The notes beneath the pieces were generated by a model. The model saw nothing but the letters and a program-made list of their open reading frames with translations. It ran no database searches and was not told the DNA's origin. Positions 1-64,000 of a DNA stretch of 64,000 nt are shown here, piece by piece (the first letter of the stretch is position 1; each line of letters opens with the position of its first letter). The DNA is from Algoriphagus yeomjeoni (lineage in GTDB: Bacteria > Bacteroidota > Bacteroidia > Cytophagales > Cyclobacteriaceae). The translations under genes and the position numbers were made by a program. The DNA lies in the NCBI RefSeq assembly GCF_003259505.1, contig NZ_QLLK01000006.1:124001-188000 (forward strand). Direction: 5' to 3'.

Positions 1-1487
<1,487 letters not shown>

Positions 1488-1513
1488 GCTTAGTTAGTAT
1501 TACTATAGATTTG

Positions 1514-1545
1514 AAAAGGTGGTCTGGAAACGGATCACCTTTTTT
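1514..1545 (+). terminator. Rho-independent terminator of katG
   Basis: The arms AAAAGGTG and CACCTTTT pair, with a G-T pair extending the stem, around a short loop. A run of T follows. It starts 27 bases after the katG stop. Confidence 0.7.
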
Positions 1546-1551
1546 GTTGTA

Positions 1552-1638
1552 ACCGCGGTGGACACTGAGTTTTTCGCAGAGGACACAAATAAAAAAATGA
1601 TTTTTTAGCCACAAAGAGCACGAAGATTCGCAAAGGTT
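1552..1638. repeat. Dispersed CACAGAG/CACAAAG-type intergenic repeat, two degenerate copies
   Basis: The block contains an imperfect run of short words (cgcggtggacactgag, cgcagaggacaca, ccacaaagagcacgaag, cgcaaagg). Related blocks occur at 7201, 7540, 34769, 43238, 43425 and 51226, always between genes and in both orientations. There is no coding potential. Function unknown. Confidence 0.55.
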
Positions 1639-1796
1639 ACATTTTATACTTCTGCTATTTTTAGGTTGAGTGCTTCGCAGAGCTAGCTAGCCCGAAACCT
1701 TTCAAAGTAGCTGGTAATCAAATTTAGTTCTGTGAGATATTTTTCTCCCATCGGGACAGTTGGTTGGTAGTTGATTGTCACCAGGTTGGGTTTCTT

Positions 1797-1899
1797 CGTT
1801 CCAGAGGAACGTGTGGTATCAATTCTTGACCAGTCGTTCCTACGGAACGAGCCTCCTTGAGAATATTTTCTTGCTACCGGTCAAGGGTTCCTATGGAAC
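1797..1899. repeat. Array of three GTTCC-GGAAC palindromes (REP-like)
   Basis: Three short palindromes lie in about 100 bases: CGTTCCAGAGGAACG (1797-1811), CGTTCCTACGGAACG (1835-1849) and GTTCCTATGGAAC (1887-1899). They share the arms GTTCC/GGAAC but have different loops. This kind of intergenic hairpin is common in Bacteroidota. The short open frame across it is not gene-like. Apart from these palindromes and the repeat before them, the 1488-1963 gap holds nothing I can name. Confidence 0.6.
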
Positions 1900-1963
1900 T
1901 GGATTCACTAGAGATCTATTATTTCTATTCAAGAGCTTAAAGCCATTTCTTATGTAGGCTGTT

Positions 1964-2749
1964 TTAATTACTAAGCTTCTTCGAAAAGTCCGGCTTGTGT
2001 AAGCGCTTGGCTTCATCCACATCAATATACTCCTCCAATTCTTTCATAGAAATCACCGTGAACTCATTCACTTTTAGGTATTCCAAATATTCCTTGAAAA
2101 GTTCAGGAGGAGTATTCACCCAAGGATGTTCGATGTCTGGAACTCCGTGAATTGTCAGAATAACGATCTTTCCATCTTTGGCTTGATCAAAGGCACTCAA
2201 GATTTCGGCTTTGTTCGTTTCATCAGTCGCCCAACTTGGGATCAAATAAGGGTGATCACTCAAAGGATCGTACGCTCTGCTTCCTCCAGCTCGAGCGAAA
2301 ACATAATCTTTTGCTTCTAAAAATTCCAATGCCTGTGAATTCAAGCCATATCCAGGGTAGGCAAAGTTGGTGAGTTTGGGAATTCCTAAAGAGTCACATT
2401 TATCCTCGATGTAGCTGAGTTGTTTATTAAATTCTGCTTGGGATAATTTGCTGACATTGGCGTGGGTATGGGTATGATTTGCCACTTCAAACCCCATTCT
2501 ATCCAATTCCTGAATTTGACGCCAATTCATATACAAAGCGCTATCGGCATAATTCGGCTGGAACTCGCAGACAAAGAAAGTCCCGCCAAAATCGTATTCC
2601 TGCAGCAAAGGAGCTACAACTGAATACTGGCTAGCCGGAGCATCATCGAAAGTCAAAACGACCAGTTTGTCAGGGATTGGGTTTTTTAGGATTTGGGCGT
2701 GAAGAATTAGTGGAAAAAGGAGAAGATAAAGGGTAAGTCTATTTTTCAT
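1964..2749 (-). CDS. Secreted polysaccharide deacetylase (CE4, NodB domain)
   Basis: Predicted metal-dependent deacetylase of N-acetylated polysaccharide, exported to the periplasm or surface. The 261-residue protein starts with a signal peptide (hydrophobic residues 4-17, then HAQ). NodB motif 1 is TFDDAP near residue 34, with the catalytic base Asp and a metal Asp. Motif 2 is the His-rich NHTHTH, supplying the metal histidines. A third conserved segment is FAYPGYG. The domain fills the protein with no carbohydrate-binding extension. It reads leftward, alone, facing katG across a repeat-filled gap. The family is clear. The natural substrate (peptidoglycan, chitin-type or exopolysaccharide) cannot be told from sequence. 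Confidence 0.88.
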   Translation of the reverse strand: MKNRLTLYLLLFPLILHAQILKNPIPDKLVVLTFDDAPASQYSVVAPLLQEYDFGGTFFVCEFQPNYADSALYMNWRQIQELDRMGFEVANHTHTHANVSKLSQAEFNKQLSYIEDKCDSLGIPKLTNFAYPGYGLNSQALEFLEAKDYVFARAGGSRAYDPLSDHPYLIPSWATDETNKAEILSAFDQAKDGKIVILTIHGVPDIEHPWVNTPPELFKEYLEYLKVNEFTVISMKELEEYIDVDEAKRLHKPDFSKKLSN

Positions 2750-2786
2750 ACGAGGTAGCAGAGGTGTCGTGGGAAGGATTGCTGTA

Positions 2787-3512
2787 TCATTTTTTTATAA
2801 GGAAATAGATTTTGTTACCTAGTTCTTGCCACCATGGACTGTCAAAAAAGTAAAGTTCAAGCGTGTTTTCTAGGATTATCAACAGTCCAAATGTGAGCAA
2901 TGTGGTGTTGAATTTACCATGTACAACTCGGTCCCAAAGGATACTGATAACAATGAATGTATCTGCCAATACAAACCCAAACCAAAACGCGGGATCAGAT
3001 ACATTCGGAAAAAAATGTCTAAATCGAAACCAACCCGGCCAAATCAAAACAAGTGTAGCCAGTAGCATAAAATTTCTGTGAATGGCAGGCGACTTTCTAT
3101 TTGCGATTCCAGAGATCACCAAGCCTCCAAAAATCAACCCTGAAAATAAGATGCCAACTAATGAAGAGGTAGCAGTTTGTCCTAAACCTTCTGCAAGTTC
3201 ACGTTCTACTTGATGCATTCCGGTGGGCAACAAAGTGACGACAATACTCAGTGCGATTAGTAATCCAATAATCCCTAATTGCTTATGAATCTTTAGATTT
3301 TTGCTTCGAATGAGTAAGACCTGTAATAAATACAGGCTTACCCAGCACATAGCTAATGCACCATGGATATAGATTAAAGGGGGCGCAATAAATGTATTTC
3401 GACTTACAGGTATTATAAACGTAGTGGAGAATCCTACCAAAACAGCAAACAAACCAACAAAACCCATGATTAGGTACAATTGACTAGGTGGAGATTTCGT
3501 TTGCCTGATCAT
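2787..3512 (-). CDS. Conserved multi-pass membrane protein, function unknown
   Basis: A 241-residue protein with about seven hydrophobic segments. Histidine-containing motifs sit at the membrane edges: YIHGALAM near residue 48, IHKQLG near 75 and IHRNFM near 144, followed by RFRHFFP. Paired histidines in such positions recall small haem-binding or DUF2306-like membrane proteins, but I cannot assign the family with confidence. It lies 37 bases upstream of the deacetylase on the same strand, so co-transcription is possible. The start is the only Met before the first membrane segment. Confidence 0.6.
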   Translation of the reverse strand: MIRQTKSPPSQLYLIMGFVGLFAVLVGFSTTFIIPVSRNTFIAPPLIYIHGALAMCWVSLYLLQVLLIRSKNLKIHKQLGIIGLLIALSIVVTLLPTGMHQVERELAEGLGQTATSSLVGILFSGLIFGGLVISGIANRKSPAIHRNFMLLATLVLIWPGWFRFRHFFPNVSDPAFWFGFVLADTFIVISILWDRVVHGKFNTTLLTFGLLIILENTLELYFFDSPWWQELGNKIYFLIKK

Positions 3513-3549
3513 GATTAAATAAGGTTAGCTCCAATTAAGATAGAGAATT

Positions 3550-4881
3550 TCAACCCACCACCAGCGTAATCAGATAAATCACACTTATCGCCGTCACCGA
3601 CATGATCAGCGTTCCCAAACTGTGCGTTTTATTACCTTGCTTGATGGATAATCCGGAGAGTTGAGTTACTGCCCAAAAGAAGCTGTCATTGGCATGGGAG
3701 ATCGCCATAGCACCGGCTCCTGTAGCCAAAACTGCGAATACGCGCATTGTTTCTGAGTCTAATCCAAGAGAACCAAGAAGAGGAGCAATAATCGAAGCGG
3801 TAGTAATCATCGCAACAGTAGATGATCCTTGAGCAGTTTTCAGCGCGAAAGCTATCAAAAATGGAAGAAAAATTCCCCAGCTTGCGCCACTCATACTGGA
3901 GCTGACCAGATCACCGATTCCTGAGTTTTGCAGCATTTTTCCAAAAACTCCTCCTGCCCCCGTAATCAGAATCACAGGCGCTGCGATCAGAATTGCTTCT
4001 CCGATCCAGCCGGATGAGGAAAGTAACTTCGCATCGAATTTCTTTGGCAGAGTGAAAGCCATGAAAGAACCCAATAGCAATGCGATGACTGGACTTCCTG
4101 CGAATTGAATAAAAGTGTAAAAACCACCCTCTCCAAAAGGTTTGGTTGGATACTTGGCGATGGAAGCGATTATAATAAGAATTAGAGGGACGATGATGGG
4201 TAGGAATGATGCAAAAGCTGAGGGTCTTTCTTTCTTATCAATTTCCTCAGTTTTAACAGCCATTTTTGGAACCAAAGGAATTTTGTAAGCTACCTTTTTG
4301 ACAAAAATGTAAGAAGGAATCAAGGCGGTTAAACTTACAATCAATCCATAGAAAATGATCATTCCCAAGTCTGCTTCATAAATTCCGGCGGTAGCGATTG
4401 GTCCTGGAGTAGGAGGGACTAAGGAGTGCGACGCGGTGGCTCCAAGCGCTAAAGCAATGGTAGTGGCAGCATAAGGAACCTTTCCTTTCAGAGACAGCGA
4501 CTTGCTGATAGGGTTCATCATGATGAAAGTGCTGTCGCCAAAAACTGGAATCGAGAGTATATATCCAGATATCATCATGGCAACTGTGATCGATTTTTCT
4601 CCGATCCAAGAGAGGATTTTCTCTGCAATAACAATTGCTCCTCCGGTTTTTTCCAAAAAAGTCCCCATCATCACACCGAGCAAGATGAGTAAGCCTATAC
4701 TTCCTAAAACCCCTCCAAACCCCTCAGAAATGGATTGTAGGATTAATTCTCCGGGCATTCCAGCTAATAATCCGTAAAGGATAGCACCGCAAAAAAGTGC
4801 AAGAAAAGGATGGATGTCGAATTTGACGATGGCAATTAGAATCAGTGCCAAGGCAAAAAGGATAATCAATAAGGTGAGCAT
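3550..4881 (-). CDS. GntP-family gluconate:H+ symporter
   Basis: Inner-membrane permease of 443 residues and about 12 segments, typical for GntP/GntT proteins that import gluconate or related sugar acids with protons. Family signatures are the N-terminal FDIHPFLALF, the stretch SIPVFGDSTFIMMNPI, the glycine- and serine-rich loop ASHSLVPPTPGPIA, and QGSSTVAMITTASI near the C-terminus. A gluconokinase (38567) and KDPG aldolase (34051) lie elsewhere in the window, which makes gluconate a plausible substrate, although GntP proteins also carry other sugar acids. It is monocistronic as far as can be seen and is divergent from the GH20 gene. Confidence 0.85.
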   Translation of the reverse strand: MLTLLIILFALALILIAIVKFDIHPFLALFCGAILYGLLAGMPGELILQSISEGFGGVLGSIGLLILLGVMMGTFLEKTGGAIVIAEKILSWIGEKSITVAMMISGYILSIPVFGDSTFIMMNPISKSLSLKGKVPYAATTIALALGATASHSLVPPTPGPIATAGIYEADLGMIIFYGLIVSLTALIPSYIFVKKVAYKIPLVPKMAVKTEEIDKKERPSAFASFLPIIVPLILIIIASIAKYPTKPFGEGGFYTFIQFAGSPVIALLLGSFMAFTLPKKFDAKLLSSSGWIGEAILIAAPVILITGAGGVFGKMLQNSGIGDLVSSSMSGASWGIFLPFLIAFALKTAQGSSTVAMITTASIIAPLLGSLGLDSETMRVFAVLATGAGAMAISHANDSFFWAVTQLSGLSIKQGNKTHSLGTLIMSVTAISVIYLITLVVG

Positions 4882-4998
4882 TATAGGTTAGGTTGGGTTT
4901 GAAAAAAACTAGTACCACGTGTTGCTACTGGCTTCAACCTAAAAATTAGGCAAAAAAAAGGAATAATAAAGCTTCATGCTTTATTAGCTTTCTAATTG

Positions 4999-5032
4999 TT
5001 TGTTGAGTGGCGTACTTGCCTTTTAATATTTG
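4999..5032 (+). promoter_or_regulatory. Candidate Bacteroidota promoter of the GH20 gene
   Basis: TTTG at 4999-5002 and TAATATTTG at 5024-5032 are separated by 21 bases. This fits the TTTG/TAnnTTTG pattern of the Bacteroidota primary sigma factor, with one extra base inside the second box. It places the 5' end about 40 bases before the ATG at 5080 and argues against the longer frame that opens at 4996. Confidence 0.5.
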
Positions 5033-5079
5033 GTATTTTAGCTAAATCAAATTTCAAACACCCATCAAAACCTCTTTAC

Positions 5080-7152
5080 ATGCGTAAATTATCAGTTTTT
5101 AACCTGCTGCTTCTTCTTATACTGGTAGCTTCATGCAATTCTGCCCCGAAAAAAGCTGGAAGCTATATGATATTGCCAAGTCCTGCTTCGATGGAAATAA
5201 CTGGCATTTCTTCAGTTGCTGCTACTGAAATTGAGGCCTTTGTCAAACAGGCTAAATCAGATTTCATTGCGGGTAAATCGCTCGCAGGCACAAGTGAAGT
5301 TTCCCTAAGTTTAGAGACCACTTCAGGATTGAAACCTGAGGCCTACACGCTGGAGATTACTGAGGCACACGTCGAAATCAAAGCGGCGACCAAAGTTGGA
5401 CTTTGGTACGGATTAATCACACTCGGCCAATTAGTGCAAGATGCGCTGGACCAAGATGCGGCTTTGCCTTTGATCTCAATAAAAGATGAGCCAGCGCTGA
5501 ATTATCGGGCGGTTCAGCTAGACGTGAAGCATCATTTGGAAAAGAAGGACTATTACTATGAATTGATGGATCGCTTGGCTGAACTGAAAATCAATGGGAT
5601 AATCCTGGAAATCGAGGATAAGCTGGCTTATGAGAAGCAACCCAAAGTTGGCTCTTCTGATGCTTGGTCTATAGAAGAATGGAAAAAGCTGAGTGATCAT
5701 GCCATGGCTAGAAATATCCGGATTTCTCCTTTGGTGCAGGGTCTGGGACATGCATCATTCATTCTAAAGCATGAGGAATATAAAGATCTACGGGATGATC
5801 CTGAAAGTGATTGGGCATTCAATCCACTGGACGATCGAACCTATGAAGTGCAGTTTGATTTGTATTCCGATGCGCTTGAAGCTTTTCCTCATGCGCAATA
5901 CCTACATGTGGGCGGCGATGAAGTTCATACTACAGGAAGAGGAAGTGGGAAATCCCCGCTTGAGTTGCAGTTGACTTGGCTGAATAGGGTGAGTGAATAC
6001 GCGGAAAACAAGGGCTTGACTCCGATTTTCTGGGATGATATGCCTCTGAAAAATGCAGGTGTGTACAATTCTATATTTAATAGAGACCTTACGGATGCGC
6101 AGATAGATAGTATCTGGACGGTGAACGAACCCAATCTGAATACTTATGTAGATATGTTTCCTAAAAACTGTGTGTACATGCGCTGGAATTACAGCATGCC
6201 GGAAACTATCGGGAATAATCGCGCTATGAAGTGGTTTACTGATCATGGCTTCCAAGTGATGGGAGCGACTGCTGGTCAAACCCGCTGGAACCTGATGCCG
6301 CTAGAAGAAAGTAATACTGTGAATATTCGGGATTTCGCCTTGATCTCTATCGATAATAAAGCGGACGGTTTGCTTTTGACACTTTGGGATGATGATTCTC
6401 CACACTTCGAATTGTATCAAAGAGGGATTGCGATTTTTGCCGAATACACTTGGTCTGGACAGAAGAGAACTTCAGATGAATTACATGCAGCCTATCGGCA
6501 GCGAACATTTGGTGCGGAGTTGGCCTCTGAAGACTTTGCATTTATTAATGACCTCGAGGGTCCAGTGGCTTTTTGGAAAAATGCCCTTCTTGACGATAAA
6601 GATAGGAACCGCCTAAGAAAGATGGAAAATCCTATGCAAGATGCTGTTTTGGCTTTGCCTGAGGCAGGAAAGCCTGGCGCTTGGGCAGAAGCAAATGCTG
6701 ATAAACTGGCAAAAGCAACCGAAAATCAGCAGGTGATAGAGTCGGTTCTGAATACAATATCTGCCTCAAAAGAAGCAGCGCTGAGAAATGCCTACAGACT
6801 TGATGTTTATGAGCAAGTGGCTAAAGTCACGCAATTCACCAATAAGTCTCTACTGCTTCTTGCAGAATGGGATTTGGCCAAGACTGATGAAGAAAGAGAT
6901 GCTGCCAAAAAGAAACTACTCAATCTTGAAAATGAATGGAAGGAGCAGCTGGCAGAACTGCAAGCTGTTTATGGTAAAACCAGAGAGCTGAACAAACCTG
7001 ACGATTACATTCTTGACCAGGATCACCACGTGCATTTGGCGAATCAGGCGATCAAGTTTTCTGATTGGCAATTCTACGTGGAGGAGCTTTTCCTTCAAAA
7101 AATTACGGAAGGGAATAGTTTGCAGATGACAGGTGATGTGGAGATTAAATAG
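5080..7152 (+). CDS. GH20-type beta-N-acetylhexosaminidase, lipoprotein
   Basis: Predicted exo-hexosaminidase releasing GlcNAc/GalNAc ends by substrate-assisted catalysis. The start at 5080 gives a clean lipoprotein signal (LLLLLILVASC, lipid on Cys17) and sits behind a promoter-like pair; an upstream in-frame ATG at 4996 would bury the signal. The 690-residue protein has an N-terminal GH20b-like domain (to about 140) and a TIM barrel with the catalytic pair Asp280-Glu281 in HVGGDEV. Asn-Trp and Trp-Asp-Asp positions follow in the barrel, then a helical C-terminal region to residue 690. Unlike classical GH20 enzymes, the expected RGxxLD segment reads RAVQLDVKHH. A perfect terminator follows. 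Substrate could be chitin, glycoprotein or peptidoglycan derived. Confidence 0.85.
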   Translation: MRKLSVFNLLLLLILVASCNSAPKKAGSYMILPSPASMEITGISSVAATEIEAFVKQAKSDFIAGKSLAGTSEVSLSLETTSGLKPEAYTLEITEAHVEIKAATKVGLWYGLITLGQLVQDALDQDAALPLISIKDEPALNYRAVQLDVKHHLEKKDYYYELMDRLAELKINGIILEIEDKLAYEKQPKVGSSDAWSIEEWKKLSDHAMARNIRISPLVQGLGHASFILKHEEYKDLRDDPESDWAFNPLDDRTYEVQFDLYSDALEAFPHAQYLHVGGDEVHTTGRGSGKSPLELQLTWLNRVSEYAENKGLTPIFWDDMPLKNAGVYNSIFNRDLTDAQIDSIWTVNEPNLNTYVDMFPKNCVYMRWNYSMPETIGNNRAMKWFTDHGFQVMGATAGQTRWNLMPLEESNTVNIRDFALISIDNKADGLLLTLWDDDSPHFELYQRGIAIFAEYTWSGQKRTSDELHAAYRQRTFGAELASEDFAFINDLEGPVAFWKNALLDDKDRNRLRKMENPMQDAVLALPEAGKPGAWAEANADKLAKATENQQVIESVLNTISASKEAALRNAYRLDVYEQVAKVTQFTNKSLLLLAEWDLAKTDEERDAAKKKLLNLENEWKEQLAELQAVYGKTRELNKPDDYILDQDHHVHLANQAIKFSDWQFYVEELFLQKITEGNSLQMTGDVEIK

Positions 7153-7160
7153 GAGTTGGG

Positions 7161-7201
7161 GACCATCGAGGTTTTTTCAAACCTCGATGGTCTTTCTTTT
7201 T
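7161..7201 (+). terminator. Strong hairpin terminator of the GH20 gene
   Basis: A perfect 14-bp stem (7161-7174 with 7179-7192, core ACCATCGAGGTTT) closes a four-base loop and is followed by TTTCTTTTT. It begins 9 bases after the stop codon. Confidence 0.85.
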
Positions 7202-7234
7202 AACCACAAAGATCACAAAGGTTCGCTAAGAGTG
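7201..7234. repeat. Dispersed CACAAAG-type intergenic repeat
   Basis: The words ccacaaagatcacaaagg and ttcgctaagag match the family seen at 1552, 34769, 43238 and 51226. It starts immediately after the GH20 terminator. Confidence 0.5.
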
Positions 7235-7320
7235 AGGATTGTTGTCCTGCTTCTCCGGAAGCAGGACTTTTTGTTAGGTATAATAACGGCTTTTCCAAGG
7301 CTTGAATAGGAATACCGATC

Positions 7321-7485
7321 GTGCCGTTGGCACTCGTGATATTTCTTACATAACTATGACCCTGAATTTCGCTTCGCTGTATTCAGGGCTGCTATTGATA
7401 GTGCCGTTGGCACAAGAGTTTAGTGTTATTTATATGGATTCTTGCCAAAGGCAAGACCAGTAAAAGCCCAGAATGAAATTCTGGG
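7321..7485. repeat. Array of five short hairpins from four sequence types
   Basis: Palindromes in order: GTGCCGTTGGCAC (7321-7333), CCCTGAAT with ATTCAGGG (7360-7388), a second GTGCCGTTGGCAC (7401-7413), CTTGCCAAAGGCAAG (7441-7455), and CCCAGAAT-gaa-ATTCTGGG (7467-7485). No coding frame spans them. They resemble REP hairpins mobilised by RAYT enzymes, but no transposase is adjacent. The rest of the 7202-7605 gap holds the two CACAAAG-type repeats and nothing else I recognise. Confidence 0.6.
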
Positions 7486-7539
7486 TTACCAAATAAAAGT
7501 TACAAGAGTAGAGTGCCAAGGTCACGATCGATAGTATTT

Positions 7540-7567
7540 GACCACAAAGACCGCCAAGGTCCGCTTC
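7540..7567. repeat. Short CACAAAG-type intergenic repeat
   Basis: The words accacaaagaccgccaagg and tccgc match the dispersed family. It sits just downstream of the thioesterase stop on the other strand. Confidence 0.4.
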
Positions 7568-7605
7568 ATACAACATTATACTTCTCACTATTTTCCACTT
7601 AAAAA

Positions 7606-8082
7606 TCACTCATTAAAAAATGGCTTCATTTCGTTGTGAATATTTTCGCGGAGAGATTTCAAACGAGTGGCATATTCCTCCAGTTTTTTCTCTTGATCGG
7701 TTTGCGGAATCCAAGGCTTTACTTTTTTCGGATTGCCATTTTCATCTACAGACACAAAAATGATAATACAATGCGTCTTTTTCTCAAACTCTTTGTGTCC
7801 AAAGTCTCTAGAATATACTTCCACCATGATGTGGATGCTCGAGCTTCCAGTGTAGATTACTGCACACTCTACTTTGATAACATCCCCGATGTTGATAGGC
7901 TTGTAAAATCGGATACCGCCGACATATACTGTTACGCAATAACTTTCTGACCAAGTTCTGGCGCAGGTGTAAGCCGCCTGATCAATCCATTTCATCACTA
8001 CACCTCCATGTACTTTTCCCCCGAAATTGATGTCCGAAGGTTCGCTGATAAATTGAAATGAGGTTTTGTGTGAGGTATCCAT
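7606..8082 (-). CDS. Acyl-CoA thioesterase, hotdog fold
   Basis: Cytoplasmic hydrolase of acyl-CoA to free acid and CoA, of the YciA/BACH type. The 158-residue protein is a single hotdog domain. The helix-start motif GGKVHGGVVMKWIDQAAY (about residues 21-38) is the conserved substrate-binding and catalytic segment of this family. A basic, charged C-terminal tail (from about 120) is typical of the Bacteroidota members. The start at 8082 leaves about 20 residues before the motif, the usual distance. It is monocistronic. Chain-length preference cannot be read from sequence. Confidence 0.85.
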   Translation of the reverse strand: MDTSHKTSFQFISEPSDINFGGKVHGGVVMKWIDQAAYTCARTWSESYCVTVYVGGIRFYKPINIGDVIKVECAVIYTGSSSIHIMVEVYSRDFGHKEFEKKTHCIIIFVSVDENGNPKKVKPWIPQTDQEKKLEEYATRLKSLRENIHNEMKPFFNE

Positions 8083-8254
8083 AGGTCTGAAAGGTCTTAT
8101 TTAGATGCTAAGCTAAGAGATATTTCGGTTTTTTATGGGGTAAGCTGGAGTTCCAGAATCGATTAGTTAGGATTTCGAAATGCGTACTAATTCCAAGTTT
8201 GAATGATTGATCAACAACGCCAACTTCAGGGATTATCAGCTTTTGGATCTTTTT

Positions 8255-8899
8255 TTAGTTACTAGATTCAATAAATGAGCTTAAGAAGATCCGCTTTTTT
8301 GGAGGTATAGCCTTACTACTGGCAGCGATTTTCAGAAGATCTTGATCTTTTTCTTTTGCAAAAACTAGTTGGAATAAATCGGAAACTGAAAGACTTTTCT
8401 CAGGTCGCTCAACCAACGTAAATTCATCTCCTACATTCACAATTCCTTCTTCCAAAATACTGAGATAAGTACCGCCAAAGCCGTGTTGAATAAATTGCTT
8501 GATGACTTGTTGCGTTCCGAACTTATGTCCGAATTTATAGCAGGGTTCACGGTATTGGGAAACCTGCACCAGCGTTTCCCCAACTTTGTAAATATCACCA
8601 AGGTAAACCTCATTTTCATCGAAATCTGAAACAGTCAGGTTTTCACCAAACATACCCCAAGACCAATCCAAATCTGGATAAAGCGCCTGCCAATAGGGAT
8701 ATTGTTCGGCCGAAAAGATATAGCAAGCTTTATAATATCCGCCATGATTTAATCTGTTTGAGATCTCATCATTTATGACATCATTTTTTGTCAAATAAAT
8801 AGGCTTGGTTGTTGGCTTCTTGTAGATCCCAGTGGTTTCTTCCTTTCCATTCCAGATGAAGATGGTGGGTTTGCCAATATTGGTTGAGATGATTTTCAT
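8255..8899 (-). CDS. MOSC domain protein, YiiM-like
   Basis: Probable molybdenum-cofactor-binding protein of the YiiM group; E. coli YiiM reduces N-hydroxylated bases. The 214-residue protein has the MOSC landmarks: KPTTKPIYL near the N-terminus, NHGGYYKACYIF (the family pattern is DHGGxxKAV), GMFGENLTV near residue 85, and the candidate cofactor-binding Cys in REPCYKFGHKFG. A C-terminal extension (after LVERPEK) matches the three-helix tail of YiiM proteins. It is monocistronic, with about 90 bases to its neighbour. Substrate and redox partner are not evident. Confidence 0.82.
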   Translation of the reverse strand: MKIISTNIGKPTIFIWNGKEETTGIYKKPTTKPIYLTKNDVINDEISNRLNHGGYYKACYIFSAEQYPYWQALYPDLDWSWGMFGENLTVSDFDENEVYLGDIYKVGETLVQVSQYREPCYKFGHKFGTQQVIKQFIQHGFGGTYLSILEEGIVNVGDEFTLVERPEKSLSVSDLFQLVFAKEKDQDLLKIAASSKAIPPKKRIFLSSFIESSN

Positions 8900-8990
8900 C
8901 CTAAAAATGGGTTAGTTGATTTCCAGACTAATATATCGTGATTTTATGGTAATTCTCAGGGTCTTCTATTTGACTTGCCTTTGGTGTTTT

Positions 8991-9809
8991 TTATGAATAA
9001 GGTGTTCCTATAACGTGAAAAACTAAATCAAATGAAATATGTGATGCTATTGCTACCAATAAACCGCGCTTCCAAAATATCCAACCAAATGTAGCGCCTG
9101 TTATTAAGTTACCGATCATAGTGACACCGATAGTAAAAGGCGTTAATTCCACGAAATTTTTGGATAATGGAAGGTGAATAAGTCCAAAAAAAAGTGCTGA
9201 GATTATGATGCCTGTCCAGATTGTTTTATCTGAAGGATTATCTACTTTTTTCCAAAACTGGATGACTGTAATTATCAATGACATCAATCCTAATCGAAAC
9301 ATTATTTCTTCGCTAATTCCCGCAGAAAATGATACTAGGGCATAAAATGGCTTTGAGGGACGTGACATTTTACTTGAAATTGGATAAAATTCACTTTGCA
9401 ACTCAAAAAGGCCTAATAAGAATAGCGCTGCCAATGTTGCTAAAAGAATACTTGAAAAAACTGATTTCCAGCTTATTATTTCATTAATTGGATTCTTTGA
9501 AAAAATCCTTGCAATAACTGGCGCTCCCAAATTGGATCTTGAAGAAATCCATAAGCCAACAAAAACTAAAATAGCACCTAATACTAAACTGCTCAGTAAA
9601 ACTGGAATTAAGTCATCAATAAGTGACTCGTTCAGATGCACCTCTGTATTTCCAGCCATCATATTCAGCCTTTTAACTTCTCTGCTAAAAGGAATATTCA
9701 ATACAGACCCGATTATGAACAAAATTAATATGCTGATACTGACCTGCCAGCGATATTTTTTCTTTTCCTCCTGGTCCTGTAAGACAGATGCTGTAAGTAA
9801 GATTTTCAA
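8991..9809 (-). CDS. CPBP-family intramembrane glutamic endopeptidase (Abi/CAAX-like)
   Basis: Integral membrane protease-like protein of 272 residues with about eight hydrophobic segments. The three CPBP motifs are present: EEIMFR (EExxxR) near residue 165, FFGLIH (FxxxH) near 206, and SHISFD near 257. Members of this family process prenylated or bacteriocin-type peptides, or act as membrane scaffolds; the target here is unknown. The frame starts close to a hydrophilic N-terminus (LQDQEEKKKYR) before the first membrane span. It has no operon partner. Confidence 0.8.
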   Translation of the reverse strand: MKILLTASVLQDQEEKKKYRWQVSISILILFIIGSVLNIPFSREVKRLNMMAGNTEVHLNESLIDDLIPVLLSSLVLGAILVFVGLWISSRSNLGAPVIARIFSKNPINEIISWKSVFSSILLATLAALFLLGLFELQSEFYPISSKMSRPSKPFYALVSFSAGISEEIMFRLGLMSLIITVIQFWKKVDNPSDKTIWTGIIISALFFGLIHLPLSKNFVELTPFTIGVTMIGNLITGATFGWIFWKRGLLVAIASHISFDLVFHVIGTPYS

Positions 9810-9925
9810 TTGATCGTTAGAGAATTATTAGTTAAGGCTAATGTTTTATATCACTTGCGGATTTACTTCCTTTTGAGCGATAGTACAAAATTCTATGTCA
9901 AAGACTCCAACCCAAGATAGCCTCT

Positions 9926-10759
9926 TTACCCCAAAATCTTATCAAACAACTGATGTGCTTGGAATTCTGCTTGAGCGGAAAGAGTTTTCTTTTCGGCCTT
10001 TAATTCTTTGGCCCATTCCAGGTATTTTTTGGAAATATCTTCTTTTGCTCCCAAAAAATGCATCAATGATTGCAAGGAAAGGTGATTGGAGTACCAAGGT
10101 TTCAAGTTGTTCTTCAACACTTCTATTTCCTGATGGATTCCTGTGATAAAAATGGAGTTGAACCCCATCTCAATTAGCGTATTTTCCAGCATGATGATGG
10201 TTCGCAATCCTTCAAAAGTGTCTTTCAAAGCCTTACTATCCATAGCACCCTTGTGGTCTAAATTAAAATACTCCAGCTCGTCCTGTATAATCTGATTGAC
10301 TGCAGTGTGAATAGCCAAGGGCTTTATTCCTCTGCTAGCTGATTGGGCTTTATGGTGAAACTCATCCCAGCTTTTCAGCGTGCTTCCGACAATGAGATCA
10401 AAAGCATCGGTATATAACTTCTTCTTGTATTTATCCAAGTGGATTCTATATCCATTGTATTTGATTCCCAGCGCCTGCTCCCGATTATTCAGACTTTTCT
10501 CTGCCAATTTGAAATGATGGATTTTTCTGAGACTTCTCTTCATCTGCTTGAAATCCGAAAAAATATTAAAATTCAATCCTTCAATATCAAAGTGAACCTT
10601 GGCCATCAAATCTGCATAAAGCTCCATAAAGTCCATCTTTCCAAGAAGTTCTATTGCTTTCTTGGATTTGATTTGCTTTCCCAAAACCAAAAAAAGTGCT
10701 TTAGCTTCTTGGTGTTGAGTTTCGAAAAGCTGAAAGACAGGGGATACCTTTGCCTGCAT
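9926..10759 (-). CDS. Helical protein of unknown function, possibly CHAD-like
   Basis: A 277-residue soluble, lysine-rich, mostly alpha-helical protein without signal peptide. Basic and His-containing helices (MKRSLRKIHHFKLAEKSL near 72-90; WDEFHHKAQ near 130) recall the basic helical CHAD domain, which binds polyphosphate, but the fit is weak and I do not assign it. The start lies 3 bases after the stop of the DUF2027-Smr gene. It therefore appears to be the last gene of a leftward run with the Smr protein and photolyase. No catalytic motif was seen. Confidence 0.6.
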   Translation of the reverse strand: MQAKVSPVFQLFETQHQEAKALFLVLGKQIKSKKAIELLGKMDFMELYADLMAKVHFDIEGLNFNIFSDFKQMKRSLRKIHHFKLAEKSLNNREQALGIKYNGYRIHLDKYKKKLYTDAFDLIVGSTLKSWDEFHHKAQSASRGIKPLAIHTAVNQIIQDELEYFNLDHKGAMDSKALKDTFEGLRTIIMLENTLIEMGFNSIFITGIHQEIEVLKNNLKPWYSNHLSLQSLMHFLGAKEDISKKYLEWAKELKAEKKTLSAQAEFQAHQLFDKILG

Positions 10760-10762
10760 AGA

Positions 10763-11713
10763 TTAGGAGATTCTGACCAGTGTTGCGCCATAGCCCCACT
10801 GATCTTTTTGCGTATCCTGAAAGTACTTAATATTTTGATGTTGACTCAATCGCTTGTGAATTTCTTTACGAAGCACGCCATTTCCGATGCCGTGGATGAA
10901 GGTAATCTCGTCCATTCCCGAAGCGATAGCCTGATCCAGGTTTCTATCAAAGGTCTCCAGTTGCACACGAAGCATTTCCGAATTACTCATGCCCTTTGGG
11001 TCCGTCGCTAGCTTTTCTATATGCAAATCAATTGATCGGGAAGGTTTTACAGCTTTTGGAGTTTCAGATTTAGGTGTGATTTCTCCAAGTTCTTGATTTA
11101 GGGCACGGATATCCAGCTCTTTGGTAGTCTGCTCCAGTGCAAAAATGTATGCTGTTTTATCCAGTCGAGGTGCCTTGCTCAGGTGTTTGAAAAACTGTGT
11201 AGGCTTCATCTTCAGCTGACGCTCAAAAGCAGGAATTGCCTTTTCCAGCGTGTTGTGAATAGGGATAAAGCGTAGCAAAAATGCAGGCCACTCGTCCATT
11301 TCCTTTAAAAGCCTATCATCAAATTTCTTCGCTTCGCCAGGATTCAAAGTGGCGGCAAGTAAGGTTCGTTGGTTGGTTCCAAAAACTTCAGACGCATGCG
11401 CTAAGTAAGGCTGACGGCTGTCATTGATCAGGTATAGGCTCAGACTTTGGTCATTGATCGGAACAAAAGCGAGGTAGAGCCCCTGATCTTTTGGGCCGGA
11501 AATAGGCAAGGGCGTATCGATTTCTTTTTCCTCAACCGGCTTCTCACCAAAATGTTGCTTTTCGGTTTCGTGAATAAGAACCAGTTCTGATTTCAGGGCT
11601 GGAATGATGAATCCATCCTCTATCTCTATCTGCATTCTTCCACTAGAAGAAATTTTGCGGATGATTCCTTCTTCGTTTCCATGTAGTAATCTTACTCGGT
11701 CTCCGATATTCAT
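10763..11713 (-). CDS. DUF2027 / Smr-domain protein
   Basis: A 316-residue cytoplasmic protein. Residues 1-48 form an SH3-like DUF2027 segment (MNIGDRVRLLHGNEEGIIRK). The middle region (about 70-200) is a beta-rich DUF2027 body. The C-terminal 90 residues are a Smr domain with DLHIEKL and the loop HGIGNGVL (family pattern HGxGxGxL), a nicking-nuclease fold also found at the end of MutS2. The ATG overlaps the photolyase stop by 4 bases (ATGA), indicating translational coupling. A role in nucleic-acid metabolism is an inference from the Smr domain and the photolyase neighbour. Confidence 0.85.
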   Translation of the reverse strand: MNIGDRVRLLHGNEEGIIRKISSSGRMQIEIEDGFIIPALKSELVLIHETEKQHFGEKPVEEKEIDTPLPISGPKDQGLYLAFVPINDQSLSLYLINDSRQPYLAHASEVFGTNQRTLLAATLNPGEAKKFDDRLLKEMDEWPAFLLRFIPIHNTLEKAIPAFERQLKMKPTQFFKHLSKAPRLDKTAYIFALEQTTKELDIRALNQELGEITPKSETPKAVKPSRSIDLHIEKLATDPKGMSNSEMLRVQLETFDRNLDQAIASGMDEITFIHGIGNGVLRKEIHKRLSQHQNIKYFQDTQKDQWGYGATLVRIS

Positions 11714-13008
11714 TGATTCAAGGCTGATTTGTAGGTGTCGATTGCACGTTGCCTTGCAAATTTATGATCTACGATCGGTTTTGGGTACTTATCTGAGTTT
11801 ATTTCAGGAATCCATTTTTTGATGTACTTCCAGTTCTTGTCAAATTTTTCCTGCTGGGAACTCGGATTGAACACTCGGAAATAAGGTTGGGCGTCTGTGC
11901 CTGTGCCTGCAGCCCATTGCCAGCCGCCATTATTAGAAGCCAATTCGTAATCCAGTAATTTCTCTGCGAAATAAGCTTCTCCCCATCTCCAGTCGATCAG
12001 GAGGTGTTTGGTGAGAAAGGAAGCTACGACCATCCGGACTCGATTGTGCATGTAGCCAGTGGTGTTCAATTCACGCATTCCGGCATCTACAATAGGATAG
12101 CCTGTTTTTCCTTCACACCAAGCTGCAAATTCTTCCTCGTTATTTCGCCAAGGAATCTGATCGTAGGCAGGTTTGAATGCTTTATCAACTACTTGGGGAT
12201 TATATGCCAAAATCATCATATAAAACTCCCGCCAGATCAATTCATTTAAATAGGTAGCATTGAGTTCCTTGGCTTTTAGCGCAAGCTTTCGGATAGAGAT
12301 AGTGCCAAAACGCAGGTGAATTCCCAATCTTGAAGTACCTTCTTTGGCAGGGAAATCCCTTGTTTCATCATAATGTGCGATGAGTTCTTCATCGGCAGTT
12401 TTGGATGGAATGGTAATGTCACTTTTCTCAAACCCAATGTCTTCCAACGTCATAAGCTTAATCGGATCAGTTTGAAGCAAGTTTCTCCAGTGCATCGGTT
12501 GGTAATCTTCTATCTTCTTCGGTTCAAACTTGCTAAGCCAAACTTTGCTGAAGGGAGTAAAGACTTTGTAGAATTCTCCTGAACCATTCAGGATTTCGCC
12601 CGGCTCAAATATGAGTTGGTCCTTGTATTGGTGAAAAGAAATGTCGTTCTGATTTAGAATCTTAGCTACTTTCTCATCCCGACTTTTTGCATAGGGCTCA
12701 TAGTCACGATTTGTATGGACTGATTGGATATCATATTCTTGTAGCAGCTCTTTGTAAATGCGCTCAGGATCTCCGTGTTTGACTAGTAGGGAAGAACCTT
12801 TTTTAGACAAATCATCATGGATTTTGCTGATCTGATCGTGTATGAATTCCACTCTAGCGTCAGCCTTATTTTCTAACTTATCCAATATGTTTTTGTCAAA
12901 AATGAATAGTGGCAAGACGTTTTCACTCTCACTGAGGGCTTGAAATAATGCGTGGTTATCTTCTAACCTGAGGTCTCTTCTGAACCAAAAAATGCTTACT
13001 TTTTTCAT
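11710..13008 (-). CDS. phrB: Deoxyribodipyrimidine photolyase (cryptochrome/photolyase family)
   Basis: Light-driven repair of pyrimidine dimers with FAD. Residues 1-130 are the Rossmann-like antenna domain opening with FWFRRDLRLEDN. The C-terminal helical FAD domain contains ELIWREFY, NRVRMVVASFL, DWRWGE and NNGGWQWAAGTGTDAQPYFR, which hold the FAD contacts and the electron-transfer tryptophans of class I CPD photolyases. At 432 residues it is slightly short of E. coli PhrB (472). A Met five codons upstream (13023) is an alternative start; I chose 13008 because the fold normally begins two to four residues before FWFRRD. It lies about 25-40 bases after tamB and overlaps the Smr gene. Confidence 0.92.
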   Translation of the reverse strand: MKKVSIFWFRRDLRLEDNHALFQALSESENVLPLFIFDKNILDKLENKADARVEFIHDQISKIHDDLSKKGSSLLVKHGDPERIYKELLQEYDIQSVHTNRDYEPYAKSRDEKVAKILNQNDISFHQYKDQLIFEPGEILNGSGEFYKVFTPFSKVWLSKFEPKKIEDYQPMHWRNLLQTDPIKLMTLEDIGFEKSDITIPSKTADEELIAHYDETRDFPAKEGTSRLGIHLRFGTISIRKLALKAKELNATYLNELIWREFYMMILAYNPQVVDKAFKPAYDQIPWRNNEEEFAAWCEGKTGYPIVDAGMRELNTTGYMHNRVRMVVASFLTKHLLIDWRWGEAYFAEKLLDYELASNNGGWQWAAGTGTDAQPYFRVFNPSSQQEKFDKNWKYIKKWIPEINSDKYPKPIVDHKFARQRAIDTYKSALNQ

Positions 13009-13048
13009 CTGTCTTTTATTCATTTAATCTCTAAAAAGGAGAGATTGT

Positions 13049-16000
13049 TTAAAGTTCTCCTTCTTTCAATAGCTTAATCCTTCTTTCGCGACTTAGCGAG
13101 TCAAGCCTTTCTTCTATATTATCAAGTTCAATTTTTTCCCATTCCGTCTTATTTTCAAATTGATAGCGCAAAAAATCATCCTGATCGTTGATGATCAACT
13201 TCTCTTTTTTCTTTCGGGTGATTTTGCTGAACAACTCCGAAAAGGAATTAAAAGATACGCTTTGGGATACGGCAACACCATAAGTAGAGACGTTTTTGGA
13301 AAGAGAAAGCGAGGTAAAAGTATTGAAGTTGTTTCTGTTGAAAATCCTAATTCGGTACACCCCATCTTCGGTAAGCATGTATTCTGCCTGCCAATCTCCT
13401 ATGATGGAAGAAGCACTGGCGTTTCCCTGATTATTGGTGAAACCACCATCTCTAGACACACGGAGGCGTCCATCGAGGAAAGTATAAGCTACGCTAAGTT
13501 GGAAAGTTTCCAATGCATTTTGATCCAAGCTAGCAACGTCCAAATCTACTTCTAGATTTTTGTCAACCTGTCCCAAAAAGCTGTTGAGTTGGGAAGAAAG
13601 CAATTGCCCCAAGCTTGATGAAATATTGGAAACACCTGAAAATTGACCTTCTGGGGAAAATGATCTCGTCATGATAACTGAGAAAACCTGTCGGTTCATT
13701 TCCTGTTCATCATTGGCAATCTTATTTTGGAAAGAAGAAATAGTAGTTTGGGTTTCACCACTGGATGGGAATTCGGAAAAGTCAAATCCAAAGCTGATGT
13801 CAGGGGAGAGTAATTCACCATCCAGGTTCAACAAGACCTTGACTGGATATCTTCGGCTTGCTGCGGAACTTTGGTTGGACTGCGTCACCGAACTTAGTAC
13901 GAGAGGCTGTAGAGACACACTTTCGGTGTATTCGGCAGAGATATCCATAATTCCGCTGTATGGATCTCCGTACCAAGTGATCCTTCCTCCGGGTTTGATA
14001 CTGAATTGCTTTTTCACGACATTATAGAGGGAGAAATTATACATCCCCTCCGTGATTTCGTAGGTGCCATTCAGCGTGAAATTCCCCTGCGTATCAACAT
14101 TCATTGTCAAAACTCCTCGTCCTCGTCCGGATATTCCTTCTTCCGTTCGAGGATCGATTATTATCTCAGTGTAGGCGTCAGGGGTGATGTCAAGCACGAA
14201 ATTCATTCGTACGTTTTCTATTTCCAATCTATTGATCTCCTCAGCGATTTGCTGAATCCGAACAGTATCCTGAATATTGATCATGTTAATAAAATCCTCC
14301 TGAGCCTGCGTGTTACTGCTGGTCAAGGGGATATAAATTCTAGTATTTGGCTGGCTGGTAGCTCGTGCATTGATATCTAGATTTGTAATAGTACCAACAG
14401 CTTCAAGCGTTCCCGAGACGTAGGCTGTTCCATAAAAAGTCTCATTGTCCCTATCCGTGGTATTCATCACCTGAAGGTTGTTGAGGTTGGCTCTGATGTC
14501 CAATCGGATGTTATTAAAGCCTTGATGATTTATGCCCCCGGTGAGAGTGGCTTGATTGCCAAAGAGATCTCTCATAGAAACCTGCTGAAGGCTGATCTGA
14601 TTAGGTCTAAAAAGGATGTTTCCGTTGAGTAAATAGGTGGTTTTAAGATAGTTTACCGTTAGTCTGCCATTGTTCAATCTTCCTGTGCCTTCTACTTTTG
14701 GTGAAGCCATAGTTCCTCCCAGGTCTAATTTGCCGGAAATACTGCCTCCCATACCAGATAGATAATTGGATAAAAATGGCTCAAGAATCACCAGGCTAGC
14801 TTCATTTAATGAAGCCTGCATATTCAGTTCTTGATTTTCTGTGAGAATATACCCTCCTAGGTTTATCGTTTCTTTTCCCTGATTGACATTAGTCAGGGAA
14901 ACTTGTAATCGCTCTAGATCCAGGTTGGCTTTTGCAGCCATATCACCTATTGGAAACTGATTTATGGCGAAGTCATTCAGACTTAATTCACCTTGCATCA
15001 ATGGATTGTCTAAAAGTTGCTCGAAAGATAGAAGACCATTTGCAGTACCGTCGAAGTCCTGCGGGAATAGGGTGTTCAAAAGGTCAATATTCACATTGTT
15101 GACCAATAAATTCAATCTATCCTCAACCCTGTCACTAATTGTGCCTTGTAGAGAAATAGACTGGTTTTCATTGAATAACTTGAGACTGTCAACTTGAATT
15201 AATCCTGGTGTAATTGTGATGAGGTTCAGGGAATCAAATTTCCATTCCCTATCTAGTACTTTCACGGAGGACGGCTCAAAAGCCAGCTGCGTATTTTGGC
15301 TGGAGAATTTGGCTACGGCATTGACTCTTGCGGCACTTTGCGTAGAATCCTGGTCCAGGGTGAGATCAATATCCATTTCATTTTGATCCCAAATGGCTTC
15401 AAATCCAAAATTGGTAAACTGCAGTGATTTGCCCAGCGACTGAGTTTTTGAATAGACATAAAACGAAGCTAGAATGTCCGGGCTATTGATGATTTTTGAG
15501 GTATTAAAATCTATGTTAATATTTTGAGCGGTGTTCGTTTTATACTTCAGTGTGTCAATACTTGTAAAAAAGTTAAAAACAGTATTTTCTTCTGTTTGAT
15601 AGAAAGCTCCTTCCAAAACCATGTTTTTAGAAATACTCAAATCAGGCTCCAAAAGCTGAACAATTGGGTTGATATTGATCAGCCGAAGGTTTAGATCGAG
15701 GTTGTAAATCTCAGAGAAATTGCGCTCAAGATCTGCTATGGGCTGTTCCTCATTTAGAATGATGGCTATGTACTGGCTTAAAAGAATGTCCAAATCTCGA
15801 CCCATTTGCTCCAGATTAAACTGACCGGAGGCAGCTGCGACTAGGTAATCTGAATTAACGGACATGGTTCGAGTGCCTCCGGCAAAAAGAGATTGGAAAT
15901 TAAAGCTTCCCACGTCCAAAAATCTATCCTCATAGCCGACTTTAATGTTTCTGAACCGTGCAATTCCCTGGATATCATCCAGTTCTATTCCTTTTACATC

Positions 16001-17656
16001 AATATCCAGATTTCCGCTAATGAAAGTTGCCTTTTCTGTCAAATTCAATCGATCTAGAAATGCAGTATCAATTTGTAAACTCATCCGAACTGAATCAGTT
16101 GATTCACGAAGATTTACCTCACCGTTTGCAATGATTTTGAAGTTCGGGTCCTTTACCGCCAGGTTGCCTCGGAAAAGGTCTTTCCCATAAGTAGCGTCCG
16201 TCTTGATGTTGGTGTATTGGTAGTTTTTGAATCCGAATTTGCTGATATCAGCATCCACATCCAGAAGCAAGTTAGCTATGGAACTACCAGTTGTGGTTAT
16301 ACGTCCTTTGAGGCTTACTTTTTGAAATAATTCCCTGTCTTCAGCGATGATTCCTAAGTCTAGATTTTGGGTTGTAACATTAGAAACGGTCGTTGGTAGC
16401 CCATCAGCCCTGTCGAAACTCACCCTACCAGTGATGTCACCAATTGAAGTTTTAAAATCACCGTTTGTATCAAAGCGATGCAAATAACCCGCAAAATCAG
16501 CTGTGAGCCGTACTGTATTGAACTTGTTGATTTCTTTGGCAATATTGGAAGGCAAGTAAGGGGCTAAATCTCTTGCTAAAATCGTGGAGTTCTTAAGTGA
16601 TAAGTTGATATAAGTATCCTCTAGATCCGGTAACCCATCTAGTCTAAATGATCCGAAAATGGCTGTTTTTTCCCCAAGCCGAATCAGGAATTCTTCTGAT
16701 CTAAGATCAGACACAGGTCCAGATACTTTTCCGGATAAATAGATTTCATCATCAATATCAGGAAGGGATGGAGCGAAAAGTTTTAAATCACCCAAGTCTA
16801 GCTTGGTCTCATCCAAGTTAGTAATGATGACTACTTCCTCTTCAAAATTGGAAAATGCTGCCGGGGTGGCGTATTCAAATCGGAGGAAGTTTTTGATATG
16901 ACTATTTATTGACTTTAGGCTTAGTCTATCAAACTCCATGAATTCCGGACCATATTTCATATTGGTTTTGAGTTCCATGATCTCAAAACCCGAAGTCAAC
17001 TCTGTCCCTGTTAGCATTTTAATGTCAGCTCCAATCTCAGGGCCTTCCAAGTAAAAGTTCGAAGCATTTAAGGTGATATCAGAAAAGCGTAGTCTATTGT
17101 AATCCAGACCTTTTGTGATCGCGTCGGTTATTTCATTGACAATAAATATTTGGGAATTTCTAAGCTCTACTGTATTGATCTTAAACTGAGTGGGTCCCGA
17201 ACTAGAGCTGCGCGAACTAAATATAGTTGAAAGTTCTTCCACCCAAAGATTGATGTTCATGTCTGAATCACCTTCATGGGTGAGTAGGTGGAGTTGAGCA
17301 GTCTCCATCCGTACAGCATTGATAGTGGTGATTCCTGGAGGAATTAAGGAAAGAAACTCGAAATCTGCATTGATTTTTTTGGCACCTATCATCAAACTAT
17401 CCCGGTGATCTCGGATGATGACGTCGTCTAGCTCGAGTGCATCCCACCAAGTGAGCCTGATTTGACCGATCTCTGTGTGGAAATCTGAATTATTATTCAG
17501 AATGCCTGTTACAGTGTTTATTACCTTATTTTGAACCCAAGTGATCTGTAAACTCAGGGCCACTACGATAAAAAACATGACTGATGAAAAGACGATCCAA
17601 AGTATTACCCGAAACGCTTTGTGCAAAAAATCCTTAACTTTCGCGTTCTTTTCCAA
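13049..17656 (-). CDS. tamB: TamB-like translocation/assembly module protein (DUF490)
   Basis: Very large (1535 residues) inner-membrane-anchored periplasmic protein of the TamB/AsmA-like bridge family. Such proteins span the periplasm as a hydrophobic beta-taco and move lipid or help outer-membrane assembly. One N-terminal anchor (residues about 18-40, VILWIVFSSVMFFIVVALSL) is followed by long repetitive beta-strand sequence. The conserved C-terminal DUF490 domain (about 1100-1480) contains GRGRGVLTMNVDTQGNF and YTFLDGRLRVSRDGG. The tail after 1490 is charged and coiled. The only start that keeps the anchor is TTG at 17656-17654, whose first base pairs with the first base of the tsaD ATG. 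It probably leads an operon with the photolyase, Smr and helical genes. Confidence 0.9.
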   Translation of the reverse strand: MEKNAKVKDFLHKAFRVILWIVFSSVMFFIVVALSLQITWVQNKVINTVTGILNNNSDFHTEIGQIRLTWWDALELDDVIIRDHRDSLMIGAKKINADFEFLSLIPPGITTINAVRMETAQLHLLTHEGDSDMNINLWVEELSTIFSSRSSSSGPTQFKINTVELRNSQIFIVNEITDAITKGLDYNRLRFSDITLNASNFYLEGPEIGADIKMLTGTELTSGFEIMELKTNMKYGPEFMEFDRLSLKSINSHIKNFLRFEYATPAAFSNFEEEVVIITNLDETKLDLGDLKLFAPSLPDIDDEIYLSGKVSGPVSDLRSEEFLIRLGEKTAIFGSFRLDGLPDLEDTYINLSLKNSTILARDLAPYLPSNIAKEINKFNTVRLTADFAGYLHRFDTNGDFKTSIGDITGRVSFDRADGLPTTVSNVTTQNLDLGIIAEDRELFQKVSLKGRITTTGSSIANLLLDVDADISKFGFKNYQYTNIKTDATYGKDLFRGNLAVKDPNFKIIANGEVNLRESTDSVRMSLQIDTAFLDRLNLTEKATFISGNLDIDVKGIELDDIQGIARFRNIKVGYEDRFLDVGSFNFQSLFAGGTRTMSVNSDYLVAAASGQFNLEQMGRDLDILLSQYIAIILNEEQPIADLERNFSEIYNLDLNLRLININPIVQLLEPDLSISKNMVLEGAFYQTEENTVFNFFTSIDTLKYKTNTAQNINIDFNTSKIINSPDILASFYVYSKTQSLGKSLQFTNFGFEAIWDQNEMDIDLTLDQDSTQSAARVNAVAKFSSQNTQLAFEPSSVKVLDREWKFDSLNLITITPGLIQVDSLKLFNENQSISLQGTISDRVEDRLNLLVNNVNIDLLNTLFPQDFDGTANGLLSFEQLLDNPLMQGELSLNDFAINQFPIGDMAAKANLDLERLQVSLTNVNQGKETINLGGYILTENQELNMQASLNEASLVILEPFLSNYLSGMGGSISGKLDLGGTMASPKVEGTGRLNNGRLTVNYLKTTYLLNGNILFRPNQISLQQVSMRDLFGNQATLTGGINHQGFNNIRLDIRANLNNLQVMNTTDRDNETFYGTAYVSGTLEAVGTITNLDINARATSQPNTRIYIPLTSSNTQAQEDFINMINIQDTVRIQQIAEEINRLEIENVRMNFVLDITPDAYTEIIIDPRTEEGISGRGRGVLTMNVDTQGNFTLNGTYEITEGMYNFSLYNVVKKQFSIKPGGRITWYGDPYSGIMDISAEYTESVSLQPLVLSSVTQSNQSSAASRRYPVKVLLNLDGELLSPDISFGFDFSEFPSSGETQTTISSFQNKIANDEQEMNRQVFSVIMTRSFSPEGQFSGVSNISSSLGQLLSSQLNSFLGQVDKNLEVDLDVASLDQNALETFQLSVAYTFLDGRLRVSRDGGFTNNQGNASASSIIGDWQAEYMLTEDGVYRIRIFNRNNFNTFTSLSLSKNVSTYGVAVSQSVSFNSFSELFSKITRKKKEKLIINDQDDFLRYQFENKTEWEKIELDNIEERLDSLSRERRIKLLKEGEL

Positions 17657-18669
17657 TGGGTACCAACGATATCTTTATTCTAGCAATTGAATCCTCGTGT
17701 GACGAGACCTCTGCGGCTGTTATAGCTGATGGCAAAGTACTTAATAATATTGTCGCCACACAATCAGTTCACGAAAAATATGGGGGAGTAGTTCCGGAGC
17801 TTGCTTCGCGGGCTCATCAGGAAAATCTTATTCCAGTGGTTCAGGAGGCCATTTTATCCTCAGGAATTTCTAAGGATCAACTTTCAGCAGTAGCTTTCAC
17901 CAGAGGTCCTGGTCTCATGGGGTCGCTATTGGTAGGAGTAAGCTTCGCTAAAGCATTTGCCTTTGCAAAGAAAATCCCCCTCATTGAAGTGAATCATATG
18001 AATGCGCATATTTTGGCTCATTTTATCGAGGATCCAAAACCAAACTTTCCATTTATCTGCCTGACAGTAAGTGGAGGACATACTCAGTTGGTTTTGGTGA
18101 AAAGTCACTTAGAAATGGAAGTGATAGGAGAGACGCAGGACGATGCTGTCGGAGAAGCTTTTGACAAAACAGCTAAGCTGCTAGGATTGCCTTATCCAGG
18201 AGGTCCACTTATTGACAAATATGCCAAGGAAGGGAACCCGAAAGCTTTTCAATTTCCTATCACCAGAATGCCAGAATTGAATTATTCCTTCAGTGGAATA
18301 AAGACGGCGGTCCTATATTTTCTTCGGGACCAATTAAAAGATAACCCGAAATTTATAGAAGAAAACCTGGCCGATCTTTGTGCCAGCATACAATATTCAT
18401 TGGTAGAAATGCTCCTGATAAAGTTGAAAGCGGCGGTGAAGCAGTATGGGGTGAAGGAAGTAGCTATTGCTGGGGGAGTATCCGCTAACTCAGGTTTGAG
18501 GGATACATTGACTCAGTTGGCCGGGCAAAAAGGCTGGAACTTGTACATTCCAAAATTCGAATATTGTACAGACAACGCTGCCATGATTGCCATGGCAGCA
18601 CATTATAAATACCTGAAAGGAGAATTTTCATCTATGGATGTAGCTCCTCTCGCAAAAATGAAAATCTAA
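17656..18669 (+). CDS. tsaD: tRNA N6-adenosine threonylcarbamoyltransferase TsaD
   Basis: Transfers threonylcarbamoyl from TC-AMP to A37 of ANN-decoding tRNAs (t6A), acting with TsaB and TsaE. The 337-residue ASKHA-fold protein shows [11 protein letters not shown] at residues 10-20, the metal pair His114 and His118 in [14 protein letters not shown] near 139, and the C-terminal [10 protein letters not shown] with the Asp metal ligand in CTDNAAMIA. Length is normal. The start is fixed by [11 protein letters not shown] spacing. It begins a tight four-gene run: smpB starts 2 bases after the stop. Its promoter must lie inside tamB, because the two start codons touch. Confidence 0.97.
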
Positions 18670-18671
18670 GC

Positions 18672-19139
18672 ATGGCTAAGGATAATAAGTTTGACAAAGT
18701 CATCAATATAAAAAACAGAAAGGCAAGTTTTCAGTTTGAATTTGTAGATACTTACGTGGCTGGAATGGTTTTGAAGGGAACCGAAATAAAGTCTATTAGG
18801 GAAGGGAAAGTATCCCTTACCGAGGCGTTTTGTATTTTCTTGGATGGAGAGCTTTATGTACGTCAGATGCATATTGCTCCATATTCTATGGCGGCGAGTT
18901 ATAATCATGTGGCTATCCGGGACCGAAAGTTGCTTTTAAGCAAAAAAGAACTGGAAAAACTCGAAACTAAGTCACAGGAAAAAGGGCTGACTATCATTCC
19001 AGTTCGTATATTTATCAACGACCGAGGAATGGCGAAAATGGAAATTGCGCTAGGCCGAGGTAAAAAATCTCACGACAAACGACAGGACCTGAAGGAAAAA
19101 GATGCAAAAAGAGAAATCCAGCGAATGGCCTTTGATTGA
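18672..19139 (+). CDS. smpB: SsrA-binding protein SmpB
   Basis: Binds tmRNA and delivers it to stalled ribosomes for trans-translation. At 155 residues it has the usual length. The OB-fold signature [18 protein letters not shown] spans about 37-54, [13 protein letters not shown] follows, and the C-terminal tail is basic ([21 protein letters not shown]) and enters the ribosomal mRNA path. The start is 2 bases downstream of tsaD and the 3' end overlaps the next gene by 38 bases in another frame. This implies coupled expression with the NlpC/P60-like protein. Confidence 0.97.
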
Positions 19140-19899
19140 TGCTTTTGGGATCTGCAGGCAAACAATTCTTCCTCTTTACCGCAGGCCTACATTTGATTCC
19201 GCATTGGTCACACAGTTACTTTTTGGTGAATGCTATCAGACGATAGCGATGACTTCCGATCAGCAATGGTTCAAGATTTTGCATGAGGATACTGGGCTGG
19301 AAGGCTGGATTACCACCCATACGATCAAGGAAATTCCGGCAGCAGACTATTACAAATTCCTCAATGCGGACTTTCAGGTAGTCACCAGTCCAATTGCGGC
19401 CATTGAATATCTAGGCACCAATCTCTATTTACTTCCGGGCAGCAGGCTCCATTTCTCAGACTTAGAGCTTTTCAATTGGCAGGACCATATTGGTTTTACT
19501 GGCTCTGTTCGCAGTCATGCGATAAAAGCTGATAGATCCCAATTAATTGATGTGGCCGTGAAATATGTGAATGCACCGTACCAAGCAGGAGGGAGAAGCA
19601 TTTTTGGATTAGATGAGCGACAAGGTTTTGAACTGATCTTTAACATTGCCGGCTATTCATGGAAGTCAGGAAAAATTCCAGGTAGAAAAATTGACCCGGA
19701 GCACGTTTTGCCAGGTGATTTATTTATTTTCAAGGAGTTAGAAAAAAAGCAAGTCAACTATGCCTTGTATCTTGGAGCTGAAGAAGTGTTTTGGATGGAC
19801 AATCGAATAAAAGTGTCGGATCTGAGTGAATGGGAAGCCCATCTAAGGAGCAGCAAGGATAAACAGGTGGAGCTAGAAACTCGGTCAATTATAAATTAA
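19102..19899 (+). CDS. SH3b plus degenerate NlpC/P60 protein, active-site residues missing
   Basis: A 265-residue protein with an N-terminal SH3b-type domain (about 12-75, ending [12 protein letters not shown]), a second beta-rich domain (about 85-150), and a C-terminal NlpC/P60 fold (150-255). In active enzymes the segment reads GLDCSGxV and a later strand carries HVGIYLG. Here the first reads [10 protein letters not shown] and the second VNYALYLG, so both the catalytic Cys and His are replaced. The P60 frame is still recognisable from GGRSIFGLD and LPGDLFIF. There is no signal peptide, and the start overlaps smpB by 38 bases. I infer a binding or regulatory role, not peptidoglycan cleavage. 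An alternative is a diverged enzyme using other residues. Confidence 0.72.
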
Positions 19900-19902
19900 A
19901 CT

Positions 19903-20412
19903 ATGGAAAAGCGGGTATTGGTATTGAATTTAGATCATTCTCCCGTTGCGGTAGTATCTCCGCAAAAAGCCATCGTCCTATTACTCTTGGAAAAGGCAAA
20001 CTGCTTATCGGTTTATGATTTGCTTCAAATCAGGACAGTCAGCCGCAGTTTTGCATACCCTGCAGTGATCTGTCTCAATCACTATAAAAATATCCCATAT
20101 CGTGGCGTACTCCTGAATCGCGTCAATCTGTTTAGAAGAGACCGTGGAGCGTGTCAATATTGTGGAAGTAAAAGGCAGCTGACTATAGATCATGTGGTTC
20201 CTCGTTCCAAAGGAGGAAAATCTAACTGGACCAATTTGACCACAGCTTGCCACCGATGCAATGTGCTCAAAGGTGATAAAAGTCCCGAGCAGGTTGGGCT
20301 CACAATAATTAAAAAGCCATTTAAACCTTCTTTAGCTTATTTTTTATCAGAATATGCCGAACGCCAAGCAGAGGAGTGGTTGCCTTTTTTGAATGGCAAC
20401 TTAGTACAGTAA
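19903..20412 (+). CDS. HNH endonuclease-fold protein
   Basis: A 169-residue protein with a treble-clef HNH domain at about 80-130: CQYCG, the catalytic IDHVVPRSKGG, the structural Asn in NLTTACHRCN, and the second CxxC. The N-terminal 75 residues are a conserved extension (VLNLDHSPVAVVSPQKAIVL) seen in many bacterial stand-alone HNH proteins of the 5-methylcytosine-nuclease-like or housekeeping type. It starts 3 bases after the preceding stop, in the tsaD-smpB run. No toxin, phage or restriction partner is present, so a role in genome maintenance is more likely than defence. The target is unknown. Confidence 0.88.
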   Translation: MEKRVLVLNLDHSPVAVVSPQKAIVLLLLEKANCLSVYDLLQIRTVSRSFAYPAVICLNHYKNIPYRGVLLNRVNLFRRDRGACQYCGSKRQLTIDHVVPRSKGGKSNWTNLTTACHRCNVLKGDKSPEQVGLTIIKKPFKPSLAYFLSEYAERQAEEWLPFLNGNLVQ

Positions 20413-20488
20413 GCTTCGATTTCTGGCTAGAAAGGTATAATTAGGAAGTTTGCCCTTTTTCTGGCAAAATAATTGCCGTGTTCATACC

Positions 20489-20923
20489 ATGCATCTTTCC
20501 ATCATCCCTACGCTACTACTCGCATTTGTATTACAAACCAGCCAAGTCAAATTTGAACAGCTGATTGGTACTTGGCAATTGGTGCATTTCGATGCTATGG
20601 ATCAAATGAGAAACTCGCAGGAGTATCAGAATGCAACGCCAGCTATGAGAGCTGGGATGGAATACAAAATCAATAATAGGCTTGAAAATACTATCTATGA
20701 ATTTGTACCTGGAGACAGTTTAAAATACACGGACTATGTCCGCCAAGAAATCGTTCAAAAACAGGCAAAAGTTGAAATCAGTAGCGAGGATGTGCTGACT
20801 ATTCAAACTGGAAAAGAAATCAGAAAAGCCAAAATTGTAGAATTTAGTGGCGAAAGAATGGTGCTAGAGCCAATAAGCACTAATCCCGGTTCTGGGAAGT
20901 TGGTTTTTGAAAAAATAAATTAG
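20489..20923 (+). CDS. Small secreted lipocalin-like protein, function unknown
   Basis: A 144-residue protein from the ATG at 20489, which gives a signal-like hydrophobic start (MHLSIIPTLLLAFVLQT); the upstream in-frame Met at 20450 would put a Cys/His-rich leader before it. The remainder is beta-rich, with LIGTWQLVHFDAMD near residue 25, the typical entry strand of lipocalin-like (DUF4488/DUF5004-like) Bacteroidota proteins. No catalytic residues are recognisable. It lies 76 bases after the HNH gene and is followed by a strong terminator, so it may close the tsaD transcript or have its own promoter. Confidence 0.6.
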   Translation: MHLSIIPTLLLAFVLQTSQVKFEQLIGTWQLVHFDAMDQMRNSQEYQNATPAMRAGMEYKINNRLENTIYEFVPGDSLKYTDYVRQEIVQKQAKVEISSEDVLTIQTGKEIRKAKIVEFSGERMVLEPISTNPGSGKLVFEKIN

Positions 20924-20950
20924 AAAAAGTAGTTACCAATCACCACCATT

Positions 20951-20985
20951 AAAAAAGCTGTTAGAAAATCTAACAGCTTTTTTTT
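20951..20985 (+). terminator. Strong hairpin terminator
   Basis: Perfect arms GCTGTTAGA (20957-20965) and TCTAACAGC (20969-20977) have a three-base loop, an A-run before and T8 after. The stem can extend into A-T pairs and may work in both directions. Downstream, 20986-21221 holds no gene. Confidence 0.88.
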
Positions 20986-21221
20986 GTCCTAGATGTTCTA
21001 GTGTAACAAATATTTTCCCATAAGGTCAATGGGAATTGAAAAAAGTAGCTGCTGTTCTTGAAGTGCTTTTTTGATGGTAAGTTGCTGGTTTTGGGGTTAT
21101 TATTCCCCGTAAGGATTATTGGAGACTACATGAATTCGCTCTAAAACACCTTTAATAGTCAGTTTGGCTGCTTGGTACGATTTTGAATTAATTTTCAACG
21201 AACCATAAACCACTAAAAACT

Positions 21222-21386
21222 ATGTTACGCTGGATATTAATTTTCTTAGTAATCGCTTTGATTGCTGCTGTTTTAGGATTTGGAGGAATAGCGGCTGGTG
21301 CAGCTTCTATCGCTCAAATCATCTTTTACATTTTCCTGGTCTTGCTAGTCATCTCCTTGATTATGCATCTAGTGAAAAAACCTTAA
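21222..21386 (+). CDS. UPF0391/DUF1328 small membrane protein (YtjA-like)
   Basis: A 54-residue protein beginning [19 protein letters not shown]. Two hydrophobic helices are separated by a glycine/alanine turn ([12 protein letters not shown]) and end in a short basic tail (HLVKKP). This exactly matches the layout of the DUF1328 family, often about 54 residues and frequently stress-induced. Its physiological role is unknown. It lies 92 bases upstream of the DUF502 gene, with a hairpin between them. Confidence 0.85.
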
Positions 21387-21420
21387 GCTCTCTCAAAAGA
21401 GACAATTTCAAACAATTAAC

Positions 21421-21459
21421 CAATGGTTTTGCGATTCGTGAAGAGTCGTGAAGCCATTG
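21421..21459 (+). other. Two-tier hairpin between DUF1328 and DUF502
   Basis: The outer arms CAATGGTTT and AAGCCATTG pair with one G-T. The inner arms CGATTC and GAGTCG pair around GTGAA, again with one wobble. A T-rich run (aaatttttctttag) follows and the next ATG is 20 bases away. It could be a terminator of the DUF1328 transcript or an attenuator in the leader of the DUF502 gene. Confidence 0.5.
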
Positions 21460-21478
21460 AAATTTTTCTTTAGAACCT

Positions 21479-22195
21479 ATGAAATCAGATCCACATACTC
21501 CATTAATAGCAGAAGAAAAAACTGGAAGAGGAGTGATCCTTGATAGTTTGATTCAAGGTTTTTTAATCCTACTTCCGCTTACTATTATTCTTATTCTGCT
21601 ATCGATTGTATTCAATTTTATTTTTGGAGTAGTTGCACCGCTCAGCGCGGCCCTAGATCCTGGAGCAGCTGAACCACATTGGATAATCAATGTGCTTTCG
21701 CTGGTGATTCTTAGCGCTTTCGTGTTTTTTATAGGTCTTCTTGTTAGAAATAAGGTTGGCAAGGTTTACTTCAAAAGCTTTGAGAGAAAATACCTCACTA
21801 AACTCCCGCTTTATAATTTAATTCATCAAACAGTTTATCAATTTGTAGGCTTGAAAAAGCTTCCTTTTTCAGAGGTGGTACTCTTGGATCCTTTTCGATC
21901 AGGTACTATGATGACTGGCTTTATAACTGATCAGATTGATGAAAAACTTTATACAGTATTTGTTCCTACTGCTCCAAATCCAACGAATGGCAACATTTAC
22001 CATGTACCGAGAGAACTCATTACTTTTTTGAGTGTGACTACCCAAGATGCTATGCGTACTGTGATGGGTATGGGAACAGGCACTTCAAAGATGTTGGCTG
22101 GAATGGAGTTGTCAGAAATACTTACGGATGGAAGCGAAAAAGAAATAATAAAGTCTGAAATAGAAGAAGATAAGTTGGATAATATCCCTTCTTAA
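21479..22195 (+). CDS. DUF502 family membrane protein
   Basis: A 238-residue protein. Two membrane segments (about 22-52 and 70-92) are followed by a soluble domain. The conserved DUF502 core runs from LPLYNLIHQTVYQF through PFRSGTMMTGFIT to FVPTAPNPTNGNIYHVP. The C-terminal 30 residues are acidic. DUF502 proteins are widespread and uncharacterised in bacteria. It converges with the SMR transporter gene, only 5 bases separating the two stops, and no terminator fits between them. Confidence 0.85.
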   Translation: MKSDPHTPLIAEEKTGRGVILDSLIQGFLILLPLTIILILLSIVFNFIFGVVAPLSAALDPGAAEPHWIINVLSLVILSAFVFFIGLLVRNKVGKVYFKSFERKYLTKLPLYNLIHQTVYQFVGLKKLPFSEVVLLDPFRSGTMMTGFITDQIDEKLYTVFVPTAPNPTNGNIYHVPRELITFLSVTTQDAMRTVMGMGTGTSKMLAGMELSEILTDGSEKEIIKSEIEEDKLDNIPS

Positions 22196-22200
22196 AACAG

Positions 22201-22527
22201 CTAAGCGGACACGAATTTCAAGCCTATAATGGATCCAATTAGCGTTGCGAGAAAAAACACACGCCAGAATTCTGCTGATTCTTTGAAGATAAAAATTCCA
22301 ACCAATACCGTTCCTACTGCGCCGATTCCAGTCCAAACTGCATAAGCAGTTCCGATTGGCAGTGTCTGAGTTGCTTTGATCAAAAGAAGCATACTGATTG
22401 TGAGACAGACCAAAAAACCGCCATACCAGCCGTAAACCGCCAATCCAGTTGCATTTTTGGCCTTCCCAAGACAAGAAGCAAAACCAACTTCAAATAAGCC
22501 TCCGATGATTAATAGTATCCAGTTCAT
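22201..22527 (-). CDS. SMR-family exporter, SugE/Gdx-like
   Basis: Four-helix small multidrug-resistance protein of 108 residues that works as a dual-topology dimer, exchanging cation for protons at Glu13 (GGLFEV). The segment ATQTLPIGTAYAVWTGIGA matches the guanidinium-exporter (Gdx) subgroup better than EmrE (which has WSGVG), and the Ser of helix 2 (LTISMLLL) is kept. Position 16, usually Trp in Gdx proteins, is Phe here, so substrate range is uncertain. No guanidine riboswitch is visible in the 36 bases before the start. It follows rnhB on the same strand. Confidence 0.85.
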   Translation of the reverse strand: MNWILLIIGGLFEVGFASCLGKAKNATGLAVYGWYGGFLVCLTISMLLLIKATQTLPIGTAYAVWTGIGAVGTVLVGIFIFKESAEFWRVFFLATLIGSIIGLKFVSA

Positions 22528-22563
22528 TTAAGGTTTCTTTTAAGATAACACAAGGACGCAAGG

Positions 22564-23166
22564 TTAAAATCTTAAGACTGTCTGCTCTTTCAACAACCTA
22601 AAACTCCTTCGATGCCAGATGCAATCCCCGAATTCTTCTATTCCTGTTCGATGATCTTTGGTAGGATAGCCGGCATTTCGCTCCCAAGCATAATGAGGAA
22701 ACTCTTCTGCCAAATTCTCCATGAATTTATCTCGATATACCTTAGCAAGAATAGAAGCTGCCGCAATGCTAACAAATTTTCCATCCCCTTTGATCACGCA
22801 TGTGTGAGGGATAGTCAATTTAGATTTCCAGCGATTTCCATCGATTAGCAAATGATCCGGTTGCACTTTTAAACCCTGAACAGCTCGAGTCATCGCCAGA
22901 AAAGAAGCGTTTAGAATATTGATCTTGTCGATTTCAGCTACGCTGGCTTCTGCGATTTGCCAGGCTAATGCTTTGTCCTTGATTTCCTCGATCAGATCTT
23001 CACGCTGCCTTTTACCCAGTTTTTTGGAATCATTGATCCATTGATTAGAATAATCCTCTGGCAAAATCACTGCTGCAGCCACCACGGGTCCTGCGAGGCA
23101 ACCCCGCCCGACCTCATCACATCCCGCTTCTAACCGATTAGCTTCTAAAAAGGGTTTTAGAATCAT
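22564..23166 (-). CDS. rnhB: Ribonuclease HII
   Basis: Removes ribonucleotides from DNA and cleaves RNA of RNA-DNA hybrids. The protein has 200 residues, normal for RnhB. Metal carboxylates are Asp17 and Glu18 in GCDEVGRGCLAGP and Asp in HLLIDGNRW. The GKFVSIAAASILAKVYRD motif with the fourth acidic position and DCIWHRRSF near the C-terminus complete the family pattern. The start overlaps the end of the glucosidase gene by 29 bases, so the two genes share a transcript. Confidence 0.96.
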   Translation of the reverse strand: MILKPFLEANRLEAGCDEVGRGCLAGPVVAAAVILPEDYSNQWINDSKKLGKRQREDLIEEIKDKALAWQIAEASVAEIDKINILNASFLAMTRAVQGLKVQPDHLLIDGNRWKSKLTIPHTCVIKGDGKFVSIAAASILAKVYRDKFMENLAEEFPHYAWERNAGYPTKDHRTGIEEFGDCIWHRRSFRLLKEQTVLRF

Positions 23167-25813
23167 GGTGCTGATCTTCTCTGATTTTATAAAACTTGTG
23201 AATCATCTCGGCGACCAAGCCAGTCCAGCCGGTCTGGTGGGAAGCTCCCAATCCTGCTCCACTATCTCCGTGGAAATACTCATAGAAAAGTATGTAATCT
23301 TTGAAGTGTGGATCCTCTTGGTATTTTTTATTACTCGCCCCAAATACTGGCCGAATACCATTTTCATCCTTCATGAAGATTTTCATGCAGCGAAGAGAAA
23401 GCTCCTTTGCGATAATATCCATCGTCATGTACTTACCTGATCCGGTCGGATATTCTATAGAGAAATCCCCTCCATAGTAGAAGTCAAATTTCTTTAGCGA
23501 TTCTATAAGGAGGAAGTTGATCGGAAACCAGATCGGTCCTCGCCAGTTGGAATTTCCGCCGAACATAACTGTGTCGGATTCTCCAGGAGTATATTTTACA
23601 GACAGCGTTTCTCCTCCTATTTTCATTGAGTATGGATTTTTCTCATGGTATTTGGAGAGCGATCTTATGCCATATTCACTTAAGAATTCATTAGAGTCCA
23701 ACATTTTATGAAGTACGCTTTTCATTCGGTGTCCTCTCAAAAGCGAAAATAACCTGCGTTTGTCATAGCCAGGTTGAATCCAGCTCGATACTAAGGCCGC
23801 TAATTTTGGTTTTTCCCGGAGGAAAAAATCCAGCCTCTTCTTGAATTCAGGAAGTTTCGCGAAGAGATCTTCCCGAATAGGTTCCACTGCGAAAAGGGGA
23901 ATTAAACCTACAATGGAGCGGACTTTCATTTTACGAGGTTCTTTTCCAGGAATATGGAATACATCGTAAAAAAAGTTATCCTCATCATCCCAAAGTGAAA
24001 TATGCTCATCGGAAATATCACTCATTGCTCCCGCGATATAAAGAAAGTGCTCCAGGAATTTAGTAGCTGTGAATTGATACACTGTATTGAATTCGCAGAG
24101 ATCGAGAGATATGCGAAGCAAGTTCAGCGAGAACATCGCCATCCAAGAGGTGGCATCAGCCTGTTCTAGCTTGCCATGATACTTCTGAGCGTGACTTCTA
24201 TCGAATACCGAAATGTTATCCAAACCTAGGAATCCACCTTCAAAGATGTTTTTGCCATCACTATCTTTTTGATTGACCCACCAGGTGAAATTGAGCATTA
24301 ACTTATGCAGTGCTCTTTCAAGGAATTCCTGATCGCCTACGCCATTATTAGCTTTTTTGTCAATCTGATAAACCCGTTGTACCGCATAAGCATGCACGGG
24401 TGGGTTCACATCAGAGAAGTTCCATTCATAAGCTGGAATTTGCCCATTTGGATGCATGTACCATTCATTGAGCAAAAGGAGAAGCTGGTCTTTTGCAAAC
24501 TCAGGATCTATCCTTGCAATCGGAATGCAGTGAAATGCTAGGTCCCATGCAGCATACCAAGGATATTCCCATTTATCAGGCATGGAAATGATGTCGTAAT
24601 TCTGCAAGTGTCGCCAGTTACTATTTCTTCCTTCTTTTCTAATTATTGGAGGAACATATCTGCCTGGATCTCCTTCCAGCCATCGCTCCACATCATAGTA
24701 ATAAAATTGCTTGGACCACATCATGCCTGCATAAGCCTGGCGTTGGATATTTACTAAATCCTCGTCGGTAACTCGCTCCTGAAGTGCTTCATAGAATTCA
24801 TCCGCTTCTTTTTTACGTTGGTCTAGGCAAGTATCACAGATTTCTAGTGGATTTTCTTCTACCTGATGCTGAAGCCTGAGTTTTACTTGTCTACTTTCTC
24901 CAGCAGGGATAGTAATATCATAGATTGCCGCAGCTTTTGTGCCCTGATTAGCAGGGTTGATGTGGCTGGAATCACCCTGAACTACGAAATCGTTTATTGC
25001 GTCTTTTAGAAATTTCTTTTCATTCCCAATGTGGTAGATTCTCTCCCGATTGGTCTCGTTATCACAGAATTTTAGATCAGGATTCCCATCAAATGTGATG
25101 GAGTAATTACCTGACTTTGGGTTAAAGGCTTTAATGGTATTTTCACCAGTTTTGGTGAGCTTGGGCATAAATGGTTCATGCCCCGTAAACCAAGTCTTTC
25201 GAAACCAGAGTGTAGGCATTACCCAGATTGTAGCCTCTTTGGGCCCTCGATTATGGATAGTCGCTACTGCAATGATATCTTCTATGTCCTGCTTTGCATA
25301 CTCTATGAAAATGTCGAAGTATTTATCCTCATCAAATATCCCGGTATCTATCAACTCGTATTCGGGATCTAGTTTGCTTCGCTTACTATTTTCTTCCAAT
25401 AGGTCCCGGTAAGGAAACTCTGCTTGAGGATACTTATAAAGCATCTTCATGTAGCTATGCGTAGGGGTAGAGTCTAAGTAGTAATAGATCTCTTTTACAT
25501 CCTCACCATGATTGCCTTGATTTCCTGTTAATCCAAATAGGCGTTCTTTTAGGAAAGGGTCTTTGCCGTTCCAAAAAGCCCAAGCCAAACAGAATTTCTG
25601 CTTGTTATCAGAGATACCTCCAATCCCTTCTTCTCCCCAGCGATATGCCTTACTTCTGGCATCATCGTGGGTTACGTTTTCCCAAGCAGAACCATCTGGG
25701 CTATAATCTTCCCTGACAGTTCCCCATTGTCTTTCGGTGAGGTATGGTCCCCATTTTTTCCAATGTTTGGTAAAGTCTCTATCTTCCTGTAATCGTATAT
25801 TTTCAGCTGACAT
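23138..25813 (-). CDS. GH63-type glucosidase (MGH1-like), cytoplasmic
   Basis: An 891-residue glycoside hydrolase with an (alpha/alpha)6 toroid. Landmarks are an N-terminal beta region (KAYRWGEEGIGGISD), the barrel with WEYPWYAAWDLAFHCIP carrying the probable general acid Asp, NFSDVNPPVHAYAV, FEGGFLGLDNISVFDRS, and GGNSNWRGPIWFPINFLLIESL near the C-terminus with a catalytic Trp-rich motif. No signal peptide is present. I place the start at 25813 (MSAENIRL), because a promoter-like pair at 25848-25879 would put the RNA start only about 7 bases before the longer ATG at 25834. Likely substrates are glucosylglycerate- or mannosylglycerate-type compounds or oligosaccharides; none is proven. It overlaps rnhB by 29 bases. 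Confidence 0.85.
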   Translation of the reverse strand: MSAENIRLQEDRDFTKHWKKWGPYLTERQWGTVREDYSPDGSAWENVTHDDARSKAYRWGEEGIGGISDNKQKFCLAWAFWNGKDPFLKERLFGLTGNQGNHGEDVKEIYYYLDSTPTHSYMKMLYKYPQAEFPYRDLLEENSKRSKLDPEYELIDTGIFDEDKYFDIFIEYAKQDIEDIIAVATIHNRGPKEATIWVMPTLWFRKTWFTGHEPFMPKLTKTGENTIKAFNPKSGNYSITFDGNPDLKFCDNETNRERIYHIGNEKKFLKDAINDFVVQGDSSHINPANQGTKAAAIYDITIPAGESRQVKLRLQHQVEENPLEICDTCLDQRKKEADEFYEALQERVTDEDLVNIQRQAYAGMMWSKQFYYYDVERWLEGDPGRYVPPIIRKEGRNSNWRHLQNYDIISMPDKWEYPWYAAWDLAFHCIPIARIDPEFAKDQLLLLLNEWYMHPNGQIPAYEWNFSDVNPPVHAYAVQRVYQIDKKANNGVGDQEFLERALHKLMLNFTWWVNQKDSDGKNIFEGGFLGLDNISVFDRSHAQKYHGKLEQADATSWMAMFSLNLLRISLDLCEFNTVYQFTATKFLEHFLYIAGAMSDISDEHISLWDDEDNFFYDVFHIPGKEPRKMKVRSIVGLIPLFAVEPIREDLFAKLPEFKKRLDFFLREKPKLAALVSSWIQPGYDKRRLFSLLRGHRMKSVLHKMLDSNEFLSEYGIRSLSKYHEKNPYSMKIGGETLSVKYTPGESDTVMFGGNSNWRGPIWFPINFLLIESLKKFDFYYGGDFSIEYPTGSGKYMTMDIIAKELSLRCMKIFMKDENGIRPVFGASNKKYQEDPHFKDYILFYEYFHGDSGAGLGASHQTGWTGLVAEMIHKFYKIREDQHHDSKTLFRS

Positions 25814-25847
25814 GTAATTCTCTCTAAAGGGCAATCTTCGAAATTAT

Positions 25848-25879
25848 CAAATTCTATTAATTATAGCTTGATAAACAAA
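25848..25879 (-). promoter_or_regulatory. Candidate Bacteroidota promoter of the GH63-rnhB unit
   Basis: On the minus strand TTTG (25879-25876) is followed after exactly 19 bases by TAGAATTTG (25856-25848). This fits TTTG-N19-TAnnTTTG with one extra base in the second box. The 5' leader would be about 28 bases to the ATG at 25813. Confidence 0.5.
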
Positions 25880-26062
25880 GATCCGTTAATGAATAGCCCT
25901 GCTATTTTTTTGAATTTTTAATTAAACCCCTTTTTCATTCAAATGTTGAATATTCTTTAAATAAGAAATTTCGACTCTGAGAAATGATTTTTTAGGGTAT
26001 TCTACTGTGAGATTATTTTGGCAAAGCGGCTTTTCACAGAAATTAACTTTTAAAATTTTACT

Positions 26063-26101
26063 CTACACTTGTAGATGAAAATTATTGTTCTACATTTGTA
26101 G
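26063..26101 (+). promoter_or_regulatory. Twin BlaI-type operators overlapping the blaI promoter
   Basis: Two near-identical dyads, CTACACTTGTAG (26063-26074) and CTACATTTGTAG (26090-26101), have centres 27 bases apart, each of the TACA...TGTA type bound by BlaI/MecI repressors. The second contains TACATTTG, a perfect TAnnTTTG box. The first contains CTTG, a TTTG-like box, exactly 19 bases upstream. Operator and promoter elements therefore coincide. The start codon is 21 bases downstream. Confidence 0.78.
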
Positions 26102-26122
26102 AGTAAATTTAATATAAAGGTA

Positions 26123-26491
26123 ATGAAACTATCCCGAGCTGAAGAAGAACTGATGAATCATTTGTGGAGGCTACAACGAGCTTTTATGAAAGACCTGATG
26201 GATTCCTATCCTGAACCTAAGCCTGCTTCTACGACTATCTCTACATTACTTAAGCGTATGCAAGACAAGGAATTTGTAGGCTATGAGGCAAATGGAAAGC
26301 TGCGGGAATATTATCCTTTGGTTACAAAAGAAAGTTATTTCTCCAAGCACCTGAAAGGCCTGATTAAAAACTTCTTTAACGATTCACCAGCTCAGTTTGC
26401 GTCTTTTTTTACTAAAAAGGCGGAGCTCTCCGAAGAGGAGTTAATAGCACTTAAAAGTATAATCGAAGACCAGCTAAATCAGAAGAAATGA
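26123..26491 (+). CDS. BlaI/MecI/CopY-family transcriptional repressor
   Basis: A 122-residue winged-helix repressor. The N-terminal domain (1-75) opens with LSRAEEELMNHLWRL and contains the recognition segment ASTTISTLLKRMQDKEFVGYE. The C-terminal helices (80-120) form the dimer arm, ending LKSIIEDQLNQKK. Family members are released from their TACA-N-TGTA operators when a partner M56 protease is triggered. Two such operators overlap the promoter just upstream, so autoregulation is expected. The stop overlaps the M56 start by 4 bases (ATGA), the classic coupled pair. No beta-lactamase is nearby, so cell-envelope stress or another signal is likely. Confidence 0.93.
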   Translation: MKLSRAEEELMNHLWRLQRAFMKDLMDSYPEPKPASTTISTLLKRMQDKEFVGYEANGKLREYYPLVTKESYFSKHLKGLIKNFFNDSPAQFASFFTKKAELSEEELIALKSIIEDQLNQKK

Positions 26492-29082
26492 TCCTGTACT
26501 TAATCAAATCCATAGCCTGCTTACTTATTTTACTATTGGTGCACCGGTTGCTTTTGCAGCGGGAAGTACTACATAGGTTCAATCGGTTTTTTCTGCTCTT
26601 TTCGGTAGTAGCATCTTTTCTGATACCACTTTATACCATTGAGGTTCCTGCGGAAATAGCAATTGTTCCAGCTGAAGAAAATTCTGAGCCAATTTACGCT
26701 GAAGCGGGCTCATCCGACATGATTTCTGAGCCTGTTTACTCTGAAGAGGTAAGTCAGGGATTCAATCAGGAACAGGTATTTGAAGCAGTGGCAGAATCCC
26801 AGTTCAACTGGCCATACCTTCTATTAGGGCTTTATGGCCTGATTTCCCTTGTTTTCTTGTATCGATTTGGTCGAAATATCAAGGTTTTGGTCAATCAGAT
26901 TCAACAAAATATTAAGATCAATTACCGTGGGCAGACGTTGGTTTTACTTAAAGAAGAATCTTTGCCCTATTCATTTCTCAAGTACATTTTCGTGTCAGAA
27001 TCAGATCTGGAAAATGGGAAGTTTACAGATGCGGTTTTCGATCACGAACGCACGCACATCGAGGAAAAGCACAGCTGGGATATTTTGTTTATTGAGGCGT
27101 TAATGGTGCCGCTTTGGTTTCATCCTGGATTGTATTGGGCAAAAGCAACAATCAAACTCAATCACGAATTTATCGCTGATGAAGTCGCTTTGCGAAGCAC
27201 TCCGCTGGAGAAATATGAATCGCAGCTTCTCTCTATGATGCTCTCCGAGCAAAAATATGGATTGGCAAGCAGCTTGAATTTTTCATTAACCAAAAAACGA
27301 TTTGAAATGATGAAGAGAAAGTCAAAGAATTTAAATAATTGGATCAAAGTGATTGCTTTGGTTCCGGTTTTGGGTGCGTTAGTTTACTTTTTCTCTGAGA
27401 GAGTTGCTGCTCAGGCCGATAATACTACAAATGAAAGTGAAGTGTATGTAAATACTGCAAATCAAAAATATCTCGAGCCTATGGATTTTGATTTGACTTT
27501 TACGCTGAAGCCAGGTGCAGTAATTCTATATGAAAATGAGAATTATGACTTGGACGCTGTTAAGGAGTTGATAAGCGAGACTAAAAAATCCCTAAATGCA
27601 ATAAAGATTAATTTGATCACTGAATCAGAACTTTCTATGGGAGACTTGAGTGATTTTCAAGCAGTCCTCAGAGACTTGGATATTCGGCGAGTTCATTACG
27701 TTGAAACCAGGACGAAAACAAGTGAGGCTCAGGAAGAGGAGAAAGCTAAATTTTACAGCGGGATTAGATTTAGAGTAGAAAAAGTTCAAATGTATTATAT
27801 AACTAAAAATTACTCGGAACTCACAGATAAAGAGCGGTCTATGTTATTATCACCTTCCAGCGAGGATGATAAGGGAAATAAAGATTCTATAATTCCACAT
27901 ATCTATTTTACTCCTGATGTTGATTCTAACCTATCCTATAATTCATTTAATGAGGCCTATGTAGAAGAAGTGACAAGGCTGAAAAATGGAAAAGGATATA
28001 TTACGATTTCTCCTACTGCAATTTATTTAGTGGATATTTCTAAATATGCTAATCCAGTGGAGTACTTTTCTCAAAAGTTTGCGGAATATGAAAGTTTGAG
28101 AAGCGGCGAACCTCATTACCTAAATAGATCCCGAGAAGATCAGGCAATATTGGAAGCGTTGTATTTTGAATTAGATGCGATGTATTATCAGTTTAGCGAT
28201 AAAATGAGATCACAAGTACTGTCACTTCTGGGTTTTCCAGGAGTCAATCCTTTGTATATACCTATTTATCCTTATACAAAGCTAGTTAAGGATGGAGAAA
28301 TACATTATTATAAAGATAGAAGTCAACTGAAGGACGTTGACCCAGAGTTAATACCACCTCTACTACCACCACCACCACTAGATTGGAAAACTAAATATCC
28401 ACCTAAAAATTCTGCTCCTGACAAACAAAGTAATGACCCTGTCGCCGAACAGAAAGAAGAAATTTCAAGCAAATGGCCTCCGGGAGTAAAAGCAGCTCAG
28501 ATAAAGAATGATCTTCAAGCTTACATAGATGCCTACGCAGCCTACGAAAAGCTTCGAAAGCAAGCTCCGCACTTTGTACAAAGAAGCGAAGCTGAGCAAG
28601 AGAAGTTAACTGACATGCATTCTGAACTCAGAAGCATGTACTTCCAGGTTGCATTCCATGACAAGCCAAAAGTCAGGCGCGCAGTGGTACCTTATGTTCC
28701 TTACATTAAGTTGACATCCAAAGGCGAAGTTTACTACAAAAAGGCAAAAGATCTAACTGCTGAAGAGCGTAGTATATTGGGGCCACCACCTCCTCCACCT
28801 GCCCCTGCAGAACTTTTAGAGTCCTACAAAAAGGTCTCTTACAAATATGAATTGATGCGTAATAAAGGTAGAAACGATGCTTCCTTATCCATGGAGGAGC
28901 GAAATACTTTGTTTCAAATGTACAATGAGCTTCAAATTATATTCCTGAATATGGGGGCTCCTGAGCGCCGACAAGTCAAAATGGTCAATTTCCCCTACTA
29001 CCGCGTAGAGGAAAATGGAAAGAATGTATTCAAAGCAGTATCTGAGCTAAGTCCAGAACAAAGAGCCTTGAACAACTGCTAA
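26488..29082 (+). CDS. M56-family (BlaR1-like) sensor protease with repeated C-terminal domain
   Basis: An 864-residue membrane protein. Early helices (2-20 and 30-50), one near 110-130 and one near 290-305 anchor a cytoplasmic zinc-protease domain with HERTHIEEKH (HExxH) near residue 190 and the downstream Glu in NHEFIADEVAL. After the last helix the extracytoplasmic part (about 310-864) has no penicillin-binding domain as in BlaR1. It contains three related units (about 525-637, 675-773, 774-864). Each has a Tyr/Leu-rich helix pair (YESLR..PHY..R / MYYQ), then YPYxKL..GE.YYK, and the first two end in a proline string (LLPPPPL, PPPPPPAP). A lone unit tail lies near 430. The architecture implies a different ligand. 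It is coupled to blaI by a 4-base overlap. Confidence 0.88.
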   Translation: MILYLIKSIACLLILLLVHRLLLQREVLHRFNRFFLLFSVVASFLIPLYTIEVPAEIAIVPAEENSEPIYAEAGSSDMISEPVYSEEVSQGFNQEQVFEAVAESQFNWPYLLLGLYGLISLVFLYRFGRNIKVLVNQIQQNIKINYRGQTLVLLKEESLPYSFLKYIFVSESDLENGKFTDAVFDHERTHIEEKHSWDILFIEALMVPLWFHPGLYWAKATIKLNHEFIADEVALRSTPLEKYESQLLSMMLSEQKYGLASSLNFSLTKKRFEMMKRKSKNLNNWIKVIALVPVLGALVYFFSERVAAQADNTTNESEVYVNTANQKYLEPMDFDLTFTLKPGAVILYENENYDLDAVKELISETKKSLNAIKINLITESELSMGDLSDFQAVLRDLDIRRVHYVETRTKTSEAQEEEKAKFYSGIRFRVEKVQMYYITKNYSELTDKERSMLLSPSSEDDKGNKDSIIPHIYFTPDVDSNLSYNSFNEAYVEEVTRLKNGKGYITISPTAIYLVDISKYANPVEYFSQKFAEYESLRSGEPHYLNRSREDQAILEALYFELDAMYYQFSDKMRSQVLSLLGFPGVNPLYIPIYPYTKLVKDGEIHYYKDRSQLKDVDPELIPPLLPPPPLDWKTKYPPKNSAPDKQSNDPVAEQKEEISSKWPPGVKAAQIKNDLQAYIDAYAAYEKLRKQAPHFVQRSEAEQEKLTDMHSELRSMYFQVAFHDKPKVRRAVVPYVPYIKLTSKGEVYYKKAKDLTAEERSILGPPPPPPAPAELLESYKKVSYKYELMRNKGRNDASLSMEERNTLFQMYNELQIIFLNMGAPERRQVKMVNFPYYRVEENGKNVFKAVSELSPEQRALNNC

Positions 29083-29096
29083 TTTTATTCATAAAA

Positions 29097-30212
29097 TCAT
29101 GAAAATGACTGAGTCAGGATAAAATCTGGTTCAGTCATTTTTGTTTCTGGGAGAATTTGGCTGAATGTTTTTGGCCAAGTGCTTACCCAATCTTGGAAAG
29201 TTTTCTCCGATATTTCTCGCGATTGAATGGCATGCTCAAGCTTGGCGAAATCAAAATTCTCTGAGGCAATTCCCGCTCCAGAATAAACTGTGTCCAGTGC
29301 ATTACAAGCTTGCTCATACTGACCTTTCACAGGGATCACCATCACTGGCTTTTCTAGATACATCGCTTCGCAGATGGATTCGAATCCTGCAGTGCTTACG
29401 AGTCCCTTGCAAGCAGCCATATCTTTGAGGAATTTCTGGTCATGTACCTTATGAAAGCTCAAATTTGGCAGTGGCTGCTCAGTTTCATTCGCGTCTCTTT
29501 TATCCCAATAGGCTCGGATTTTTAATTTTGGATTTGCTTTCGCGAAGGCAATAACTTCTTCTCCATACCCAGAATTGACCATGTAAGTGAGAAAGAAGTC
29601 ACCTGGAGTTGGAGTCAGTCTTTTGACTTCCTCGCGGAGCAAAGGTGGAACTACGGTGATTTTTTCGGTAGAATCCAATTCATAGAATGAGAGTGCAAGT
29701 TTTTCTGTTGCCCCGAAAGCAGTCATTGTGGTGTTGAGCTTGAAGAAGAATTTGTTTAAACCTTTGGCTTGGGCAAATTGAAACGCAGGATGATAAATCA
29801 AATACTGATGGCCAATAGCCCAATATTGCGCTTCTGGTCTAAAAACCCCATTGTAAAGTCCGCCTAGTAAATCATAAAAATTCAGGATGATATCAGGTTG
29901 CTCAGCTTGCACCACCGCATCAATTTCCTTTAGGCTTCGCCAAAAAGTAGAAGCTTTAGCAAGATTTTGAAGGATTGTCTTTCCTATCAAAATCTTCTTT
30001 TCTGCTTTATCGCAGGCAAAATTTGGGCTTTCTACCAAATGAATGGGAGCTGAGATTTCTCTGGAGAAAAACTCTGGAAGTGCTCTGCGTTTGCTTTTTC
30101 CGACAATTACTCCTATTAATTCATGCCCTTGTTTTTTGAGCATTTTGGAAAAAGCAATGGCTTGAGTCATATGACCTCTGCCTTCACCTTGGACTATAAA
30201 GACAAACTTCAT
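29097..30212 (-). CDS. MurG/GT28-like glycosyltransferase family protein
   Basis: A 371-residue GT-B-fold protein. The N-terminal loop GEGRGHMTQA matches the donor/acceptor loop of UDP-sugar transferases. The C-terminal half has STAGFESICEAMYLEKPVMVIPV..QYEQ, the nucleotide-sugar-binding pattern seen in MurG-like and UDP-glucuronosyl-type enzymes. No signal or membrane span is visible. Acceptor and donor are unknown. The start overlaps the phosphoesterase stop by 4 bases (ATGA), suggesting one pathway, probably a lipid-linked or surface glycan. It converges with the M56 gene, with 14 bases between stops. Confidence 0.78.
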   Translation of the reverse strand: MKFVFIVQGEGRGHMTQAIAFSKMLKKQGHELIGVIVGKSKRRALPEFFSREISAPIHLVESPNFACDKAEKKILIGKTILQNLAKASTFWRSLKEIDAVVQAEQPDIILNFYDLLGGLYNGVFRPEAQYWAIGHQYLIYHPAFQFAQAKGLNKFFFKLNTTMTAFGATEKLALSFYELDSTEKITVVPPLLREEVKRLTPTPGDFFLTYMVNSGYGEEVIAFAKANPKLKIRAYWDKRDANETEQPLPNLSFHKVHDQKFLKDMAACKGLVSTAGFESICEAMYLEKPVMVIPVKGQYEQACNALDTVYSGAGIASENFDFAKLEHAIQSREISEKTFQDWVSTWPKTFSQILPETKMTEPDFILTQSFS

Positions 30213-31084
30213 TGAATAGACGTAAATGCTGGTGGCTCTAGGTCATCCTTTCTACCTTCAAAAGAAACTTCACGAAAAGGCATCTCAATAGAATCAGGTC
30301 TACCAATGAAGAATTGGTTTAGGCTGTCGTCAGCAGCTTCTTTAAAGTTGATTTCATTGTAATAGATCAACTGCCAATTTCCTTCGTGATCTTCCGCCAG
30401 AGCACTCATCGTCTCCACCCAGTCACCAGAGTTCAGATACTGAATTCCGTCGATTTCCCGGTTTTCAGCTTTGTGAATATGTCCGCAGATAATTCCGTCA
30501 CAGCCTTTTGCCTTGGCCATTTTCGCCAACTCTTCCTCGTATTGATCTATGTAAGAAACGGCCGACTTTACTTTTCCTTTTACATATTGAGAGAGGGAAA
30601 AATAGGGAAGTCCTCGCTTGATTCGGTAATGATTGACCACACTATTCAGCCACAACAGAAAAGTATAGCCAATATCTCCCAAGTAGGCTATCCAGCGCAG
30701 ATTCGTGGTGATGCTATCAAACACATCACCGTGAGTGATGAAGTATTTTTTGCCATGGCTTTCGTAGATCATGTCTTTCTGTATAGAAAGATTGCCCATC
30801 TGAAAGGGTAGAATCTGATCCAGAAAATCGTCGTGATTTCCACGGAGGTAATAGACCTTGGTGCTATGGTTCTCAATCATTTTGAGGATTCTGTTGAAAA
30901 AGCGGGTGTGCTTTCTTTTCCAGGAACCTGATTTTTTGAGTTGCCAGCCGTCGATGATATCTCCATTGAGAATGAGGTTTTCGCAGTTATACTGCTTGAG
31001 GAATCGGGCGATTTCCTTGGCTTTCGAACCTTTAGTGCCCAGATGTACGTCAGAGACGACGATTGTTTTGAATTGGGTTTTCAC
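30209..31084 (-). CDS. Calcineurin-like metallophosphoesterase, LpxH-like
   Basis: A 291-residue phosphoesterase with all metal motifs in order: DVHLG, GDIIDGW, GNHDD, THGDVFD and GHIH. The pattern YLRGNHDDF and the C-terminal HIHKAE..EIDGIQYLNSGDWVE place it with UDP-2,3-diacylglucosamine diphosphatase (LpxH)-like enzymes of the group often annotated as such in Bacteroidota. It is longer than E. coli LpxH (240), so the lipid A role is not assured. It is the first gene of a two-gene unit with the glycosyltransferase. It may act on a nucleotide-linked lipid intermediate. Confidence 0.82.
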   Translation of the reverse strand: MKTQFKTIVVSDVHLGTKGSKAKEIARFLKQYNCENLILNGDIIDGWQLKKSGSWKRKHTRFFNRILKMIENHSTKVYYLRGNHDDFLDQILPFQMGNLSIQKDMIYESHGKKYFITHGDVFDSITTNLRWIAYLGDIGYTFLLWLNSVVNHYRIKRGLPYFSLSQYVKGKVKSAVSYIDQYEEELAKMAKAKGCDGIICGHIHKAENREIDGIQYLNSGDWVETMSALAEDHEGNWQLIYYNEINFKEAADDSLNQFFIGRPDSIEMPFREVSFEGRKDDLEPPAFTSIQ

Positions 31085-31348
31085 TCTATTGGTTTTGGTT
31101 GAAAGGTATAACCTCTACTTGAACTCAGTGTCAGTGCATTATTAAAAAAATAGTAAGATTACGTAGGTTTTGCTTTCTAATGTAATCTCAGTGTTAAAAA
31201 CATATTAAAAAGTATGTTCTATCGGCAGGATTTAGAGGGCAGGGTCAAATGCCCGTATAAATGAAAGAATTCACACGGGATTTTTATACTAGTGGTTCTG
31301 CTAGTAGGAAAAGTTTGATTTAGATTCGTTTTCCCAAATAGAACAACT

Positions 31349-33826
31349 ATGAAGCACACTTTACTCGCATTTGCGTTCATTTTACTTTTCCAGAATAGCT
31401 ACTCGCAGGAGCAGGTTTACTCGGGAAATTATGAGCTTGCAGCTAGATTCTCTCCTGAGAAAATGAAAAAACTGGTTTTCTCCACCCGAGTTGACCCACA
31501 TTGGCTTAAGAAATCAGATCGTTTTTGGTATGAGTTCGAGACCAGTAATGGCAAAAATTGGTACATCGTGGATCCGGTGAGAAAAACCAAAAGTCAACTT
31601 TTTGATACCAATAAATTGGCAATGGAGATTATGAAAATCACCAAAGATCCAGTGGATGGCCAGCATTTGAAGTTGGACGATCTAAAGTTTTTGGAAGATG
31701 AAAACACTATCAAATTCAAAGTAAAAGGCACGGAAGATGTGCTGAAAAAGGATTGGGCTGAGATCAAAGAAAAGAACAAAAGCGCTAAGGACTCGATGGA
31801 GAAAAAGACCTTTGTTTTCAATTATAACATCAGCAATCAGCAGTTGACTGAAATCACTGATGCTCCAAAAGATCCAGAACGCATGTCATGGGCAAACATC
31901 GCTCCTGATTCTTCCAAGGTTCTTTTTGCGAAGCAGAATAATCTCTACTGGATGGATAAGGAGAACTTTCTGAAAGCTGTGAAAGATGAAAAAGACAGCA
32001 CCATCGTGGAGCATCAGTTGACTGAGGATGGTGAGGAAAACTTCGAATATGGCTCAAGTGGCAGAGGTGAGGATAACGAGGAAACAGAGAAGAATAAAGA
32101 TAAGAGAAAGCGTGCAGGAGCTTACTGGAGCACTGACTCAAAGCAATTTGTGATGACTAGAACTGATCAGCGCAAAGTGAAAGATCTTTGGGTGATACAC
32201 AGCACTAAGAATCCCCGTCCAACGCTTGAGACTTATAAATATGCTATGCCTGGCGAAAAGGAACAGCCGATTACTTATTTACTGCATTATTCATTTGACA
32301 CTGAAGAACTATCAAGCCTCCCTGTCGGGACTTTTAAAGATCAAACATTGAATGTCTATAATTCCAATTCTCTGGAAAGTTCCAGGGATGATGATTTCCG
32401 CCCAGTGACTTGGCTCGGCGATCTGGATGAATTTTATTACGCTGTGACTTCTAGAGATCTGAAAAAAGTAGATATCTGTAGATGGAATCTTGCGACCAAT
32501 GAAAAAGAAGTCGTGATTGAAGAGCGGAGCAATAGCTACATCGATTTTTTGAAGCCTGAGATAGTTGGGGATGAAATCATCTGGTGGTCTGAGCGAGACG
32601 GCTGGGGACATTTCTACCTTTATGGAAAAGACGGGACTTTGAAGCGTCAATTGACTTCTGGAGCATTTCATACCGACAGAGTTGCACGGGTGGATGAGAA
32701 AGGCCGGAAATTATATTTCGTAGCAAATGGTCGGGAAGCAGGAGAGGATCCTTATTACGAGCATTTGTATAGTGTGAGCTTGGATGGAGGCGCTATTTCA
32801 TTGCTGAATTCTGGGGATTTCAACCACTCTGCGGAGATCAATGACAATGCGACTTTCTTTGTGAATAACTATTCCAGAGTGAATACTACGCCAGTTGCCA
32901 TTTTGAAAGACAAAGCAGGAAACAAAATAATGGATTTGGAGACAGTTGATCTTTCCAATCTTATGGCCACTGGGTATCAATTCCCTGAGCCATTTACCTT
33001 CAAAGCTGACGATGGAATCACAGATCTTTATGGTGTGATGTACAAGCCTTTTGATTTTGACTCTACGCGCAAGTACCCGATCATCGAGTATGTCTATCCT
33101 GGTCCACAGACAGAAGCAGTTGACAAGGCTTTTTCTGCAAGATTAGACCGAACGGATCGACTGGCTCAGTTTGGCTTTGTAGTGATTACGCTTGGAAATA
33201 GAGGCGGTCACCCAGGTCGCTCCAAGTGGTATCATAACTATGGCTATGGAGATCTAAGGGATTATGGCTTGGCTGATAAAAAAGCTGCGGTAGAGCAATT
33301 AGCAGATCGATACGATTTCATAGATAAGTCTAAAGTGGGGATCCATGGGCATTCAGGTGGAGGATTTATGTCCACAGCTGCAATGTTGGTTTATCCTGAT
33401 TTTTTCAAAGTGGCTGTTTCCTCAGCGGGAAATCATGACAACAGCGTTTACAACCGCTGGTGGTCCGAAAAGCATCACGGAGTAAAAGAGCAGATCAATG
33501 CCAAAGGTGATACGACGTTCATCTATCAGATTGATAAGAATCCAGACTTAGCGAAGAACTTAAAAGGCCGCTTAATGCTTTCACACGGAAGTACCGATAA
33601 TAATGTGCATCCTGCAAATACCACTAGAATGGCCAGCGCGCTAATCAAAGCTGGAAAGCGATTTGAGTTGGTTGTACTGCCAGATCAAAGACATGGCTAT
33701 GGAGACATGACGGAGTATTTCTTCTGGAAAATGGGAGACTACTTTGTGCAGCACCTACTAGGAGATAATACTCCTCCGCCGGTGGATATGGTAGAAATGC
33801 AGCGAGAAAAGCCACTGACGAAGTAG
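31349..33826 (+). CDS. S9 family prolyl oligopeptidase / DPP-IV-like peptidase, secreted
   Basis: An 825-residue exported serine peptidase that would trim peptides after proline or similar residues. It has a signal peptide (residues 1-19, ending NSYSQ), then a DPP-IV-type beta-propeller (about 80-520) and an alpha/beta-hydrolase domain (540-800). The nucleophile lies in GHSGGG at about Ser669, the Asp in HGSTDNNVHP and the His in RHGYGD. DPP-IV enzymes usually have GWSYGG at the nucleophile, so the elbow is atypical but functional in form. The propeller has a highly charged insert (EENFEYGSSGRGEDNEETEK). It is monocistronic and followed by two hairpins. Confidence 0.9.
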   Translation: MKHTLLAFAFILLFQNSYSQEQVYSGNYELAARFSPEKMKKLVFSTRVDPHWLKKSDRFWYEFETSNGKNWYIVDPVRKTKSQLFDTNKLAMEIMKITKDPVDGQHLKLDDLKFLEDENTIKFKVKGTEDVLKKDWAEIKEKNKSAKDSMEKKTFVFNYNISNQQLTEITDAPKDPERMSWANIAPDSSKVLFAKQNNLYWMDKENFLKAVKDEKDSTIVEHQLTEDGEENFEYGSSGRGEDNEETEKNKDKRKRAGAYWSTDSKQFVMTRTDQRKVKDLWVIHSTKNPRPTLETYKYAMPGEKEQPITYLLHYSFDTEELSSLPVGTFKDQTLNVYNSNSLESSRDDDFRPVTWLGDLDEFYYAVTSRDLKKVDICRWNLATNEKEVVIEERSNSYIDFLKPEIVGDEIIWWSERDGWGHFYLYGKDGTLKRQLTSGAFHTDRVARVDEKGRKLYFVANGREAGEDPYYEHLYSVSLDGGAISLLNSGDFNHSAEINDNATFFVNNYSRVNTTPVAILKDKAGNKIMDLETVDLSNLMATGYQFPEPFTFKADDGITDLYGVMYKPFDFDSTRKYPIIEYVYPGPQTEAVDKAFSARLDRTDRLAQFGFVVITLGNRGGHPGRSKWYHNYGYGDLRDYGLADKKAAVEQLADRYDFIDKSKVGIHGHSGGGFMSTAAMLVYPDFFKVAVSSAGNHDNSVYNRWWSEKHHGVKEQINAKGDTTFIYQIDKNPDLAKNLKGRLMLSHGSTDNNVHPANTTRMASALIKAGKRFELVVLPDQRHGYGDMTEYFFWKMGDYFVQHLLGDNTPPPVDMVEMQREKPLTK

Positions 33827-33835
33827 CAAATTTGT

Positions 33836-33855
33836 GGTTTGTGGAGACACAAACC
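33836..33855. repeat. GGTTTGTG-GAGA-CACAAACC hairpin
   Basis: A perfect 8-bp stem with a GAGA loop, 10 bases after the S9 peptidase stop, with no T-run. It resembles a dispersed Bacteroidota intergenic hairpin more than a terminator. Confidence 0.5.
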
Positions 33856-33885
33856 GCGGCTGTAGATTTAAGATTTGAGATTGAG

Positions 33886-33915
33886 GCCCGATTCTGAGAA
33901 GAGTCGGGCTTTTTC
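33886..33915 (+). terminator. Terminator of the S9 peptidase gene
   Basis: A 10-bp stem (GCCCGATTCT with AGAGTCGGGC, one G-T pair) closes a GAGA loop and is followed by T6. Confidence 0.8.
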
Positions 33916-34050
33916 GTGTTCAATATTGGGAGAAATAACTCACAGAAATATTTCTTCTTACTGTTCTGGAGATTTATTTCTTGAAGTTCAACTGGCAGTT
34001 TTTATCTTGTCGGATCAAGTCGAAATCATATGCAGGAGACTCCAAATCAC

Positions 34051-34701
34051 ATGAGCAATTCAACTACACTTTTTTGGGATAAGTTTAACAGTGCACCAAT
34101 TGTAGGAATTATCAGAGGCCAATCTCTTGAATCTGTTTTGAAGATTGCAGAGGCGTATGAGTCCGCTGGACTTACTACGCTTGAGATCACAATGAATACT
34201 GCTGGTGCAGCTGAGATGATTTCTACTTTGCGGAGTAAATTCCCTGAACTGAATATCGGAGCTGGGACAGTATGTAACCTTTCCGAGCTTAGAGAAGCGA
34301 TTGATGCTGGTGCGCAGTTTATCGTGACACCTATCATAGATGAGACGGTGATAGAACATGCAGTTGACGAGAATATCCCGATTTTCCCAGGAGCTTTTTC
34401 ACCTACGGAGATTTACAAAGCCTGGTCTTTGGGGGCCTCTGCCGTGAAGGTTTTTCCAGCCACAAACCTTGGAGTGGAGTTCATCAAAGATGTGCTTGGA
34501 CCATTGGATCAAGTCAAATTGCTTCCCACAGGCGGAGTATCTAGATCCAATATCAAATCATTTTTTGAGGCAGGAGCTATCGGAGTGGGAATGGGGAGTT
34601 CGCTGATTGATAAAAAGCTGGTGGAAGCAGGAGACTTTGAAGGATTGAAAAAACACTTCATAAGTGTAAAAGCGGAGATACAGAACTTTGTAAAAGGCTA
34701 A
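34051..34701 (+). CDS. eda: KDPG/KHG aldolase (2-dehydro-3-deoxy-phosphogluconate aldolase)
   Basis: Cleaves KDPG to pyruvate and glyceraldehyde-3-phosphate, the last Entner-Doudoroff step. It is a TIM barrel of 216 residues from the ATG at 34051. Counting from there the base Glu is residue 45 (LEITMN) and the Schiff-base Lys is residue 133 (AVKVFPA), the same numbers as in E. coli Eda, which supports this start over the ATG at 34030. PGAFSPTE replaces the usual PGxxTPTE. Family identity is strong. Some Bacteroidota homologues act on related keto-deoxy sugar acids. Dehydratase Edd is not in the window; gluconokinase is 4 kb away. Confidence 0.9.
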   Translation: MSNSTTLFWDKFNSAPIVGIIRGQSLESVLKIAEAYESAGLTTLEITMNTAGAAEMISTLRSKFPELNIGAGTVCNLSELREAIDAGAQFIVTPIIDETVIEHAVDENIPIFPGAFSPTEIYKAWSLGASAVKVFPATNLGVEFIKDVLGPLDQVKLLPTGGVSRSNIKSFFEAGAIGVGMGSSLIDKKLVEAGDFEGLKKHFISVKAEIQNFVKG

Positions 34702-34768
34702 GAAATTTTCAAAAATCAATTATCAAATTCAATGGCCAAGGAGGCTGAAAGGTAGTTTTGGGTATTTT

Positions 34769-34846
34769 TTACCACTAAGTGACAAGGTTTATAAAGGGTT
34801 AGACCTATAAGTTGTGGGCTCTGCGTCACCCTCCGCGGTTAAAAAC
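34769..34846. repeat. Dispersed intergenic repeat, CACTAAG ... CTCTGCGTCACCCTCCGCGG form
   Basis: The left part reads ccactaagtgacaaggtttataaaggg. The right part, ctctgcgtcaccctccgcgg, is the complementary orientation, so the block is an inverted pair of the family seen at 1552 and 43238. Confidence 0.5.
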
Positions 34847-34853
34847 ATCTAAT

Positions 34854-34886
34854 CAAAAAAAAAGTGGCCTTTGATAAAAGCCACCT
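34854..34886 (-). terminator. Terminator of the nagB-ROK unit
   Basis: On the minus strand GGTGGCTTTT pairs with AAAGGCCAC (one wobble) across a short loop, then T9. It lies about 27 bases after the ROK stop. Confidence 0.75.
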
Positions 34887-34912
34887 TTCTATTACTACAA
34901 ACCAATTTATAT

Positions 34913-35779
34913 CTAATTACTTACTACTTCGTTTTCATTTTCTAACTCTACCAAAGCCACTGCGCCGTGAATTGCTGTTTCATCCATTTCAGATAGTAAA
35001 ATCTCAAATCTTTCTATCACCGTAGGGTAATTGAAGGTTGAAATGGATTTAAAGAGAGATTCTTTGAAAAGTGGATACGTTTTTCTGATAGAACCTCCCA
35101 AGATAACTGCCTCTGGCGCTAATGCATAAAGAATATGCTTGATAAGCTCTCCTAAATGGTGGCCATATTCATCAAATGCTTTTAAGGCGACTGGATCTCC
35201 AGCTAGGGCCAATTTGGCCAAAGCTTTAGGCTTTTTATTATAAGATCTTTCAAAGAATTTCCCACTGCAATAGTGCTCAAAGTCCTTATCCAAATAGGTT
35301 GAGCTACACCATTCACCAGCGGCAGAGTTTACTCCACTGTACAGGTGGCCGTTAATGACAATGCCTCCACCGATACCCGTTCCGAGCGTGAGACCTACTA
35401 AATGGTTAAACCTTTGGCCTACGCCAAACTTATGGACACCTGAGGCAAAGCAATTTGCATCATTATTAATGAAGACAGGTTTTCCAAAACGATTGGTTAG
35501 AAACTTCTTTAATTCTACATGCTGAAAAGCAGGAATATTTGATAGCCCCAATACTATGCCTTCTCGTACATCGACTAACCCGGGAATTCCAATGCCAATA
35601 CCTACTAGGTCATATACCAAATAGGTTTCAATGAATTCCGCAATGGATTCAAGGATATACTCTTTACTTTCTTTTGCAGGTGTAGCAATGGATCGGATAT
35701 CTTCTAGATGTCCGTTAATTAGCACACCACCTTTGATCCCGGTGCCTCCAATATCTAATCCCAAAATGGCTTTTTCCAT
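34913..35779 (-). CDS. ROK-family sugar kinase without the usual zinc motif
   Basis: Probable ATP-dependent kinase of glucose or an N-acetylated hexosamine. It has 288 residues with the ASKHA fold. The phosphate loop is LDIGGTGIKGG at 6-16, the catalytic Asp lies in INNDANCFA, and the adenosine loops are LTLGTGIGGGI and LGGSIRK. Typical ROK kinases have a GExGH motif followed by CxCGxxGC for zinc. Here the region reads AAGEWCSSTYLD and EHYCSGKFF, so the His and three Cys are absent. It lies 89 bases downstream of the nagB fusion on the same strand, which suggests an amino-sugar substrate. Confidence 0.82.
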   Translation of the reverse strand: MEKAILGLDIGGTGIKGGVLINGHLEDIRSIATPAKESKEYILESIAEFIETYLVYDLVGIGIGIPGLVDVREGIVLGLSNIPAFQHVELKKFLTNRFGKPVFINNDANCFASGVHKFGVGQRFNHLVGLTLGTGIGGGIVINGHLYSGVNSAAGEWCSSTYLDKDFEHYCSGKFFERSYNKKPKALAKLALAGDPVALKAFDEYGHHLGELIKHILYALAPEAVILGGSIRKTYPLFKESLFKSISTFNYPTVIERFEILLSEMDETAIHGAVALVELENENEVVSN

Positions 35780-35868
35780 TCGCTACAATTAATAAGGTTG
35801 ATAGGTTTTATAGAAAAGCTGTGACTATTATGGCTAATAAACAGCCGCAGCTTTCGCGGTACTTGCAA

Positions 35869-38196
35869 TTAAAGCATTCCTTCAATTGATTTTTCTAATT
35901 CTCTAGCAGTAGCTAAAAATTCTTCCACATTCATATCACGGAAGAAAATTAACCCATGACTAGCTCTAACTTGTGCACGCTCGTGCTGATAGAAGTAATT
36001 CTTACCTAGAAGGAGTTGAATTGCGTCCAGTTGATCTACCCAAATTCTTTTGGCAACGGTGCTGAATTTACCATTATGAGAATAGCTCGGGAAAGAAGCA
36101 TTGACTTGGCTAAGGTAGCAATTGGCAAATGAATCCTCCATCACGGACATATCTCCAAGTGAAACTGGGACAATCACATTGGCCTCGTGAGGCTCAAATT
36201 TGAACCAAACGTTTCTATATCCAATGATTCTGAGCTTACTGATATCTTTCTCTTCACCCCACTTTTTCACAGCAGCTGCAGTTGCCTGAAGAACTTTATA
36301 GTGTGTATCTGGCCCTGAACCTTCCGGATCGAGCGTTAAACTAATCTTCGTAGGGTTAACTTTTCTAAACATTTCCACGATCGGTTCTACATCTCGATCT
36401 TTATCTGGCTGTTCGGTGAAAATATCTCCTGTATAAAAGCCAAGTCTTAAATGGTGTACATTTTTCACTTGTACTCCAAAGTGAGCCCAAACTAGCTCTT
36501 CTTCAAACTCACGAATCATTCCTTTCAGCTTCTGCACTTTAGCGGAATTTTTTTCGCCATCGTAGCTATTTTTCAGAATGCTGATTACATCATTGATTGT
36601 TTCGCGTAGCTGAGACTTATTTTTTATTTCATAAACGATTACCAACGCTCTTACCACTCGGTGGCAAAGTCCTCTCAGACGCTGATCTGCTTTTTCTGAT
36701 GCTACATTTGTCAAGTAGTGATAAACATCCTTGTCAGTTTTCAGACTATATCCTACGTCAAAGAAATCCTCAAAATTGACCATTTGAATCTGGCCATTAT
36801 CGAGTAGCTTTTTGGTAGATAGAAGTGTTTCGATTACAAAGGTATTTGTAACTGCAGTAAAACCTGAAGTCAATACTGAAAAGTGAGCTTCATTACTTGG
36901 CTCATGGAGCTGATTTGTGATGTGAGGTAGAATCCCAAGCGAAATATCATCATGGTGCGGGCCAGTATGAAGAAGCACTTCATTACTTTCTTGTTCTAAG
37001 CCTTTAGCGAGTTTGCTCTCAATGCTTTTCATTACCTGGCTTACCGTTTCCTCAGATAAATCAGGAATTAATTTGGTGTATTTATCAGCCTTAAGGTCTG
37101 ATAACTTGATCCTGTGACCGTACTTACCAAGCTTCTTACACAGGTCGATTACTGATCTTTCTGTCTTTTCCCAAGTCCATTCACCTTTCTGATAATATGA
37201 ATCTACAGAGTCAGTAAGTTTTACACCTGCTCCTTTGGTTACATAGAATCGGCCATTCTTAAGCTTCTGAAGAACAGTGCCCGGGAAGACATTATTCAGC
37301 GGGGTTTCAAGAGAATCTTTTACAATTCCTGCTTTTGCCTCACCAGCAGCTATGATAATCGCTACAGCATCTGGATTGTATACAATAGTATCTAGTCCAA
37401 TTGTAATGACTAGTCTATTGGAGGAGATTTCAATTCCACCAAGATCACCGGCAGCTACAGCTTGGGTCTCAAAATTGGTTTCTGTAAGACGAGTCACAGA
37501 GAATAAGTGTGATCCTCGAGTATTAAACGCGATGTGTCCATCAGGACCGATTCCGCCCAAGAAGAAGCCAATTCCTCCAGCGTCTCTGATTTTCTGTTCG
37601 TATTCACCACACCATTGGTCAATCTTGTAGATTGATTGCTGCTGTAGTTTTTCAAGATCATTTTTTGGGTCTCTAAATCTCAACGAAAGGTCAACTTTCA
37701 AGTCTGGGAAAACGGCACTGAAATGAAGGCCGTTAGCTAGCGGAATCTCATCTGAGTTGATCAGAATGGCTTTTTCCTTCGAAAGTCCGAATCCCTGTAT
37801 GTAAAACTTATTGACGTAGTCAAAAAAGCTATTATTCTGCTTTGAAGAAATTGGATAAAACTCATCGATCTGTACAAAAGTCAGATCTTTGAGAATTGGT
37901 TTTTTGGTATTCCCCAGACCGTATTTTTCCCTGACATCTTTTCCTTTTTTATTATCCCAGTTGTCAAGTAGAAACTGTGTCCATTTGATGAAAAATTCTG
38001 GTGTCTTACCAGTTGGCAAACTGATTACTCCTTCAGGATTTGCTGCTGCCCACTCCAAAAACCGACAAGCAGTAAGCAAGCCAAGTTTCGGAAAATTGTC
38101 AACTTGAAGGTAGGGAATTAGGGTGCTGATTTTCTCTACACCAGATTCCTGAAGAAAACTTTTTTCAACTTCTGAAAGCGGATACTTACTTAGCAT
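35869..38196 (-). CDS. nagB: NagB-type glucosamine-6-phosphate deaminase fused to a PIG-L-like deacetylase domain
   Basis: A 775-residue two-domain protein. The N-terminal part (about 20-340) is a NagB/isomerase domain with SLPTGKTP, the QIDEFYP loop and GGIGPDGHIAFN. The C-terminal part (about 400-775) is PIG-L/LmbE-like, opening GPHHDDISLG, where the family has HPDDE. Large NagB proteins of this layout are known from Bacteroidota. E. coli NagB uses Asp141, His143 and Glu148 in DGHIAFNEP; here the Asp and His are kept but the Glu position is Thr (FNTRG). The protein could convert GlcN-6-P to Fru-6-P, optionally after deacetylating GlcNAc-6-P, but the changed loop leaves activity open. It leads the unit with the ROK kinase. 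Confidence 0.85.
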   Translation of the reverse strand: MLSKYPLSEVEKSFLQESGVEKISTLIPYLQVDNFPKLGLLTACRFLEWAAANPEGVISLPTGKTPEFFIKWTQFLLDNWDNKKGKDVREKYGLGNTKKPILKDLTFVQIDEFYPISSKQNNSFFDYVNKFYIQGFGLSKEKAILINSDEIPLANGLHFSAVFPDLKVDLSLRFRDPKNDLEKLQQQSIYKIDQWCGEYEQKIRDAGGIGFFLGGIGPDGHIAFNTRGSHLFSVTRLTETNFETQAVAAGDLGGIEISSNRLVITIGLDTIVYNPDAVAIIIAAGEAKAGIVKDSLETPLNNVFPGTVLQKLKNGRFYVTKGAGVKLTDSVDSYYQKGEWTWEKTERSVIDLCKKLGKYGHRIKLSDLKADKYTKLIPDLSEETVSQVMKSIESKLAKGLEQESNEVLLHTGPHHDDISLGILPHITNQLHEPSNEAHFSVLTSGFTAVTNTFVIETLLSTKKLLDNGQIQMVNFEDFFDVGYSLKTDKDVYHYLTNVASEKADQRLRGLCHRVVRALVIVYEIKNKSQLRETINDVISILKNSYDGEKNSAKVQKLKGMIREFEEELVWAHFGVQVKNVHHLRLGFYTGDIFTEQPDKDRDVEPIVEMFRKVNPTKISLTLDPEGSGPDTHYKVLQATAAAVKKWGEEKDISKLRIIGYRNVWFKFEPHEANVIVPVSLGDMSVMEDSFANCYLSQVNASFPSYSHNGKFSTVAKRIWVDQLDAIQLLLGKNYFYQHERAQVRASHGLIFFRDMNVEEFLATARELEKSIEGML

Positions 38197-38566
38197 ACTG
38201 TTTTGACAGGTTTGTTTATTAGGACTGTGTTTATAATCAACTAGTTAAGTGCCGAGTGATTAGTATCATTCAAATTATGCAATGAAGTCTTTTTGAAAGA
38301 TTCTCCTTTTTAAAACTTGCTATCAGGAGGTTTTTACTCAGGCTACTTATCTAAACAAATCTAAAAAATGTTTTTTAATAAAACGATCTTTTACAAAAAT
38401 TTTGTAAAAGTTTTATTTTTCGAGTCACGTCCGTGTGAATTCTATTATTTCTGGAATTTTTTTCATTAAAGATCTAAGTTTCTCTAATACTTGATATTAT
38501 AATTCGTCAGTGGCGTTGGGGGCTGAAGTGTTGAAAATAATTTTATTATTTCCTTAACTTTCATTC
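38197..38566. other. AT-rich divergent control region between nagB and gntK
   Basis: The 370 bases hold no coding frame. They separate divergent sugar genes and contain a perfect palindrome at 38388-38410. Just before the gntK ATG, TTAACTTTC (38554-38562) resembles a TAnnTTTG box, with GTTG 21 bases upstream, but would leave almost no leader. No other element was recognised. Confidence 0.5.
38388..38410. promoter_or_regulatory. Perfect 23-base palindrome, probable operator
   Basis: CTTTTACAAAA and its exact complement TTTTGTAAAAG flank one central base. It lies 192 bases from the nagB start and 157 bases from the gntK start. No T-run or stop codon adjoins it, so a regulator site is more likely than a terminator. 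The binding protein is unknown. Confidence 0.5.
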
Positions 38567-39064
38567 ATGCTAATTATCGTCACAGGAGTCTCGGGAACAG
38601 GGAAAACGACCATTGGGTCGGGGATAGCCAACAAGTTTGAATTGCCATTTTTTGATGCTGATAATTTTCACCCAAAGGAAAATATCGAAAAAATGAGTCA
38701 AGGCTTTCCTCTCAACGATCAGGATAGAATGCCATGGCTTAAAGCCTTAGCTGATATTTTAATCGTGCATGAGAAGTCTGGCGGTGCTGTATTGGCATGC
38801 TCAGCTCTAAAGGAAAGCTATAGAGAATTACTGAAAGTGCAGGATGATGTGCGTTGGATTCACCTCAAAGGTGATCGGGATTTGATCTGGAATCGCATGC
38901 TTGCCCGCAAAAATCACTACATGAAAGCAGGCATGCTTGACTCGCAGTTTGAGACATGGGAAGAACCCGAATATGGTTTAAAATTGAATATTTCTCAAAG
39001 TGTAAACGATATGCTTTCAGAGGCTTTTAGGTATTTGGAGATTCCAATTAAGGGTAAACAGTAA
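38567..39064 (+). CDS. gntK: Gluconokinase
   Basis: Phosphorylates gluconate to 6-phosphogluconate with ATP. It has 165 residues, the normal size for GntK/IdnK. The P-loop is GVSGTGKTT at 6-14, followed by the substrate region FFDADNFHPKENIEKMSQGFPLNDQDRMPWL, ACSALKESYRELL and the lid LKGDRDLIWNRMLARKNHYM. It is divergent from nagB. A GntP-type permease at 3550 and an Eda aldolase at 34051 give other gluconate steps within the window. Identity is secure. Confidence 0.94.
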   Translation: MLIIVTGVSGTGKTTIGSGIANKFELPFFDADNFHPKENIEKMSQGFPLNDQDRMPWLKALADILIVHEKSGGAVLACSALKESYRELLKVQDDVRWIHLKGDRDLIWNRMLARKNHYMKAGMLDSQFETWEEPEYGLKLNISQSVNDMLSEAFRYLEIPIKGKQ

Positions 39065-39168
39065 GATGCCTTGGGAATTAACTCCTTCATGAGCTTAATA
39101 TTTTCCTGATGGATTGTTTAGGGACACGATAAAAGCGAAATTGAGTAAACCATGTGATTCTCTGTACT

Positions 39169-40539
39169 ATGAAAAAGCTACTTTTCTTGATTTTCCTGTT
39201 TTTCCAAATCCCATGCTTGACGGGGATTTCTCAAACCTTCTACATTTCCAATGTGAATGTAATATCCATGGAAAATGATCAGGTGCTTGCCGACCAAGCC
39301 ATTTTGGTGACTGATGGTACGATCATCAAAATAGTTCCAATGTCAGATGCAACTGATTTCAAAGTAAATCCCGTGATCGATGGAGGTGGGGCCTATGTTT
39401 ATCCAGGCTTGGCCGAGTTCCACTCACATATTCCAGTTGCTCAAAATGGAAATACTGAACTCCAGGAGGAAGCTATGTGGCTATATCTCTCAAATGGAGT
39501 TCTTCGCATTAGAGGAATGATCGGGCATGCTTCTCATCTACCTTTGAAGGCGAGAATTGATGCCGGTGAGTTGGATGGACCGAGACTTTTTCTTTCTGGG
39601 CCTTCTTTCAGTGGTTCCTCTGTTTCTTCACCCGAGCAAGCTGCGCAAATGGTGAGTGATGAAAAGGCTGCTGGCTATGATCATTTGAAATTGCATCCTG
39701 GATTGGAGATGGATGAGTTTTTGGCTATTGCCAAAACAGCAAAGGAACTTGGAATTCCTTTCGGAGGACATGTTTCCTTGGCGGTTGGTTTAAAAGCAAG
39801 TTTGGAGAATGGTTACAAATCCATCGAACATATGGATGGATATGTGGAAGCACTGATGCCAGATTATTCCAAGGTTTTGGAACCGGAAAAAGCAGGGCCT
39901 TTTACGATGCTTTTGGTGAAAGAAGCAGATATGAGCAAGCTTCCGGAGTTGGTTGATTTGACTTTGAAAACAGGAGCATGGATGGCTCCGACTTTGACAC
40001 TTTTTGATCGGTACTTTGGCTACAAACCTGCTGAAGACTATAGAAATGCCCCCGAAATGAAATACATGTCTGCTCAGCAAGTTCAAAGTTGGATCAATGC
40101 AAAGACGCCTTATGAAGAAAGAGGGACTTTGACAAAAGAAAATGTACAACCCTATCTTGACTTTAGGAATGAATTATTCATGACTATGCACGAAGCTGGA
40201 GTTCCTATCCTAATGACTTCTGATTCACCGCAGGTCTTCAACGTTCCGGGTTTTTCCATTCATCATGAGATTGAGCTGATGTCCGAAGCCGGTATGTCTA
40301 ATTATGAGATTCTGAAAACTGGCTCTGTAAATCCAGCAAAGTATTTTGACCAAGAAGGAGAGTGGGGAGTGATCAAAGCTGGAGCTTCTGCTGATTTTGT
40401 ACTGGTGCAGGAAAATCCTTTGGTAGATCTGAATACATTGAAAGTACCAGTTATGGTAGTGATGAAAGGGAAAGTTTATGATCGTAATGAGCTAGACAAA
40501 CAGATCAATAAGATTGAAGAAAATCATAAAAGGAGATGA
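39169..40539 (+). CDS. Secreted amidohydrolase (imidazolonepropionase-like)
   Basis: A 456-residue metal-dependent hydrolase from ATG 39169, which gives a signal peptide (KKLLFLIFLFFQIPCLTGISQ); the ATG at 39154 adds five residues before it. The TIM barrel carries metal sites FHSHIP near residue 85, a Lys in LKLHPG that may be the carbamylated bridge, GGHVS, EHMDGY, and the late Asp in TSDSPQ. The C-terminal beta piece GASADFVLV is typical. It is close to periplasmic prolidase/imidazolonepropionase-related proteins whose substrates are unclear. It lies 90-105 bases after gntK and may share its transcript. Confidence 0.82.
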   Translation: MKKLLFLIFLFFQIPCLTGISQTFYISNVNVISMENDQVLADQAILVTDGTIIKIVPMSDATDFKVNPVIDGGGAYVYPGLAEFHSHIPVAQNGNTELQEEAMWLYLSNGVLRIRGMIGHASHLPLKARIDAGELDGPRLFLSGPSFSGSSVSSPEQAAQMVSDEKAAGYDHLKLHPGLEMDEFLAIAKTAKELGIPFGGHVSLAVGLKASLENGYKSIEHMDGYVEALMPDYSKVLEPEKAGPFTMLLVKEADMSKLPELVDLTLKTGAWMAPTLTLFDRYFGYKPAEDYRNAPEMKYMSAQQVQSWINAKTPYEERGTLTKENVQPYLDFRNELFMTMHEAGVPILMTSDSPQVFNVPGFSIHHEIELMSEAGMSNYEILKTGSVNPAKYFDQEGEWGVIKAGASADFVLVQENPLVDLNTLKVPVMVVMKGKVYDRNELDKQINKIEENHKRR

Positions 40540-40656
40540 GCAGTTTTGATTTACGAATTATGATTTACGAGATCTAAAGGTACCTCGATCCGAAATTTCC
40601 CAATGCGTCAAGGCGGACAAGTTCTTACTATTTTCAAATTTTTCATTGCATAAAAC

Positions 40657-41790
40657 ATGAACCTAAGAATCCAACTAGTAACAATACTGCTATTGATCTC
40701 AGTAACAGTAAGTCTCTCGCAAACCAAAATGACTGTGATACAGGAAGCTTCTTTGTCCATCAAAGGCGAAAAGGTTGGGAATTGGGAAGGGCAGGATGTT
40801 TTTAAATACACGCTTGACAATGGTTTGATGCAGGTGGAACTCACCAATTTTGGTGGGATTATTTCCAGGATTATAGTTCCTGATAAAAATGGGAAGCTCG
40901 AAAATGTTGTCTTGGCACTAGAGAATGTCCAGGACTACTTTACCAAGAATGGACCTTACTTTGGAGCTGCAGTAGGTAGGTATGCAAATAGAATAGGGAC
41001 GGCTTCTTTTGCTCTGGACGGTGAGACTTTTCAAATCACAAAAAATAATGGAGAGAACACGCTTCATGGTGGAGTAAAAGGATTTGGGGCGAAAGTATGG
41101 ACTCCTGAGACCTACAAGAAGCAAGGTGCAGTAGGAGTGAAGATGACTTACTTGAGTGTGGATGGAGAAGAAGGTTTTCCGGGGAATTTGATGACTACGC
41201 TTTGGATGGAACTGACGAGTAGCAACGAACTAAAGCTGCGCTTTGAGTCCACTACCGATAAGAAAACAGTCGTGAACTTGACGAATCATTCTTACTTCAA
41301 TCTTAATGGAATCACGGGCGATGTGCGGGATCACGAGTTACAGATTTTCGCTGATGCGATTACCCCTGGTGGGCCAGGGCAGATACCCACTGGCGAAATA
41401 AAACTCATAGCCGGAACTCCCTTTGATTTTCAAACCCCAAAAAATCTGGGTGATCAATTAGACGCATTGGGAGAAGGTTTTGATCATAATTATGTGACTA
41501 AGAGAGCAAACTCCTCCGAGTTGAAGAAGATTGCCATAGTAAAGCATCCTGAAAGTGGCCGAGTGATGGAGGTTTTCTCAACGGCTCCTGGCGTGCAGTT
41601 ATATACTGCAAACGGGTTTAACAGCTTTGCTGGCGCGGATGGCAAGAAATATGAGAAGCACTGGGCTCTTTGTCTGGAGCCAGAAGCTTGGCCAGATAGT
41701 CCAAATAAGCCAAGTTTTCCTTCAGCCACCTTAGCTCCAGATGAAAAATATGTTCACGAGATCGTGTATGAGTTTGGCGTAGAGAACTAA
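40657..41790 (+). CDS. galM: Aldose 1-epimerase (mutarotase), exported
   Basis: Interconverts alpha and beta anomers of aldoses such as galactose and glucose. It has 377 residues with a signal peptide (about 1-22, ending LSLSQ), which GalM enzymes of Bacteroidota often carry. Active-site features are GRYANRIG near 108, NNGENTLHGG, the catalytic His in TNHSYFNLNG, and the C-terminal Glu region CLEPEAWPDSPN. It precedes the beta-propeller gene by 63 bases on the same strand. An export signal indicates action on sugars released in the periplasm. Confidence 0.93.
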   Translation: MNLRIQLVTILLLISVTVSLSQTKMTVIQEASLSIKGEKVGNWEGQDVFKYTLDNGLMQVELTNFGGIISRIIVPDKNGKLENVVLALENVQDYFTKNGPYFGAAVGRYANRIGTASFALDGETFQITKNNGENTLHGGVKGFGAKVWTPETYKKQGAVGVKMTYLSVDGEEGFPGNLMTTLWMELTSSNELKLRFESTTDKKTVVNLTNHSYFNLNGITGDVRDHELQIFADAITPGGPGQIPTGEIKLIAGTPFDFQTPKNLGDQLDALGEGFDHNYVTKRANSSELKKIAIVKHPESGRVMEVFSTAPGVQLYTANGFNSFAGADGKKYEKHWALCLEPEAWPDSPNKPSFPSATLAPDEKYVHEIVYEFGVEN

Positions 41791-41853
41791 AGACAGAATT
41801 AAATTTAGTTTTTGGGGCTATTTTATTAGATTGATTTTCAATCGAATAAACCC

Positions 41854-42990
41854 ATGAAAATCGTTCTCATAAAAACTGCTCTCTATATAAGTGCCACTTT
41901 TTTGGCATTCACTCTTTTTGCTCAGGAATATACCTTCAAAAAAGTCAAAGAAATCCGTGTAGAGAGTCTTACAGATGTCGGAATTAGAGATTATGACCCT
42001 AAGAAAGATATTTTTGTTGGCTTTATTGATAAACGGTCTGAAGGCATAGAGCTGGCTGTATTCGATGCAAACGGGAATATTATAGCCAGCAAAAAGCGTC
42101 AAGGTGAAGGGCCAGAAGATTACCAATCATCGGCATTGACTATGGGTTTTTCGTCTGATGGGAATATATGGGTACAAACTTCAATTGAGCTTTTGAAATA
42201 CGACTTAGAGTTCAATTTGATTGATAGAGTAAGGTTTGAACCAACAAGTACTACTGTAGTTTATTCTGGACCTTGGTCCAAGTTTGTTCCTTTGACTAAG
42301 GGATCTCAAGTATCCTTTATTATGACTGCTTCCAATATGTCCATTAATACAAGCCTTGAATGGATTCCTTCAAAAACCAATATGGTGGAATATTATGATG
42401 TTGCTAGTAAATCTATAAAATCGGAAGTCTTGTTGTCTAGTAGAAAAGTTTATGAAGGGATTGAAAATGAAGAATTTCCAGCAGTTGCTATTCCTATTTT
42501 TACTTTGGACGATAGGAACGGAGATTTATATTTCACTACTTCTATTGATAATGAAATCACTGTTTATAATCCTATCAATTGGAATGTAATTCAAAGGATC
42601 TCAGTCAAGCAAGAATTTTTTGAAGCATTGGATGATATCCCGCTAAAAGAATCAAATTTGGGTCTTTCTAATAAATCACCGCTGTATTCCAGAAATCAAA
42701 AAATACTAAAATTCGACTCGGATTTGTTGGGGCTTATTTATGTGAAGGAGATTTCAGAAGCAGCGAATGAATTGAGGAAAAGTAATGGAGAAACTTTTTG
42801 GATGCGTGATCCCGAATTTCAAAGAGTAATACTTTTTAAGGACGGAGTTCAGCTACCTGGAGAGTTGACAAGTCCTTCAGGCTTGGTTCAAATGACTCTG
42901 CCAATTAACAGAGTTTTGGTGAAAGTGGTGAACGAGGAGGAAGAACTAGATTACTATCTATATGAGATCTGGGAGCTTGTGAAAAAATAG
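41854..42990 (+). CDS. Secreted 6-bladed beta-propeller protein, function unknown
   Basis: A 378-residue protein with a signal peptide (residues 1-22, ending LTLFAQ) and repeating beta-strands. The motif RQGEGPEDYQ (near 86) is the GxGPxE/DY turn typical of Bacteroidota 6-bladed beta-propellers, which probably bind ligands at the cell surface or periplasm. Later blades contain FTLDDRNGDLYFTT and GETFWMRDPEFQRV. There are no catalytic residues. Codon use and context give no hint of recent transfer. Confidence 0.75.
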   Translation: MKIVLIKTALYISATFLAFTLFAQEYTFKKVKEIRVESLTDVGIRDYDPKKDIFVGFIDKRSEGIELAVFDANGNIIASKKRQGEGPEDYQSSALTMGFSSDGNIWVQTSIELLKYDLEFNLIDRVRFEPTSTTVVYSGPWSKFVPLTKGSQVSFIMTASNMSINTSLEWIPSKTNMVEYYDVASKSIKSEVLLSSRKVYEGIENEEFPAVAIPIFTLDDRNGDLYFTTSIDNEITVYNPINWNVIQRISVKQEFFEALDDIPLKESNLGLSNKSPLYSRNQKILKFDSDLLGLIYVKEISEAANELRKSNGETFWMRDPEFQRVILFKDGVQLPGELTSPSGLVQMTLPINRVLVKVVNEEEELDYYLYEIWELVKK

Positions 42991-43237
42991 CCTGTTTCTC
43001 AATGTTGGTAGTGAAATAGTTTCAACAGATTGCGCAAGAATTACACATGCCTAGATGGCAAAACTCTCTTTATTCGCTTGAAACGCCATTGGAACAATCC
43101 TTGCAACAATTATAAGTATAACTAAACCAACTAAAATTCATATTAGAAGTCAGAATGTACACGTAGCTGATTAACCCAGTTGCAAATGCGTGATGATTTC
43201 TTTTGAGCCGGTTTTCCGAAAGGGAGCCGGCTTTTTT

Positions 43238-43466
43238 TAACCACGGAGTCCGCAAAGGGTGACACAGAGAGCACAGTGCTTTAGTCGTCTTGCTTCTCTA
43301 GAATCTGGACTTTTAGGGCTTTCAACAGATCATTAGCAAGCCAAGAGCAATGTAGTCAGACCTTTTCACAAGAAAGTAATGACAAAATCTTGAGTTAACA
43401 ACTGAAGCAACAAAGCCAATTATAACTCTGTGGATCTCTGCGAAACCTCAGCGTGCTCTGTGCTTA
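43238..43466. repeat. Inverted pair of dispersed CACAGAG-type repeats
   Basis: The left copy (43238-43283) reads accacggagtccgcaaagg and gacacagagagcacag. The right copy (43425-43466) reads ctctgtggatctctgcgaaa and cagcgtgctctgtgc in the opposite orientation and runs into the stop codon of the NagZ-like gene. About 140 unique bases lie between. The 42991-43237 stretch holds no gene; a short GAGCCGG...CCGGCTTTTTTT hairpin at about 43205-43237 could terminate the beta-propeller gene. Confidence 0.55.
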
Positions 43467-44969
43467 AAAAAAACTGGCAACCTCCTGAGCTTCTTCAAAT
43501 GCCTGATAGCCACAAATAACTGCTTCAAATTCATTCAAATCTCCAAGATGTTTTAGCGCCAAAGGGTTTCCAAAATGAACCAAAATGCATGACTTGGCTT
43601 GAGCTAAGCTTTTGATTCCTGCTAAAGTCTCCTGATCCATTCCGAATTTGTTCAGCGGCTTGTGAGAAGGGACAAAAAGGGAAATGATTACTTTTTCGGC
43701 TTTTTCAATCGAATTACTACTTAATTCTGAAGCGAATTTTTGATAAAGCTTTTGCAAGAAAACTGACTTCTCTTTATCGTAGAAACTCTGAAGAGCAAGT
43801 TTTCCTTCACCCGACAATTTCCTCAATTCTACCGTGTCAATTTTACCAGAAACGATGGATACATATTCTTTAGCAAGTTTAGATTGGAAAGCCGAATGAC
43901 TTTCCCAGTTGAACGTCTGAACCTCCAATTTCTTAAAATTTAAAACTCCCAACTTCTCCTTTAACTTCCAGATCTTATCGAAAACAGCTTCAATTTCATC
44001 TTCTGAAGCATTTTCAGCGATTTTCTCAATACCTTCCTTCACGTGATCAGAAAAGCAAAGTATGTCATTTCCAGCATGAAAAGCTTTCCATTCGAGTTGG
44101 CCGGGCTCAGGAAATAAGTTTGCTACAGCCTTCATATTTAGCGCATCAGAGATTACCAAACCTTGGAAACCCATCTCAGTTTTCAGTAAATCAGTAATGA
44201 TCTCTCGAGAGATACTTGCAGCGATTTCTTTTCCTGATGATAAAGCCGGTGCTGCCAAGTGCCCAACCATGATCATCTCAATCCCTTGGTCTATTCCAAC
44301 TTGAAAGGGTAGAAGTTCTTCTTTTTCCAGTTCTTCTTTGGTTTTCTGGATCACCGGAAGTCCCAGATGAGAATCCACTTGCGTATCTCCATGCCCAGGA
44401 AAATGCTTCAAACAAGCGCCAATTCCAGCTTTTTTCATACCTCGATACATAGCCAAAGAATTTTCAGCTACCTGTTTAGGGTCTGTTCCAAAAGATCTAT
44501 AGCCAATCACAGGATTGTTTGGGTTGGTATTTACATCGGAGCAAGGAGCTAGATTCAGATGAATTCCGGCAGCTTTCATATCCAATCCTATTCTATATCC
44601 AGCCTCTTCGATCAGTTCTGTCGCATTTTCCTTAATTGCTCCAAGGGTAATAGCGAAAGGGTATTGTGGAGTTTTTTCGATTCGCATCGCCAGTCCATAT
44701 TCTCCGTCAATACTGATGAGCAAGGGTGTTTTTGAAATAGCTTGATAGCGATTGATCAGCGCAATCATTTTCTCCAAAGTCCCGCTCACATCAAGTACTT
44801 CCGCCCGCTTTTCGAAGTTTGCAGCTGCAGAATGTCGGCTATGAAAAAATGTCAACCCACCGATTTCCTGTTCAAGAATGAGTTTTTCTATTGCTTGATA
44901 ATTTTCCTCCGTGTCATGAATAAATGCTGCAGGTGAAAAGCATTGGGCGATTTTTTGATTCAGGTTCAT
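43464..44969 (-). CDS. GH3 beta-N-acetylhexosaminidase, NagZ-like
   Basis: Predicted to remove GlcNAc from GlcNAc-anhydroMurNAc (or MurNAc) muropeptides in the cytoplasm. It has 501 residues. The GH3 barrel shows IDGEYGLAMRI, the NagZ hallmark KHFPGHGDT with the mobile His-Asp general acid in VDSHLGLP, and the nucleophile Asp in VISDALNM. A second alpha/beta domain (about 350-501) extends it beyond the 340 residues of E. coli NagZ, as in other Bacteroidota. There is no signal peptide. It is last in the block amidase, GHL10, GNAT, AmpG-like, GH3, 114 bases after the permease. Confidence 0.9.
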   Translation of the reverse strand: MNLNQKIAQCFSPAAFIHDTEENYQAIEKLILEQEIGGLTFFHSRHSAAANFEKRAEVLDVSGTLEKMIALINRYQAISKTPLLISIDGEYGLAMRIEKTPQYPFAITLGAIKENATELIEEAGYRIGLDMKAAGIHLNLAPCSDVNTNPNNPVIGYRSFGTDPKQVAENSLAMYRGMKKAGIGACLKHFPGHGDTQVDSHLGLPVIQKTKEELEKEELLPFQVGIDQGIEMIMVGHLAAPALSSGKEIAASISREIITDLLKTEMGFQGLVISDALNMKAVANLFPEPGQLEWKAFHAGNDILCFSDHVKEGIEKIAENASEDEIEAVFDKIWKLKEKLGVLNFKKLEVQTFNWESHSAFQSKLAKEYVSIVSGKIDTVELRKLSGEGKLALQSFYDKEKSVFLQKLYQKFASELSSNSIEKAEKVIISLFVPSHKPLNKFGMDQETLAGIKSLAQAKSCILVHFGNPLALKHLGDLNEFEAVICGYQAFEEAQEVASFF

Positions 44970-45083
44970 TGGAAGATTGGAAAATTGAAAGATTGGAAAT
45001 TTTTTTTTGTCAGAAGATAAAGAGTCTAAGAGGTTGATTGGAGTGCCTGTGAGTCTCGTAAATCGTAAATCCGAATTCCGAAA

Positions 45084-46349
45084 TCAATCTAGTTTCTTCC
45101 CAAACTCCTTCGGATACTTCACGCTTGCAGCGATTGCCAGTGCTGGAATCATAGCAATACCTACCCAAATGAAGAACCCTGTGTAGCCTAGCCATTCCTG
45201 GATGTAGCCGGAGATCATCCCTGGGAACATCATTCCCATGGCCATAAAGCCTGTTGCTAGGGCATAATGGGAGGTTTTGAAAAGCCCTTCGGCCAGGTAA
45301 ATCAGGAAGATCATGTAGGCAGCAAATCCGAATCCGTAGCCAAATTGCTCAATGACCACTACGCTTCCAGCAAAGAATATATTTTCTGGTTGGAAATGCG
45401 CCAACGCGATGTATAGCAAGTTAGGTAGGTTGAGCGAAAGTGCCATCGGGATCATCCACTTGCCCAATCCATCTCGGGAAATGGCGATTCCACCTAAAAT
45501 TCCGCCCAAAAGCAAGGCAATCACGCCGATGGTTCCATACATAAAACCAACTTCAGAAGTACTCAAAGCCAATCCTCCTTTTTCTTTGACATCGAGTAAA
45601 AATGGGGAAGCCATCTTCACCAATTGTGATTCTCCAAGTCTATAGAGTAAGACGAATGCAAGGGAAATTCCAATGTTTTTCTTGGTGAAGAAGGTGCTGA
45701 ATACCTTTCCGAAACTTGCTTCTCGAGTAGTTTTCTCCGTTGATTCTTCTTCAACTTTTGGAGTAAAGAAATAATTGATAGTGGTGAGAAGAAGCATCAA
45801 TACGGCTACAATAATCATAGTATAGGACCAAGCTTTACTGTTGTCACCAAGTGAAGTTTCCAAATAACCGGCTACCATCACGATCAGGCCTTGACCTGTG
45901 ATCATTCCAATTCTGTAGAAAGTACCTCTTAGCCCCACGAAGAAGGATTGCTGCTCAGGCTTCAGAGCGATCAGATACATTCCATCGGAAGCGATGTCAT
46001 TTGTGGCGGAAGCAAATGCTCCCATCCAGAAGAAAGCCAAAGTCATAAAGAAGAAGTTACTGCCCGAAGTGGTAAGTCCAACGCCTAAAAAGACAAGTGC
46101 AAGAACTAATTGCATGCTTAGGAACCATTTTCTCTTTGTGCCAAAAAGATCCACAATCGGGCTCCAGATGGGTTTAATTACCCAAGGGAGGTAGAGTAAA
46201 CTGGTGTACAACCCAATGTCCGAATTGGAGACACCGAGCTTTTTGTACATGATGACTGAGACTACTATGATGACGATGTAAGGAATTCCCTCTGTCATGT
46301 ATAGGGAAGGAATCCAGATCCAAGGGCTTTTTTGGGTGGTTTTACTCAT
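45084..46349 (-). CDS. AmpG-like muropeptide permease (MFS)
   Basis: Inner-membrane carrier of 421 residues with about 12 membrane segments. The opening SLYMTEGIPYIVIIVVSVIMYKKLGVS, the loop LPWVIKPIWSPIVDLFGTKRKWF and ATNDIASDGMYLIAL match AmpG, which imports GlcNAc-anhydroMurNAc peptides with protons. Neighbours on both sides act on peptidoglycan, which supports this assignment over other MFS substrates. The ATG overlaps the GNAT stop by 4 bases. No ampR or ampC was seen. Confidence 0.88.
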   Translation of the reverse strand: MSKTTQKSPWIWIPSLYMTEGIPYIVIIVVSVIMYKKLGVSNSDIGLYTSLLYLPWVIKPIWSPIVDLFGTKRKWFLSMQLVLALVFLGVGLTTSGSNFFFMTLAFFWMGAFASATNDIASDGMYLIALKPEQQSFFVGLRGTFYRIGMITGQGLIVMVAGYLETSLGDNSKAWSYTMIIVAVLMLLLTTINYFFTPKVEEESTEKTTREASFGKVFSTFFTKKNIGISLAFVLLYRLGESQLVKMASPFLLDVKEKGGLALSTSEVGFMYGTIGVIALLLGGILGGIAISRDGLGKWMIPMALSLNLPNLLYIALAHFQPENIFFAGSVVVIEQFGYGFGFAAYMIFLIYLAEGLFKTSHYALATGFMAMGMMFPGMISGYIQEWLGYTGFFIWVGIAMIPALAIAASVKYPKEFGKKLD

Positions 46350-46867
46350 GATTTTCGAATCAGGTTTTCGTAGATACTGATGTCTGAACCCTCTATTATT
46401 TTTGCATTTACTGTCTTCTCGTAAAATTCTGCCGGTCCGATACCGCCAATGATTGCATAGACATAACCCATTTCCCTCATGGATTCCAGTGATTTGATCA
46501 GGAGGATTTTACCGATTCCTTTTCCTCGCTCGGACTCTAATGTGCCTGTGGGACCAAAGAAATTACGCGCAGTGCTTTCATAGCATGCAAAACCTATGAT
46601 ATCATTTCCTCTTTGCGCCAGCCAACAAGCGACCGGCTGCCTGCTGAAAGCGACTTCTACTTCTGACTGCCAATACTCACCAAAATGCTCCAAAACCCAG
46701 TTGCTTACGAAATGCTTCTCTGGAGCAATTGCTCTTCGAAAGACCACTTTCTCCTTTTTCAATAACCCTGCTTCTTCTAAAGAAACATCCGGTAAACCGG
46801 TTAAACGGACAAGCATGTCTTGCATAAGTGGGGATTTAAGGTATTTGGTAAACTTGGGTTTGGACAA
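46346..46867 (-). CDS. GNAT-family N-acetyltransferase
   Basis: A 173-residue acetyltransferase. The GNAT core starts with VVFRRAIAPEKHFV near 42, and the acetyl-CoA loop is ERGKGIGKILL near 127 (family R/QxxGxG/A). It ends GPAEFYEKTVNAKII. It overlaps the GHL10 gene by 32 bases and the AmpG-like gene by 4, so it is embedded in the peptidoglycan block. Position suggests a muropeptide or amino-sugar substrate, such as acetylation of a free amino group, but this is inference. Confidence 0.82.
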   Translation of the reverse strand: MSKPKFTKYLKSPLMQDMLVRLTGLPDVSLEEAGLLKKEKVVFRRAIAPEKHFVSNWVLEHFGEYWQSEVEVAFSRQPVACWLAQRGNDIIGFACYESTARNFFGPTGTLESERGKGIGKILLIKSLESMREMGYVYAIIGGIGPAEFYEKTVNAKIIEGSDISIYENLIRKS

Positions 46868-48467
46868 TTCTTCCGTAATGGTCGATCCAACGGATGGCTA
46901 GGTATGTTGTATTTAGACTTTTTACTTCTAAAGTTCTGGCTCGCATACCACCGACCCACACCGGATGAATTTCGGCTTCAGCCAACTGGCTCAACTCATT
47001 TGCCCCTTGGATCAGTGCGTATCTGATGGCTGGATCAAGTGGATTTGCCATGCGAATAGTTGTCTTTTCTGAATTGGCTTCCACACTGAACACGACCGGG
47101 CTATCTATCACAGAAGGACCTTTTGGCTGGAATGCTGGCGGTAAAGTAGGTTCGTTATAAAGCTCTTTTTTTAGTAGTTGTGCTACATCCTGATTTTTGA
47201 TTTTCATGGATTTTGCGGAGAAAAAGGCATTTCCCTGAATGGTCGGAAGCGTTCGGGTGTAAGAGATCTGCGTATTAATCTCGCGTGGATTGTCCCAAGC
47301 AGCATCAGAATCATCACGGATTTTGTACGGTCCATTTCCAATGTAGATATTGGTATTAAAGTGATTTTTTGCCCACCAGTCATTCAGGATTCTATGCGAA
47401 GCCAGCTTATGGTCCATGCTCCAATAGAGTTGGGGGATCATGTAATCTACCCAGCCATTTTTCATCCATAGCAAGACATCCGCATAGAGATCGTCATAGT
47501 TTGTCTGTCCCGCGCGGGTAGGGGAGCCTTTCGGATCTTTGTCTTGATTTCTCCAAACTCCAAAAGGTGAAATCCCAAATTGCACCCAAGGCTTACTCTG
47601 CTTTATGGTTTGGTTCAGCGCTAGAATCAATTGGTTGACATTGTCACGCCTCCAGTCGTCCTGAGATTGTCCAGGTTTTTTATATCTATCGTAGGTTGAC
47701 TTATCCGGGAAGTCTAGTTTGGCTACTTTGTAAGGGTAGAAATAGTCATCAAAGTGAATAGCGTCTATGTCATAATTATCCACGATTTCTTTGATCACTG
47801 CCAATAAATGTGCTTGCACTGCTGGTAAACCTGGATTGTAGTAATACTTGGTATCGTATTTCAGCATCCAGTCACGATGCAAGTTATAGTCGTGCTCTGG
47901 GCTAAGATCAGAGGTGTTTAGGTTCATTGTTGCCCGATAAGGATTCAGCCAAGCGTGAAATTCCAATCCTCGGGCATGGGATTCATTGATCATCCAGGTA
48001 AGTGGATTTTCAGTTGTGTTTGGAGCTTGCCCTTGTTTTCCTGTCAGGTATTTGGACCATGGAGCCAAACTGCTTGGGTAGAAAGCATCCCCTGCTGTTC
48101 GTACTTGGACTATGACTGCGTTAAAATTTAGGTTTTTGTAGTAGTCAAGCAGATTGATGAAATCACGTTTTTGCTTTTCGTATGCGTCATCCGGTGAAAT
48201 AGGCCAATCGATATTAGCAACGGTGGCAATCCAAACTCCCCGAAATTCTCGTGGCATTTCTGGCATTTGAAAGGTCAACGGCTGTAAAGCAACCGGAGCC
48301 ATTGGCAGGGATTTTATTGGAAGATTTGCGCCAGGGTTTGTATTTGGTGAAGTCGTTATGGTACCATTTGGTTTACTCGCGGGAGTAATGGTTTTTTGTG
48401 ATTTACAGGAAGAAAGGAAGAGCCCGAAGGCAAGAATTATAAAAAGGTGCCTAGAATGGAATTGCAT
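46836..48467 (-). CDS. GHL10 (DUF187) glycoside hydrolase, lipoprotein, DigH/YngK-like
   Basis: A 543-residue lipoprotein (LFLSSC, lipid on Cys21). The TIM barrel begins EFRGVWIATVANIDWP near 72, and the acidic residues expected for catalysis fall in AIHFDDYFYPY and YMIPQLYWSMD. The GHL10 family includes E. coli DigH, which cleaves denuded glycan strands, and YngK of Bacillus. Placement next to an amidase, which denudes strands, fits that role well. A C-terminal beta domain (about 440-543) follows. It starts 10 bases after the amidase stop. Confidence 0.86.
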   Translation of the reverse strand: MQFHSRHLFIILAFGLFLSSCKSQKTITPASKPNGTITTSPNTNPGANLPIKSLPMAPVALQPLTFQMPEMPREFRGVWIATVANIDWPISPDDAYEKQKRDFINLLDYYKNLNFNAVIVQVRTAGDAFYPSSLAPWSKYLTGKQGQAPNTTENPLTWMINESHARGLEFHAWLNPYRATMNLNTSDLSPEHDYNLHRDWMLKYDTKYYYNPGLPAVQAHLLAVIKEIVDNYDIDAIHFDDYFYPYKVAKLDFPDKSTYDRYKKPGQSQDDWRRDNVNQLILALNQTIKQSKPWVQFGISPFGVWRNQDKDPKGSPTRAGQTNYDDLYADVLLWMKNGWVDYMIPQLYWSMDHKLASHRILNDWWAKNHFNTNIYIGNGPYKIRDDSDAAWDNPREINTQISYTRTLPTIQGNAFFSAKSMKIKNQDVAQLLKKELYNEPTLPPAFQPKGPSVIDSPVVFSVEANSEKTTIRMANPLDPAIRYALIQGANELSQLAEAEIHPVWVGGMRARTLEVKSLNTTYLAIRWIDHYGRIVQTQVYQIP

Positions 48468-48477
48468 AAACGGGTAA

Positions 48478-49161
48478 TCAGAGCGTTGGTACAGGGTTCA
48501 AATTTAAGTCAGACAGATTTTTTCGGAGTTTCTTCATAAAGTCATCTCCCGGATCGGTTTTTACCGTGCGATAGTCTGGATCGGCTTCTTTCCAAAGATC
48601 AGTGGTTTGGAAATTTTGGTATTCATGATGGCCAATTACATAGTCGATGTTATACTTTATATCCAAATATCTGATTAGTTCTTCGTTGGCTTTCAGTTGC
48701 TTCTTGTTAAGAGGCATGTCATCGCTTCCGATATTTTCTATTCCTATTGCAAGGTAATTCAACCCAATGGTATGCCTGGCGAAAGTAGTGTCAGGCAGTA
48801 GTCTAAAAATCGTGCCGTCCCGATCAATCAGAAATTGGCTAGAAACATTAAGGTTGCTAGCGCCAGTTAAATCCGCTCTGCCGCCTAATATTGGCGGATC
48901 AAAAACATCAAAAGTCATCTCGATATTATCAATTGCAGTCCAGTGAACTACTATCATTTTGGGGTTGATAGTTGCAGTTTTTTTATCCAGATCATGACGG
49001 GTTTTCAGGTATTGTAAGGATAAATTTTCTCTCTCCTTATTCCAAGTGATAGGTTTTTCTATTATTCGGAAAGTGGGTTTTGGGCTGCAGGAAATCTGAA
49101 AAAGTGAAAGAATGCAGATTAAAGTGTAAAGGAAAATCGTATTTAATGAATTGAACTTCAT
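48478..49161 (-). CDS. N-acetylmuramoyl-L-alanine amidase, lipoprotein (Amidase_2)
   Basis: Zinc amidase that cuts peptide from MurNAc. From ATG 49161 the protein has 227 residues and a lipoprotein signal (ILSLFQISC); the ATG at 49206 adds 15 residues before it. The Amidase_2/PGRP domain shows the first zinc His in VVHWTA near residue 67, RDGTIFRLL, ARHTIGLN, the conserved IGIENIGSDD, IGHHEY and the last ligands in KTDPGDDF. It leads the five-gene peptidoglycan block and is divergent from the DeoR-type regulator 188 bases away. Confidence 0.88.
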   Translation of the reverse strand: MKFNSLNTIFLYTLICILSLFQISCSPKPTFRIIEKPITWNKERENLSLQYLKTRHDLDKKTATINPKMIVVHWTAIDNIEMTFDVFDPPILGGRADLTGASNLNVSSQFLIDRDGTIFRLLPDTTFARHTIGLNYLAIGIENIGSDDMPLNKKQLKANEELIRYLDIKYNIDYVIGHHEYQNFQTTDLWKEADPDYRTVKTDPGDDFMKKLRKNLSDLNLNPVPTL

Positions 49162-49266
49162 GGTTTTATACAGGATTTGATATTCGAATTCAAAGTAGAA
49201 CAGCATTGCTTTGCACAGCTAAACTACCCAGAAAATTGCAGGATAGGCAATGAAAGAGAGCAATTT

Positions 49267-49299
49267 TTTGCCAGATATTTCAACTCATGATTATTTTTG
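49267..49299 (+). promoter_or_regulatory. Candidate promoter of the DeoR-type regulator
   Basis: TTTG (49267-49270), 21 bases, then TATTTTTG (49292-49299), a perfect TAnnTTTG box. The expected leader of about 45 bases ends at the ATG 49349, which supports that start over 49250. Confidence 0.55.
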
Positions 49300-49348
49300 C
49301 AAGTTTTTGCTGTTTTTCTTACTTTCCCAAACTGAAAAATATTATTCC

Positions 49349-50098
49349 ATGCTCAAAGAAGAAAGACAGAAGTATATTTTAGATCAAGTACACCTGCACC
49401 ACAGGGTTTTACTTAATGATTTATCGGACTCTTTAAATGTGTCAATAGATACTGTTAGACGTGATGTAAAGGAGCTGGATAGCGAGAAAAAGCTAAAGAA
49501 AGTTCACGGTGGGGCTACATCCTTTGGCTTTATGACCTTCACCAAAGACGACGGGAATATCTATCTGAAGTCCAAGAAAATATCCATAGCCGAAAAAACG
49601 GTGTCGCTGCTTTCAGATGGACAAGTGATCCTAATGAGTGGTGGTACTACCAATATGGAAGTGGCTAAGCTTATTCCTAAAAAGTTGGATTTAACTGTTT
49701 TTACCCCAAGTCTTCATGTGGCGATGGCCTTGCTTGATCATGAAAATGTGGAGGTGATATTTCTCGGTGGTAAACTTTTACACGAAGCGAAATTCGCAGT
49801 GGGAGGAACGGTAGTAAACGCGCTTGCGCAACTCCGTGTAGATATGTGCATACTGGGTACCGGATATCTGGACGCTCAGTTTGGATTGACTGAATTTGAT
49901 TGGGAGGTGATTCAGGTGAAGCAGGCGATGATCAGAGCGGCGAAAAAGACCGTGATACTTACTGTTTCTGATAAGCTTCATTCCGTACAAAAATACAAGA
50001 CCTGTGACATGACAGCTGTTCATACCCTGGTGACAGAACTTGATCCATCTGATCCAATGCTTGATGCATTCAGATCGTTTGAGTTGGTGTTGGTGTGA
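49349..50098 (+). CDS. DeoR/GlpR-family transcriptional regulator
   Basis: A 249-residue sugar-phosphate-responsive regulator. The N-terminal DeoR winged helix (1-57) reads LKEERQKYILDQV..LNDLSDSLNVSIDTVRRDVKELDSEKKLKKVHGGA. The C-terminal DeoRC domain (70-245) holds the phosphosugar-binding pattern LMSGGTTNMEVAKLI and ILGTGYLDAQFGLTEFD. The in-frame ATG at 49250 would add a 33-residue hydrophobic stretch upstream of the helix-turn-helix and starts before the predicted promoter, so 49349 is chosen. It is divergent from the peptidoglycan block, which it may control with an amino-sugar phosphate as inducer. Confidence 0.9.
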   Translation: MLKEERQKYILDQVHLHHRVLLNDLSDSLNVSIDTVRRDVKELDSEKKLKKVHGGATSFGFMTFTKDDGNIYLKSKKISIAEKTVSLLSDGQVILMSGGTTNMEVAKLIPKKLDLTVFTPSLHVAMALLDHENVEVIFLGGKLLHEAKFAVGGTVVNALAQLRVDMCILGTGYLDAQFGLTEFDWEVIQVKQAMIRAAKKTVILTVSDKLHSVQKYKTCDMTAVHTLVTELDPSDPMLDAFRSFELVLV

Positions 50099-50129
50099 GG
50101 TTATGATTTTTATAAATTGATTCAAGTAA

Positions 50130-50194
50130 ACCTCGAAGAGGTGAAAGTATTATAGAGGGAGTATTGATTATTTTTGGATTAACCCTGAAGGGGT
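50130..50194. repeat. REP hairpins upstream of the RAYT gene
   Basis: ACCTCGAAGAGGT (50130-50142) and ACCCTGAAGGGGT (50182-50194) precede the transposase. The second has its mirror-image relative downstream at 50721, giving the inverted arrangement typical of RAYT loci. Confidence 0.7.
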
Positions 50195-50245
50195 GTAATT
50201 ATATCGATTTTCTATAAATTGAATTGTTTTTTAATTGATCTAATT

Positions 50246-50716
50246 ATGGCTGGCACATTTTCTCAGGTTTATTTACAATATGTCTTTGCAGTAAAAGGAA
50301 GGGAAAATCTCCTGTTGAAGCCGTGGAGAGAGGAGGTGTTTAAATATATTTCAGGTATAATAGAAGGGAAGAAACAAAAGTCAATTATAGTGAATGGAGT
50401 TTCTGATCATGTGCATGTTTTTGTAGGACTTAAGCCATCAATGTCAATTTCTGATTTGATAAGAGATGTGAAGAATAATTCATCCAATTTTATTAATAAG
50501 AGGGGGTTTGTTCAAAACCATTTTGACTGGCAAGATGGATATGGAGTATTTTCCTATTCACATTCTCAACTGAATCAAGTTTATAAGTATATCTTAAATC
50601 AAGAAAATCACCATAAGAAAGTCAGTTTTAGAGATGAGTATTATGCATTCTTGAAAAAATTTGAAATTGATCACGAGGAGAAGTATTTGTTTGATTTTCT
50701 TGATGATACTCTATAA
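50246..50716 (+). CDS. REP-associated tyrosine transposase (RAYT, IS200-like Y1)
   Basis: A 156-residue single-strand HUH transposase (TnpA of the REP type). The His-x-His metal motif is DHVHVFVGL near residue 54, and the catalytic Tyr is in NQVYKYILNQENHH near 116. FSQVYLQYVFAVKGR at the N-terminus matches the IS200 family opening. The start at 50246 (MAGTFSQVY) is preferred; a Met 9 codons earlier only adds a hydrophobic stub. REP hairpins in inverted orientation flank it. It presumably mobilised these REPs; whether it is still active cannot be judged. Confidence 0.9.
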   Translation: MAGTFSQVYLQYVFAVKGRENLLLKPWREEVFKYISGIIEGKKQKSIIVNGVSDHVHVFVGLKPSMSISDLIRDVKNNSSNFINKRGFVQNHFDWQDGYGVFSYSHSQLNQVYKYILNQENHHKKVSFRDEYYAFLKKFEIDHEEKYLFDFLDDTL

Positions 50717-50720
50717 TGCC

Positions 50721-50733
50721 ACCCTTTCAGGGT
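50721..50733. repeat. REP hairpin downstream of the RAYT gene
   Basis: ACCCTTTCAGGGT, the reverse complement form of the upstream ACCCTGAAGGGGT, begins 4 bases after the stop codon. Confidence 0.7.
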
Positions 50734-50758
50734 TCCTGACATAGGTTTATTTAATTTT

Positions 50759-51201
50759 TCTATACTAATGACATCCCTTCGGGATTAGTGAATCTGAAAG
50801 GAGCAGTGATTGCCGAATCTTTTTTTTTTCTGGCTTTGTAATTTTAGTAGAAGAATTATCCCCCTAATTCTTAGGGTAATAGAGATATTATCAAACCTTG
50901 AAGAGTTGAAATGATTTTAGAAATAGAGCAAGGAAAACGGCTATTCGAACCCTGAAAGGGTGATATTGCCTTGGAAACTTTTAAATCTATACTAATGACA
51001 TCCCTTCGGGATTGATGAATCAGAAAGCAGTGGTGATTTCCCAATATTTATTCTGTAGTATCTGGCTTTGTTATTTTAGTAGAGGGGTTTTTCCCCTAAT
51101 TCTTAGGGTAATAGAGATATTTTCAAACCTCGAAGAGTTGAAATGATTTTAGAAATAGAGCAAGGAAAACGGCCATTCGAACCCTGAAAGGGTGGTATTG
51201 C
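50759..51201. repeat. Tandem duplication of a 227-232 bp REP-bearing unit
   Basis: Copy 1 starts at 50759 and copy 2 at 50986, both with tctatactaatgacatccc. Each contains the palindrome ATCCCTTCGGGAT, CCCCTAATTCTTAGGG, a CTyGAAGAG word (a half-degenerate REP) and ACCCTGAAAGGGT near its end. Copies differ by scattered substitutions and a few indels. No coding frame. Together with the RAYT gene this fills the 50717-51225 gap. Confidence 0.8.
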
Positions 51202-51225
51202 TATAAAATTTCAAGCCTAAATCTT

Positions 51226-51266
51226 GTGACCTCCGCGAAATTCTCTGCGAACTCGGTGGTTAAATA
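51226..51266. repeat. Dispersed intergenic repeat, CTCTGCGAACTCGGTGG form
   Basis: The words gtgacctccgcgaaattc, tctgcgaactcggtgg and ttaa belong to the family at 1552, 34769 and 43425, in the same orientation as 43425. Confidence 0.5.
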
Positions 51267-51271
51267 TCCAC

Positions 51272-51301
51272 AAAAAAAGCTTCCCATTTCTGAGAAGCTT
51301 T
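51272..51301 (-). terminator. Terminator of the HMA-protein gene
   Basis: On the minus strand AAAGCTTC pairs with GAAGCTTT over a 10-base loop and a T7 run follows, 8 bases after the stop codon. Confidence 0.8.
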
Positions 51302-51308
51302 CGAATAC

Positions 51309-51665
51309 TTAATTATCCTTTTTCTTTGGGATATCGTCATCGTGGGCGCCGTCCTTGCAGCATTCATCCAGTTTTGCGTAGGCTTTTGGATCGCGCTTAA
51401 GTGAGTCGGCATTATAGCCTACCATCGTCACTCGCTTTCTGAGTTTGTCTGGATCAGTTTTGGAGTCTAGGTAAGCGATATTCAACACTTTGGTTTCCAA
51501 GTCCAGATTCACAGATTTCACTCCTTTTTCGAAGGTGAGATCCTTTTCCAGTGTTTCCTTGCACATCTCGCAGATGGCAGATGTCTTGATTCCGATAGTT
51601 TTTACTTGTGCTTGTGCAGCGAATGCAAAAGCCGCGATAAAGAAGGTTAAGATTATTTTTTTCAT
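51309..51665 (-). CDS. Exported heavy-metal-associated (HMA) domain protein
   Basis: A 118-residue protein with a signal peptide (residues 1-19, MKKIILTFFIAAFAFAAQA) and one ferredoxin-like HMA domain. The metal-binding CxxC is in SAICEMCKE, and later strands read VKSVNLDLETKVLNIAY. A C-terminal tail with CC and Asp/His (DECCKDGAHDDD) could add metal ligands. It is likely a periplasmic copper-type metal carrier. It lies downstream of a TonB-dependent receptor on the same strand, with a small frame and a palindrome between. Confidence 0.85.
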   Translation of the reverse strand: MKKIILTFFIAAFAFAAQAQVKTIGIKTSAICEMCKETLEKDLTFEKGVKSVNLDLETKVLNIAYLDSKTDPDKLRKRVTMVGYNADSLKRDPKAYAKLDECCKDGAHDDDIPKKKDN

Positions 51666-51693
51666 GTGTTTATAATTTGTCTTTTAAAGGCCA

Positions 51694-51711
51694 TCCCGAT
51701 AGCTATCGGGA
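51694..51711. repeat. Perfect palindrome TCCCGATAGCTATCGGGA
   Basis: An 18-base perfect inverted repeat with no loop, between the HMA gene and the small frame. There is no T-run. I recognise similar CCCGATAGCTATCGGG words as frequent intergenic elements in Bacteroidota genomes. Confidence 0.6.
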
Positions 51712-51784
51712 GGAATCTCGCAGCGATTACAATCATGCCAGTGTGTGACTTTTTAGTAATGCTCGATTTCATAATTTCAGTTTT

Positions 51785-51925
51785 TTAATTTTTATGTTTT
51801 TCCGCCTTTGCCAGAATGAAGATGAGTGTATTGTAGGATTTGGGTGTCTTACTCGTTAAGGCTACATCGGTCACCCTTCTTCCGTATTCCGTCCTGTAAA
51901 ACAAAGCGGAAATAGTTACTGGCAT
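51785..51925 (-). CDS. Possible 46-residue protein after the TonB receptor
   Basis: The frame starts at ATG 51925, 13 bases after the TonB receptor stop, and runs to TAA. The product begins MPVTISALFYRTEYGRRV and is basic at both ends, with no Cys, His cluster or membrane segment. I do not recognise it. Position in the run receptor, small frame, HMA gene suggests it is transcribed, but such a short open frame can be chance. Confidence 0.3.
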   Translation of the reverse strand: MPVTISALFYRTEYGRRVTDVALTSKTPKSYNTLIFILAKAEKHKN

Positions 51926-51937
51926 AATTGCTAATTA

Positions 51938-54151
51938 TCATTTGATTTTATATCTGATTCCTGTGTAAATCACTCGTCCAGCGATCGGTCCCCATGTCAT
52001 AGAGGCGTCAAAATTCTGACCAAAAGGATTTTCAGGATCAATAATTGGATTTGATTGTTTGAAGTTTAAGATGTTTTCGCCGCCCAAATAGATGCTTCCC
52101 CAGCGAAAACCTCGACTAACCTGCGCATTTAGCATAAAGAAATCCGGGGACTCACTTGGTTGCTGAAATTCAACCGGACTTTCGCTGGTATTAGGAATTC
52201 GCATAGGACCGTTCCAGTTGAGTGTCATGTCAACTTTCCATTTGTCGTATTTGGTAGCATAGGCTAAATTTGCGAACACACGGTCACGACTGGTAAGCGG
52301 CATCTGCTGGAGAATTCCATTCGTTGTCATCATCATTTGGTAGTGCTTGTAGGCAGCTTTTGCATCCAGCCTTTCTGTGATAGGGTAGCTAGCTTCGATT
52401 TGGAAACTGTTGGCGTACGAACCTTTATGAAGATTGTTGATTACAAGCTGCTCAGAACTTACATCCCGGTCATATACGAGTTGATTGATGAAGTCTGTGT
52501 AGAAATAGTCTGCCACTATACTCAAAGGTCGATCATCTACCAGTAAGCTTCCAGCAATGCTAACTCCTGTATTCCAGGTTTCCTCGGGTTTCAGTTCGGC
52601 ATTGAAGACCAGCTCTCTCGCTGATATCCAAACGGAACTGTTTTCCATCAAGGCATTCGGGGTTCTATAGCCTTTTCCCACGGAACCTCTAAGGGTCCAA
52701 CTAGGGATAAATTCCCATCTAGCATGCACTCTAGGTGTGAAGTAAGTCCCGAAAAGATTGTGAAAATCCGTTCTGGCTCCTGCTACTAAAGTGATGCGCT
52801 CGTTTGGGATGAAGTTATATTCGAAGAAAAGCCCAGGGACTTTTTCTGTTCTGTACATCGCTGTATCAAGTCCGGTCGGAGTATTTGAATCAAATGTCTC
52901 TTCGAAATCATCATAAAGAAAACTTGCTCCAGTTTTATATTGGTGAAAGCTTGACCCCAGAATATTCTGATAGATGAAATTTCCGTAGGCTGTTTTCTCT
53001 ATCCCTTGATAGATTCTTCTTCCGGCGCCACCATTGAAGTCTTGATAGGAAAGGGAATATTGAAAGCCCCAGCTTTGGGTAGGTTTATCAGGATAGATCA
53101 TGCCGAGTTTACCGAAAACTTCTGCTTTTCTGGTATCCATCTCGTAGCCATATACGCTACTTGTGCTCAGATCACTGTTGAAGTCAAAGCCTTTCTGCCC
53201 ACCAGCATTGTCAGACATGAATAGATTTACACCGATTTGAGACATGAATTGATCTCCCTCATACTTGTATCGGTTGAGGAAATTTAGCTGACGGGCTTTA
53301 GGAAGATCCATAAATTCATCGTCATTTCCATCGATTTCTGAGCTGAGATTACTTGCGTGAAAAAGTACGCCTGAGCTCCATTTTTCAGAGATTGGGATCT
53401 GATGGTTTGCGTTGATTTCCATTCTTCCAAAAGAATTGAGGTAGCCATTCAGGTACCAGGCATCCATGGATTCCGGTTTGAAAAGATCCACGTTGATCTG
53501 GCCGGTCATGGATTCGTAGCCATTGATCACAGAACCAGCACCCTTCCCGACATCGATAGACTGAATCCAAGTCCCTGGGACGAACATCATTCCTTGCCGG
53601 GAATTGAGGCCGCGGATATTCGGGATTCCTTCTCTGCTGATCAGCACATATCGACCATCCAGCCCCATCATTTGGATCATTTTGGTGCCGGTGACAGCAT
53701 CCGGGTAGGAGACATCCACGGAGGCATTCGTCTCAAAACTTTCCGATAAATTACAACAAGCAGCCTTTTGTAGTTCGTTTTCGGTTATTAGAATATTGAG
53801 AAAAGGAGCCTCGTCCACCACAGACTCAGACCGTGCCTTGATGGTGACACCTTCTAGCGCTTCACCACTTTCCTGAAGTGTAATCAGCATAGTTTGGTCA
53901 AATACCGGTGCCAAAGTATCTGCTTCATAGCCTAAATAGGATACGACTAGACGGTCATTTTCGAGCACATTTTCCAACTCAAATAGCCCGTCCAGATTGG
54001 TGATCGCACCTTGCGTCTTGCCGAGTATGTTAATACTAGCGCCAACGAGAGTTTCATTTGACTCAGATTGTACTTTTCCTTTTATGCTAGCTTGCGCAAA
54101 TAAAAGCGTGGGGGCCGCTAAGCACCCTATAAATAGAAGTATTCGTAACAT
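51938..54151 (-). CDS. TonB-dependent outer-membrane receptor with carboxypeptidase-regulatory-like domain
   Basis: A 737-residue outer-membrane transporter from ATG 54151, which opens a clear signal peptide (MLRILLFIGCLAAPTLLFAQ); the ATG at 54208 adds 19 residues. Domains: CarboxypepD_reg-like (about 20-100, ASIKGKVQ...GASINILG...NLDGLFEL), plug (about 105-220, with a notable CC in QKAACCNLSESF and MMGLDGRYVLI), then the beta-barrel ending in an aromatic/hydrophobic strand (GIRYKIK). Neighbouring HMA and Cys-rich exported proteins make a metal or metal complex, perhaps copper, a plausible substrate. There is no SusD partner, so a polysaccharide role is unlikely. Confidence 0.9.
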   Translation of the reverse strand: MLRILLFIGCLAAPTLLFAQASIKGKVQSESNETLVGASINILGKTQGAITNLDGLFELENVLENDRLVVSYLGYEADTLAPVFDQTMLITLQESGEALEGVTIKARSESVVDEAPFLNILITENELQKAACCNLSESFETNASVDVSYPDAVTGTKMIQMMGLDGRYVLISREGIPNIRGLNSRQGMMFVPGTWIQSIDVGKGAGSVINGYESMTGQINVDLFKPESMDAWYLNGYLNSFGRMEINANHQIPISEKWSSGVLFHASNLSSEIDGNDDEFMDLPKARQLNFLNRYKYEGDQFMSQIGVNLFMSDNAGGQKGFDFNSDLSTSSVYGYEMDTRKAEVFGKLGMIYPDKPTQSWGFQYSLSYQDFNGGAGRRIYQGIEKTAYGNFIYQNILGSSFHQYKTGASFLYDDFEETFDSNTPTGLDTAMYRTEKVPGLFFEYNFIPNERITLVAGARTDFHNLFGTYFTPRVHARWEFIPSWTLRGSVGKGYRTPNALMENSSVWISARELVFNAELKPEETWNTGVSIAGSLLVDDRPLSIVADYFYTDFINQLVYDRDVSSEQLVINNLHKGSYANSFQIEASYPITERLDAKAAYKHYQMMMTTNGILQQMPLTSRDRVFANLAYATKYDKWKVDMTLNWNGPMRIPNTSESPVEFQQPSESPDFFMLNAQVSRGFRWGSIYLGGENILNFKQSNPIIDPENPFGQNFDASMTWGPIAGRVIYTGIRYKIK

Positions 54152-54215
54152 GAAGAATTGCTTGTGTGTAAACAGATTTACATTTCGCCTCAGGCGACTA
54201 AAAATCAAGCTTTTC

Positions 54216-54599
54216 TTAAATCAGGAAGGATTGGTGAAGAATAGTGAGATCGGGAATAGGCCGATCTGGGAAAAGATATTCGGAATTGGTAATCTGTATG
54301 TCCACAGATTGGAGGACTGGGATAGTAAGAAAATAAGCCAGTACAAACTCTGGGGAAATCTGAACTTCAAACTGAGCCTTTCCAAAATAGTCATCAGAAT
54401 CCGAAGATGTGTATTCATCCGAACAGCAATCTGGATCAGGAATAGAGCTTAAATCAACTCCACAGCAATCCGTCTTTTCAGGTGCGATAGAAACTTCCGC
54501 ACTTTTTAACTCATCTCCACAGTAATGCGCCGCCAAAGTCAGGTTGATTTGACCGGTCAGGAAAAATAGGAGCATTAAGGATGAGATGATTGCTTTCAT
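54216..54599 (-). CDS. HYC_CC_PP family exported protein
   Basis: A 127-residue small exported protein from ATG 54599, with hydrophobic residues about 4-20 (SSLMLLFFLTGQINLTLA). The family-defining pattern follows: AHYCGDE, then DCCGVD and DCCSDEY, and a proline-rich end (FPDRPIPDL). Five Cys and a His suggest metal binding. The longer frame to 54650 would run through the terminator hairpin at 54636-54675 and is rejected. It sits 64 bases upstream of the TonB receptor and probably shares its transcript. Confidence 0.8.
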   Translation of the reverse strand: MKAIISSLMLLFFLTGQINLTLAAHYCGDELKSAEVSIAPEKTDCCGVDLSSIPDPDCCSDEYTSSDSDDYFGKAQFEVQISPEFVLAYFLTIPVLQSVDIQITNSEYLFPDRPIPDLTILHQSFLI

Positions 54600-54635
54600 T
54601 ACGTGAACAAAGGTCGGGATTCCATTTGTAAAAGA

Positions 54636-54675
54636 AAAACCTACCTCCAATACGATTGGCGTGGAGGTAGGTTTT
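54636..54675 (-). terminator. Strong terminator after the cytochrome gene
   Basis: A perfect 14-bp stem (core AACCTACCTCCA) closes a 12-base loop, with T-rich sequence on both sides. It lies 19 bases after the cytochrome stop and separates it from the HYC_CC_PP gene. Confidence 0.85.
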
Positions 54676-54694
54676 AATTATTTGGAAAATGTAC

Positions 54695-55690
54695 TTACTC
54701 AGAGGAAGTACCCGGAGGAGTGAACTTGACCACTTGATTTGGGATTGCCTCAATTGTTCTTAAGTAGGAGTAAATCGCTTTGAGATCGGATTCCTCCATT
54801 CCAGCATACATTACCCATGGCATAATGGTATTGAATTCTCCAGGCTGTACTTTAGGGAGCTGATATCCTGAGTCTAAGTATTGCTTGAATTTTCCCACAA
54901 ACATTTCCTCAGACCAGGTTCCAATACCGCTTTGTTGATCTTGGGTTAAATTTGCAGATCTAACCAACGAACCGTCAGGGAAAGCAAATTCTCTTCCTCC
55001 TGAGTACTCTAAGCCAGCCAAAATAGTGCCCTGAGGGTCCACAGGACTATGACACTCCATGCAGGCGGCAGCATTTGTTAGGTATTTTCCATAGGCTACT
55101 TGATCAGTCTTAGCTGGCTTTGGTTGAGGATCAGCATCTTTTGGAATGGTCTTCAGGATGATGCTAACGGGAAAATCAGCCTCTGATTCAGGGATTTCAT
55201 TTTCGATAGGATCTAAAGTTCTGATGTAAGCGATGATGTCATAGATGTCTTCAGGATCCATTTTGCTGTAAAACTGATAAGGCATAAGTGGGAACATGGC
55301 TCTGCCCTCATTAGTCACCCCAGTGGTAATAAGGCGGTATAATTCCCCATCTGTGTAGTCCGCAATCCCGAAAGGCGTAATGTTTTTTGCATAAAAGACA
55401 CCTGGGAAGCCCATGCTTTGGTCAAATCTATCCCCACCTGAACCCAGTGTTCCCGGCTGAATCGGTCCAGATAATTGAGAGAAGTCCCGTGCGGAATGGC
55501 AATCTACACAGACCGTTACATGGTTGGCGAGATAGGCTCCTCTAGCTACTCGGTCGGGACTGTGGTCAATGGTTAGGTCTTGGGCAGGACTGACCTTAGG
55601 AAAGGTGAAATTCACGAATGCTACTCCACAAATAATCAGAATAACAAGGACTCCAAGTAGGTAACCTAGTACTTTAAAAATCTTTTTCAT
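54695..55690 (-). CDS. Membrane-anchored dihaem c-type cytochrome
   Basis: A 331-residue periplasmic electron carrier with an N-terminal anchor (residues about 7-30). Two haem sites are CVDCH near residue 62 and CMECH near 212, each with a following domain bearing the axial Met candidate (FPLMPYQFY near 130 and IMPWVMYAG near 290). The two-domain layout resembles the cytochrome subunits of membrane alcohol, aldehyde or sorbosone-type dehydrogenases, but no dehydrogenase is next to it. It is separated from the metal-handling genes by a terminator, so an association is only positional. Confidence 0.85.
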   Translation of the reverse strand: MKKIFKVLGYLLGVLVILIICGVAFVNFTFPKVSPAQDLTIDHSPDRVARGAYLANHVTVCVDCHSARDFSQLSGPIQPGTLGSGGDRFDQSMGFPGVFYAKNITPFGIADYTDGELYRLITTGVTNEGRAMFPLMPYQFYSKMDPEDIYDIIAYIRTLDPIENEIPESEADFPVSIILKTIPKDADPQPKPAKTDQVAYGKYLTNAAACMECHSPVDPQGTILAGLEYSGGREFAFPDGSLVRSANLTQDQQSGIGTWSEEMFVGKFKQYLDSGYQLPKVQPGEFNTIMPWVMYAGMEESDLKAIYSYLRTIEAIPNQVVKFTPPGTSSE

Positions 55691-55967
55691 ATTAAAAATG
55701 AGTTTTGGTATATGAAAATTTACATTTTTCTATAATTAGTTGATTATAAACTCCTTGATAATTTTCGCAGGAAAATAAATCCTTCAAATAAATCTTGATA
55801 TTTTCATAAAAGGGATTTAAATATTCTTAAATAATATCCTCAAGCAATAAAAAATTTTGAGGTAGAAATAATCAGCTGAGTAAATGCTGATTCAGATAAA
55901 ATAGACTCTTTGAGCTCAAAAGTAAGTTAAGAATGCGAAGATTCTATTCAGGAAAAGATAAAAAAAA
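55691..55967. other. AT-rich intergenic region, no gene seen
   Basis: It lies between the cytochrome start and the metalloprotease terminator. It contains an inverted repeat AATCAGC ... GCTGATT (55870-55892) and CTCAA ... TTGAG nearby. A minus-strand TACTTTTG box lies at about 55917-55924, without a convincing TTTG partner. Probably the cytochrome promoter region; no site is certain. Confidence 0.4.
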
Positions 55968-55999
55968 TGTCATTGCCCTTCCTGAGAAAGGCAATGACA
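55968..55999 (-). terminator. Terminator of the metalloprotease gene
   Basis: The arms TGTCATTGCC and GGCAATGACA (10 bp, perfect) are followed on the minus strand by T7. It lies 7 bases after the stop codon. Confidence 0.88.
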
Positions 56000-56006
56000 A
56001 GTAAGT

Positions 56007-58451
56007 TTATTCAACATCAAGTATTGAATTCACCAGGGCATCAATATCGCGAAGGTGATTTTGAACTATACCTGCACTGTATCTAGTGCTTGCGGATCTG
56101 GCAGTTGTTTGGATGGTCTTTAATTCTGCTCGAACAGCAGCACTGACATCGGACCTGTTATTCTCATCCTGAGTCATTAAAGAAGCGAGTAGCTCTACAT
56201 GAGCTCTTTGAAGGTTTCGGCGGAAAGTATCAATGTCCCGAGATCCAGAAAGCTCTGACCAGATGCCTTTTCTCAAATCAGCCAGCATCTGAGTCATCGT
56301 GTAGACAGAAGAGCCATTCAATGCTTCATTTTCAATCAATCGCTCCAATCTATCCATTCTTAGCACGCTACTTAGCAACCTTGATTGCATGCTTCCAATT
56401 CCTGCAACAGCACCACTAGCTTCGATGTTATTCAATATTTCCTTTTGAAGAAGCCAGTCAGGAGTCGTGAAAACATGATCGTTCAAAAACTTCATTGCAT
56501 TCACCTGCTCAGCTTTAGGGGTAGGAGTGTAAACAAAACCACTTTGATCGGTGGTTTTTAATTCCTGATAAACTCCACCAATATTGGTCACTACATGATT
56601 TGCAAAACGGCTCCAAACTCCGATCAATTCTCCATACAACTCTTCTAGATCATCATAACCTTCGCCGGCAGTAGCTGTCCACTTTGCAAGATTCGGAGCA
56701 ACGATTTTCAAGTTTGCCAACCCATAAGTGCTTGCCTTAACTGGATCATCGCCTACAGATTCGGTTTGGTCACTTGGGTCAAAAGAATTTCCACGTCCAA
56801 ATAAATAAACAGGATCTCCAGCTTTTTCCCTGATCCAGCTATTCAAAATAGGCTTTTCAGCTTCTGGAGAATCAGCATTCGGGATGTATCTATAGCCCCA
56901 GTTGATTGCATAGTTGTCATATGGGCCGAGCATTCTCACCCAGCGCACTCCCTCGTCACCTGGCTGCGCAACATAGTTATACCGAGTGTAATCCATGATG
57001 GTAGTTGCCAAGCCCCATTTCTGGGTGAAAGTAGCCGAACGTAAAGAATCAGTAGGGTAGGCATAGGACGCTTTCATGTTGTGTGGCAATCCAAGTGCGT
57101 GACCGATTTCATGAGAAATCACTCTTCGCATCATTTCACCGATTTCCTCATCAGGTGTGTTCAAAGTTCTTGCAGATGGGTTGGCAGCACCAGTTTCTAG
57201 CATGTACCGATTTCTGTAAGAACGGAGGTGGTTGTGAAACCATACGATATCACTTTCTATGATTTCACCAGAGCGAGGATCAGATACACTTGGGCCCATG
57301 GCATTTCGCGTGGTCGTAGCAACGTAGCGCACGGTAGAATATCTCGCATCTTCGGCACTCCAATCTGGGTCTTCTTCGGCAGTCGGAGCATCTTTGGCTA
57401 TTATCGCATTTTTGTATCCAGCAGCTTCGAAAGCTACCTGCCAGTCTTCAATTCCTTGACGGAAATATTTTCTCCACTTGGCTGGAGTTGCAGGATCAAG
57501 ATAATAGACAATCGGCTTTACAGGTTCTACCAGCTCTCCTCTAGCATAAGCTTCCGGATCTTTTGGCTCCAGCCTCCATCTTCTGATGTAGGTTTTTTGA
57601 TCTGATTTCAATGCCTCCGAGCCGTAGTCAATCTGACGAACGGTAAACCAGCCCACCCGCGGATCATGTAATCTAGGCTGCATAGGTTTCTCTGGAAGTA
57701 AATACATTGACTGGCTCATTTCCATGGAAATGGTGCCAGACCTTGAATTGGAAGGGGGAGAAGTGGCATTGTAAGTCATGTCATGTCTTACCTCTACGTT
57801 TTCAGGATAGCTTGCCATGCGGGTTATGAAACTTCTTTCTTTATCAAGATTTCTCACCTGATATTCCCTTCTCATGGAAGATGAAAGACCGCTTAAAGCA
57901 GGAATATCAGAAAGGAATAGATCAGTTACTTCGATTAAGGCGGCAGTTGAGTCCGAATTAAAGGCTTCGATTTTAAATGAAGCCAAAATAGGATTGTAAT
58001 TGTTGGCCTCTACAGACAAAAAGATTGGAAGGGAATCCGCAGCCACATTGTCAAAAGAGATGGAGCGAAGTAGGATACTGTTTTGCATTCTCGACCAGTG
58101 AATCACTTGTTCATTTGACTTAGAACCAGCGGTAGTATACCCACCACCTAGACCATCAGCGATTTTTGAAATTCGACTTACTAAAAGCATGTCTTTTTCC
58201 AAAAGCTCAAATGGGACTTCGTAGTAGCTTTTGTCTCCCACCTTATGAACAGTAAACAGTCCTTCATCTGAAACGGCTTCATCTGTGACGATTTCGCTAT
58301 ACTTTTTGAATGGGCTTTTTTCAGTCGGTTTGGCTGGCTGACTTTGAGCTACCGGCTCATCTTTCGCATTTTTCTTATTCTTTTTCTGTGCAAAACTTGC
58401 CACACTTAGTGTCAAGAGAAATGCAGTTAAAAGTGCAGTAGTTTTTCTCAT
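56007..58451 (-). CDS. Secreted zinc-dependent metalloprotease (DUF5117/DUF4953)
   Basis: An 814-residue exported protease from ATG 58451 (signal peptide MRKTTALLTAFLLTLSVASFAQ). A charged linker (KKNKKNAKDEP) is followed by a DUF5118/DUF5117 N-terminal half and a metzincin-like catalytic core with HEIGHALGLPHN (HExxHxxGxxH) near residue 450. DUF4953 follows to the C-terminus. The frame can be extended to 58514, but that crosses the upstream gene's terminator hairpin, so the shorter start is right. Function is extracellular or periplasmic proteolysis; its targets are unknown. It is the sole gene on its transcript. Confidence 0.9.
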   Translation of the reverse strand: MRKTTALLTAFLLTLSVASFAQKKNKKNAKDEPVAQSQPAKPTEKSPFKKYSEIVTDEAVSDEGLFTVHKVGDKSYYEVPFELLEKDMLLVSRISKIADGLGGGYTTAGSKSNEQVIHWSRMQNSILLRSISFDNVAADSLPIFLSVEANNYNPILASFKIEAFNSDSTAALIEVTDLFLSDIPALSGLSSSMRREYQVRNLDKERSFITRMASYPENVEVRHDMTYNATSPPSNSRSGTISMEMSQSMYLLPEKPMQPRLHDPRVGWFTVRQIDYGSEALKSDQKTYIRRWRLEPKDPEAYARGELVEPVKPIVYYLDPATPAKWRKYFRQGIEDWQVAFEAAGYKNAIIAKDAPTAEEDPDWSAEDARYSTVRYVATTTRNAMGPSVSDPRSGEIIESDIVWFHNHLRSYRNRYMLETGAANPSARTLNTPDEEIGEMMRRVISHEIGHALGLPHNMKASYAYPTDSLRSATFTQKWGLATTIMDYTRYNYVAQPGDEGVRWVRMLGPYDNYAINWGYRYIPNADSPEAEKPILNSWIREKAGDPVYLFGRGNSFDPSDQTESVGDDPVKASTYGLANLKIVAPNLAKWTATAGEGYDDLEELYGELIGVWSRFANHVVTNIGGVYQELKTTDQSGFVYTPTPKAEQVNAMKFLNDHVFTTPDWLLQKEILNNIEASGAVAGIGSMQSRLLSSVLRMDRLERLIENEALNGSSVYTMTQMLADLRKGIWSELSGSRDIDTFRRNLQRAHVELLASLMTQDENNRSDVSAAVRAELKTIQTTARSASTRYSAGIVQNHLRDIDALVNSILDVE

Positions 58452-58502
58452 TAATGTTTTAATTGGTTTGTAAGAACAAAGTACTGGTACTGACCAAAAA
58501 AT

Positions 58503-58531
58503 AAAAGGAGTCATTTTTGGTGACTCCTTTT
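58503..58531 (-). terminator. Terminator of the GH43 gene
   Basis: The arms AAAAGGAGTCA and TGACTCCTTTT (11 bp, perfect) have a 7-base loop, with T-rich sequence on the minus strand. It lies between the GH43 stop and the metalloprotease start. Confidence 0.85.
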
Positions 58532-58568
58532 TCTTAGGATGAAGGGTTTGATAGTTGTTTTAGGCTAA

Positions 58569-59669
58569 TCAATTCAAAGGATTGATCGTCTGAATACTTC
58601 CATCTTCTAGGTGTTTCAATGGGGCAACTTTAATATTTCGTAGGTGAGTTTTACCGGAAAGTTGGGTATCGTGATAGTAAATAAACCAGTTGCCATCAAC
58701 TTCAACAATGGAATGGTGATTGGTCCAACCTTCCACAGGGTTTAGAACTACACCTTGGTAGGTAAATGGTCCATATGGATTATCTGCAATTGCATAAGCA
58801 ATAAAGTGCGTGTCACCTGTAGAATAAGATAAATAATACTTATCCATGTACTTATGAATCCAAGCCGCTTCGAAAAATCTTCTGTCGTTATCTCCATTTA
58901 AAATAGGAGCGCCATTTTCGTCCAAAATCTTGATTTCCTTTGGAGTTTCTGCAAACTGAAGCATGTCATCACTCATTTTTGCAATGATTGGACCTAAAGC
59001 CGGTTCATCGTCAGCAGGAAGCCCATCGGTAGGCGCCGCACCTTTATCTTCAAATTTGTTGTTTCTATACTTTTGCAATTGACCGCCCCAAATACCCCCG
59101 AAATACATATAGTATGATCCGTCTGAATCCTCGAATACCGAAGGGTCAATGCTGTAACTTCCTTTGATCGGCTCAGGCTGAGCAGTGAACGGGCCGATAG
59201 GTGAATCGCCGACAGCTACCCCGATTTTGAAAATATCTTTATCATCTTTTGCAGGAAAATAGAGGTAGTATTTACCATCTTTTTCTGCTGCATCTGGCGC
59301 CCAAAGTTGTCTTTTTGCCCAAGGCACGTCCTCAGCTCCTAGTACTTTTCCGTGATCAGTAATTGCTCCTGATGGAGAATCCATGGAATACACATGGTAA
59401 TCCATCATATTGAAATGCGCACCCAGATCATCCTCAGGAACATCTGACTCTACATCATGGGACGGATAAATGTAAATTTTCCCATCAAAAACATGAGCAG
59501 AAGGATCTGCTGTGTAGTGATCAGAAATTAAGGGTTGGGAAAGATACTTTGAGGTAGTATCACTTACTTCAATTTCTGAAGTGACATCGGTAGTTTCGCT
59601 GGGTTTGCCGCAAGATGCTATCGCAAAAAGCGCACAATAAGCAGGAATTAATTTTACTAGGTTGTTCAT
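58569..59669 (-). CDS. GH43-family glycoside hydrolase, lipoprotein
   Basis: Five-bladed beta-propeller hydrolase, probably acting on arabinose- or xylose-containing glycans. The 366-residue protein from ATG 59669 has a lipoprotein signal (CALFAIASC); a Met 10 codons upstream is the alternative. Catalytic carboxylates are the base Asp in YTADPSAHVFDGKIY, the modulating Asp in SIDPSVFED and the acid Glu in FFEAAWIH. WAPDA and NHHSIVE are further family marks. It is a single gene with a terminator and no SusC/SusD pair, so it is not a full polysaccharide utilisation locus. Confidence 0.87.
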   Translation of the reverse strand: MNNLVKLIPAYCALFAIASCGKPSETTDVTSEIEVSDTTSKYLSQPLISDHYTADPSAHVFDGKIYIYPSHDVESDVPEDDLGAHFNMMDYHVYSMDSPSGAITDHGKVLGAEDVPWAKRQLWAPDAAEKDGKYYLYFPAKDDKDIFKIGVAVGDSPIGPFTAQPEPIKGSYSIDPSVFEDSDGSYYMYFGGIWGGQLQKYRNNKFEDKGAAPTDGLPADDEPALGPIIAKMSDDMLQFAETPKEIKILDENGAPILNGDNDRRFFEAAWIHKYMDKYYLSYSTGDTHFIAYAIADNPYGPFTYQGVVLNPVEGWTNHHSIVEVDGNWFIYYHDTQLSGKTHLRNIKVAPLKHLEDGSIQTINPLN

Positions 59670-59806
59670 AAATAGGTTTGATTGATTAACTGGGGTCAAT
59701 ATAATTTGAAAAAGTGAGTTTTCAGAACAAATGAGGTTGAGGCTAAAGGAAGGAGCATTCTATTTCCCAAAGGCATAAGTAAGACTGTGGCAGCAAAAAT
59801 GTTATT

Positions 59807-60700
59807 TCAATATTCCAGATACCAATTGAAATTTTGATTAAGGATTTCCTGTTTTTCTGATTGTATAAAATCGAGAAAAGCAAGGCTCACAGGAGACATT
59901 TTTTTTCCTTTCAGCCAAATCAAACGCCATTCTGTTTTTAATGGTAGGTCTTCTTGAGTTAGAATAAATAATTGTTTGTTAATAAGTTCATTTTGAATTC
60001 CTATCAGGGGCATAATGGAATACCCGAGTCCTGCTATCACGGCTTGCTTTACAGCTTCATTTGATGTGAGTTCCATCCGTTTTCTTTGATTTACACGATG
60101 AGATTCAAAGTATTTTTCCATGGCAAGTCGTGTTGCAGAACCTTGTTCTCTGTATATCAGTGGTTTATTTTCATCTCTGACAGGTCGGTTTCCTACCAAG
60201 TAAAGTTTGTTTTCAATCAATAATTCCTCTTCAATACTTAGCTTTTCAGGAATCACCGAGACTAGTGCGAAATCAATCTCATTGTTTTTAAGGCTTTCAA
60301 CGACCCGGCTTTTATTGGTAACGTCCAGTACCAAGTCAATACCCGTATTTTTTTCCATAAATCCTGACAAAAAATAAGGGATCACATATTTGCCGGTAGA
60401 GGCTGCTGATATTCGGAGTTTACCGCTCAGGATTCCTTGATAAGCTTGCGTTTTATAGTTGATATTTTCTAATTCTTGGACCACACGCTCTGCAAGTATG
60501 GCAATTTCATGGCCAAAATCTGTTACATGTAATTGCCTGCTTATGACCTCGGTAAGTGGGATTTCAAACTGATCTTGTAAGTTTTTTAATTGGATAGAAA
60601 CAGCCGGTTGAGTCATAAAAAGTTCTTCTGAAGCCTTTGTGATGCTCTTTGTCTGGACCACCTTAAGAAATATCTGAAGCTGGTGTATGGTATAGTTCAT
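59807..60700 (-). CDS. LysR-family regulator divergent from the DAB operon
   Basis: A 297-residue LTTR. The N-terminal winged helix (1-60) reads MNYTIHQLQIFLKVVQTKSITKASEELFMTQPAVSIQLKNL, and the effector domain (about 90-290) has the CbbR/CysB-like opening LSGKLRISAASTGKYVIPYFL. LysR genes next to dabAB are known in other bacteria. It starts 91 bases from the small gene on the other strand, with two dyads in the gap, so it is the likely activator of the carbon-uptake operon, perhaps sensing a low-CO2 metabolite. Confidence 0.9.
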   Translation of the reverse strand: MNYTIHQLQIFLKVVQTKSITKASEELFMTQPAVSIQLKNLQDQFEIPLTEVISRQLHVTDFGHEIAILAERVVQELENINYKTQAYQGILSGKLRISAASTGKYVIPYFLSGFMEKNTGIDLVLDVTNKSRVVESLKNNEIDFALVSVIPEKLSIEEELLIENKLYLVGNRPVRDENKPLIYREQGSATRLAMEKYFESHRVNQRKRMELTSNEAVKQAVIAGLGYSIMPLIGIQNELINKQLFILTQEDLPLKTEWRLIWLKGKKMSPVSLAFLDFIQSEKQEILNQNFNWYLEY

Positions 60701-60709
60701 AAAAATTAC

Positions 60710-60745
60710 TTATGTATTACATAACAAATATAAATAAAAATTTAT
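60710..60745. promoter_or_regulatory. Twin dyads in the lysR-dab divergent region
   Basis: TTATGTATTACATAA (60710-60724, a perfect 7+1+7 palindrome containing the T-N11-A LysR core) and ATAAAT-aaaa-ATTTAT (60730-60745) have centres about 20 bases apart, two helical turns, as in LysR recognition and activation sites. A TAAACTTTG box at 60758-60766 lies just downstream without a TTTG partner, fitting an activator-dependent promoter. Confidence 0.6.
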
Positions 60746-60790
60746 GAATGACATTTTTAAACTTTGCTTCACAAACTAAAATACAAACTA

Positions 60791-61096
60791 ATGAACACAG
60801 CTCAACTAAAACAAAAAACTCTAACTGACACGAATCAGCAGGATCTTATTAAGGGTGAATTTTCGCCAGAAGATGCAATGGAAATTATTAACCATTTATT
60901 CTCCGAAAAAATCAACTTTCATGGAATGAGAAGCTTCAGTAATAAAGTGAGATTTGGCGAGATTGATCAGGTTTCTGAAGCGCGAATAGTGGAGTTGAAA
61001 CAAAGCAATGTAGAATTAAATGAGGTGATAAAATCTGCGAAGTCCCAAGGCAAAACCTTGAAAATAGAATCAGTGGTTACGATTGAAATCATATAA
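60791..61096 (+). CDS. Small protein of unknown function leading the dab operon
   Basis: A 101-residue soluble protein from ATG 60791 (MNTAQLKQK). I do not recognise a family. Visible are GEFSPEDAMEIINHLFSEKINFHGM near residue 30, a helix-rich middle with many Glu and Lys, and a beta-like C-terminus (LKIESVVTIEI). There is no signal, membrane helix or Cys. It is the first gene of the DAB transcript, 13 bases upstream of the chosen dabB start, so it is likely co-translated. A cytoplasmic partner or regulator of the DabAB complex is a reasonable inference. Confidence 0.65.
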   Translation: MNTAQLKQKTLTDTNQQDLIKGEFSPEDAMEIINHLFSEKINFHGMRSFSNKVRFGEIDQVSEARIVELKQSNVELNEVIKSAKSQGKTLKIESVVTIEII

Positions 61097-61109
61097 ATCT
61101 CATTTGACT

Positions 61110-62768
61110 ATGAATCAAAGTTTTCTCGCTTTTGCAGTTTTATTGTCCCCTCTGGTATTCGTACTAACGGCAGTTACATCGTGGTTTCAGAATGGTATAC
61201 ACCCGTCACTTGTAAAAAAAGTGGCAACAGCCTCCACTGTAGTTAGCATTCTAATTGCCGCTTTAAGCGGTTTTTTTGTGGCCAATTATGGGGCTTTAGA
61301 GTCCCCGCTGATCGGAATTGATCAACTAGGGTTGAGTGTAAGATTAGATGCTTTAAGTATTTTGATGCTGGCTATGATAGCACTCATAGGTTTCGTAGTG
61401 GTCCGGTTCAGCATGAATTACTTGGATGGTGATGCGCATCATGGAGCATTTATTGGAAGACTTGCTGCGACAATCGCTTCAGTTCAGCTTCTAGTTATAT
61501 CAGGAAATCTTGCCTTATTATTTGTTTCGTGGGTGCTTACCAGCATGTCACTACATAGATTGCTTGTTTTCTACAAGGACAGACCTGGAGCAATCATCGC
61601 TGCGCGGAAAAAGTACATTGTAGCCAGAATTGGAGATGCTTGCTTGCTAGCAGCGTTTACACTTCTGTATATTCAGTTTAATACAGGAAATCTGGAAGTG
61701 ATCTTTCAGGAGATACAGGCAAATTTGGCTTCCGGTAGCTCTTTGCTAGCCTTAGAGGCAGTTGCAGTACTGCTGGTTTTGGCTGCACTTTTGAAATCTG
61801 CGCAATTCCCTACACATGGCTGGTTGGTTGAAGTGATGGAAACTCCCACACCGGTTTCTGCACTTCTTCACGCAGGCTTGCTGAATGCAGGTCCATTCCT
61901 AATTGTACGTATGGCATTTGTGTTGGAAGCTAGCACTTATGCTCCCTTGATTCTGATTTCTGTCGGAGGATTCACGGCTCTTTTTGCTTCAGTTGTTTTT
62001 CTCACACAAACATCTGTAAAAACAGCCTTGGGATACTCTAGCGTTGCGCATATGGGGTTCAGCTTAATGACTTGTGGCCTCGGGCTTTATCCTGCAGCGA
62101 TGCTGCACTTGGTTGCTCACTCATTTTACAAGGCGCATTCTTTCCTTTCTTCAGGAAGTGTGATTGAGGTTATCAGAGCTTCAAAAGTCACTTCATCAAC
62201 TAGAATCGGCAGCCCATTTAGAATTGCCTTGGGGATTCTCTTAGCATTGGGACTTTATGCCGCATTTGCCTTAGCCTGGGGAATTGATCCCCAAAAGGAA
62301 TTAGCCCTACTTGCACTTGGTGCAGTGATTATAATGGGGCTTTCACGCTTATTTACCACAGCGATTGACTCCAATGGGAGCTTGAAGCTAATGAGTCAAG
62401 CGAGTCTTCTATCTGTGTTAGTTACAGCGGCTTTCTTTACACTGGAGTCTGGATCCCACTTTCTGCTTTCTTCACAAATACCTGAATTAGCAATACCAAA
62501 CTTGTTGGAAATCATACTTATTTCCATCCTACTTCTTGCCTTTGGAGTGACAGTTTTCCTGCAAATAATCGCCCCAAACCTGTCAGCCAAACCATCTTAC
62601 CAGGCAATGGCTATTCATTTGAAAAATGGGCTTTATGCAAATGCAATTTTTGATAGAATGGTCAGAGCTCTTTACTCTCATAAGTATGAAATCAAGTCTG
62701 TTTTAACTGCGGAATTGAGCGAGCAAAAGAATATGAGAGTCTATAGCCCTGAAAAACAACCTGCTTAG
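61110..62768 (+). CDS. dabB: DabB, proton-conducting subunit of the DAB inorganic-carbon pump
   Basis: A 552-residue membrane protein of the NuoL/Mrp antiporter (Proton_antipo_M) type with about 13 membrane segments. Conserved core: LLKSAQFPTHGWLVEVMETPTPVSALLHAG, with the Lys and the PTPVSALLHAG helix of complex-I antiporter subunits, and ALGYSSVAHMGF. With DabA it would couple ion flow to CO2 hydration. An ATG at 61083 overlapping the small gene is an alternative start; 61110 begins right at the first hydrophobic helix. No other complex-I genes are near, which excludes a NADH dehydrogenase role. Confidence 0.9.
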   Translation: MNQSFLAFAVLLSPLVFVLTAVTSWFQNGIHPSLVKKVATASTVVSILIAALSGFFVANYGALESPLIGIDQLGLSVRLDALSILMLAMIALIGFVVVRFSMNYLDGDAHHGAFIGRLAATIASVQLLVISGNLALLFVSWVLTSMSLHRLLVFYKDRPGAIIAARKKYIVARIGDACLLAAFTLLYIQFNTGNLEVIFQEIQANLASGSSLLALEAVAVLLVLAALLKSAQFPTHGWLVEVMETPTPVSALLHAGLLNAGPFLIVRMAFVLEASTYAPLILISVGGFTALFASVVFLTQTSVKTALGYSSVAHMGFSLMTCGLGLYPAAMLHLVAHSFYKAHSFLSSGSVIEVIRASKVTSSTRIGSPFRIALGILLALGLYAAFALAWGIDPQKELALLALGAVIIMGLSRLFTTAIDSNGSLKLMSQASLLSVLVTAAFFTLESGSHFLLSSQIPELAIPNLLEIILISILLLAFGVTVFLQIIAPNLSAKPSYQAMAIHLKNGLYANAIFDRMVRALYSHKYEIKSVLTAELSEQKNMRVYSPEKQPA

Positions 62769-62818
62769 AATTGTAAACTAGTGCTACTTATATATTTATC
62801 TAAAATAATGATAATCAA

Positions 62819-64000
62819 ATGATTAAAGATATTGAATCTGAATATAACTTATTTGAAAACCTAGAAATGAATCAAGAAGTATTACTCAATACTATGCGAG
62901 AAGCAAGTAAGAAAATAGCTCCAGTTTGGCCTTTGGAAAACTTCGTAGCTGTGAATCCTTACTTGGGCTTTACTAGCAAAAAATTCAGCAATGTGGCTCA
63001 GGAATTAGCTACGGCAGGTGCAGTTCAAATGACATTACCGGCATCATTTTACCTGGACAAACTAAATGCAGGAGAAATAATAGAGCGAGACATTGAACAG
63101 GCTCTTAGCAAAGGCGGAGCAAGGATATCTACGGATAAATTTATCAAGATTCTCAAAAAGAAGAATGAGTCAAAGGAGGTAACTAAAACGATTGCTACAG
63201 TAGCAGATCTGGCTACTGAAGTGACTAAAAAAGACTGGGAAAGATTTCTCATCGGCAGAGTCTCTCAATGGGCTGCATCTTATTTTGATAAGGGGCAAGC
63301 AATTTGGGTGGCTTCTGATCAAAAGCAGGATTTGTTTTATTCTTGGAAAACTGAGGCCCAAATTGACCGCACTCCAGAATTGATTGGGTTGAAGGGATTT
63401 AGAAAACTAGTGAAGTCATTACCAGATGATCCGATTAAAGCCACAAAAGTAGCCTTGGATATACTAGGGGTTTCTCCTGAGCAAGCTTCACTTTATTTTC
63501 ACCGCCTGCTCCTAAAAGTAGGTGGATGGGCTGCTTATGCGGCTCGAGTGGATTGGGATTCTGAGCTGTATGGAGGAAAAGACGGAAAAGTTATCGAGTT
63601 TTTAGCCCTGCTCATTTGTTGGGAGGCCTGTCTGCTCGAAAGCTTGAACGAAGAAGAATTATATATAAAATGGGATGATGCAAAAGGTACATTTTCTCTG
63701 CTAAATAATCAGCCGGAATTGAATCAACATTTAGCACATAACCTGATTCTACAGGAGGCTTTTGATTTGGCAGCGCAAAGAAAAATTATCGAGAAATTCG
63801 AACTGGCTGAGCCATCAAAGAGTCAAGAATCAGAGCAGGCTAAAGCACAGGCAATATTCTGCATCGATGTACGATCCGAAGTGTTTCGAAGAAATCTCGA
63901 ATTAGTTGATCACGAAATAGAAACACTTGGATTTGCTGGGTTCTTCGCTTTTCCAATAAAATATGTTCCAATAGGACATAATGAAGGAGAAGCTCAGTGT
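62819..64000 (+). CDS. dabA: DabA (DUF2309), catalytic subunit of the DAB inorganic-carbon pump, 3' end outside window
   Basis: The first 394 residues of a family of about 800. Marks are APVWPLENFVAVNPYLGF at the N-terminus and IFCIDVRSE, giving zinc ligands Cys348 and Asp350, equivalent to Cys351 and Asp353 of Halothiobacillus DabA. The later His and Cys ligands lie beyond the window. DabA is a vectorial carbonic-anhydrase-like protein that traps CO2 as bicarbonate when coupled to DabB. The start at 62819 is 50 bases after dabB; a second Met at 62867 is possible. The frame is open to the window edge. Confidence 0.93.
   Translation, partial: MIKDIESEYNLFENLEMNQEVLLNTMREASKKIAPVWPLENFVAVNPYLGFTSKKFSNVAQELATAGAVQMTLPASFYLDKLNAGEIIERDIEQALSKGGARISTDKFIKILKKKNESKEVTKTIATVADLATEVTKKDWERFLIGRVSQWAASYFDKGQAIWVASDQKQDLFYSWKTEAQIDRTPELIGLKGFRKLVKSLPDDPIKATKVALDILGVSPEQASLYFHRLLLKVGGWAAYAARVDWDSELYGGKDGKVIEFLALLICWEACLLESLNEEELYIKWDDAKGTFSLLNNQPELNQHLAHNLILQEAFDLAAQRKIIEKFELAEPSKSQESEQAKAQAIFCIDVRSEVFRRNLELVDHEIETLGFAGFFAFPIKYVPIGHNEGEAQC

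Follow-up and report, generated by a model that had tools for sequence, protein, structure and literature searches.

A small soluble protein encoded ahead of dabB in Algoriphagus belongs to a Bacteroidota family linked to a LysR-type regulator, inorganic-carbon uptake genes and icd

The window, a 64,000-nucleotide stretch of the Algoriphagus yeomjeoni genome, carries a small gene directly ahead of the inorganic-carbon uptake genes dabB and dabA (Table 1). Judged from gene order and sequence comparison, the proposal that this small gene belongs to a LysR-linked inorganic-carbon circuit is well supported. What its product does biochemically we infer: the chances appear evenly poised that it is an accessory regulator in a LysR-controlled inorganic-carbon/2-oxoglutarate circuit, standing in the place of the cyanobacterial protein SbtB though unrelated to it. 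Its family adjoins either of two unrelated uptake systems or the isocitrate dehydrogenase gene icd, often with one and the same switch, hence a helper of the control circuit is more likely than a part of one pump. The clustering of these genes is taken as shared use, not contact.

Table 1. Features of the dab locus, with positions counted from the first letter of the window.
Feature	Position	Strand	Evidence
Divergent LysR-type regulator, 297 residues	59807..60700	-	PF00126, PF03466
Near-palindromic box TTATGTATTACATAA, forming the first half of the block conserved upstream of LysR	60710..60724	.	Compared over 55 LysR-upstream regions; weaker than second box
Second conserved box AAATATAAATAAAAATTTATGAAT	60726..60749	.	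18 or more of 24 positions matched in 43/55 LysR-upstream regions
TTTG, 13 bases past second box	60763..60766	+	Same 13-base spacing in 38/55 regions
Small-protein gene	60791..61096	+	101 residues plus stop by translation; homologues, dN/dS, AlphaFold2 model
dabB, proton-antiporter-like membrane subunit	61110..62768	+	PF00361 4.5e-41, PF00662 7e-08
dabA, beta-carbonic-anhydrase-like subunit	62819..64000, extends past window end	+	PF10070 8.6e-86 (in-window part)

The order of the operon is small gene, dabB, dabA, with a gap of 13 bases between the small gene and the dabB ATG at 61110, and a LysR-type gene is divergent from the small gene. When the whole genome was scanned, DabA matched PF10070 at 1.2e-255, and the ORF is complete in our extended locus L043 (836 residues). 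The same genome has one beta-carbonic anhydrase and one icd of the circuit type, both away from the dab locus, hence DAB is not the sole carbonic-anhydrase-like system there. An Rfam scan of positions 59500-64000 gave no match. ORFs were the longest frames found by our own script, which leaves some starts approximate. The names of genes come from Pfam scans for the window proteins and for representatives, and from BLAST to those representatives or our own reading for the others.

The small-protein gene is a real gene. All 12 of the homologue pairs compared gave dN/dS values of 0.02-0.31, indicating purifying selection, although the values are rough as several dS exceeded 1. Its product is soluble (best 19-residue hydropathy mean 0.34) and free of cysteine. 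Homologues were found in 12 of the 97 genomes in a sample of relatives, using a single-protein query, and in 30 of the 395 genomes in a phylum sample, with the Algoriphagus genome itself counted in both; named carriers (11 loci) are Algoriphagus, Aquimarina, Dokdonia and one Flavobacterium MAG. The type strains of A. lutimaris and A. iocasae have this operon. By sequence similarity these proteins form an unnamed Bacteroidota family, soluble and 80-120 residues long. Twelve aligned members have L19, G22, F24, A29, K40, I41, N42, H44, R65, L69 and A83 in common; speculatively, K40, H44 and R65 might line an anion site. In one genome the small gene is split across two reading frames (G289, L129:6611-6835) and is therefore broken or mis-assembled there, and tandem double copies occur at L052:8836-9512, L113:6524-7044 and G390:C1:493921-494447.

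Searches for a known relative of the small protein were negative. Pfam returned only two weak, unrelated models at E <= 10, NCBIfam no family, PHROGs no relative, and the best PDB sequence had an E value of 0.4. An alignment of 44 family members gave weak matches of 1-3 members each among the 25 of 80 Pfam families and the 25 of 37 NCBIfam families listed, and nothing under E 0.2 among PDB sequences; tblastn against plasmids found no homologue at E <= 1. AlphaFold2 predicted a beta-alpha-alpha-beta order (strand 14-24, helix 26-55, helix 60-85, strand 90-99) with mean pLDDT 88.6 and pTM 0.71. The same order of elements was predicted from an sbtA-linked member of the Dokdonia type (L138, pLDDT 83.7), the two alignments sharing sequences. 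A Foldseek search of the PDB with the small-protein model found nothing under E 0.001 (best hit FemX, 0.21), and VIA-align 2 matched only helical hairpins over residues ~21-88 (best FemX, Z 8.7), a kind of hairpin that the tool rates as common. The statement in the original prediction that a soluble protein with no recognised family is the first gene of the dab transcript was thus borne out by the translation, the 13-base gap, the family searches and the hydropathy.

The genes surrounding the family are few in kind. Among the relatives, the small gene lies by dab in seven of the 12 genomes, by icd in four and by a LysR gene only in one. Six of the dab-linked copies stand directly before dabB at 9-25 bases, and a weak one (G074, E 0.009) lies behind dabA. 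In the phylum sample of 395 genomes, 31 loci outside the window's genome were examined, adjoining dabAB (n = 9), sbtA (n = 13) or icd (n = 13), with four shared between sbtA and icd. Every one of the 31 adjoins at least one of these genes, and 22 stand beside an inorganic-carbon transporter gene, either dabAB or sbtA. Pfam scans of representatives identified SbtA (PF05982, 9e-113), isocitrate dehydrogenase (PF00180, PF18324), one beta-carbonic anhydrase and one SulP. These contexts bear on whether the small protein is an operon passenger with a general role, for instance as a chaperone, outside inorganic-carbon control. Such a role would accord with the lack of a recognised fold or family and with dab or sbtA genomes that can lack the gene, but we hold it to be highly doubtful, as 31 of 31 loci keep one short list of neighbours while the kind of operon changes.

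Several further genes recur in these clusters. Another small protein (57-94 residues), which has one or two hydrophobic segments, is encoded near the small gene or sbtA at L107, L111, L112, L116, L120, L123, L127, L137, L138, L140, L142 and L176, and also at L193, where the small gene is absent. Several of these proteins are alike around an N-x-L-F-x-D/K stretch, and they could be a small membrane partner. A DUF6671 gene together with a Sua5/TsaC gene was identified by Pfam at L107:4916-6715, and at L111, L112, L115 and L117 the same pair was assigned from similar length and start. TsaC uses bicarbonate as a substrate, which would fit a bicarbonate circuit. A protein of 182-186 residues with a CPFCQME motif has its gene either flanked by the small gene and sbtA or following the icd-small gene pair, at L123, L124:7356-7916 and L125, and no Pfam model scored above its cut-off for the L124 copy. 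Nitrite-reductase-like genes (nirB and nirD by our own reading) adjoin the LysR-icd-small gene cluster or follow dab at L050, L051 and L047, hinting at a nitrogen link.

The original prediction had described DabA and DabB as a two-subunit system to which the co-translated protein could be a regulator or accessory subunit. The two-subunit description is not general, as PMC13144422 describes a three-subunit DAB1 in Halothiobacillus neapolitanus with a small transmembrane extra protein, Hneap_0908. Both are small hypothetical proteins of a dab operon, but Hneap_0908 is transmembrane and by locus number encoded between dabA and dabB, whereas the Algoriphagus protein is soluble and its family is not confined to dab. 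The existence of a three-subunit DAB1, together with the place of the gene at the head of the operon and its short distance to dabB in the six relatives, speaks for a third DAB subunit, or a DAB assembly factor, peculiar to this lineage. We nevertheless judge this very improbable. Homologues without dabAB, the finding that the original prediction had itself named as speaking against a partner dedicated to DAB, were present in five of the 12 relatives-sample genomes and at 22 of the 31 phylum-sample loci, and 17 of 31 genomes with the small gene lack DabA. The solubility of the small protein, set against the membrane-spanning extra protein of DAB1, weighs the same way.

The converse was also seen. 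Seven of 26 LysR-linked dab loci are without the small gene, and a tblastn search of such loci for a remnant (E <= 5) gave short matches only, none of them convincing. No copy was seen by dab in 35 of the 42 relatives with DabA, a count from the single-protein query, which may miss weak copies; the gene is also absent from 20 further dab loci, which were chosen for lacking it. Since the small gene occurs away from dabAB and some dab loci do not have it, the main reading cannot be that of a third subunit dedicated to DAB, which was rejected, and these gene distributions make any dedicated DAB subunit unlikely. Homologues away from dab adjoin sbtA or icd, often with the same LysR gene and operator, so their scatter is not random and the regulator half of the original prediction gains support while the third subunit does not. 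We favour a soluble modulator with the role of SbtB over a structural DAB subunit. A different kind of dab operon, with dabA first and no LysR gene adjoining, has an ORF of 118-125 residues directly before dabA (L066:6176-6532, minus strand; L067:5848-6225, minus; L068:5452-5820, plus; L069:5883-6251, minus); three of these four ORFs were scanned and had no Pfam match.

A LysR gene of the window's type is present at 23 of the 31 phylum-sample loci. The best NCBIfam model for the window's LysR protein is CbbR (NF045990), at 163.2 bits against a cut-off of 450, hence it falls far below what would place it with CbbR. It resembles CcmR and CbbR, which belong to the LysR type and regulate the uptake and fixation of carbon, in that its position suggests control of inorganic-carbon uptake.

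Immediately upstream of the LysR start is a block consisting of TTATG-N5-CAT, then AAATATAAATAAAAATTTATGAAT, then TTTG, which is conserved in dab, sbtA and icd contexts. The second box was significant against resampled sequence (p < 0.01) in 43 of 55 regions and did not fit in 12; the consensus was drawn from the loci on which it was counted, so this figure is a description as much as a test. The TTTG we take to be the likely core of a Bacteroidota -7 promoter element, going by the consensus for such elements. A sigma-70 scan found no plus-strand promoter before the small gene, and the absence of a sigma-70-type promoter is expected for Bacteroidota.

The two-box pattern with up to three mismatches has a single site in the window's genome, before this operon, against 0 in the control. 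The second box plus TTTG at 0-1 mismatch occurs at 10 sites in 395 genomes, eight of them by a small gene and the other two (G033 and G045) by dab without one. One of the 10 best sites precedes an icd-small gene pair that has no LysR neighbour (G235), and in G469 one site points toward dabB and another toward the small gene. A further 10 sites have two mismatches: five lie by a small gene, one in G145 lies by a LysR gene ~18 kb from the small gene, and those in G321, G443 and G379 (two sites) have no explanation. Sites with three mismatches were numerous, mostly unrelated and matched by the reversed control, and were therefore left out of use. The block is a putative operator, apparently an operator-promoter unit common to operons of all three kinds.

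The operator site before the icd-small gene pair in G235 is one reason to consider that the small protein modulates isocitrate dehydrogenase, a source of 2-oxoglutarate and CO2, and is found in dab and sbtA operons through the shared regulator. Another is that nine of the 13 icd-linked loci have neither dabAB nor sbtA. We think this reading improbable, since 18 of the 31 loci have no icd nearby and the icd of the window's genome is ~100 kb off on the same contig, where a whole-genome pattern search found no operator pattern.

Co-occurrence was profiled over 80 genomes, a set that included by choice the 31 with the small gene and left out 24 of the 104 first intended. Close LysR relatives, defined as E <= 1e-98 by a line set after the list was seen, were present in 27 of the 80 genomes; three weaker matches, one each in G438 and G462 and the second match of G045, fall below that line. 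The small gene occurred with LysR in 24 genomes, alone in seven, LysR alone in three and neither in 46 (phi 0.73, Fisher 3e-11), with p-values overstated because the genomes are related. SbtA and DabA each gave phi 0.43 and "SbtA or DabA" 0.71, hence LysR is not clearly a better predictor of the small gene than any carbon transporter. Three of the seven small-gene genomes lacking a close LysR relative have a 40%-identical LysR gene beside the small gene, and five of the 31 have neither SbtA nor DabA.

A co-regulator that partners the LysR protein and sets its response, with the transporters merely members of the regulon, would account for LysR being the best single-gene match in the profile. 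In a 55-row LysR tree, operon kind changes 16 times and the presence of the small gene six times, which points the same way, although most rows entered the tree by way of the small gene, which biases the count. Four genomes (G108, G178, G219 and G398) combine the small gene, LysR and icd, with SbtA and DabA not found. We nonetheless consider a LysR partner rather unlikely, given that either transporter predicts the gene nearly as well, that the three LysR-only genomes exist, and that G351, G394, G411 and G461 have the gene with no LysR match at 1e-60 and none of the window's type adjoining it.

The partner of cyanobacterial SbtA is the P-II-like SbtB (PMC8352866). The sbtA regions of 73 of 89 SbtA genomes were examined, 16 genomes and several second copies being left out. 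Among 75 SbtA ORFs at 73 loci, a P-II gene alone was present within 4 kb of 46, the small gene alone by 13, both by one (L100) and neither by 15. The P-II assignment held in seven of seven sbtA-linked genes tested, which matched PF00543 at 1e-11 to 1e-22. The small gene and P-II thus appear, from gene content, largely to exclude and replace each other at sbtA loci. On an SbtA tree of 78 rows, with four loci added, a clade of 28 rows holds 16 with the small gene, 12 with neither and none with P-II, so most of the exclusion lies within one clade and may be explained by shared descent; L130, which has the small gene, no P-II and a P-II row as sister, is a separate case. P-II was found in none of 16 dab loci with the small gene. 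A P-II-like gene does lie beside dabA at all seven loci of one family, f55 (L203-L209).

SbtB and the small protein are alike in being soluble, ~100 residues long and encoded directly beside inorganic-carbon uptake genes. They differ in that P-II (PF00543) is absent among the matches listed for the small-protein family alignment, and in that the small-protein family is also found with icd, unlike SbtB. SbtB has the P-II ferredoxin-like fold (PMC8352866), whereas the small protein is predicted to be a strand-helix-helix-strand hairpin. Membership of P-II was rejected, as there was no PF00543 match and the predicted E-H-H-E order is not ferredoxin-like with a T-loop.

As an accessory regulator of the circuit, the small protein would work alongside a LysR protein that may sense a shortage of bicarbonate, which is needed for anaplerosis. 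The signal could be 2-oxoglutarate or NADP+, as with CcmR in cyanobacteria, for which PMC3401165 gives 2-oxoglutarate and NADP+ as co-repressors. The LysR protein would turn on the small protein along with icd or the lineage's own uptake system, and the small protein might then adjust the response by acting on the transporter, the LysR protein or isocitrate dehydrogenase. A tentative extension, against which we lean, is that in Bacteroidota this family, though unrelated to P-II, takes the part of SbtB. Its members would be soluble sensors or modulators serving DAB and SbtA as well as isocitrate dehydrogenase, all governed by a single LysR operator, and would tie the supply of bicarbonate to 2-oxoglutarate in organisms that are not regarded as autotrophic.

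DAB and SbtA have been studied chiefly for carbon fixation. A search of the open-licence literature found no paper on a small protein or operator common to DAB and SbtA in Bacteroidota. The regulation of DAB is named an open question (PMC13144422) and that of SbtA by SbtB in vivo is called unsolved (PMC8352866). If the proposed role is true, a small protein and an operator common to both systems would mean that bicarbonate supply is managed in Bacteroidota as a single regulated resource, regardless of the pump present, and would offer a handle on this regulation in Algoriphagus, Dokdonia and Aquimarina, which can be cultured.
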